Below, piece after piece: positions 1 to 33,229 of a DNA stretch of 33,229 bases; position 1 is the stretch's first letter; the number at the start of each line of letters is the position of its first letter. Made by a program: the position numbers and the translations under genes. Under the pieces are notes generated by a model. That model saw only the letters and a program-made list of their open reading frames with translations, did no database searches and had not been told where the DNA came from. The DNA comes from an uncultured Bacilli bacterium. GTDB taxonomy: Bacteria; Bacillota_I; Bacilli_A; RF39; UBA660. Location of the stretch: the NCBI GenBank assembly GCA_947632325.1, contig CANROU010000011.1, forward strand, positions 1 to 33,229. Direction: 5' to 3'.

Positions 1-72
1 TATTTTAACTATTCAGATTATTATTATTTTAACTATTCAGATTATTATTATTTTAACTATTCAGATTATTAT
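1..72. repeat. 24-bp tandem repeat, three perfect copies
   Basis: Three identical 24-bp units lie head to tail at 1-24, 25-48 and 49-72, and the array may continue to the left of the window. On the plus strand in frame 1 each unit reads as the octapeptide YFNYSDYY. The frame runs on through five more codons to a TAA at 88-90. Both the unit length (a multiple of 3) and the open frame fit the C-terminal tail of a gene that starts outside the window. The minus strand has stops in all frames. A non-coding repeat is equally possible. Confidence 0.85.
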
Positions 73-90
73 TATTTAATTCGTAGTTAA

Positions 91-534
91 GAAAAAGCTA
101 AGCCCCACATACTATAGTTTTCTCTTTTAATATCTACATTACTTAATAACTACGACTAGATAAATTAACGGTCTGAGGTCCATTGTGTTACCACAAGTGT
201 TCAGTATGACGGTTAAGGTAGACTTTAATCTTACTCAAATTTGGGTTGGTAAGAGAATTACTCCTAAATTGTTCCGTTTCTAGTATGAACAAGTTTTTTT
301 AAATCATTAAAATAAAAACACGAGTTATTGGTTTGTATCAATAGTTTAATGATTAGGACATTATCTCTTGTTGGGTCCATTTTATAATGTAGATATAATA
401 GCAACCGTACTATCATATATTATTTTTCTATAAAAATCTGTTTGCGTTTCATCACTCCTTTTTTCGTTATATACCTTTACTTGTTGTTCTTTTCTTTTTT
501 GTACTTGGTATATATTAATATATACGAAATATGA
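91..534. other. Intergenic stretch, no convincing gene
   Basis: About 440 bases lie between the tandem repeat and the ClpP-like gene. I see no tRNA, no credible ORF with a ribosome site and no clear terminator. A 9-bp inverted repeat (TCGTAGTTA at 81-89, its complement at 147-155) has a long loop and weak support. On the minus strand, 50 codons (534 down to a TAA at 384-382) stay open in the same frame as the ClpP-like gene after its TAG, but without a start or ribosome site. This could be decayed coding sequence. Confidence 0.4.
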
Positions 535-1128
535 CTAGCTTTCAGTAGAAGTTAATATTTTATCCACTATACCATATTTTAGGGCTTCTTCTGCATTAAA
601 CCATTTGTCTTTTAATTCGACATCCTTTTTAACTTGCTTAATGCTTTTACCTGTATTATCAGCTAAAATTTTCATAAGGCGCTCATTAAGTGTGGTGGAA
701 TGTTCATAACTTATTTTTATTTCGCCTATTTTACCACCATTATATGATGACATTTCGTGGATCATAACTTCACTGTTTGGAGTTATATATCGCTTTCCTT
801 TAGTACCACCACTAAGTAATACGGCAGCCATTGAGGAACAACGACCTATACAAATAGTTTTAATATTACTTTTTACCATTTGCATAGTATCATATATCGC
901 TAGTCCAGCAGAGACTAACCCGCCAGAAGAATTAATATAAAAAATTATATCTTTTTTGCTTTTGGTAGCATCTAGTTTTAACAGTTGTTCAACTATTTTA
1001 TCAGCTTCTTCTGTATTAATATCCCCATTTAATCTAATTATACGATTATCAAATAAATTAATATCAGAGGGGCTTTTTTTCTCTTTGGTTTCTTTTTTCT
1101 TATTGCTTGTTTTTTTCTTTTTAGTCAT
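535..1128 (-). CDS. ClpP-like serine protease, accessory paralogue
   Basis: A 197-residue member of the ClpP/crotonase-fold serine protease family. The first 22 residues are a Lys-rich extension that ordinary ClpP lacks. The catalytic triad looks complete: Ser99 in GRCSSMA, His124 in MIHE, and Asp174 where ClpP has its TDRD motif; the NAEEALKYGIVD helix and the C-terminal end also match. I chose the ATG at 1128, because a possible TTG at 1149 overlaps the ribosome site (AGAAAGGA, about 10 bases before 1128). It is the last gene of a minus-strand operon after an SSB and an RNase J-like nuclease, a setting that suggests a plasmid, phage or conjugative element. Such ClpP-like proteins in phages act in prohead processing, but no capsid genes are visible, so its role is open. 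Confidence 0.85.
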   Translation of the reverse strand: MTKKKKTSNKKKETKEKKSPSDINLFDNRIIRLNGDINTEEADKIVEQLLKLDATKSKKDIIFYINSSGGLVSAGLAIYDTMQMVKSNIKTICIGRCSSMAAVLLSGGTKGKRYITPNSEVMIHEMSSYNGGKIGEIKISYEHSTTLNERLMKILADNTGKSIKQVKKDVELKDKWFNAEEALKYGIVDKILTSTES

Positions 1129-1132
1129 ATAT

Positions 1133-2332
1133 TCAAATCCTTTCTCCAATTCGATAAGTTATTTTGTTTTTTAAGTGCTTAATTTTATAAGGTAAGTTTA
1201 ACTTGTTAAAGTCTTTTGAGTTCTCTCCGTGTATTGGGATGATTACTTTAGGTTTAACAACATTGCAAACTTCTGTAATTCCTTCAGAAGTTGCGTGTCC
1301 ACTCGTATGTAAGTAATAATAATTCTTTGGAACAAATTTAGAGATATTTTCATCAGCAGTTTCGCCTTGTAAATATCCTAGCCATTGAGAGTAGATAAAT
1401 AAACTATTCTTGAATTTAGGGCTATTAATAAATTTTTGAGAAAAGTAGTTACTGCGTACTAGCATACAAAAGCCATTCTCGGTCATTTCTTCATATAATT
1501 TACTGTCAAAACTTTTAACATCCGAAAAGTTATAATAGTCTTTATATTTCTTGCTCGTTTTTGTTACATAATCAAGTATGTCTTTTTGGTAGTCATCACA
1601 TATAAATAACTTGTTTCCTGCTTCTTTATTAGCGTGGTAAAAAGAGGCAATTCTATCAATATTTGTAGAAGCACACATTATAAAAACATACTTGTTGTTT
1701 TTTATTAAATCGGTAGCTTCGTTTTGTAACATCAATTCAGACATAAATGTTTCATCAAGTCTTGAAAGGGTAGTATGCTCACAAATGAGAACATCTACTT
1801 GACCTATGTTATTAAGAATTTCAGAAATGTTATTATTGATAGGGCCGTGTGTACGAAAGTCTCCTGTATGTAAAATTCTTTTTCCTTCGGCTTCAATAAG
1901 AAACATATAACTATCAAAAGCCGAATGATTTACTAGAATAGGCGTTACTTTCATATCTCCAATTACAATAGGAATATCCTGTGTAAAAGTTTTAAATGCT
2001 TCTGCTCTGTCAATATGGTCTTGTGTAACTTCTGCAATAGCAGGTTCTTTCATTCTTTTTTGATAAATAGTAAAAATTTCTTTTGCCTGTTCACCAATAT
2101 AAATAGGTACTTCTTTTCTTACTTGCATATATTCGCCTAAATGGTCTAGATGATAATGCGTAATAAAAACTGCATCACATTTTTTACTAACTTTAGCAAC
2201 ATTAACTTTTACATTAGTCTTGCAATTAGGTAGGTTAGTACCAACATCAATAAGTATTTTTACTTTTTTACTTTTGATTTCAGTTACACATCCTCCTATT
2301 TGATTAATGCCTCTATGAATTTTTATTTTCAT
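1133..2332 (-). CDS. RNase J-like beta-CASP metallo-hydrolase
   Basis: A 399-residue metallo-beta-lactamase-fold protein of the beta-CASP nuclease group. Metal-site motif II is HYHLDH at residues 59-64, with HTGDFRTHG further on. The signatures YLHTSGHATSEG and IPIHGE near the C-terminus match RNase J motifs (HxSGH and PxHGE). RNase J is usually about 550 residues, so the C-terminal oligomerisation domain is missing here. Together this suggests an RNA or DNA endo/5'-exonuclease rather than a beta-lactamase. ATG 2332 has a GAAAGGG ribosome site. It lies 14 bases after ssb, and its 3' end is within 5 bases of the ClpP-like start, so the three genes form one unit. It is probably an element-borne paralogue rather than the housekeeping RNase J. 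Confidence 0.82.
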   Translation of the reverse strand: MKIKIHRGINQIGGCVTEIKSKKVKILIDVGTNLPNCKTNVKVNVAKVSKKCDAVFITHYHLDHLGEYMQVRKEVPIYIGEQAKEIFTIYQKRMKEPAIAEVTQDHIDRAEAFKTFTQDIPIVIGDMKVTPILVNHSAFDSYMFLIEAEGKRILHTGDFRTHGPINNNISEILNNIGQVDVLICEHTTLSRLDETFMSELMLQNEATDLIKNNKYVFIMCASTNIDRIASFYHANKEAGNKLFICDDYQKDILDYVTKTSKKYKDYYNFSDVKSFDSKLYEEMTENGFCMLVRSNYFSQKFINSPKFKNSLFIYSQWLGYLQGETADENISKFVPKNYYYLHTSGHATSEGITEVCNVVKPKVIIPIHGENSKDFNKLNLPYKIKHLKNKITYRIGERI

Positions 2333-2346
2333 AATAATAGCCCTTT

Positions 2347-2664
2347 CTATTTTTGATTTATTAAGTTTCTATTATTTGATAAAAAAGTTATTCTTTCAGC
2401 AATTACTTTAATTGGGTTGCCTTTTTCTTTACATTCAATTCTTCCTCTAACTGCTATTAAGTCATTTTTATTACAATATTCAAACACCTTAGAGCCAATA
2501 TTATTCATTAATTCAATAGGTATAATATCAGTTTCATATTCTCCATTTCGATTTTTGAAATTACGACTAATATTAATCATTAATTTATATATGGCTGTGT
2601 CATCAATTTCGATTTTTTCAATATCATTATTAATTCTTCCAATTAGTACAACATTATTACTCAT
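2347..2664 (-). CDS. ssb: Single-stranded DNA-binding protein, short
   Basis: A 105-residue OB-fold protein with the SSB opening (MSNNVVLIGRI) and the segment NDLIAVRGRIECKEKGN that matches the beta-strand hairpin of bacterial SSB. It ends right after the OB fold. The long Gly/Pro-rich linker and acidic C-terminal tip (DDDIPF type) of housekeeping SSB are absent, so it should not recruit the usual SSB partners. It has a GGAGATG ribosome site 8 bases before ATG 2664. As first gene of the operon with the beta-CASP nuclease and the ClpP-like protease, it fits plasmid or conjugative-element DNA maintenance. Confidence 0.8.
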   Translation of the reverse strand: MSNNVVLIGRINNDIEKIEIDDTAIYKLMINISRNFKNRNGEYETDIIPIELMNNIGSKVFEYCNKNDLIAVRGRIECKEKGNPIKVIAERITFLSNNRNLINQK

Positions 2665-2810
2665 TATTTCATCTCCGTTTCATAATTCATAGTAATATAC
2701 TTAGTTTCATTTTCAATAAATGACATATTAGAGTTGCTTCATTTTAAAAATGAATATATTGCTATTTTCTATAAAAAATATAGCATAATAATTTAGAAAA
2801 TGAGTAATAC

Positions 2811-2843
2811 AAAATAAAAACCATTATCCAATTAGGATAATGG
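2811..2843 (-). terminator. Rho-independent terminator of the InlB-repeat protein gene
   Basis: On the minus strand a perfect 9-bp stem CCATTATCC / GGATAATGG with a 5-base loop is followed by TTTTTATTTT. It begins 5 bases after the stop codon of the gene at 2848-4074. The 120 bases between it and ssb hold no gene and no promoter I can define with confidence. Confidence 0.88.
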
Positions 2844-2847
2844 AAAT

Positions 2848-4074
2848 TTACCATCTATCACAAGAAAGTTTAAATTGAGTACATATTTGTTCGTTTAATA
2901 GTTGAGGTTCAGAAGTAGCACCACCTATTGGTTCAGCGCCACACTGAAGAAGCATATCTTCAACAATACCTAAATTACCTCCACCATAAATATTGTCAGG
3001 ATATTTTCCTTCATAAAGATTAATACCATATATTAGTGCAGTACTTGAATCTAGACCATTATGTGATATTCCTTTAAATGTTTTAATTTTTTGAATTACT
3101 GAATCACTTATGCAATTATTACACTTATAAAAAATCGTTCCAGTAATATACATTACATTATCATTTAAATTGATAATTCCTTTATGTATATCTTCTTTTG
3201 GTTGTTCGGATTGTTGAGTATTATTATTTGTTCCTGATGATTGATTACTTCCTGAATTAACATTACTTTGATTACTTCCTATGTTATTATTGTTATTATT
3301 GTTATTATTGTTGTTATTGTTGTTATTGTTGTTGGTAGTACTTGATTGTTCCCATTTTGCTTTTAAAGTTATATTTCCAGTTATTTCTGTATTGAAATCA
3401 AAACTTTTTCCTTCAAGTTGCCATTCTACAAACTTATAACCATTTTTAGTAGGAGTAGTAGGTACAGATGCCTTATCGCCTTTATTAACTGTTTGACTTT
3501 CTATTGTATTTCCACCGTCACTATCAAAAGTTATTAAATATTTTTCGGCATCATCATCTTTTAACAGATTATTTTCATCAATATGTTCTTTAAAATTAAC
3601 ATATACAGAATAGTCTACTTCATATTTGGAATTGTTTTTTAAATAAGCAGTAATATCTTTAATAGATATTGATTTACTATCAGTAGTTAATTCTAGTTTA
3701 TCAAAAACAATTTTATTATCTCTAGCTGTCTCACATAACATAAGCAAAGATTGAAATAAGTCCTTGTTTATAAAATCTAAATCTTTGTAAATAGATTTAG
3801 CATCATCGTTTATTAACTCATATCCGACAACTTCATTGGTTATGCCCCCACATATTTCTTCTTTACCATTTTTGTTTTTACATAGACTGTATTTTTCTTT
3901 AAACACAAGTTTAACCAGGGGATTAATTTTTACATACATGCTATGAGTTTCTACTTTATGAATTGTCTTATCTTCTTTTTTTGTCACATTAATAATAATA
4001 ATGCTAAGTAATAAAGTTATTACTATAACGCCGATGATAACAAATAATTTTCGGTTTTTCAATATACCTTTCAT
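2848..4074 (-). CDS. Membrane-anchored surface protein with InlB-type repeat and poly-Asn linker
   Basis: 408 residues from ATG 4074, which has AAGGAG 8 bases upstream; a TTG at 4125 would lie before that ribosome site. One transmembrane segment (residues 10-29) acts as uncleaved anchor or signal. Residues 31-178 form an extracellular domain I do not recognise. Residues 180-241 match a Listeria/Bacteroides-type InlB beta-grasp repeat (ITFDSDGG at the start, GYKFVEW in the middle, ITLKAKWE at the end). A run of about 18 Asn follows, then a Ser/Asn/Gln linker to about residue 300. The C-terminal 100 residues contain CNNC and three further Cys and are of unknown function. Such linkers are typical of cell-wall-spanning stalks. 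A TATAAT (4093-4098) lies just upstream, so its leader is very short. Function unknown; adhesion or an element-encoded surface role is a guess. Confidence 0.75.
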   Translation of the reverse strand: MKGILKNRKLFVIIGVIVITLLLSIIIINVTKKEDKTIHKVETHSMYVKINPLVKLVFKEKYSLCKNKNGKEEICGGITNEVVGYELINDDAKSIYKDLDFINKDLFQSLLMLCETARDNKIVFDKLELTTDSKSISIKDITAYLKNNSKYEVDYSVYVNFKEHIDENNLLKDDDAEKYLITFDSDGGNTIESQTVNKGDKASVPTTPTKNGYKFVEWQLEGKSFDFNTEITGNITLKAKWEQSSTTNNNNNNNNNNNNNNNNNIGSNQSNVNSGSNQSSGTNNNTQQSEQPKEDIHKGIINLNDNVMYITGTIFYKCNNCISDSVIQKIKTFKGISHNGLDSSTALIYGINLYEGKYPDNIYGGGNLGIVEDMLLQCGAEPIGGATSEPQLLNEQICTQFKLSCDRW

Positions 4075-4169
4075 AATCTCACTCCTTACTAGATTATATA
4101 CTAAAAATAAGAAAGCAAAATGCAATTATTAAAAATAGGTAAGTTTTCAATTATATGTTAATAACTACA

Positions 4170-4640
4170 TTATGCTTCTTTGCTCCAAGATAAATAATTT
4201 CCGTCATTTGTAGTACAAGAAGCTCCCCCAAATTCTGTAGAACATTTTGCATAAAGCTCATCACCATCATACATATTGAAATCTACAACATCTTTATCAT
4301 AATCATATTTTTTAATATCTTTAATGGTATATACATATGTTTCAAATAGACCTGTTTTACCATCTTCAAAATCACAGTCTGTTATAGTTTCATTTACACC
4401 AGATTTATTATCAATTGTACATATTTTTTGTTTAACTGTTGTTCCCTCAATTTTATAAACAAAATACAGTTTTAATATAGTATCGCTATAAAGATCTCCT
4501 TGATATAATCCCTGTAAGTGTTTAGGAATAGATTTTAACATATCATTATCCTGTTCACTTTTTTCATTTTCGTTGTTAACACAGCCAGTTAAAGATATAC
4601 TTACTAATAATGTTAGTACTAAAATTGTAAATTTTTTCAT
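4170..4640 (-). CDS. Small lipoprotein of unknown function
   Basis: 156 residues from ATG 4640, with AAGGAGG 9 bases upstream; the in-frame ATG at 4646 sits too close to that site. A short basic start, a hydrophobic stretch and the lipobox SLTGC give a lipidated Cys20. The mature protein is acidic and has several Cys and Gly-Asp turns, but no domain I can name. It lies directly downstream of the structured leader or small RNA at 4676-4782 and its terminator, so expression may depend on readthrough of that terminator. The next gene is the InlB-repeat protein on the same strand, so the two may form a surface-protein pair. Confidence 0.75.
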   Translation of the reverse strand: MKKFTILVLTLLVSISLTGCVNNENEKSEQDNDMLKSIPKHLQGLYQGDLYSDTILKLYFVYKIEGTTVKQKICTIDNKSGVNETITDCDFEDGKTGLFETYVYTIKDIKKYDYDKDVVDFNMYDGDELYAKCSTEFGGASCTTNDGNYLSWSKEA

Positions 4641-4675
4641 ATACATTCACCTCCTTAATAGATTAGATAAAAATT

Positions 4676-4782
4676 AAAAAAGGAACACGTACTACTTGTG
4701 TTCCGACTTCGATTGTCAGTTATACAGCATTACATCCACCGACAATTTACTACAATGTCGGACTTAAGTACTTCTTACCGAC
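4676..4782 (-). ncRNA. Structured leader or small RNA ending in a terminator
   Basis: A promoter on the minus strand (next entry) starts RNA near 4782. The first about 100 nt can fold into several hairpins: CCGACA/TGTCGG (4739-4761), CTGAC/GTCGG, and a terminal 7-bp stem GGAACAC/GTGTTCC (4682-4704) followed by six T (4681-4676). The lipoprotein gene begins 36 bases further. This arrangement fits a cis-acting attenuator or riboswitch-like leader, or a free ~107-nt small RNA. I could not match it to any riboswitch class I know. Confidence 0.55.
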
Positions 4783-4788
4783 GATATT

Positions 4789-4818
4789 ATTGTAGCATAT
4801 TTTTTTAAAAATTGTCAA
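4789..4818 (-). promoter_or_regulatory. Sigma-A promoter for the leader/lipoprotein transcript
   Basis: Read on the minus strand: TTGACA (4818-4813), an 18-base spacer, then TACAAT (4794-4789) preceded by TGC, an extended -10. Predicted start is near 4782. Confidence 0.75.
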
Positions 4819-4835
4819 TACTTTTTGTAAGAAGA

Positions 4836-4859
4836 TACCTTACAAAATTTTGTTAGGTA
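4836..4859. promoter_or_regulatory. 24-bp near-perfect palindrome, probable operator of the XRE regulator
   Basis: TACCTTACAAAA is followed at once by TTTTGTTAGGTA: two 12-bp half-sites with a single mismatch. A further partial half-site (TTTTTGTAAG) lies 7 bases to its left at 4821-4830. The palindrome sits 30 bases before the XRE gene, over its likely promoter region, and about 20 bases upstream of the -35 of the divergent promoter. This is the usual place for an autoregulatory operator controlling both directions. Confidence 0.6.
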
Positions 4860-4889
4860 ATTCTCTACAATAAATATAGAGGTGTTGAT

Positions 4890-5147
4890 ATGAGATTAAA
4901 TAAACCACTTAAAAAAATAAAATTCGATGCTGACATATACAATACCATTAGAAAAAATATTAAGAAATACAGAAAGTTAAAAGGCTTAACATCAGAGGAA
5001 TTATCAGAAATGGTAGATTTATCGCACGAATTTATAAGACAGATTGAAAGTGAAAAAGTAGCATATAATTTTTCTGTGGATACATTATATAAAATATCAG
5101 TTGCATTAGATGTTAAAATAGATGACCTTCTAAAAAAGGAAAAATAA
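4890..5147 (+). CDS. XRE-family helix-turn-helix regulator
   Basis: 85 residues, essentially one Cro/CI-type helix-turn-helix domain. Residues 20-75 carry the five-helix pattern (IRKNIKKYRKLKGLTSEELS, then LSHEFIRQIESEK, then VDTLYKISVALDVKIDDLL). No second domain is present. The ribosome site AGAGGTG lies 7 bases before the ATG. It is divergent from the leader/lipoprotein unit and has a palindromic operator candidate in between, so it probably represses itself and that unit. Small XRE regulators of this kind are common on phages and conjugative elements. Confidence 0.88.
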   Translation: MRLNKPLKKIKFDADIYNTIRKNIKKYRKLKGLTSEELSEMVDLSHEFIRQIESEKVAYNFSVDTLYKISVALDVKIDDLLKKEK

Positions 5148-5276
5148 AAAGGTGTCTCACTAGGTGTCCTAAAATATAAAATAAAATGTAATATTTTATA
5201 ATATATTATATTAAATATAATATAATAAAAAAGTACGATAAAATAAGGGAAAATAATATATGATAATAAACATAAT

Positions 5277-5359
5277 TGTCCATCTCGAACACAGAAGTTA
5301 AGCTCTTTCGCGCCGACGATAGTGTATGCAAAAATAGGTCGTTGCCAAGGATTTTTTTT
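5277..5359 (+). pseudogene. Degenerate 5S rRNA (3' two thirds)
   Basis: From about 5285 the sequence follows bacterial 5S rRNA: CGAACACAGAAGTTAAGCTC, then GCGCCGACGATAGT, then AGGTCGTTGCCAAGG, and a run of eight T at 5352-5359. The 5' third does not supply the complements expected for helix I (to GTTGCCAAGG) or helix II (to AGCTCTTT). The helix IV hairpin is about 10 bases shorter than usual. It therefore cannot fold as a normal 5S rRNA. It lies where accessory DNA meets the core t6A operon, so it may be a truncated gene left by insertion or deletion. Confidence 0.65.
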
Positions 5360-5429
5360 GTCTTTAAATAATATAATTATTACTTTATGGGTTATTATTA
5401 TGTAAAAAAATAAAAAAATTAAAAATGTA

Positions 5430-5459
5430 TTGAAATGTATATTTTCAATTTGCTATAAT
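5430..5459 (+). promoter_or_regulatory. Promoter of the t6A operon
   Basis: TTGAAA (5430-5435), 18-base spacer, TATAAT (5454-5459) preceded by TGC (extended -10). Predicted start is about 5466. That lies downstream of the ATG at 5458 and supports the later tsaE start at 5476. Confidence 0.78.
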
Positions 5460-5475
5460 GAGTATGGTGATTAAA

Positions 5476-5928
5476 ATGGATTATAAATTGACGACTAGAA
5501 ATGAAAGGGAAACCATTGAGTTTGCGCAAAATGTTGAATCAGAAAAGTTTCCTAATATGGTTATTGCTTTAATTGGTGATCTAGGTAGTGGGAAAACTGT
5601 TTTTACTAAGGGGTTTGCTGGAGCTTTAGGAATCGATGAAACTATTACTTCACCTACATTTAATATTATAAAGGAATACACCACTGGAGAATTACCTTTA
5701 TACCATATGGATGTTTATCGCTTAAATGGTAATGTTAGTGAGCTTGGAATAGAAGAATATTATACTAAGGGCGGTGTGACAATTATAGAGTGGGCTGATA
5801 CAATAATGGATCAGTTACCCGATGAACGTTTAGATATTAATATTCGTGTTATTGATGAAGATACTAGAGTTTTTTTAATTACTCCACATGGTAAAGAATA
5901 TGAGGATTTATGTGAGGCTGTATTATGA
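5476..5928 (+). CDS. tsaE: tRNA t6A37 biosynthesis ATPase TsaE
   Basis: A 150-residue P-loop protein that supports the TsaB-TsaD complex in making N6-threonylcarbamoyladenosine at position 37 of ANN-decoding tRNAs. Walker A is GDLGSGKT (34-41), followed by SPTF (59-62), HMDVYR (77-82) and IIEWAD (103-108), all family hallmarks. I start it at ATG 5476, because the promoter's transcription start (about 5466) lies after the two earlier in-frame ATGs; the ribosome site there is weak (GGTGAT) and the leader is short. It heads the operon tsaE-tsaB-rimI-tsaD, its TGA overlapping the tsaB ATG. Confidence 0.95.
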   Translation: MDYKLTTRNERETIEFAQNVESEKFPNMVIALIGDLGSGKTVFTKGFAGALGIDETITSPTFNIIKEYTTGELPLYHMDVYRLNGNVSELGIEEYYTKGGVTIIEWADTIMDQLPDERLDINIRVIDEDTRVFLITPHGKEYEDLCEAVL

Positions 5929-6560
5929 AAATCTTATATATAGATACTTCTTCTAGTTATTTATATACAGGCATAGTTGAAGATAATCGTTTGTTAATAG
6001 AAATAAAAGAAAAATTAGATAAGGAATTATCTATTTTTACTTTACCTAAAATTGCTGAAATGCTAGAAAAAGTAAATTTAAAACCTAATGATATTGATAA
6101 GATAATAGTCGTAAATGGACCAGGGTCTTTTACTGGAATCCGTATTGGCATTACAATTGCTAAAACGTATGCATGGACTTTACATAAACCAATTATTATG
6201 TTATCAAGCTTGGAAGCTATGGCTTTATCAGTGAAAACAGATGGATATATTGTACCGATTATTAATGCACGACGTGGTTATGTTTATGGGAGTATATATG
6301 ATGCTCATTACCAAAATATTATTAAGGATCAATATATTTATTATGAAAAGTTACTAGAACAACTAAAACTATTAACGGGTTCTATAGTTATCGTTTCTAA
6401 TGATGATATGGATATGTTTTCCTTAAATAGAGTGAAATATGATCCTGATATATTAAAAATTGTTAAATTTGTTCAAGATCGCGAAACCGTTAATCCTCAT
6501 GCGGTAGAACCAGCGTATTTAAAATTAACAGAGGCGGAAGAAAAAAATCATGATAGTTGA
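5925..6560 (+). CDS. tsaB: tRNA t6A37 biosynthesis protein TsaB
   Basis: A 211-residue ASKHA-fold partner of TsaD. It shows the N-terminal MKILYIDTSS strand and the motif NGPGSFTGIRIG (64-75) typical of TsaB/YeaZ. It scaffolds the TsaD-TsaE complex and has no metal site of its own. Length is normal. Its start overlaps the tsaE stop by 4 bases (ATGA) and its end overlaps rimI by 11 bases, which indicates translational coupling. Confidence 0.95.
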   Translation: MKILYIDTSSSYLYTGIVEDNRLLIEIKEKLDKELSIFTLPKIAEMLEKVNLKPNDIDKIIVVNGPGSFTGIRIGITIAKTYAWTLHKPIIMLSSLEAMALSVKTDGYIVPIINARRGYVYGSIYDAHYQNIIKDQYIYYEKLLEQLKLLTGSIVIVSNDDMDMFSLNRVKYDPDILKIVKFVQDRETVNPHAVEPAYLKLTEAEEKNHDS

Positions 6561-6981
6561 TTTAGAAGAAGATATTTTGTTATGGAATATGTTTTTGACA
6601 TCCTTCAAACATTTGAATTCCCATGATCTTGATGAAGAAAAAAAATATAACCCTTATATACATTATTTATTTTATAAAGTAGATGATAAAATCGTGGGTT
6701 TTTTGAATTATAGCAAGATATATGATAGAATGGAAATTAATCAAATTGAGGTTTTAGAAGATTATCGTCATCAACATATTGGATCACAATTAATAGAAAA
6801 ATTATTATCTATAGCTAAGGATAATAATATTTTAAATATTACCTTAGAAGTGCGTTGTGATAATAATATTGCTGTTAATCTTTATACTAAATATGGCTTT
6901 ATAAAAAAAGCAATTCGTCAAGGGTATTATAGTGGAATAGATGGAATTTTGATGGAAAAAGAGATGAGATATAATGGATAA
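6550..6981 (+). CDS. rimI: Ribosomal protein N-acetyltransferase RimI-like (GNAT)
   Basis: 143 residues of GNAT fold. The acetyl-CoA site is in the segment LEDYRHQHIGSQLIEKLL (R/Q-x-x-G-x-G/S type), followed by LEVRCDNNIAVNLYTKYGF, which is diagnostic for RimI (N-A-x-x-L-Y-x-x-x-G-F). RimI acetylates the N-terminus of ribosomal protein S18 in E. coli; in Bacillota the target is less certain. Its place between tsaB and tsaD is the standard Bacillota order. It overlaps tsaB by 11 bases and tsaD by 8. Confidence 0.9.
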   Translation: MIVDLEEDILLWNMFLTSFKHLNSHDLDEEKKYNPYIHYLFYKVDDKIVGFLNYSKIYDRMEINQIEVLEDYRHQHIGSQLIEKLLSIAKDNNILNITLEVRCDNNIAVNLYTKYGFIKKAIRQGYYSGIDGILMEKEMRYNG

Positions 6982-7975
6982 ATATATATTAGGAATTGAA
7001 AGTAGTTGTGATGAAACTAGTTGCGCTATTGTTAAAAATGGTTGTGAAGAGATTGCTACAGTTGTTTTATCTCAAATTGATATTCACACAGACTTTGGTG
7101 GAGTAGTCCCTGAAATAGCTAGTAGACATCATGTTAAAAATATTACTATGGTAATTGAACAAACATTAAAAAAAGCTAACATGAATATGACTGATATAGA
7201 TGCGATTGCTATTACCTATGGTCCAGGATTAATAGGCTCACTATTAGTTGGTTTAGAAGCGGCTAAAACATTATCTTATATATATCAAAAGCCCCTTATT
7301 CCCGTTCATCATATAGCAGGTCATATTTATGCTAATAGTTTAGTTCGCCCCCTACAATTTCCTTTAATAGCACTAGTTGTCAGTGGTGGCCATACCGATT
7401 TAATAAAAATGGATAGTCATTATTCATTTGAAAAATTAGGTGGAACATTAGATGATGCTGTTGGTGAATGTTATGATAAAGTGGCTAGAGTATTAGGATT
7501 GGGTTATCCAGGAGGACCTAAAATTGATAAATTAGCTAAACAAGGAAATAATACTTATTCTCTACCAACGCCTTTAAATGATGATAGTTATAATTTTAGT
7601 TATAGTGGCTTAAAAAGTGCGGTGATTAATTTAAATCATAAAGAACAACAACGAAAGCAAAAAATAATAAAAGCAGATTTAGCGGCTTCTTTTCAACAGG
7701 TAGTTATTGATTCTTTAATTAAAAAAACTAAAAGAGCCCTTAAAAATAATGATATTCATCATTTAATTATCGCTGGTGGTGTTGCTGCTAATGAAGGTTT
7801 GCGAGAAGCTCTTACTATTATGTGTGAACAAGAAAATATTGATTTGTCGATTCCACCTATTAAATTTTGCACAGATAATGCGGCTATGATTGCTGCAGCA
7901 GGATATTTTGCTTATCAAAAGGGAAGAGTTGCAGATTTAGCCCTTAACAGTAAATCTAGTGATTATCTTCATTAA
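6974..7975 (+). CDS. tsaD: tRNA N6-threonylcarbamoyladenosine transferase TsaD
   Basis: A 333-residue catalytic subunit that transfers threonylcarbamoyl from threonylcarbamoyl-AMP to A37 of tRNA. It has the opening ILGIESSCDET, the metal-binding HHIAGH (112-117), SGGHTDL (137-143), the nucleotide-loop segment GYPGGPKIDKLA, and FCTDNAAMIAAAG near the C-terminus. Length is normal. It is the last gene of the operon and is followed by a terminator shared with deoD. Confidence 0.96.
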   Translation: MDKYILGIESSCDETSCAIVKNGCEEIATVVLSQIDIHTDFGGVVPEIASRHHVKNITMVIEQTLKKANMNMTDIDAIAITYGPGLIGSLLVGLEAAKTLSYIYQKPLIPVHHIAGHIYANSLVRPLQFPLIALVVSGGHTDLIKMDSHYSFEKLGGTLDDAVGECYDKVARVLGLGYPGGPKIDKLAKQGNNTYSLPTPLNDDSYNFSYSGLKSAVINLNHKEQQRKQKIIKADLAASFQQVVIDSLIKKTKRALKNNDIHHLIIAGGVAANEGLREALTIMCEQENIDLSIPPIKFCTDNAAMIAAAGYFAYQKGRVADLALNSKSSDYLH

Positions 7976-7989
7976 AAAATGAATATATA

Positions 7990-8052
7990 AATAAAAAAAA
8001 CAAACGGTTGAATGGTACTCTTGAGAGTAGACATCAAATGTTTGTTTTTTTT
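7990..8052. terminator. Bidirectional terminator between tsaD and deoD
   Basis: AAAAAAAACAAACG and ATGTTTGTTTTTTTT form the outer stem, and TACTC/GAGTA a small inner hairpin (8017-8030). A and T runs on the two sides serve both strands for the convergent genes. Confidence 0.75.
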
Positions 8053-8084
8053 ACTTAGTTTAATTTTATCTAAATTAATTTACC

Positions 8085-8840
8085 TTATTTAATAATTGAT
8101 TCTAGGGCCAAAATAATCATATCATTTAAACTTTTTTCTCTATCTTCGCTACTTAATACTATATTGCTATATTTTGAATCTACAGCAGTTAAAATACAAG
8201 ATGCTTCCTTTTTAAAATAATTGGCAATGTGAAATAAGCCAAATGCTTCCATTTCTTCAGCAATTATATCTAGTTCTTTAGGAATCCTATTTAATAGTCG
8301 ATCATAATCAACATATGGTCCAAAGACATCCATTGTGGTTATATTACCCACATGTAATTTATAGTTTAATTCATTAGCTGTATCCATAATAGTACTATTT
8401 AATTCATTGGATGGATAGGTAATATGTTCTTTGTAATCGTTAAAAGTATAAGCAAAATTTGATTCCGAAAAAGAACTAGTAGCTAAAATAAGATCTGAAA
8501 CTTTAACAGTTGGTTTAACGGCACCACAAGTTCCTATACGAATAATCTTTTCAACATGAAAATAATGAAACAATTCAAATGCATAAATACCCATGCTTGG
8601 CATGCCCATGCCTGATGCTATTACAGTTACTCTAACACCTTTATAAAATCCTGTATAGCCCAACATGTTTCTTAAATTAGCTATATTTTTATTATCGATA
8701 GAAAAATTTTCAGCTATGGAATTTTCTAAAAAATTTTCAGCAATATATTTAGCACGTAAAGGATCTCCAGGCATTAGTACTAGTGGTGCTATTTCTCCTT
8801 CTTTAGCATTAATATGAATAGGTTCATCTCCCATAAACAT
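8085..8840 (-). CDS. deoD: Purine-nucleoside phosphorylase, DeoD type
   Basis: 251 residues of the hexameric NP-I family, which splits purine (deoxy)nucleosides with phosphate to base and (deoxy)ribose-1-phosphate in salvage. Visible motifs are VLMPGDPLRAKYIAENFL (phosphate site), ASGMGMPSMGIYAFEL, IRIGTCGAV, and IIAEEMEAFGLF (ribose site, with Glu-Met-Glu). The usual catalytic Asp near the end is in ILTAVDSKYS. I start at ATG 8840, since GGAGG lies 8 bases before it; a GTG at 8849 falls inside that site. It is a single gene convergent with the t6A operon. Confidence 0.93.
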   Translation of the reverse strand: MFMGDEPIHINAKEGEIAPLVLMPGDPLRAKYIAENFLENSIAENFSIDNKNIANLRNMLGYTGFYKGVRVTVIASGMGMPSMGIYAFELFHYFHVEKIIRIGTCGAVKPTVKVSDLILATSSFSESNFAYTFNDYKEHITYPSNELNSTIMDTANELNYKLHVGNITTMDVFGPYVDYDRLLNRIPKELDIIAEEMEAFGLFHIANYFKKEASCILTAVDSKYSNIVLSSEDREKSLNDMIILALESIIK

Positions 8841-8947
8841 CGTTATCACCTCCCAATTATAATTTTACCAAAAATTTGTTTTTAATAATATAATTTTTAT
8901 TTATTTAGCCATTTGTTTACGTTAAATATTATGAGAATAAAGTCAAT

Positions 8948-9508
8948 TTAATTTCTTTCATCAAAGAATAAATATGAAGATATTTTTTTGACATAAGAAC
9001 AAATTTCTGGAAATGATTCTTTTATTTCACCACGAAAATATTGGATTATTATATTGATAATACCATTAGTAAAGAGAAGTATATCTAGATGATTTATGGT
9101 TGGAGATAAAGTTTTGGTTAGGGTATTTGTTATCTTTTTGTTTAACAAATCAGTAAATATTAAAGGATCGTTAGAGGCTAAAACTTGGGAATAAATCTTT
9201 TTATTATCTTCTAAATATTTAAAAATAGAATCAATGTAATCGTATAACTCTTGTTTTTTCGTTATATGTAATTCATTAGTTGGGAAAATTTTTTCTAATA
9301 TTTCATTTTGCATTTCCACAGCCACTTCATAAATATTATCATAATGTGAATAAAATGCGCCTCTTGTTAAATTAGCTCTTTTTACTAATTCTGTAACTGT
9401 TATATATTGAATTTCTTTTTTCTCTTCCAACAACTCAGCAAATTCTTTTTTTATTAAATTTTTAGTCTTTTTAGAACTATTATTAATTCCTTTTAATTTC
9501 ATATTCAT
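8948..9508 (-). CDS. TetR-family regulator, probably of the adjacent MMPL transporter
   Basis: About 186 residues. The N-terminal TetR helix-turn-helix is clear (TVTELVKRANLTRGAFYSHYDNIYEVA); the C-terminal ligand domain is unlike any I can name. The start is uncertain: upstream ATG 9508 and ATG 9502 fit the TetR N-terminus, while a longer frame reaching to 9592 would run through the promoter and operator. A TATAAT sits only 9 bases before ATG 9508, which suggests a leaderless or nearly leaderless mRNA. It is divergent from the transporter at 9656, and a 29-bp inverted repeat lies between the two, the classical arrangement for local repression of an efflux gene. Confidence 0.85.
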   Translation of the reverse strand: MNMKLKGINNSSKKTKNLIKKEFAELLEEKKEIQYITVTELVKRANLTRGAFYSHYDNIYEVAVEMQNEILEKIFPTNELHITKKQELYDYIDSIFKYLEDNKKIYSQVLASNDPLIFTDLLNKKITNTLTKTLSPTINHLDILLFTNGIINIIIQYFRGEIKESFPEICSYVKKISSYLFFDERN

Positions 9509-9530
9509 CACAACAGTATTATAACATGAT

Positions 9531-9559
9531 TTTAAACAAAAAGTGATAATTTGTTTAAA
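9531..9559. promoter_or_regulatory. Probable TetR operator, 10-bp inverted repeat
   Basis: TTTAAACAAA (9531-9540) and its exact complement TTTGTTTAAA (9550-9559) are separated by 9 bases. The repeat lies just upstream of the TATAAT of the TetR gene, in the divergent region before the MMPL gene. Confidence 0.65.
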
Positions 9560-9655
9560 TTTTAACAATGTATGTATTTTTGTTATTAACATTAGTATAT
9601 TTTTTAATTAGAATATATTATGTTTGTGTTTAATAGGTTATTTAGGAGGGTAAAT

Positions 9656-12600
9656 ATGAAAAAACTAAGTGATTTTATTGTTCAAAGAAGGGTTTTTGTT
9701 TTTATTGCCTTTCTAATATTAGTGTTTTTGAGTTTTCTAAGTGCTTCAAAAGTTGAAATTAATCGGGATATAACGAAATATTTGCCTAATTCTTCTAAGG
9801 TTAGAATTGGTATGAATATAATGGAAAATGAATTTCAAAATCAAACGAGTAGTTTAAATGTAATGTTTAAAGGATTAACATTACAAGATAGAAAGCAAAT
9901 TTTTAATGAATTGAAAAATTTTGATCATGTGAAGGAAGTTTTGTATGAAGAAAATACTAATTATGTAAAAAAAGACTACACGTTATATAAAATTACTTGT
10001 GATAAAAATAAAGAAAGTAAGGAAGCTGAAAAACTATATGATGATATAATAAAAACTTATAAACATTATAAGCTTGAAACTAGTGGAGATTTATCGGATG
10101 AATACAAGGTTGTCTTACCTTTATGGATAGTTGTTTTAGCTATTGCTTGTGCTTTAATAATTTTAATTATTATGTGCGATTCGTATGTTGAGCCATTTCT
10201 GTTTTTAATTGCTATTGGAATGGGAGTCTTTTTAAACAAAGGTACTAATATAATATTTGCATCTATTTCTAGTATTACTGAGTCCATTTCAGCTATTTTG
10301 CAGTTGGCTTTGTCAATGGATTATTCTATTATGCTTATGAATAGGTATAGACAAGAAAAAGAAGTTGAAACTGATAATGTGAAGGCTATGAAAAAAGCCT
10401 TGTATAAATCTTTTAGATCTATTTCTAGCAGCTCTATCACTACGATTGTTGGTCTTCTTGCTTTGATATTTATGAGTTTTACTATTGGAAGAGACTTAGG
10501 TTTTGTTTTGGCAAAAGGGGTATTATTTAGTTTACTCACTATATTTACATGTTTACCTTTCTTGATTCTTACATTTGATAAATTAATTACGAAAACTAGA
10601 AAAAAAGCTCCTGTATTTAATATGGAATCAAGTGGTAAATTTGCTTATAAGTTTAGATATATAGGAATTTTTGTGTTTATTATTATTTTTGTTGTAAGTT
10701 TTCTTTTAAAAGGGAATTTAAAAATACTATATACGGATTCTTATTCGGATGAGATATCTAAAATATTTAATATGAATAATCAAATGGCTATCATTTATGA
10801 AAATAAGTATGAGGATGAAATAACAAAATATTGCCAAACGTTAGCTAAGGATAAAAAGATTGATGAAGTATTATGTTATGGTAATACTATCAATGAACCT
10901 CTTTTATACAGTAACTTTAATTCTAAATTAAAAGATCTAAAAATAGATGATAAAATAGATGAGTACTTATTAAAAATTATTTATTATAGTTATTATAATA
11001 GAGATACGTTGAATAAAATGACGATTAATGATCTTGTAACATTTACTGTAAATGATGTCTATAATAATGTTGATTTGAATGACAAAATATCCAATGATAC
11101 AAGAAATAATATTGAAAGATTATCTAATTTTACAGATACAAATAAAGTTAATGTTAAAAGAGATACCAAAGAAATAGCTAATATGTTTGAGATTGATGAG
11201 AGTACTGTAAAAGATTTATTAATATATTATAATTCTATTACAAATAATACGAAGTTAACTATTGTGGATTTTGTCAATTTTATGAATAATTATGTTTTAA
11301 AAAGTAAATATGTGTCTAATATTGACAATAAATCTCTAGCCAATTTACAATTTATTACTACCTTTACTAATAGAAACTTTTTAGCAACATCGATTCCTTC
11401 TAGTGAAATGGCTCAATTATTTAATGTGGATAATCAATTAATGACCCAATTATATTTATATTATGTAACGGTTAATGATATCAATAATAAATTAACTATT
11501 AATGATTTTACTAATTTTGTTATTAACAATCTTTTAAATAATGAAGAATATCAGCATTTATTTAATGATGATACAAAAGAGAAGCTAAATTTATTAAACA
11601 AGTTTAGTGATGTAGATAATATTAATAAAGATTTGAATTATAAAGAAATGGCGGGATTTCTTAATATCAGTGAAGATGTTGCTTTTAAAGTTTATCTTTT
11701 AAATAATAGTCAAACTGATAATGGCACAAAATATACAATAGAAAAATTATTAACCAATATTACATATATTAGTGAGCTTTATCCTGCTTTGTCTATTGAT
11801 ATATCACAATTAGATTCTATTCCTCCCGTTTTATATGATAAAGAACTTACAGCGACTGAATTTGCGGAAATATCTAAAATAGATATTAACAGAGTATATT
11901 TATTATATTCATTAATAGATTATTTAGATGGTAATACTTCTTGGTTATTAAACCCTCAAGAATTTGTTACATTTATTATAAATAATTCTAATAATCCATA
12001 CCTTGCATCTTATTTAACGGAAGATATTTTAAATAATCTTAGATCGATTCAATATATAATGGCTAACTGTTATAAAGAATATTCTTATCAAGAATTAGCT
12101 ACTTCGTTTAAATTAGAAATCACGACGTTAAAAAACATATATAGCTTATATATTATAAATAATACCGAAATAAAAATTTCTCCACTTGATTTTATAAGCT
12201 TTTTGAATATCCATCAAAATGATGATATTTTAGCTCAAAACATGTCATTTTCTACTATAGAAAACATAAAAAATATTAATAATATTGTTGATGGAATAAT
12301 AACTAGTAAACAATATACAAAAGAAGAGTTAGCTAGGGTATTTAATTTAGATGATAGTAATATCAGTTTATTATATTCTTTATATGATTTAAATTATAAT
12401 GGAACAAATATTACGGTATCTTATAAGGAATTTATTGATTTTTTGGTTAATAATGTGATATCCAATGAAAAATATAAAAATTATTTAGATGCGACTAAAA
12501 TAGAAAAAATAAATACTGTTAATAAAATTATTAATAGTACGATAAATAATATTAAATACAATGAAAAGGAAATGTATGATATCTTTCATGTTTTAGCAGA

Positions 12601-13489
12601 TGATGTTGATCAAGATTTAGTTGAATTACTATACATATATTATGGTAGCAAAAATGAATATCATGATTGGATGTTGACAATTGAACAGGTTGTTAATTAT
12701 TTAAATAGTGATATATTAAACGATAGTAAGTTTAATGATTTTATTGATGAAGAAGATAGGGCTAATATTATAGATTATCAAGCAAAGATTAAAGATGCTA
12801 AAGAAATGTTAAAAGGTCACAAATATTCTAGGATGGTTTTAAACACGCATTATGACTTAGAAGATAAAATGGCTTTTGAATTTATGGATAATGTGACAAA
12901 AGATTTAAATATAGATGGTAACGAAATATATTTAATAGGTAATACACCTATGGCTTATGAAATGAATAAATCTTTTAATAGTGAATTGAATTTTATTACT
13001 ATTTTAACTATTTTGTTTATATTTGTTATTGTCTTAATTACTTTTAAATCGTTTTTAATTCCAGTTGTTCTAGTTGTTTTAATACAGACTGCTGTGTTTA
13101 TGACAATGGGTATTCTAACATTTGAAGGGGGAACTGTTTATTTTATAGCGTTGCTTATTGTTCAAAGTATTTTAATGGGAGCAACTATTGATTATGCTAT
13201 TTTATATACATCTTACTATTTAGAGTTGAGGAAAAAATATTCTATCAAAGAATCTATAATTAAGGCATATAATAATTCAATAAATACGATCTTAACCAGT
13301 GCTTTGATTTTATCCATAGTAACACTTATTATAGGACATTTTTCTTCTGCTACAGCTTCTAAGATATGTATTACTATTTCACAAGGTACCATTTGTTCAA
13401 CATTATTAATTTTATTGCTTTTACCTGAATTGATAGCTTCTTTTGATAAATTCATTACAAAAAACAAGCTAGTAAAGAATAAAGAATAA
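9656..13489 (+). CDS. MMPL/RND-family exporter with tandem helical repeats in the extracellular loop
   Basis: 1277 residues from ATG 9656 (GGAGGG 7 bases upstream; the ATG at 9620 has no ribosome site). The layout is that of MMPL transporters. There is TM1 at 10-30, then a first bundle at about 155-352 with the proton-relay Asp222 in SMDYSIMLMNRYR, and a second bundle at about 1112-1262 with Asp1179 in GATIDYAIL. What stands out is the second extracellular loop: residues 455-1045 consist of eight tandem units of 72-86 residues. Each unit joins a LTIxDFVxF segment (455, 534, 613, 693, 765, 841, 921, 1007) to an xEMAxxFxIDExxVxxLYxLY helix. MMPL proteins export lipids or peptides; the cargo here is unknown. 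The divergent TetR regulator and its operator suggest induction by a small molecule. Confidence 0.9.
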   Translation: MKKLSDFIVQRRVFVFIAFLILVFLSFLSASKVEINRDITKYLPNSSKVRIGMNIMENEFQNQTSSLNVMFKGLTLQDRKQIFNELKNFDHVKEVLYEENTNYVKKDYTLYKITCDKNKESKEAEKLYDDIIKTYKHYKLETSGDLSDEYKVVLPLWIVVLAIACALIILIIMCDSYVEPFLFLIAIGMGVFLNKGTNIIFASISSITESISAILQLALSMDYSIMLMNRYRQEKEVETDNVKAMKKALYKSFRSISSSSITTIVGLLALIFMSFTIGRDLGFVLAKGVLFSLLTIFTCLPFLILTFDKLITKTRKKAPVFNMESSGKFAYKFRYIGIFVFIIIFVVSFLLKGNLKILYTDSYSDEISKIFNMNNQMAIIYENKYEDEITKYCQTLAKDKKIDEVLCYGNTINEPLLYSNFNSKLKDLKIDDKIDEYLLKIIYYSYYNRDTLNKMTINDLVTFTVNDVYNNVDLNDKISNDTRNNIERLSNFTDTNKVNVKRDTKEIANMFEIDESTVKDLLIYYNSITNNTKLTIVDFVNFMNNYVLKSKYVSNIDNKSLANLQFITTFTNRNFLATSIPSSEMAQLFNVDNQLMTQLYLYYVTVNDINNKLTINDFTNFVINNLLNNEEYQHLFNDDTKEKLNLLNKFSDVDNINKDLNYKEMAGFLNISEDVAFKVYLLNNSQTDNGTKYTIEKLLTNITYISELYPALSIDISQLDSIPPVLYDKELTATEFAEISKIDINRVYLLYSLIDYLDGNTSWLLNPQEFVTFIINNSNNPYLASYLTEDILNNLRSIQYIMANCYKEYSYQELATSFKLEITTLKNIYSLYIINNTEIKISPLDFISFLNIHQNDDILAQNMSFSTIENIKNINNIVDGIITSKQYTKEELARVFNLDDSNISLLYSLYDLNYNGTNITVSYKEFIDFLVNNVISNEKYKNYLDATKIEKINTVNKIINSTINNIKYNEKEMYDIFHVLADDVDQDLVELLYIYYGSKNEYHDWMLTIEQVVNYLNSDILNDSKFNDFIDEEDRANIIDYQAKIKDAKEMLKGHKYSRMVLNTHYDLEDKMAFEFMDNVTKDLNIDGNEIYLIGNTPMAYEMNKSFNSELNFITILTILFIFVIVLITFKSFLIPVVLVVLIQTAVFMTMGILTFEGGTVYFIALLIVQSILMGATIDYAILYTSYYLELRKKYSIKESIIKAYNNSINTILTSALILSIVTLIIGHFSSATASKICITISQGTICSTLLILLLLPELIASFDKFITKNKLVKNKE

Positions 13490-13530
13490 AACCTTAAACA
13501 TTATTTTTAATAATTGATTTATGGCAAAAG

Positions 13531-13567
13531 AAAATAGCTAAAAATAATAATTAAATTTAGCTATTTT
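13531..13567 (+). terminator. Terminator after the MMPL gene
   Basis: Perfect 12-bp stem AAAATAGCTAAA / TTTAGCTATTTT with a 13-base loop and a T-rich tail. It is symmetric and may act in both directions. Confidence 0.75.
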
Positions 13568-13580
13568 TATTAATTTTTTA

Positions 13581-13627
13581 TTGACATAGTGTCATTATGG
13601 ATGTATTGTTATATTGACGATGTGTCA
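13581..13627 (+). promoter_or_regulatory. Promoter and paired operators of the TetR redox operon
   Basis: TTGACA (13581-13586) is a clear -35; the -10 is weak (TATTGT, 13604-13609, 17-base spacing). Two copies of the dyad TGAC(A/G)nnnTGTCA lie at 13582-13594 (perfect) and 13615-13627 (one mismatch), 33 bp or three helical turns apart. One covers the -35, the other the transcription start. The following gene encodes a TetR protein, so autorepression is likely. Confidence 0.7.
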
Positions 13628-13644
13628 GTAGGAGGATGTAAAAG

Positions 13645-14262
13645 ATGGAAAAACGACTGATAGATGAAAGAAAAGAAGAAGTTATTAATGCTTGTGAAGA
13701 ACTATATGAAAAGCTTGATTTTAAAGATATAAATATTAAGCTTATTGGAGAACAAATAAGTGTTGGTAGAACTTCTATCTATAATTATTTTGGGACGAAA
13801 GAAGAAATATTTTTAGCACTTCTTGAAAGAGAATATTTAAAGTGGAATGATGACTTATCTAATATTATTAAGATGAATGAAAAACTATCCAAAGAGGAGT
13901 TTATAGAAAAAATTACTAATTCCCTAATAAAGCGAAAAACATTACTAAAGCTTATTTCTATGAATATGTTTGAAATGGAGGCAAATAGTAGAACCCAATG
14001 TATTACTAATTTTAAATTAGCATTTAAAGAATCTATTTCTTTATTAGAACAATGCTTATGTAAATTCTTTAATGTCAAAGATAGTGAAGCAGAAGAAATT
14101 ACATTTACTATATTACCTTTTTTAGTAGGAATTTATCCTTACACTTCCCTAACGGATAAAATGAAAGAAGCGATAAATAAAGCAAATCTTGAATATAAAT
14201 TTTATACCGATAAGGAAATGATAAAAATGGGGCTTTCTAAAATATTAGGGGGAATCAAATGA
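13645..14262 (+). CDS. TetR-family regulator of the redox operon
   Basis: 205 residues. The N-terminal helix-turn-helix is clear (IGEQISVGRTSIYNYFGTKEEIFLALLERE, about residues 34-63). The C-terminal half resembles TetR regulators that sense small lipophilic or redox compounds, but the ligand cannot be read from sequence. The ribosome site AGGAGG is 9 bases before the ATG. It is the first gene of the operon, overlapping the next by 4 bases (ATGA), and two operator copies lie in its promoter. Confidence 0.9.
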   Translation: MEKRLIDERKEEVINACEELYEKLDFKDINIKLIGEQISVGRTSIYNYFGTKEEIFLALLEREYLKWNDDLSNIIKMNEKLSKEEFIEKITNSLIKRKTLLKLISMNMFEMEANSRTQCITNFKLAFKESISLLEQCLCKFFNVKDSEAEEITFTILPFLVGIYPYTSLTDKMKEAINKANLEYKFYTDKEMIKMGLSKILGGIK

Positions 14263-14792
14263 AAATAGTTGTGCTTTCTGGAAGTCCACATAAAAATGGA
14301 ACATCAAATACACTAGTAAATGAATTTGTAAGAGGTGCTAAAGAAGTTGGTAAAGAAGTGGAGGTGATTGATTTAGCTCATACAGATATTCACCCTTGTA
14401 TGGGATGTGATGCTTGTGGTATGAATGGTGATTGTAAATGGAGGGATAAAGGAAATGAGATTTTAAATAAAATATTAGAATCTGATGCCCTAATCTTTGC
14501 CTCTCCTGTTTATTATTACAATGTGAGTAGTCAGTTAAAAATGATCATAGATCGTTTTTATGCTAAAACAATGAAAATCACGAATAAACATTTAAAAGCA
14601 GGAGTCATAATGACAGCTTGGAATAATGATGATGAATTTACTTATGGAGCAATAGATAAATACTTTGATACATTACTATCCTATATGCACTTTCAAGATA
14701 TAGGAAGAATATATGCTAAAGGTTGTGGCACCGTATCAATGATGCCAAAGAAATATTATGAAGAAGCATATAAGTTAGGAAGGGATATTTAA
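14259..14792 (+). CDS. NAD(P)H-dependent FMN reductase-type flavoprotein with CxxC motifs
   Basis: 177 residues of flavodoxin-like fold. The phosphate loop that binds FMN is SGSPHKNGTSNTL (7-19), and the flavin-contacting SPVYYYNVSSQLKMIIDR follows at about 87-104. Cys47, Cys50, Cys53 and Cys59 (CMGCDACG and a following Cys) resemble iron-sulfur flavoproteins and the NADPH-dependent reductases of clostridia, so a 4Fe-4S cluster or redox-active thiols are possible. Length is typical. It likely reduces quinones, nitro compounds or similar acceptors. It is coupled by ATGA to the TetR gene and ends one base before the next gene. Confidence 0.85.
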   Translation: MKIVVLSGSPHKNGTSNTLVNEFVRGAKEVGKEVEVIDLAHTDIHPCMGCDACGMNGDCKWRDKGNEILNKILESDALIFASPVYYYNVSSQLKMIIDRFYAKTMKITNKHLKAGVIMTAWNNDDEFTYGAIDKYFDTLLSYMHFQDIGRIYAKGCGTVSMMPKKYYEEAYKLGRDI

Positions 14793-14793
14793 T

Positions 14794-15705
14794 ATGGAAA
14801 AAATTGATGTGTTTGCCCATGTATTATTACCAAATTACTATGGGAAGATGTTAAATATTGATTCTACTATTAGCTCAACTTATGCTTTTACAAATATAGA
14901 ATCATTAAAAGATTTAAGTGTAAGAAGAAAATTATGGAATGGTACAACGAAACAAATAGTAAGTTATGCCAATATCAATGCTGAAGATTATTGTAATCCA
15001 GAAGAATCGGCAAGATTATGTAGAGAAGCAAATAAAGAACTTATAAATTGTGTAAGAGAAAATAATGATATGTTCCCTTATGGAATTGGAATGTTACCTT
15101 TTAATAATGTTGAAGAGTCCCTACATATTTTAGACGAAATTGCATCTTCAAAAGAACTTGTTGGTGTTCAAGTTTTTACAAGACATTTAGGAAAAAGTAT
15201 TGCTGATAAAGAATACTTACCAATTTTAAAAAAGTGTGCACGCCTTGGATTACTTGTTTTACTTCATCCTGTATTTGACCCGCGAAAGCCAGATAATAAT
15301 ATCGTATTTAGTTGGGAATATGAATTGTCACTTGCTATGTTAGATCTAGTAAATGCAGATATATTTAATAAGTGCCCGAATATTAAGATTATTGTTCATC
15401 ATGCAGGAGCTATGATACCATTCTTTGCAGGTAGAATTGATAACATAATGAAAGATAAAAAAGATGATTTCAAAAAGTTTTATGTGGATACAGCCATACT
15501 TGGAAATACGCGGGGCTTAGAACTCGCAGTATATTACTTTGGAACAGATAATGTCTTATATGGTACAGATGCTCCATTTGGAATTATGCCGAATGGTGCG
15601 ACTAAAGAAATAGAAAGTGCTATTGACCAATTACCAATTTCTTTAGAAGATAAAGAAAAGATATATTTTATGAATTTACAAAAATTATTAAAAAAGATGC
15701 AATAA
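14794..15705 (+). CDS. Amidohydrolase-2 family TIM-barrel protein (ACMSD-like), altered HxH motif
   Basis: 303 residues of the amidohydrolase superfamily, closest in layout to decarboxylases and hydrolases of the ACMSD type. Metal ligands visible are His9, His158 (VLLHPVFDP), His202/203 (IIVHHAGAM) and Asp259 (LYGTDAPFG). The usual first His of the DxHxH motif is Phe7 here (DVFAHV). The site therefore has one ligand fewer than canonical members, and the substrate or metal dependence may differ. GGAAGGG gives a ribosome site 10 bases before ATG. It sits between two flavin proteins in the operon, so it may act on an aromatic or quinone-derived compound; that is inference. Confidence 0.82.
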   Translation: MEKIDVFAHVLLPNYYGKMLNIDSTISSTYAFTNIESLKDLSVRRKLWNGTTKQIVSYANINAEDYCNPEESARLCREANKELINCVRENNDMFPYGIGMLPFNNVEESLHILDEIASSKELVGVQVFTRHLGKSIADKEYLPILKKCARLGLLVLLHPVFDPRKPDNNIVFSWEYELSLAMLDLVNADIFNKCPNIKIIVHHAGAMIPFFAGRIDNIMKDKKDDFKKFYVDTAILGNTRGLELAVYYFGTDNVLYGTDAPFGIMPNGATKEIESAIDQLPISLEDKEKIYFMNLQKLLKKMQ

Positions 15706-15720
15706 AGGGAGAAAATAATA

Positions 15721-16359
15721 ATGAATAAAAAAATAATAGTGTTAATAATTGCGGTAGTAATAATTGTAACAGCAGTAGTTGGCTTTTGGTTTATGGACTC
15801 TAATAAAAAGACAGAATCTTCTAATAATTATAATAATGGCTCTAATACAAATACAACTGATCAGGCTAAAGAGACGTCTAATGATAAAAAGGTTGCTATC
15901 ATTTATTTTTCTGCAACAGGGACAACTGAAAAAGTTGCTGGATATATTAAAGATTGGACAGGTGGAGATTTAATTGAAATCGTACCAAAAGATGAATATA
16001 CATCTGCTGATTTAAACTATAACAATAATAATAGTAGAAGTACCAAAGAACAAAATGATTCTAATGCTAGACCAGAAATACAAAATAATATCAATACTGA
16101 TAATTATGATGTTATATTTTTAGGTTATCCTATTTGGTGGGGAGACACTCCAAAAATTATTTTAACATTTTTAGATAGTCATAATTTAGCTGGTAAAATT
16201 GTCATTCCATTTTGTACATCAGGTAGCACAGACATAGATGGCAGTTTAAATACACTAAAAAATTATAACAAAAATGTTATATGGATTGATGGAAAAAGGT
16301 TTTCGTCTAATGTAACTCAAAACGAAGTAACAAATTGGGTTAATGGATTAAATTATTAA
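15721..16359 (+). CDS. Membrane-anchored flavodoxin
   Basis: 212 residues. A transmembrane segment (about 4-25, no lipobox Cys) is followed by an Asn/Ser/Thr-rich linker to about residue 55, then a flavodoxin domain. The FMN phosphate loop is SATGTTEKVA (64-73), and the flavin-stacking GYPIWWGDTP is about 135-144. This places a flavodoxin on the outer face of the membrane, suggesting extracytoplasmic electron transfer. It is a paralogue of the next gene: both share the segment NxNNSRS(T/S)(K/R)E, the xPxWW motif and the ending RFSSNVxxNxVxxW. A GGGAG ribosome site lies 9 bases before ATG. Confidence 0.85.
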   Translation: MNKKIIVLIIAVVIIVTAVVGFWFMDSNKKTESSNNYNNGSNTNTTDQAKETSNDKKVAIIYFSATGTTEKVAGYIKDWTGGDLIEIVPKDEYTSADLNYNNNNSRSTKEQNDSNARPEIQNNINTDNYDVIFLGYPIWWGDTPKIILTFLDSHNLAGKIVIPFCTSGSTDIDGSLNTLKNYNKNVIWIDGKRFSSNVTQNEVTNWVNGLNY

Positions 16360-16373
16360 GGAGGAATGAATTT

Positions 16374-16841
16374 ATGAGTAAAATTTTAGTGAGTTTCTTT
16401 TCAGCTAGTGGTGTAACAAAAGATGTAGCAAGTAAAATTGCTAATATTATAGGTGGTGATTTATTTGAAATTGAGCCTGTAAATAAATATACAAATGAGG
16501 ACTTAAATTGGAATAATACAAATAGTAGATCTTCAAGAGAAATGAATAATCCAGCATCAAGACCAGAGGTAAAAAATAAAGTTTCTAATTTAAGTGATTA
16601 TGATACTGTTTTAATTGGCTTTCCTGTATGGTGGGATTTAGCACCAACAATCATCAATACATTTATTGAAGAAAACAACCTTGAAAACAAAAAAATATAT
16701 GTCTTTGCAACATCAGGTGGATCAAGCGTAATAAACAGTTTTAATACTTTAAAAAATACTTATAGTAACCTAAATTTTATAAGTGCTAAAAGATTTTCAA
16801 GTAATGTATTAGAAAATGATGTTACAAGTTGGATTATGTAG
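16374..16841 (+). CDS. Soluble flavodoxin
   Basis: 155 residues, a single flavodoxin domain with phosphate loop SASGVTKDVA (10-19) and flavin-contact motif GFPVWWDLAPT (80-90). It belongs to the flavodoxin family that also occurs with quinone or nitro-reducing enzymes in clostridia. AAGGAGG precedes ATG by 8 bases. Together with its anchored paralogue upstream it makes a cytoplasmic/extracytoplasmic pair within one operon. Confidence 0.88.
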   Translation: MSKILVSFFSASGVTKDVASKIANIIGGDLFEIEPVNKYTNEDLNWNNTNSRSSREMNNPASRPEVKNKVSNLSDYDTVLIGFPVWWDLAPTIINTFIEENNLENKKIYVFATSGGSSVINSFNTLKNTYSNLNFISAKRFSSNVLENDVTSWIM

Positions 16842-16848
16842 GTGAATT

Positions 16849-17148
16849 ATGAGTATAACTATTAATATTTATTACAAAGGTTAAAATGGTAATGCTAAAA
16901 AATTTGCTCACGAAATGGTATCTAGTGGCATTGTAGATAGAGTAAGGAAAGAAGAAGGCAATGAAAGATACGAATACTTCTTACCCTTCGATGATGAAGA
17001 AACAGTTTTGCTTATTGATAGATGGAAGAATGAAGAAGCACTAGATATTCATCATAAATCAGAAATGATGAGGGAAATAGCAGATTTAAAGAACAAATAT
17101 CATTTAAGTATGAAAGTAGAAAAATTTAAAAGTATGGAGGAGAAATAG
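16849..17148 (+). pseudogene. Putative quinol monooxygenase (ABM domain) interrupted by one in-frame stop
   Basis: From ATG 16849 (GGTGA upstream) the frame reads MSITINIYYKG, then TAA at 16882-16884, then continues in the same frame as NGNAKKFAHEMVSSGIVDRV and on to a TAG at 17146. The combined ~99 residues match small antibiotic-biosynthesis-monooxygenase-type proteins (dimeric ferredoxin-like fold), whose usual text here is YYKG-(E/K)-NGNAKKFA. The stop therefore replaces a single Glu or Lys codon by one base change. The internal ATG at 16915 has no ribosome site and would lack the first strand. The downstream genes are intact, so the lesion looks recent, or it is a sequencing error. Confidence 0.8.
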
Positions 17149-17478
17149 ATGAAAAAACAAACAGCAGGTAGGGAGCAATTAGGTAATATTGCACCTAAAT
17201 TTGCAGAATTAAATGATGATGTGTTATTTGGACAAGTATGGTCAAGAGAGGATAAGTTATCACCAAGAGATAGAAGTTTAATTACTATATCGGCATTATT
17301 TGCACAAGGATTATATCCACAATTAAAAAGTCATCTTGCCATTGGTAAAGAACATGGTCTTACAAAAGAAGAAGTGGTTGAAGTAGTAACACAATTAGCA
17401 TTTTATTGTGGGTGGCCAAAAGCATGGAGTACCTTCCCTTTAATTGAGGAAGTATATGGAAGTGATAAAAATGAATAA
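17149..17478 (+). CDS. Carboxymuconolactone decarboxylase-like protein
   Basis: A 109-residue all-helical protein of the CMD/AhpD fold. It has the family segment SPRDRSLITISALFAQGLYPQLKSHLAIGKEHGLTKEEV and FYCGWPKAWSTF. The AhpD-type CxxC redox pair is absent; only one Cys is present. It therefore resembles PcaC-like members rather than peroxidase partners. The ribosome site GGAGG is ideal. It follows the broken monooxygenase directly (TAG-ATG). CMD and cupin genes next to flavodoxins are a recurrent set in Bacillota; a role in quinone or aldehyde detoxification is inferred. Confidence 0.9.
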   Translation: MKKQTAGREQLGNIAPKFAELNDDVLFGQVWSREDKLSPRDRSLITISALFAQGLYPQLKSHLAIGKEHGLTKEEVVEVVTQLAFYCGWPKAWSTFPLIEEVYGSDKNE

Positions 17479-17899
17479 ACAAGACTTTGATAAATTAAAT
17501 ATCTTTGGATTAGGAAAGCCAAATGATGCGTATAGAGAGTATTTTACAGGAAATAGTTATTTAAACCCTATTGCAACAACGGAAAATGGAATAAGTTTTG
17601 CAAATGTAACATTTGAGCCGGGATGTAGAAATAATTGGCATATTCATGCATCTAAATCAGGTGGAGGACAAGTTTTAATTTGCACAGCAGGATATGGATA
17701 TTACGGGGAAGAAGGGAAAGAAGTACAAAAATTATCACCAGGGGATATTGTTGTAATACCAGCAAATATAAAACATTGGCATGGGGCAAGAAAAAATTCT
17801 TGGTTTAGTCATATAGCGGTAGAAGTACCAGGGGAAGATACATCAAATGAGTGGTTAGAGCCTGTAACAGATGAAGAATATGATAAATTAGGTGATTAA
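17471..17899 (+). CDS. Cupin-domain protein
   Basis: 142 residues from ATG 17471, with GGAAGTGA upstream and 8 bases overlapping the CMD gene; earlier alternative starts lack a ribosome site. It is a single conserved beta-barrel. Metal-binding positions are visible in cupin motif 1 (NWHIHASKSGGGQ) and motif 2 (PGDIVVIPANIKHWHGA). Such small cupins are found beside CMD and flavin reductase genes and may be metal-dependent dioxygenase- or isomerase-like; the substrate is unknown. It is the last gene of the operon, followed by a terminator. Confidence 0.88.
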   Translation: MNKQDFDKLNIFGLGKPNDAYREYFTGNSYLNPIATTENGISFANVTFEPGCRNNWHIHASKSGGGQVLICTAGYGYYGEEGKEVQKLSPGDIVVIPANIKHWHGARKNSWFSHIAVEVPGEDTSNEWLEPVTDEEYDKLGD

Positions 17900-17909
17900 A
17901 ATAATTGAT

Positions 17910-17939
17910 AAACAGACCATTTATAAGGTTTGTTTTTTT
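17910..17939 (+). terminator. Terminator of the redox operon
   Basis: AAACAGACC and GGTTTGTTT form a 9-bp stem (one G-U pair) with an 8-base loop, running into a T tract. Confidence 0.8.
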
Positions 17940-17963
17940 GTTATAAAATTATCTAAAAAATCA

Positions 17964-17992
17964 TTGTCAAACAAATGTTTGTATTATATAAT
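17964..17992 (+). promoter_or_regulatory. Promoter of the BRO gene with a LexA/DinR-like box
   Basis: TTGTCA (17964-17969), 17-base spacer, TATAAT (17987-17992). Inside the spacer CAAACAAATGTTTG (17968-17981) is a CAAAC-N4-GTTTG dyad. It agrees at 12 of 14 positions with the Bacillota LexA/DinR box CGAAC-RNRY-GTTCG. The same 13-mer AAACAAATGTTTG recurs at the MazF-like promoter. Confidence 0.65.
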
Positions 17993-18014
17993 GCTATTAT
18001 CAAGGAGGTTTTAT

Positions 18015-18872
18015 ATGAATCAAAACAAATTAGAAACAATTTCAAATCTATTTGAGGGAAAGGAAATCATAAGCATTTGGGATAGTGAAAAAGAAGACTA
18101 TTATTTTAGTGTGGTAGATGTGATATCTGCTTTAACTAATAGTATTGAGCCAAGAAAATATTGGTCTGTATTAAAGAATAGACTAAAAAAAGAAGGTAGT
18201 GAACTGACTACAAAATGTAGTCAGTTGAAAATGAAAGCTCCAGATGGAAAAGTAAGATTGAGGGATGCCTTAGATACTAAAGGTATTTTAAGACTAATTG
18301 AGTCAGTTCCTAGTCCAAAAGCAGAGCCTTTTAAACTATGGCTGGCTAATTTAGGAAGTGAAAGAATAGATGAAGTATTTGATCCCGAGATTGCTATTAA
18401 AAGAGCGATTAACTATTATCGAAAAAGGGGATATTCTGATAGATGGATAGAAACTAGATTAAAAGGAATACTAGATAGAAATAAACTAACTAATGTATGG
18501 AAAGAAGGAGGTATTTCACAAGAGTATGAATATGGAATCCTTACTAATGAAATATATAAAGAATGGTCTGGTATGAAAGCAAATGAATATAAAGCATATA
18601 AAGGTATTAGAAAAGAATCTTTAAGGGACAATATGTCTGATATAGAAATTGTTCTCACTGATTTAGGAGAAATTGCGACACGAGAACTTGCCAGAGAACA
18701 TAAGCCTCATGGATTCAAACAAAATAAAGTTATTGCTAAAATGGGTGGACACGCAGCAAAGGCTGCTAGAGATGATATTGAAAAGAATTTAGGCAAATCA
18801 GTAATCAGTAATCAAAATAATCTTAACTATCAATATTTAGAGAATAAAGAAAAATTGGAAAATAAAAAATAG
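18015..18872 (+). CDS. BRO-N (phage antirepressor-like) protein
   Basis: 285 residues from ATG 18015, with AAGGAGG 8 bases upstream. The N-terminal 120 residues form a BRO-N domain (IISIWDSEKEDYYFSVVDVI, then YWSVLKNRLKKEG, then LRDALDTKGILRLIESVPSP). This DNA-binding module is common in phage antirepressors and element-borne proteins. The C-terminal part (about 140-270) contains helices seen in chromosomal relatives of this family and ends in a basic segment (KMGGHAAKAARDDIEKNLGKSV). It has its own promoter with a LexA-like operator. It lies between an intact cupin gene and the remains of a second one. A role in switching an element or in stress response is plausible. Confidence 0.85.
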   Translation: MNQNKLETISNLFEGKEIISIWDSEKEDYYFSVVDVISALTNSIEPRKYWSVLKNRLKKEGSELTTKCSQLKMKAPDGKVRLRDALDTKGILRLIESVPSPKAEPFKLWLANLGSERIDEVFDPEIAIKRAINYYRKRGYSDRWIETRLKGILDRNKLTNVWKEGGISQEYEYGILTNEIYKEWSGMKANEYKAYKGIRKESLRDNMSDIEIVLTDLGEIATRELAREHKPHGFKQNKVIAKMGGHAAKAARDDIEKNLGKSVISNQNNLNYQYLENKEKLENKK

Positions 18873-18884
18873 AGCTAATAAAAT

Positions 18885-19084
18885 ACCAATATCCTACGGG
18901 AAGAAGAAAAAGAAGTACCAAAATCATCTCCAGTATATATTGTAGTGATTCTTGCAAATGTTAAACATTGGCATGGAGCAAAAAAGATCCTTGGTTTAGT
19001 CATATTGTCGTAGAAACCCCTGGTGAAGATACAAAGAATATGTGGTTAGATTGTGCAACTAATGAAAAGTATGATAAGTTATAG
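18885..19084 (+). pseudogene. Remnant of a second cupin gene
   Basis: This 200-base stretch aligns with the 3' half of the cupin gene at 17701-17899. KHWHGAKK, PWFSHIVVETPGEDTKNMWL and the end KYDKL-stop can be read. It needs a one-base frame shift near 18982 (before GATCCTTGG) and has lost its 5' half. The divergence is large, so it is an old paralogue or a related neighbour, not a fresh duplication. Confidence 0.72.
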
Positions 19085-19097
19085 GTGAGGTGTAATT

Positions 19098-19667
19098 ATG
19101 TTATATGAAGATATAGAAACAAAGCATGAAAAGATTATAAATGTTGCTAAAAATTATATGAATATGATTAAAGACAATGAGCACGATATAAATCATATGA
19201 ATGATGTTGTCAATTATACAAAAGAGCTTTTGAATAATATAGATGACAATATAGATAAAGAAGTATGTATTATAAGTGCATATTGGCATGATGTTGGAAG
19301 AATAAAAAGTGTAAATGGTCATGAGCAATTATCTGCTAAAATGCTTAAGGAAGAGTTACAAAAGACATTTTATAGTGATTCTTTTATAGATAAATGTTCT
19401 CAAGCAATCGAAAATCATAAATGGAATATGTATCCTAAGACTAAGGAAGGATTATTAATAAAAGATGCGGATAAATTGGCTTGGTTAGGCAAAGGTAGAT
19501 GGATTACATGCCTTAAGAACAAACAAAGATTAGACTCATTAATTGAATTACTTCCTAAATTGAAAAATGAAATTCTTTATTTTGATGAATCAAAAAAAAT
19601 ATATGATAGAGATATCGTCAATTTAATAAAAATATTGTATTTAGAAATATTTAAGTATAAATTATAA
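19098..19667 (+). CDS. HD-domain phosphohydrolase
   Basis: 189 residues. The HD metal site is complete: His33 (DINHMNDVV), His64-Asp65 (AYWHDVGR), a downstream His (AIENHKW) and Asp in LIKDADKL. Small HD proteins of this kind hydrolyse nucleotides or other phosphate esters; the substrate cannot be told. GGTGAGGTG is the ribosome site, directly after the cupin remnant. It ends at a strong terminator shared with the convergent ABC operon. Confidence 0.85.
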   Translation: MLYEDIETKHEKIINVAKNYMNMIKDNEHDINHMNDVVNYTKELLNNIDDNIDKEVCIISAYWHDVGRIKSVNGHEQLSAKMLKEELQKTFYSDSFIDKCSQAIENHKWNMYPKTKEGLLIKDADKLAWLGKGRWITCLKNKQRLDSLIELLPKLKNEILYFDESKKIYDRDIVNLIKILYLEIFKYKL

Positions 19668-19703
19668 GCAATATGAAAGCTTTTGTTAATAAAAAATTAA
19701 TAA

Positions 19704-19730
19704 AATAGAGCAAACTGAAGTTGCTCTATT
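19704..19730. terminator. Bidirectional terminator between the HD gene and the ABC operon
   Basis: Perfect 10-bp stem AATAGAGCAA / TTGCTCTATT, 7-base loop, with A-rich and T-rich flanks suiting both strands. The stem overlaps the last bases of the permease gene. Confidence 0.85.
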
Positions 19731-20520
19731 TATTGATTAACTTTTTCTCAATCAAAGAAATTACATAATACATAATATAGGATACAAGACCTAAAATAAA
19801 CACTGATGAAATAACTAGATCAATATTAAATACTTGCGAACCATACATAATTAGGTAACCAAGGCCTTGTTTGGATACCAATAGTTCTCCCATGATAACG
19901 CCAATTAAAGACATGCTGATATTGATTTTTAGACAATTAACAAATGTAAGACGATTACTAGGGACAACGGCTTTAAAGAAAATTTGTCTCTTAAGGGCTT
20001 TAAAGGATTTTAATAAAGTTATAAAATTTGATTCTGTTGCCATAAAACCATTATATATATTTATAATAGTAATTATGGTGGAAATTAATAATGCCATAAA
20101 TATAATAGAATTAATACTGGCTCCAACCCAAATAATAATCAAAGGGCCAAGAGCTACTTTTGGCAATGAATTTATTATTGTCAAATAAGGATCTAGTATT
20201 TTGGCTAGTTTTGGGAACCACCATAAAATCGTGGCAACAACTAAACCAATGATTGTAGCAATAGAAAAGCTAAGAAATGTTTCGTAAACGGTAACAAAAA
20301 TATGATTATATAGTTCGTGCGTACTATGTAATTTAATAATAGTCATTATAACATTACTTGGTGAAGATGTTAAAAAAGTATTTATTAATTTGGTTCTAGC
20401 TAAAAGTTCCCAACCTATTAAAAAAACAACTATAATAGCAATTTGAAAGAAGCAGATGATTCGTTTGTCTCTTTTTCTTTTTTTAAGAAACTTTTCGTGT
20501 TCACTATTATAAATGGACAT
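19726..20520 (-). CDS. ABC transporter permease, SsuC/TauC/ThiX type
   Basis: 264 residues, with TM segments from about residue 20, and the coupling (EAA-like) loop FKAVVPSNRLTFVNCLKINISMSLIGVIMGELL at about 184-216. It belongs to the BPD permease family used with NMT1/THI5-like binding proteins for sulfonates, taurine, pyrimidine precursors or similar small solutes. GGAGGG gives a ribosome site, and the start overlaps the ATPase gene by 14 bases. Last gene of the minus-strand operon. Confidence 0.9.
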   Translation of the reverse strand: MSIYNSEHEKFLKKRKRDKRIICFFQIAIIVVFLIGWELLARTKLINTFLTSSPSNVIMTIIKLHSTHELYNHIFVTVYETFLSFSIATIIGLVVATILWWFPKLAKILDPYLTIINSLPKVALGPLIIIWVGASINSIIFMALLISTIITIINIYNGFMATESNFITLLKSFKALKRQIFFKAVVPSNRLTFVNCLKINISMSLIGVIMGELLVSKQGLGYLIMYGSQVFNIDLVISSVFILGLVSYIMYYVISLIEKKLINK

Positions 20521-21256
20521 CTAAATCCCTCCATATTTTATCATAATAAATACTAAATTCCTTACATTGCCTATTATGAATAGGGGTAGATTTATCTGTA
20601 AGCTTTATGTCATATATTTTTTTAACACACGATGGCCTTTTTGTTAGGACAATTATTCTATCTGATAAACTTATAGCTTCAGCTAAGTCATGTGTTACCA
20701 TAATAGCTGTTTTCCCTTCTTGTTTTATTATCTTATAAACATCATCACTCAAAGCCAATCTAGTCTGATAATCTAATGCTGAGAATGGTTCATCCAGAAG
20801 AAGAATATCAGGATCGATAGCTAATGTTCTAATAAGTGCAACTCGTTGTCGCATTCCACCTGATAGGGAATCAGGATATTTATCAATAAAATCTTTTAGA
20901 CCATATGCATTTAATAAGTTTATAACCCGTTGTTTACTTTTAGCATTTAATTTTCCGTTAATTTCTAAGCCAATTAAGCAATTATCCAATATCGTGCGCC
21001 ATGGAAACAAAGAATCTTTTTGTAACATGTATCCAAGCAGACAGTTTTCTTTGGAAAAAGTAATTTTACCACTAGATTTGGTTTCTAAATTAGATAGAAT
21101 AGATAAAATGGTAGATTTTCCACAGCCACTAGGGCCAACTATGGAAATAAATTCTTTATCTTTTACTTCAAATGATACATCTAATACGGCTGTAACCGAA
21201 CCATCCATATCATGATAGGTTTTGCTTAGATTATCAACTTTTAAGATAGGTAACAT
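20507..21256 (-). CDS. ABC transporter ATP-binding protein, SsuB/TauB type
   Basis: 249 residues. Walker A is GPSGCGKST (41-49), the Q-loop MLQKDSLFPWRT, the signature LSGGMRQRVALIRTLAIDP, and Walker B ILLLDEPFSALD followed by the switch His in VTHDLAEAI. Nearest to nitrate/sulfonate/taurine importer ATPases. AAAGGA is the ribosome site, and only one base separates it from the binding-protein gene. Confidence 0.93.
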   Translation of the reverse strand: MLPILKVDNLSKTYHDMDGSVTAVLDVSFEVKDKEFISIVGPSGCGKSTILSILSNLETKSSGKITFSKENCLLGYMLQKDSLFPWRTILDNCLIGLEINGKLNAKSKQRVINLLNAYGLKDFIDKYPDSLSGGMRQRVALIRTLAIDPDILLLDEPFSALDYQTRLALSDDVYKIIKQEGKTAIMVTHDLAEAISLSDRIIVLTKRPSCVKKIYDIKLTDKSTPIHNRQCKEFSIYYDKIWRDLDVHL

Positions 21257-21257
21257 T

Positions 21258-22244
21258 TTAATCCTTTGTATACATTAATTCATCGAAAGATACTTTTTCA
21301 TCTAGTTCATTAGCTTCTTGCATTATTTCTTGTAAGTGATCAAATGATTCTTTACTAAATACTGTAGTTGTTGGCCATGCTTCAATTTCTCTATATCGTT
21401 TAATAACTTTTGTAAGATCATTTTTAGAAGTATCTGGGAATTCACTCATAATAGCTTCAGCTACTTCCTCATCACTGTGATTATGAACATAATCTAAACC
21501 TTTTTGGATAGCTCTAGTAAATTTTTCAATAGTATCAGGATTTTTTTCAATATAACTTATTCTAGCGCTATATGATGTATATGGAACAACACCACCTAAT
21601 TCACCAATTGAAGATACAACATATCCTAGACCTTGTTGTTCAAGTTGTAGAGCATTAGGTTCAAATAAACTTACAAAATCTCCAATACCACTTATAAAAG
21701 CACCACTCATAGCTGCAAAGGCGACAGAAGTATCGATATTGACATCTTTTTTAGGATCAATACCATTTTGTTTTAAAGCCCATTCTAATGTCATCTCAGG
21801 CATACCACCTTGTCTACCACCAATTACATCTTTACCTTTTAAATCATCTAATGTAAAATTATCAAATTTTTCTCTTGATACTAAAAAGCTACCATCTTTT
21901 TGGGTTAATTGAGCAAAAGTTTTTAAATAATCTTTTTCACCACCGTTATATACATAAATAGTGGCTTCACTTCCTGAAAAACCAATGTGCGCATCTCCTG
22001 ATAATACCGCAGCAGTTACTTTGTCGGCACCTGATGTTAAGATCAACTCAACATCTAACCCTTCATCTTCAAAAAAACCTTGAGTTAAAGCTACATATTG
22101 TGGAGCATAAAAAATAGTATGTGCCACTTCGGCTACTTTTACTTTTTGTAATTTATTATCTTTGTCCTTAAAGTTTAATAAAACAGCTAATACACAACCT
22201 AGAATAATAATCGCACAGACTATTGAAATAATAATTTTTTTCAA
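21258..22244 (-). CDS. NMT1/THI5-like ABC substrate-binding protein
   Basis: 328 residues. The N-terminal signal has ILGC at 14-17, a possible lipobox, so it is likely a lipoprotein. The fold motif FYAPQYVALTQGFFEDEGLDVEL and SGDAHIGFSGSEA identify the NMT1/THI5-like family. The start is TTG at 22244: AAGGAGGG lies 6 bases before it and no in-frame ATG exists in the signal region, so the TTG is well supported. It heads the importer operon. The substrate is unknown. I see no TPP or purine riboswitch in the 165 bases upstream. It is divergent from the RiPP-like operon, but a functional link is not shown. Confidence 0.88.
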   Translation of the reverse strand: MKKIIISIVCAIIILGCVLAVLLNFKDKDNKLQKVKVAEVAHTIFYAPQYVALTQGFFEDEGLDVELILTSGADKVTAAVLSGDAHIGFSGSEATIYVYNGGEKDYLKTFAQLTQKDGSFLVSREKFDNFTLDDLKGKDVIGGRQGGMPEMTLEWALKQNGIDPKKDVNIDTSVAFAAMSGAFISGIGDFVSLFEPNALQLEQQGLGYVVSSIGELGGVVPYTSYSARISYIEKNPDTIEKFTRAIQKGLDYVHNHSDEEVAEAIMSEFPDTSKNDLTKVIKRYREIEAWPTTTVFSKESFDHLQEIMQEANELDEKVSFDELMYTKD

Positions 22245-22410
22245 AATATTCCCTCCTTTATATTTTACAAAGTATTATATGACAGATTCCTATTTTAGTG
22301 AAATAAAGTATTTTAAAAATTTTAGCATATTTCGTTCTAACGACAATATTTTTTTATAATATGCGATATAGTAATTCTAAATTTAATAATTTATAAAGGG
22401 AGGGGTAAAA
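22245..22410. promoter_or_regulatory. Divergent promoter region of ABC and RiPP operons
   Basis: 166 bases between divergent starts. For the minus strand TTGTCG, 16 bases, TAAAAT is visible, and a nearer TATAAT (in GTCATATAATACT). For the plus strand TATAAT occurs in TTTTTTATAATATGC, with no good -35. The 6-bp dyad GCATAT/ATATGC and the small CGTT-CT-AACG dyad are possible protein sites. No riboswitch recognised. Confidence 0.4.
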
Positions 22411-22878
22411 ATGGAAGTAATCATTAAAAAGGCTACTTTAAAAGATGCTGCAGTCGCTAATCAATTTTTAACAAAATTAATTCATGATGAGAAACAGTAT
22501 GATGAAAATATTAATGAGAATTGCATAGTTTCTAATTGTTATGAAAATTTTATGGAAAATGAAAATAATTGTATCTTATTAGCTATCGTGGGTAATAAAA
22601 TTGTAGGTTATTTATATGGCTATATTGTGGATAATGGTGATGCTTATTTAGAAAAGGTTAGTATGTTGGAAGCTATGTTTATTGAACAAGAATATAGATT
22701 ACAGCAAATTGGGCATAAACTTATTCAAGAATTCAAAAATTGGTCACGGCATAAAAAGGCACGTTATATGGAACTTAAAGTATGTGCTCAAAATGAGATA
22801 GCTCGTAGTTTATATCAAAAGGAGGGCTTTCATGTTGTTAAATATGTTATGACAACTAAATTGGAGGAAGAAAAATGA
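22411..22878 (+). CDS. GNAT acetyltransferase of the RiPP-like locus
   Basis: 155 residues of GNAT fold. The acetyl-CoA loop is EQEYRLQQIGHKLIQEF (about 95-111), and LKVCAQNEIARSLYQKEGF (about 127-145) is the C-terminal hallmark. GGGAGGGG is the ribosome site. Its stop overlaps the start of the radical SAM gene (ATGA), so the two are co-translated. It could acetylate the peptide product (N-terminus or Lys), give self-resistance, or act on another substrate; the linkage suggests a tailoring or immunity role but does not prove it. Confidence 0.85.
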   Translation: MEVIIKKATLKDAAVANQFLTKLIHDEKQYDENINENCIVSNCYENFMENENNCILLAIVGNKIVGYLYGYIVDNGDAYLEKVSMLEAMFIEQEYRLQQIGHKLIQEFKNWSRHKKARYMELKVCAQNEIARSLYQKEGFHVVKYVMTTKLEEEK

Positions 22879-24212
22879 AATTATCTCGATTTTACCATGA
22901 AGTTCCTCTAAAAAATTCTATTTATGCTATATATAATTCTTTGATTATGGATGTTATTTATGTAAATGAAGAAAAATTATCCCAAATAAAAAAATTAGAT
23001 TTATTGTTAGATGAAATAAAATTATTAAAAGAGAAGGGTATATTAATTAGTGATGATAAGCAAGATGAAGAAGCTCTTCTTAGTATAAAGAAACGTTATG
23101 ATATGATAACCGGAAAAATTCAAATTCTCTATCTTATATTGTCTTCTTCCTGTAATTTAGCGTGTAAATATTGTTTTATTGAAAATGGAGAATTCAACAA
23201 TAAAAAAGAAATTAATATGTCAAAAGATATTGCTTTTATGGCTATTTCTAAATATGCAAAATATTTAGAAGATGAAAATATCAAAGAAGGTTTGATTATC
23301 TTTTATGGAGGGGAACCTTTTGTTAATTGGACTGTTATGAAGGAAGTTATTAATTATGCTAAAAAAATTACTAAACGTTTGAAATTTTCCGTTGTTACTA
23401 ATGCTACTTTATTAGATGAAGAAAAGATAAAATTTTTAGCCGAGAATGAAGTGGAAGTAGGTATTTCGATTGATGGTCCTAAAAAATTAAATGATAAGAA
23501 TCGTATTTATCGTTATGGCCATAAAAGTGTATATGATTTAGTTGTCACTAAGTTTCCTCAATTAAGTGTTCATAATTGTAAATACGGATTGTCAATTACA
23601 GTGTCTAATGATTTGCTTTTGTATCAAGATGAAGTGCTACAATGGCTGAAAGAATTAGGTGTAACTAGTATTTTCTATAATTTGTATCATTATACTAGTT
23701 ATTCTAATGATTGGGAAAAATACTACAATGAGGCCAGCGCCTTTTTATTAAAATCATATCAAATGTTATCACCAGAGGGTATTTATGATGGTAGGATGCA
23801 AAGAAAACTAGACAGTATACTACAAAATGAATTTAAGTTTTCAGACTGTGGTGCCATAGGAGGCAATCAATTGACTGTTAAACCAAATGGTGATGTGTGT
23901 ATTTGCCATGGCTATTTGAAAACAGATAAATATGTCATGGGGAATATTGAAAAGAATACAATAAAAGAGATGTTAGTATCAGATGAGATGGCTTTTTGGC
24001 GAAATCGTAATACTTTAAATAATGCAGAATGTCTTAAATGCCCTAGTTTATTTATTTGCGGTGGTGGTTGTGCTATTCAAGCCGAAGCTTTATTTGGTAA
24101 TCGTAGTAATATCGATTTGCCATTTTGTATTCATACTAAATCATCATTACAATGGATTTTACAAACTAGTTATGATTTGATGATAAAAAATAGAGAAAAG
24201 GAGGTGGTATAA
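22875..24212 (+). CDS. Radical SAM/SPASM peptide maturase
   Basis: 445 residues. Residues 1-80 look like a peptide-recognition (PqqD/RRE-like) region with a Leu-rich helix and KGILI turn. The radical SAM core has Cys93-x3-Cys97-x2-Cys100 for the SAM-binding 4Fe-4S cluster and GGEP at 145-148. The C-terminal SPASM region carries Cys325, 342, 344, 386, 389, 395, 399 and 418, enough for two auxiliary clusters. This architecture is that of enzymes forming thioether or other crosslinks in Cys-rich RiPPs (sactipeptide and ranthipeptide maturases such as those for SCIFF, or the clostridial CcpM-type). The gene directly downstream encodes a six-Cys peptide. It overlaps the GNAT gene by 4 bases. Confidence 0.92.
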   Translation: MKLSRFYHEVPLKNSIYAIYNSLIMDVIYVNEEKLSQIKKLDLLLDEIKLLKEKGILISDDKQDEEALLSIKKRYDMITGKIQILYLILSSSCNLACKYCFIENGEFNNKKEINMSKDIAFMAISKYAKYLEDENIKEGLIIFYGGEPFVNWTVMKEVINYAKKITKRLKFSVVTNATLLDEEKIKFLAENEVEVGISIDGPKKLNDKNRIYRYGHKSVYDLVVTKFPQLSVHNCKYGLSITVSNDLLLYQDEVLQWLKELGVTSIFYNLYHYTSYSNDWEKYYNEASAFLLKSYQMLSPEGIYDGRMQRKLDSILQNEFKFSDCGAIGGNQLTVKPNGDVCICHGYLKTDKYVMGNIEKNTIKEMLVSDEMAFWRNRNTLNNAECLKCPSLFICGGGCAIQAEALFGNRSNIDLPFCIHTKSSLQWILQTSYDLMIKNREKEVV

Positions 24213-24392
24213 ATGTTAATATTGGATAGAGACAAAACAAGCCAAAAAATGAACAACAACAGGACTATTTATGCCTCAGTATGTAATAGTTGCGCTTGTG
24301 GTGGCGGTATTTCTTCTTGCAATACAACTTGCAAAGGCTGTAAAGATAAGAATGAAAATGTTGTTGAAGTAAGAAAAGCTTATACAAAATAA
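24213..24392 (+). CDS. Six-cysteine RiPP precursor peptide (candidate)
   Basis: 59 residues, starting immediately after the radical SAM stop, with AAGGAGGTGG ending 5 bases before the ATG inside the upstream gene. A polar leader of about 22 residues precedes a core with six Cys at positions 24, 27, 29, 36, 40 and 43, spaced C-x2-C-x-C-x6-C-x3-C-x2-C around a GGG-ISS centre. A charged 16-residue tail follows. There is no hydrophobic signal segment. Cys content (6 of 20 core residues), size and position fit the substrate of the adjacent radical SAM/SPASM enzyme. It might relate to clostridial Cys-rich families (SCIFF, Clo7bot, CLI_3235), but its Cys spacing is not one I can assign. A small metal-binding protein is the main alternative. 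Confidence 0.85.
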   Translation: MLILDRDKTSQKMNNNRTIYASVCNSCACGGGISSCNTTCKGCKDKNENVVEVRKAYTK

Positions 24393-24396
24393 AACG

Positions 24397-24423
24397 AAGC
24401 CATATGAAAATTATGGCTTTTTT
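24397..24423 (+). terminator. Terminator after the precursor peptide
   Basis: Perfect 8-bp stem AAGCCATA / TATGGCTT with a 7-base loop followed by T. The next gene's ribosome site (AGGAGG, 24427-24432) begins almost at once, with no room for a promoter. The amidohydrolase is therefore expressed by readthrough, giving a high peptide-to-enzyme ratio. Confidence 0.82.
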
Positions 24424-24439
24424 GATAGGAGGATAAATT

Positions 24440-25426
24440 ATGATAATTGATACTCATAGCCATGTAGGGATAGATTATTATGGTGGTGAAATGCCTGTTG
24501 AAGAATATCAAAAAGTTGCGCAACAAATTGGAGTTGATGTGGGGTTTTTAATGCCACCACCTTGGCCTTGTATAAGAGAAAATGATCAAGTTAATGCTCA
24601 ATTGCTTTGGGAACATGATAATTATGTTATTAATCACTATTTTAAATTACAGTCGAATAATCAAAAAAAGGCTATCTCAGTTAATCCTTATCGTAAAATA
24701 AATGATTATTATTTTTCAATTGTGGAAAATGCTTCTAGTATCGATAGACCTTTGTTTTTTGTGCCACTTATACATGGTGTTTTAGATACAGCCGAATATT
24801 TAGAGGAGTTATTACGTAATCCTAAAATCATTGCGGTCAAAATTCATGGTTTTGGAAGTGGTTTTTTTGCCGAAGATATTAGATCTGATTTAATAGAATT
24901 AATGCGTTATTATCAAGTACCTTTAATTATACATACCTCTGTTTATAATTATAACGTTGGTTATGGAAAAGATACTAAATACTTTCGAAATAAATGTCAT
25001 CCACTGAATTGGGCTAAGTTTTTAATTGGTAATCAATTAAAGGGCGTTTTAAATCATGGTGCGGCTTTAAATGAGGAAACTATAGAGTTGGTTAATAAAC
25101 ATGATAATTTAATGATTGGCATAGGGCCTGACGCTGATTTAAATAATGATTATTATAAAATGGATATTTCTAAACAACAATTGAGAAAAGGGTACTTGCC
25201 TTTATTAAAGAAAAATGTCGATCCCAATAAATTATTATTTGATGTTGATTACAAATGGAATATTGATCCTGATAGTAATCAATTAGATGTTAATCAACTA
25301 TCACGATTAATGTCTATATGGAATGATGACGAGTTTTCATTGATTACCTGTCAAAATGCGCGATCATTTTATCCGCGTATGGAAAATAATGCTACTTTTA
25401 AACAATACGTTAAAAAGAAATATTAA
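24440..25426 (+). CDS. Metal-dependent amidohydrolase of the RiPP-like locus
   Basis: 328-residue TIM-barrel amidohydrolase. Ligand positions visible: His6 and His8 (DTHSHVG), His136 (VKIHGFG), His165 (IIHTS), His206 (LNHGAA) and Asp268/270 (LLFDVDYKW). So, unlike the amidohydrolase at 14794, the DxHxH motif is complete. It may open a ring or remove a group on a peptide or small molecule. AGGAGG is 7 bases before ATG. Because the only transcript that can reach it comes through the terminator after the peptide gene, it is probably part of the same locus. It is unrelated to the peptidases usually seen in RiPP clusters, so its role is open. Confidence 0.82.
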   Translation: MIIDTHSHVGIDYYGGEMPVEEYQKVAQQIGVDVGFLMPPPWPCIRENDQVNAQLLWEHDNYVINHYFKLQSNNQKKAISVNPYRKINDYYFSIVENASSIDRPLFFVPLIHGVLDTAEYLEELLRNPKIIAVKIHGFGSGFFAEDIRSDLIELMRYYQVPLIIHTSVYNYNVGYGKDTKYFRNKCHPLNWAKFLIGNQLKGVLNHGAALNEETIELVNKHDNLMIGIGPDADLNNDYYKMDISKQQLRKGYLPLLKKNVDPNKLLFDVDYKWNIDPDSNQLDVNQLSRLMSIWNDDEFSLITCQNARSFYPRMENNATFKQYVKKKY

Positions 25427-25493
25427 TTGATGTATAATTGATATTTAATGGTGTCTCTTCTTGAAACTTCTTTTGTTATCATTATAAATGCGT

Positions 25494-25499
25494 TATAAT
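25494..25499 (+). promoter_or_regulatory. Likely -10 of the pcrA promoter
   Basis: TATAAT lies 24 bases before the pcrA ATG. The -35 is weak (TTTTGT at 17-base spacing). Confidence 0.5.
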
Positions 25500-25523
25500 A
25501 TTAATTAGAAAGTAGGATGTATT

Positions 25524-27629
25524 ATGATAGAAGATTTAAATGAGCAACAAAAGGAAGCCGTGTTATATAATGGGGGGCCACTACTTATTTTAGCGGGAGC
25601 TGGAAGTGGTAAAACAAGGGTATTGACAACAAAAATCGCCTATTTGATTAATGAAAAAAATGTTGCGCCATATCATATTTTGGCTATTACCTTTACCAAT
25701 AAAGCAGCACGTGAAATGAAAGATCGAATTATTAATTTAATTGGGAATTTAGCTCAAGATATTCAAATATCAACTTTTCATAGTTTTGGTTTAAAAATTA
25801 TTAGGGAAAATGCCGAAAAATTAGGGTATCAAACTAATTTTGTTATTATGGATAGTGATGATTCATTGACGATTGTTAAACGTATATTAAAGCAAATGAA
25901 TCTAGATCCTAAAATTTATAATCCTAAAGCTATCCGTAATAAGATTAGTAGTTGTAAAAATGAATTTGTTTCGGCTTTAGAATATGATAAATATGTAGCT
26001 AGTGATTATGAAAAAACAGTACAGGAAGTTTATACTAAATATGAGTTGAAATTAAAAGAAAATAATTCTGTTGATTTTGATGATTTGTTGTTGCTGCCTA
26101 TTCGTTTATTTAATTTACACCCTGAGACATTGCAAAAATATCAAGAAAGATTTCAATATATTTTAATAGATGAATATCAAGATACTAATCAAGCTCAATA
26201 TATCTTAACTAAAATGTTAAGTGCTAAATACCAAAATATATGTTGTGTAGGGGATAATGATCAAGCTATTTATGGCTTTAGGGGAGCAAATTATTGGAAC
26301 ATTTTGAATTTTGAAAAGGATTATAAACAAGCTAAAATAATTAAATTAGAGCAAAATTATCGTTCTACTAAAACTATTTTGCAAGCGGCTAATTCGGTTA
26401 TTAAGTATAACAAAAATAGAAAAGATAAAAATTTGTTTACGACTAGAAAAAAAGGTGAAAAAATTAAATATTATCGGGCTTATGATGAAAAAGATGAAGC
26501 TCATTATGTAGGATATAACATTCGCAAAATTATTGATAAGGGAGTTATTCCTGAAGAAATAGCAGTTCTTTATAGAACTAATGCTCAATCTAGAATTTTA
26601 GAAGAGGAATTATTAAAACAACAGATTCCGTATCGTATTATTGGTGGTATTAGTTTTTATGCTCGTCGCGAAATAAAAGATTTGCTTAGTTATTTGCGCT
26701 TGATTCATAATGACAAAGATAATATTAGTTTACAACGAATTATCAATGTACCTAAAAGAGGTATTGGTCTTAGGACAATGGATAAGTTAATACAACAAGC
26801 TGATATAAATAATACTAGTATTTATGAAGTTATTTCTAGTGGTAAAGAATTGGAATTTAAAAAGATAATCGAATCATTAAAGAAAATCAAGGAGAATGTT
26901 ACTTTAACGGAGTTAATAGACAAAGTATTGGATGCAACAGGTATGAAGAGCGAATTAGAGCAAGAAAAAACTTTGGAGAGCGAAATACGTTTAGAGAATT
27001 TAGAAGAATTTAAATCTATTACTAAAGAATTTGAAGAAAGAGAAGGCCTTATATCGCTTGAAGATTTTTTATTTGAGATTAGTTTAGTTACCGATATGGA
27101 TACTAGAAATGATGGTCAGGCTAAAATAAGTTTAATGACGGTTCATTCTGTAAAGGGATTAGAATTTGATTATGTTTTTACAGTAGGATTAGAAGAAGGC
27201 ATTTTCCCTCATGTTAATTCGTTAATGGATAATAATGAAGTAGAAGAAGAACGACGATTGTGTTATGTTGCTATAACTAGGGCTAAAGAACAACTATATT
27301 TACTGAATGCTCGACAAAGAACTTTATTTGGTAAAGATCAAGTTAACCCTCCAAGTCGTTTTATAGCGGAAATAGATAAGGATTTATTAGATAATGAAAA
27401 TCCTAAAGATGATGCTAAAAAAGAGGCCGAGGTTAATTATGAGGATAAGTTTTATCAAGTTAATATTGATTATAAAGCAGGAGATTATGTTTATCATGAT
27501 ACATTTGGCCTGGGTAAAGTAGTTGATGTTACCAATACACTAGTTAGTGTAGCATTTAAACTACCCTATGGTATAAAAAAATTAATGAAAAATCACAAGA
27601 GTTTAAGGAAGGTTGAAGAAGATGAATAA
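25524..27629 (+). CDS. pcrA: ATP-dependent DNA helicase PcrA (UvrD family)
   Basis: 701-residue SF1A helicase. Q-motif NEQQKEAV, Walker A AGAGSGKT (24-31), motif Ia FTNKAAREM, Walker B DEYQDTN, motif III GDNDQAIYGFRGA, motif IV QNYRST, motif V MTVHSVKGLEFDYVF and motif VI VAITRAKEQLYL are all present. The C-terminal segment (about 650-697, GDYVYHDTFGLGKVVDV) matches the Tudor-like RNA-polymerase-binding domain of PcrA. It is involved in replication, repair and removal of recombination intermediates. Slightly shorter than B. subtilis PcrA, and ligA is not next to it. The next gene starts within its last 8 bases. Confidence 0.95.
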   Translation: MIEDLNEQQKEAVLYNGGPLLILAGAGSGKTRVLTTKIAYLINEKNVAPYHILAITFTNKAAREMKDRIINLIGNLAQDIQISTFHSFGLKIIRENAEKLGYQTNFVIMDSDDSLTIVKRILKQMNLDPKIYNPKAIRNKISSCKNEFVSALEYDKYVASDYEKTVQEVYTKYELKLKENNSVDFDDLLLLPIRLFNLHPETLQKYQERFQYILIDEYQDTNQAQYILTKMLSAKYQNICCVGDNDQAIYGFRGANYWNILNFEKDYKQAKIIKLEQNYRSTKTILQAANSVIKYNKNRKDKNLFTTRKKGEKIKYYRAYDEKDEAHYVGYNIRKIIDKGVIPEEIAVLYRTNAQSRILEEELLKQQIPYRIIGGISFYARREIKDLLSYLRLIHNDKDNISLQRIINVPKRGIGLRTMDKLIQQADINNTSIYEVISSGKELEFKKIIESLKKIKENVTLTELIDKVLDATGMKSELEQEKTLESEIRLENLEEFKSITKEFEEREGLISLEDFLFEISLVTDMDTRNDGQAKISLMTVHSVKGLEFDYVFTVGLEEGIFPHVNSLMDNNEVEEERRLCYVAITRAKEQLYLLNARQRTLFGKDQVNPPSRFIAEIDKDLLDNENPKDDAKKEAEVNYEDKFYQVNIDYKAGDYVYHDTFGLGKVVDVTNTLVSVAFKLPYGIKKLMKNHKSLRKVEEDE

Positions 27630-28536
27630 TAAAGATTTAACATTGGTTATTTTAGCCGCTGGCCTAGGAAGTCGTTTTGGAGGATTAAAACAAATTACGC
27701 CATTAGGACCTAATCAGGAATTTATAATTGATTATTCAATTTATGATGCTATTAAAGCAGGATTTACTAAAATTGTTTTTCTAATTAAAGAGGAGAATTA
27801 TCACATTTTTCAAGAAAAAATTGGTAAAAAAATTGCTCGCTATGTTAAAGTTGTGTATGCTTTTCAAAATAATGATGACTTCATAGATAAATATCCAGAA
27901 TTAAAACAAAGAAAAAAACCATTAGGCACTGCTCATGCTCTTTGGTGTTGTAAAGAGGTTATTAATGAGCCGTTTGCTATGATTAATGCTGATGATTTTT
28001 ATGGACGAGATGCCTTTTTACAAGCTGCCCAATTTTTACGAAGTCTTAAGGAAAACACGCCTAATTATTATGGCATGATAGCTTATTTAGCCCCAAACAC
28101 TTTAACTACCAATGGTGCTGTTAAACGTGGTGTATGTGAAGTTTTAGATGATAACTTGGTAGGTTTAACGGAAAGTTCTGTTGAACTTAAAAATAATCAA
28201 ATGATGGCTAGTCCACTTGATGGTTCTGCACCTTTTAATCTTAATAAAAATAGTCTAGTATCGATGAATTTTCTTTTATTTACTCCTAGTATTTTCTCGT
28301 TTATCGAACGTAAATTATTCATATTTTTAGATGAACAGCAGGATTTAATAACAACAGAATTTTTGTTACCAGATGTCCTTTTTGAAGCTGTTAGAGAAAA
28401 ATTTGCTACTGTTAAAGTCTTAAAGACAACAGCAACTTGGTATGGAGTGACTTATAAAGAAGATAGTATAACAGTACAAAATGCTATAGAAACATTGATT
28501 GAGGAAGGGACTTATCCACAGAATTTATGGCAATAA
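27622..28536 (+). CDS. Sugar-1-phosphate nucleotidyltransferase-like protein
   Basis: 304 residues of the GT-A nucleotidyltransferase fold. The N-terminal nucleotide loop is LAAGLGSRFGGLKQ (11-24), and the metal-binding Asp pair is in MINADDFYG. It also has LGTAHALWCC, similar to UTP/glucose-1-phosphate uridylyltransferases. The exact sugar cannot be told, and some relatives act on phosphocholine or other small molecules. I start it at ATG 27622, 8 bases inside pcrA, where AAGGAAGG gives a ribosome site; a TTG at 27613 is the alternative. Coupled to pcrA only by position. Confidence 0.85.
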   Translation: MNNKDLTLVILAAGLGSRFGGLKQITPLGPNQEFIIDYSIYDAIKAGFTKIVFLIKEENYHIFQEKIGKKIARYVKVVYAFQNNDDFIDKYPELKQRKKPLGTAHALWCCKEVINEPFAMINADDFYGRDAFLQAAQFLRSLKENTPNYYGMIAYLAPNTLTTNGAVKRGVCEVLDDNLVGLTESSVELKNNQMMASPLDGSAPFNLNKNSLVSMNFLLFTPSIFSFIERKLFIFLDEQQDLITTEFLLPDVLFEAVREKFATVKVLKTTATWYGVTYKEDSITVQNAIETLIEEGTYPQNLWQ

Positions 28537-28610
28537 TTAAGATTAATATCTTGATATAGCCTTTTTATAATTTTGTGTTTGTTAGTAACTTTCATCTTAA
28601 AAAAGTAAAT

Positions 28611-28642
28611 TAAAAGCAAGATTTTTTTTAATCTTGCTTTTA
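28611..28642. terminator. Bidirectional terminator between nucleotidyltransferase and htpG
   Basis: Perfect 13-bp stem TAAAAGCAAGATT / AATCTTGCTTTTA with a T-rich loop of 6. The A-rich and T-rich flanks suit the two convergent genes. Confidence 0.85.
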
Positions 28643-28727
28643 AAATTGATTACTTATATTTGGACTATAATTATCCCTTATAAAATTTTAAAAGAGAAAA
28701 TGTCAAAAAGGAAATTATTGGGAGTAA

Positions 28728-30554
28728 TTATTTTGTGATTATGTCACAAATAAGATTTGTTATTTCTGTAGGATTATCAATTGTTAATCCCTCGATTAAA
28801 CGAGCACTTGCATATAATACTTGGCTATATTTTTTTAGCTCTTCTTGATCGTTTTCATATAAGTCTTGCAGTTTTTGAACAATAGGGTGATGAGAATTAA
28901 TTTCTAAGATTTTTTTTGCATTAATAGATTGATTAGTTGGCATCGAATTCATCACTTTTTCCATTTCTACGGATATTTCGCCTACTGTTGATAAACAAAC
29001 AGGGTGATTTTTTAATCTATTAGTGAATTTAACTTCTTGAACATCAAGAGCATCTTTCATTAAAGATAATAAATCTTTAGAGTTTTCATTTAAGGCTTTA
29101 AGTTCTTCTTTTTCATCTTCAGTATCTAGATTAACATTATCTGAACAAACATTTTTAAAATCTTTATCTTCATATTTGCCCATGACCCTTAAGACAAATT
29201 CATCTAAATAATTAGAGCATAATAATATATCTTTCTTTTTAGCTATCATAGCTTCTACTTGAGGTAAAGTTTTTATTTGTTCAACGGAAGAACCACAGGC
29301 ATAATATATATCTTTATCCTTTTTATTATTGGCTAAATACTCTGTTAGAGTGACTAATTTATCTTTTTTAGAAGAATAAAACATTAATAAATCCTGTAAA
29401 TTATTTTTGTTGGTTCCATAGCTATCATATATCCCAGCTTTAATTTGTAATCCAAATTCTTCCCAGAATTTTAAATAGTCATCACGTCTTTCCTTTTGCA
29501 TATTTAATAATTCATTTTTAATATGTTTTTCGATATTATTAGCTATTGTTTTTAATATTCTGTTTTGTTGTAACATTTCACGAGAAATATTAAGGGATAG
29601 ATCAGGTGAATCAACAACACCTTTGACAAAACTAAAATAATCAGGTAGTAAATCAGCACATTTTTCCATAATTAAGACACCATTAGAGTATAGTTGTAGA
29701 CCTTTTTCATAATCTTTAGAGTAATAATCATAACTGGCATGAGATGGAATGTAAATCAAAGAATTATATTCAAATGTACCTTCGGCTTTGGTGTGAATAT
29801 GACAAAGAGGTTTTTCATAATCAAAAAACTTATCAGAATAGAATGTATTATATTCTTCCTCAGTAATATCTTTTTTATTACGTCTCCATAATGGAATTAA
29901 ACTATTAATTGTTTCTAATTTAGTTTGGTTATCATGAGATGTTTCCATTTTGATAGGATAGGTTATATAGTCAGAATATTTTTTAATTAAACCTTTTAAT
30001 TCATAATTATCTAAATAACGATCAAACTCTTCTCCTTCTTTAATAGTTAAAATAATGTCTGTACCATAATTTTCTTTTTTGCTTTTTCTTATGGTATAAC
30101 CATTTATACCAGATGATGTCCAACAATAGCTATTTTCACTACCATAAGCTTTAGATAGAACTTCAACTTTTGAAGCAACCATGAATGCTGAATAAAATCC
30201 TACTCCAAACTGACCAATTATATCAATGTTTTCTTGCTTCTTATTTTGTTCTTTAAAATCAAACGAACCACTTTTCGCAATTGTGCCTAAATTTGTTTCT
30301 AATTCTTCTTTTGTCATACCAAGGCCATTATCCGCTATAGTTAAAGTTCGATTTTCTTTATCAGCGGTAATAATTATAGCAAACTCATCTTTGTTAATCT
30401 TGATATTTTTATCAGTTAAAGATTTATAATGTAACTTATCAATAGCATCTGATGCATTAGAAATAATTTCTCGTAGAAAAATCTCTTTGTTTGTATAGAT
30501 TGAATTAATCATTAACTCCATTAGTCTTTTAGACTCTGCTTTAAATTCTTTCAT
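28728..30554 (-). CDS. htpG: Molecular chaperone HtpG (Hsp90)
   Basis: 608 residues. GHKL ATPase motifs: FLREIISNASDAIDKLHY (motif I with catalytic Glu), IADNGLGMTKEEL (motif II), GQFGVGFYSAFMVA (motif III), and the middle-domain RGVVDSPDLSLNISREMLQ-like segment (VKGVVDSPDLSLNISREMLQ). The start at the ATG is supported by AAAGGAG 7 bases upstream; the N-terminus is shorter than in E. coli but keeps the family opening (FKAESKRLMELMINSIYTNK). Transcribed alone from a consensus sigma-A promoter with a CIRCE operator between start site and ribosome site, so HrcA control is likely, unlike B. subtilis htpG. Confidence 0.96.
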   Translation of the reverse strand: MKEFKAESKRLMELMINSIYTNKEIFLREIISNASDAIDKLHYKSLTDKNIKINKDEFAIIITADKENRTLTIADNGLGMTKEELETNLGTIAKSGSFDFKEQNKKQENIDIIGQFGVGFYSAFMVASKVEVLSKAYGSENSYCWTSSGINGYTIRKSKKENYGTDIILTIKEGEEFDRYLDNYELKGLIKKYSDYITYPIKMETSHDNQTKLETINSLIPLWRRNKKDITEEEYNTFYSDKFFDYEKPLCHIHTKAEGTFEYNSLIYIPSHASYDYYSKDYEKGLQLYSNGVLIMEKCADLLPDYFSFVKGVVDSPDLSLNISREMLQQNRILKTIANNIEKHIKNELLNMQKERRDDYLKFWEEFGLQIKAGIYDSYGTNKNNLQDLLMFYSSKKDKLVTLTEYLANNKKDKDIYYACGSSVEQIKTLPQVEAMIAKKKDILLCSNYLDEFVLRVMGKYEDKDFKNVCSDNVNLDTEDEKEELKALNENSKDLLSLMKDALDVQEVKFTNRLKNHPVCLSTVGEISVEMEKVMNSMPTNQSINAKKILEINSHHPIVQKLQDLYENDQEELKKYSQVLYASARLIEGLTIDNPTEITNLICDIITK

Positions 30555-30566
30555 ATCATATCTCCT

Positions 30567-30593
30567 TTAGCACTCTAATTATTTGACTGCTAA
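30567..30593 (-). promoter_or_regulatory. CIRCE element (HrcA operator) of htpG
   Basis: TTAGCACTC, 9 bases, GACTGCTAA: the CIRCE dyad (TTAGCACTC-N9-GAGTGCTAA) with one mismatch in the right half. It lies in the 5' leader of htpG. Confidence 0.92.
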
Positions 30594-30597
30594 TTCG

Positions 30598-30626
30598 ATT
30601 ATAGTATAACCTTTAGCAATTGTCAA
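30598..30626 (-). promoter_or_regulatory. Consensus sigma-A promoter of htpG
   Basis: Read on the minus strand: TTGACA (30626-30621), 17 bases, TATAAT (30603-30598). Both hexamers are full consensus with ideal spacing; predicted start is about 30591. Confidence 0.92.
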
Positions 30627-30643
30627 TACTAATAAATAGAAAT

Positions 30644-30672
30644 TTGACTTAAGTAAGTTTATATTTTAAAAT
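30644..30672 (+). promoter_or_regulatory. Promoter of the YfbR-like gene
   Basis: TTGACT (30644-30649), 17 bases, TAAAAT (30667-30672); predicted start is about 30679, giving a leader of about 57 bases. Confidence 0.7.
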
Positions 30673-30735
30673 ATCTTTTAAAGTAATAAAATTATTATTT
30701 GATTTATATCATCTACTAGGAAAGAAGAGAATTTT

Positions 30736-31392
30736 ATGTCAAAAGAGCAGAATGTAATAAAATATTATGTGATATGCAATAGATTAAAAAATATCATTAG
30801 AACTGGTTGGAAAGATTGGAATGTTCAAAGATCAAGAATTGAAAGTGTTGCGGAACATATCTTTGGAGTTCAAATGCTAGCTATAGCTATGAAACAAGAG
30901 TATCAATATGATGTGGATATTATGAAAGTAATATACATGCTTGCTGTTCACGAACTTGGTGAAACTATTATTGGCGATTTAACCCAATTTCAAATATCAA
31001 AAGAAGAAAAAGAAAAATTAGAACATGAAGCAGTACATAGAATATTAAGCGGTTTATTAGATGGTAAACAAACTGAAGAATTGTTTTTAGAATTTGATGC
31101 ACATGAAACAAAAGAAGCAATATTTGCTTATCAATGCGATAAGTTAGAATGTGATCTACAAAGTAAATTATACGATGAAGAAGGTTGTGTTGATTTAGAC
31201 AAACAAGAAGGTAATGACACAATGAATAATGCCATAGTTCAAGAATTACTTAAAACAGGTGCTTCTTGGTCAACTATGTGGCTTCTATTTGGCCAACAAG
31301 TATATCCATATGATGAAAATTTTAGGGCAGTTTCAAATTATGCTATTAATAATGAAATAGGTGAAAAAACTAAAAAATTAAAATTTAAATAA
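30736..31392 (+). CDS. YfbR-like HD-domain nucleotidase
   Basis: 218 residues of the HD_3/YfbR-type family. N-terminal RTGWKDWNVQRSRIESVAEH (22-41) with Arg and Trp of the substrate pocket, then His41, His72 and Asp81 (AVHELGETIIGD), and a late Asp in QCDKLECD. The usual His-Asp doublet is His72-Glu73 here, a variant to note; the family is otherwise well matched. YfbR removes the phosphate from deoxynucleoside 5'-monophosphates. It has its own promoter, and GAAAGAAGAG is the ribosome site. It is divergent from htpG. Confidence 0.82.
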   Translation: MSKEQNVIKYYVICNRLKNIIRTGWKDWNVQRSRIESVAEHIFGVQMLAIAMKQEYQYDVDIMKVIYMLAVHELGETIIGDLTQFQISKEEKEKLEHEAVHRILSGLLDGKQTEELFLEFDAHETKEAIFAYQCDKLECDLQSKLYDEEGCVDLDKQEGNDTMNNAIVQELLKTGASWSTMWLLFGQQVYPYDENFRAVSNYAINNEIGEKTKKLKFK

Positions 31393-31931
31393 ATATTTCA
31401 TGTGATAAAATGAATAATCCCGTAAGTATTTTGTTAACCATAAACTTGCAACAAAACAAAGAATTATTATACTAAAATATTGTATTTTTATGAGTATCTC
31501 CTCATAGTTTCTTAAATACTTTTATAACAGTATGAGTATTTATAATATTTTAGTTTTTTATAGGATGTTTGTATAAATTGTTATAATTACTTATATTTTC
31601 ACTTTCAAAAGTAGTAAATTAGTAGTAAAACAGTTTAGAAAATATTGAATATATATTCTAAAATAAAGACTTGGGTCTAAATATTACCATTCTTACAAAA
31701 AAATTGTTTCTATCAATTTTTTTATGTGGATTTTCTGTTTGAATAAGAAATCATCTCTATCTAGAGATGAAATATATTTGCATGTACGGCAAGATAGAAC
31801 ATATTCGTCAATGGAGCGATTAAGGAAGTTATTTGCGAAAAATTTTCCTCCCAAATTTTGCTCAAAAAAATAATTGGATTAATCAACTGATATATAAATT
31901 ATAACATATTAAAAATAATTTTCAATAGCTA
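31393..31931. other. Gene-poor stretch with inverted repeats
   Basis: About 540 bases without a convincing gene. An 11-bp inverted repeat ACTAAAATATT (31471-31481) / AATATTTTAGT (31544-31554) encloses 62 bases and is followed by six T. A second low-GC hairpin is AAAAAAATTG / CAATTTTTTT near 31699-31725. CATCTCTA/TAGAGATG forms a further hairpin near 31752-31769. Around 31720-31870 the base composition is less AT-rich and three frames are open for 35-60 codons, so this may be a gene remnant. None has a ribosome site and start codon that agree. Confidence 0.4.
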
Positions 31932-31963
31932 TTGCATTTAAAACAAATGTTTGATATGATAAT
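31932..31963 (+). promoter_or_regulatory. Promoter of the MazF-like gene with a LexA/DinR-like box
   Basis: TTGCAT (31932-31937), 17 bases, TATGAT (31955-31960); GATAAT at 31958-31963 is an alternative -10. AAAACAAATGTTTG (31940-31953) shares 13 bases exactly with the box at the BRO promoter, and ATAATGC follows in both. Confidence 0.6.
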
Positions 31964-31992
31964 GCCATATATAAATGCAAGGAGCTGATTTT

Positions 31993-32688
31993 ATGAATGA
32001 AGATGAAATTGAAATAAAAAACAATGCAATTATTCATAAGGATAAATCTTTAAATAGATTAGATTTGTCTTTTTTAAAACATATAGAATTGAGCGAATAC
32101 AAAAAAAGTGAATTATTAGCATATTGGATAAATGATTTTGCTGAATATCATGATGAAGAAAGAACTTTTAATATTGCAAAATCTGGTATGTATTCTCGTG
32201 GCGATGTTATAAAAGTAAATTTAGGATTTAATATTGGCAATGAACTAGGTGGATTACATTATTGTATTGTTTTAAATAAATATGATAATACAAGAAATGG
32301 CGCTTTAAATATTATTCCATTAACATCGAGAAAGGACAATAAAAAATATGACTCTTCTTCTGTAAATCTTGGTAAAGAACTTTATAATGTTTTTCAAGAA
32401 AAAATTCAAAAGGAAAAGAAAAAGTTACAGCAAATATTAGATGAATTAGAAAAAATAAAAGATATTCCTATTAGTATTCAAAATATAATAGAAAAAGAAC
32501 AAAAATATATTGAAAAAATGGAAAATGAAATTTCTAAAATGCAAAAAGATAGTATTGCACTCATTAATCAAATAACAACAATTAGTAAACAGAGAATTTT
32601 CAAAGATACTGTTAGAAGAAATGTGAAAATATCAAGTGAATCACTTGATTTAATTGATAAACAAATCATTAAATTTTTTACTAAATAA
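31993..32688 (+). CDS. PemK/MazF-like toxin with N-terminal extension and coiled-coil insert
   Basis: 231 residues from ATG 31993, with AAGGAG 8 bases upstream; an ATG at 31975 overlaps that site. Residues 1-70 are an unusual N-terminal extension. The MazF core begins with SGMYSRGDVIKVNLG, then LGGLHYCIVLNKYDN and NIIPLTSR, the conserved strand pattern of this ribonuclease fold. Where a short MazF (about 115 residues) would continue, a strongly charged coiled coil of about 70 residues (about 135-200, Lys/Glu/Gln-rich) is inserted before the closing segment (ISKQRIFKDTVRRNVKISSESLDLIDKQIIKF). No antitoxin gene is next to it on either side. It may be a solo toxin or have its antitoxin function built in. 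Confidence 0.85.
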   Translation: MNEDEIEIKNNAIIHKDKSLNRLDLSFLKHIELSEYKKSELLAYWINDFAEYHDEERTFNIAKSGMYSRGDVIKVNLGFNIGNELGGLHYCIVLNKYDNTRNGALNIIPLTSRKDNKKYDSSSVNLGKELYNVFQEKIQKEKKKLQQILDELEKIKDIPISIQNIIEKEQKYIEKMENEISKMQKDSIALINQITTISKQRIFKDTVRRNVKISSESLDLIDKQIIKFFTK

Positions 32689-32696
32689 AATATAGA

Positions 32697-32777
32697 TGTT
32701 AAAAAGGAGAGTTGCTAGAACTCTCCAAAATCATTTAGGCTCCCGTCTTACTACAAAAGTAGTAGAGGGTTAAGTTA
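32697..32777 (-). ncRNA. Small RNA with its own promoter and terminator (candidate)
   Basis: On the minus strand a promoter (next entry) predicts a start near 32777. The ~80-nt RNA contains a TACTAC/GTAGTA hairpin with a UUUU loop, then a terminal 8-bp stem GGAGAGTT / AACTCTCC (32706-32726) followed by TTTTT (32705-32701). It overlaps no gene and is convergent with the MazF-like gene's 3' end. It could be a regulatory RNA, or just a terminator plus leftover promoter. No RNA family recognised. Confidence 0.5.
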
Positions 32778-32783
32778 AATATA

Positions 32784-32812
32784 TTTTAACATATAATATT
32801 TAACTTGTCAAA
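32784..32812 (-). promoter_or_regulatory. Promoter of the small RNA
   Basis: Read on the minus strand: TTGACA (32812-32807), 17 bases, TAAAAT (32789-32784). A near-consensus sigma-A promoter with ideal spacing. Confidence 0.7.
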
Positions 32813-32871
32813 CTATATTTGACACTAATATTATATGTTGGTTTGATAAACTTATACACTATTCTTTAATT

Positions 32872-33227
<356 letters not shown>

Positions 33228-33229
33228 TC

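Follow-up and report, generated by a model that had tools for sequence, protein, structure and literature searches.

The FibroRumin system is the closest described system to the locus reported here, and its maturases are collected in the NCBIfam family TIGR04136. FibroRumin precursors have a leader, a Cys core placed in the middle and a charged tail. Most FibroRumin loci that we collected carried two or more Cys-rich precursors upstream of the maturase, and a shortened UvrA-like ABC ATPase stood beside the true FibroRumin maturase gene in at least 13 of 15 loci (L051, L065-L069, L071, L073-L076, L078 and L081). In clusters for DNA-binding drugs, uvrA-like genes give self-resistance (PMC10413001). 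The other systems to be compared are SCIFF with its ranthipeptide maturase CteB, CcpM, and the ranthipeptide maturase PapB, whose thioether chemistry is known (PMC9413430). The literature searched, which included few subscription journals and preprints, contained no paper on FibroRumin or TIGR04136, and no title on the system described below (radical SAM with RlmA or UvrA, RiPPs of Mollicutes).

The window, which means the whole analysed stretch of 33,229 nucleotides from an uncultured Bacilli bacterium (contig CANROU010000011.1), holds a cassette of four genes on the plus strand, in the order GNAT, radical SAM/SPASM maturase, 59-aa peptide and amidohydrolase. The first gene (22411-22878) encodes a GNAT-family N-acetyltransferase of 155 aa (Pfam PF00583, 8.8e-14), and its end overlaps by 4 nt (ATGA) with the gene of a radical SAM/SPASM peptide maturase of 445 aa (22875-24212; PF04055, 1.8e-15; PF13186, 2.7e-9). 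The stop codon TAA of the maturase gene (24210-24212) abuts the ATG of the peptide gene (24213-24392), which is preceded by a strong ribosome binding site, AAAGGAGGTGG. The initial annotation had described the overlap, the spacing of zero bases and a near-ideal ribosome site, and the coordinates were confirmed. It had also placed a terminator after the peptide gene; a hairpin like that of rho-independent terminators is indeed present with a T-run at 24396-24420 (-10.8 kcal/mol, z -4.7), but it is not kept in the loci of relatives. The last gene (24440-25426), which had been missed, encodes a metal-dependent amidohydrolase-like TIM-barrel protein of 328 aa. An ABC transporter operon adjoins the cassette in this genome.

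The precursor peptide, MLILDRDKTSQKMNNNRTIYASVCNSCACGGGISSCNTTCKGCKDKNENVVEVRKAYTK, has Cys at positions 24, 27, 29, 36, 40 and 43, and these are spaced x2, x1, x6, x3 and x2 exactly as first reported. The Cys core (residues 24-43, CNSCACGGGISSCNTTCKGC, 24282-24341) is followed by the charged C-terminal tail KDKNENVVEVRKAYTK (24342-24389). The peptide gene is the sole ORF of 40-80 aa with at least six Cys in the window, against 0.17 expected from Markov copies of the window. Conservation is stronger evidence for the peptide than this count of chance ORFs. There was one close match among 193 sampled genomes of the family. A scan of genome contigs with the single sequence gave no match, whereas an alignment-based contig scan recovered relatives. 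Clade A consists of the window's genome and four species that belong to a single other genus (L056, L057, L058 and L148), whose precursors share 59-65% identity with that of the window. None of the six Cys varies among the five sequences, and invariant columns made up 19/23 of the core region and 10/16 of the tail, against 0/20 of the leader. Pairwise dN/dS was 0.13-0.23, values which are rough because synonymous sites are near saturation, and the computation shows that the peptide is under purifying selection. Searches of NCBIfam and Pfam gave no family and no RiPP precursor model, and the one NCBIfam match was at chance level (E 2.5), which agrees with the early impression that the peptide fits no known family.

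The identical order of four genes was found in L056, L057, L058 and L148. Looking for the trio of genes in other genomes had been proposed as a check, and it recurs in these four species with the amidohydrolase included. The peptide and the maturase are adjacent in all five genomes of clade A, so that a short precursor with a conserved core stands beside the enzyme in each of them. The initial annotation had named as grounds against the pairing a peptide that is not conserved in homologous loci, or a better substrate beside the homologous enzymes; neither was found. The genes that flank the cassette in L056-L058 are uvrA on one side and lgt on the other (order uvrA...lgt-trxB). In the window's genome the same site holds uvrA, a small membrane-protein-like gene and lgt, and the cassette is elsewhere. 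The four genes have therefore moved as a group, and this speaks for GNAT and amidohydrolase as parts of the system. It is shown by computation that the four cassette genes behave as one unit.

The uvrA gene beside the cassette in L056-L058 was considered as a functional partner like that of FibroRumin and was rejected, because it is a full-length gene and the window's genome keeps the order of uvrA and lgt without the cassette.

It is extremely improbable that the peptide is instead a small protein with a structural or regulatory role and has its place next to the maturase by chance. The strong conservation of the charged tail would suit such a protein, and so would the result that no conserved exporter or protease gene was found next to the clade-A cassettes. 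Against it, the pairing persists in two genera although the cassette has a different genome position in each, and analogous pairs are found in two further subclades. We consider with good confidence that the peptide and the maturase are the substrate and the enzyme of a radical-SAM RiPP pair.

Many cassettes, both in this group and in FibroRumin loci, have recombinase, relaxase-like or plasmid genes nearby (L060, L061, L151, L059, L065, L066, L069 and L051), and the recombinases are of the serine type. The L061 cassette stands between two recombinase genes, and the operon apparently interrupted by this island is the ABC transporter operon next to which the window's cassette also lies. Cupin-like and BRO-type genes were present upstream of the cassette in the window (17444-18872) and in the subclade-C locus L060 (859-2295).

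Orthologues of the GNAT stand in the same place in the four other species, with about 47-52% identity. The cassette GNAT is related to the housekeeping RimI of the window (6550-6981; 34% over 82 aa). It was rejected as the RimI orthologue because a separate RimI is present. Every clade-A locus likewise has an orthologue of the amidohydrolase at the corresponding position, and the residues H6, H8, H136, H165, H206, D268 and D270 are invariant. Its AF2 model had a pLDDT of 87 and found amidohydrolases in Foldseek at E 3e-9. The gene at 24440-25426 belongs to the conserved unit. Distant relatives of this amidohydrolase from other parts of the bacterial family were seen in L144 and L145 near a GNAT of another subfamily, and the fetched stretches had no radical SAM gene.

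The AF2 model of the maturase had a pLDDT of 91.4. Residues 1-78 (22875-23108; pLDDT 93-97 by block) are modelled as three strands followed by three helices (b3a3), which is the order of an RRE. The CX3CX2C motif of the radical SAM cluster (C93, C97 and C100; 23151-23174) is invariant in an alignment of 17 rows, and the SPASM region (23847-24128; PF13186) follows, so the enzyme has both domains of a general radical SAM/SPASM RiPP maturase. The CX3CX2C motif and eight SPASM Cys had been noted before and are all present, but just seven of the eight (325, 344, 386, 389, 395, 399 and 418) are invariant in relatives, and C342 varies. The top Foldseek match of the model was CteB (5why, E 1.4e-23), matched along almost the whole length. 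On the modelled structure, the computation shows a radical SAM/SPASM peptide maturase with a predicted RRE fold.

CteB is a thioether-forming maturase. The next matches were TigE (8vpo), nearly as close, and anaerobic sulfatase maturases; TigE is linked to the formation of cyclopropylglycine, not of thioethers. The cyclopropylglycine product is described in PMC9062424. Because TigE does different chemistry, the fold alone does not prove thioethers. By analogy with related enzymes, we moderately favour thioethers as the modification. A bond to an alpha carbon would make the product a sactipeptide, and one to a beta or gamma carbon a ranthipeptide. It is unlikely that the maturase makes something other than a thioether (a cyclopropane, an epimer or a C-C link, for example) and that the six Cys serve for metal binding or disulfides. 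TigE and the sulfatase maturases as close structural neighbours would fit this, and so would the Cys-x-Cys runs in the precursors of subclades B and C described below, which also look metal-binding. On the other side, thioether makers are among the closest sequence families (PapB) and give the best structural match (CteB), none of the six Cys varies, and the core lacks aromatic residues from which cyclophanes could form.

Two further subclades, B and C, come from the same bacterial family, and their maturases have 40-44% identity to that of the window. L064 apart, a Cys-rich peptide was found beside every maturase of the whole clade whose gene is intact and whose flanks can be seen. The precursor of subclade B has its Cys mainly in the motif CxCxxCNCNC and usually lies upstream on the opposite strand, while that of subclade C has five Cys, carries the same motif and lies directly downstream. 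In profile comparisons, which involve few and Cys-rich sequences and must be read with care, the window's precursor group matched the B/C group with 91.8% probability over the whole length, but FibroRumin precursors with only 26% and 2%. The maturase of L064 is outlying (37% identity) and joins subclade B; neither a Cys-rich precursor nor an RlmA-like gene was found near it. This gene (5998-7332) is in a genome bin labelled Alphaproteobacteria.

In place of GNAT and amidohydrolase, the B/C loci have a gene for a TlrB/RlmA-like 23S rRNA methyltransferase, which is present in every locus except L064 and has as its immediate downstream neighbour the maturase, or the maturase together with a second methyltransferase. 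It was a single copy inside the cassette in 8 of 8 B/C genomes checked, and the four clade-A genomes checked have none. A stand-alone RlmA-like gene with no such maturase adjacent occurs in four genomes of the family sample, so the gene also exists apart from the cassette. TlrB and RlmAII, which are relatives of this enzyme, methylate 23S rRNA at G748 in helix 35, and this methylation changes the binding of, or the resistance to, macrolides or ketolides (PMC4605293 and PMC6851288). The linked methyltransferases suggest, by analogy, that the B/C products may act on the ribosome. In L055, L072, L084 and L154 the maturase is broken or cut short beside the RlmA-like gene, and L055 and L084 still have the precursor as well.

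In the mechanism that we propose, the RRE domain of the maturase would bind the 59-aa peptide by its variable leader, and the SPASM-type active site would modify the invariant Cys core, most likely with the formation of thioether bonds from the six Cys. GNAT and amidohydrolase may finish the product, or they may protect the producer or act on the target of the product, and the product would be secreted. A role of the neighbour genes in self-protection is a tentative analogy, which we find somewhat unlikely. As the neighbour genes differ between the subclades, they may not share one role. A wider and quite doubtful reading would be a superfamily with a common maturation core and exchangeable, target-specific self-protection genes, namely the UvrA-like ATPase in FibroRumin, the TlrB/RlmA-like methyltransferase in B/C and GNAT with amidohydrolase in the window's subclade, in which the thioether peptides of B/C would act on the ribosomal exit tunnel. 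This idea comes from the difference of the partner gene between clades, which is a correlation only.

To our knowledge, few peptide products are known from uncultured gut Bacilli/Mollicutes with tiny genomes. The present system defines a precursor family and a maturase clade in these organisms. It also connects such maturases with a family of rRNA methyltransferases of antibiotic resistance, so the target of these peptides becomes directly testable.

Among the known systems, SCIFF/CteB gives the best match of solved structure, with RRE, radical SAM and SPASM, and has a short peptide with six Cys. But the window's maturase reached only 154.4 bits on TIGR03974 (cut-off 425), SCIFF being among its best families, and the peptide matches no SCIFF model. 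PapB (NF047865) is the second-best family, with 175.8 bits against a cut-off of 340, and the precursor differs from those of PapB in having no Cys-X3-Asp/Glu repeats. CcpM (TIGR04068) likewise combines a Cys-rich peptide with a radical SAM maturase; here the score was 120.9 bits against a cut-off of 500, and the precursor matches no model.

TIGR04136 was the best NCBIfam family of the maturase, matched over nearly the full length, but the score of 231.9 bits stays below the cut-off of 400. Five further clade members reached 190-248 bits, whereas true FibroRumin enzymes scored 734-794. In the tree, ten clade members were split from 15 FibroRumin enzymes with a support of 99/100; this tree excludes the frameshifted row L070, carries a long-branch warning and does not fix the order in which the three subclades branch. 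The sequences thus assign the maturase to a well-supported clade from uncultured Bacilli/Mollicutes that is distinct from FibroRumin and sister to it.

An ordinary FibroRumin system that had diverged would also show this best family and the similar precursor layout, but we regard this reading as improbable. Besides the low score and the separate clade, the precursor had no match to TIGR04135 at E<=10, where the cut-off is 45 bits and controls from Campylobacter score 54.9 and 62.0, and the profile match to FibroRumin precursors was weak as given above. The window has a single precursor downstream of the maturase with the pattern CxxCxC-GGG-CxxxCxxC, without the YxxMFGxI leader and without the terminal EW, and it has GNAT and amidohydrolase instead of the UvrA-like ATPase. 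A UvrA-like gene downstream and at least two upstream precursors, a combination drawn from the loci here and not a published definition, were not seen in the window. As far as the sequences can tell, the precursor family is missing from NCBIfam and Pfam and is related to, but distinct from, the FibroRumin peptides, and the window's system is best described as sister to the FibroRumin system and outside it. The initial annotation had suggested a new class, which does not hold for an enzyme closest to the FibroRumin system, with its matching precursor layout. Radical SAM RiPPs of this kind are already known, so the window carries a new variant beside FibroRumin.
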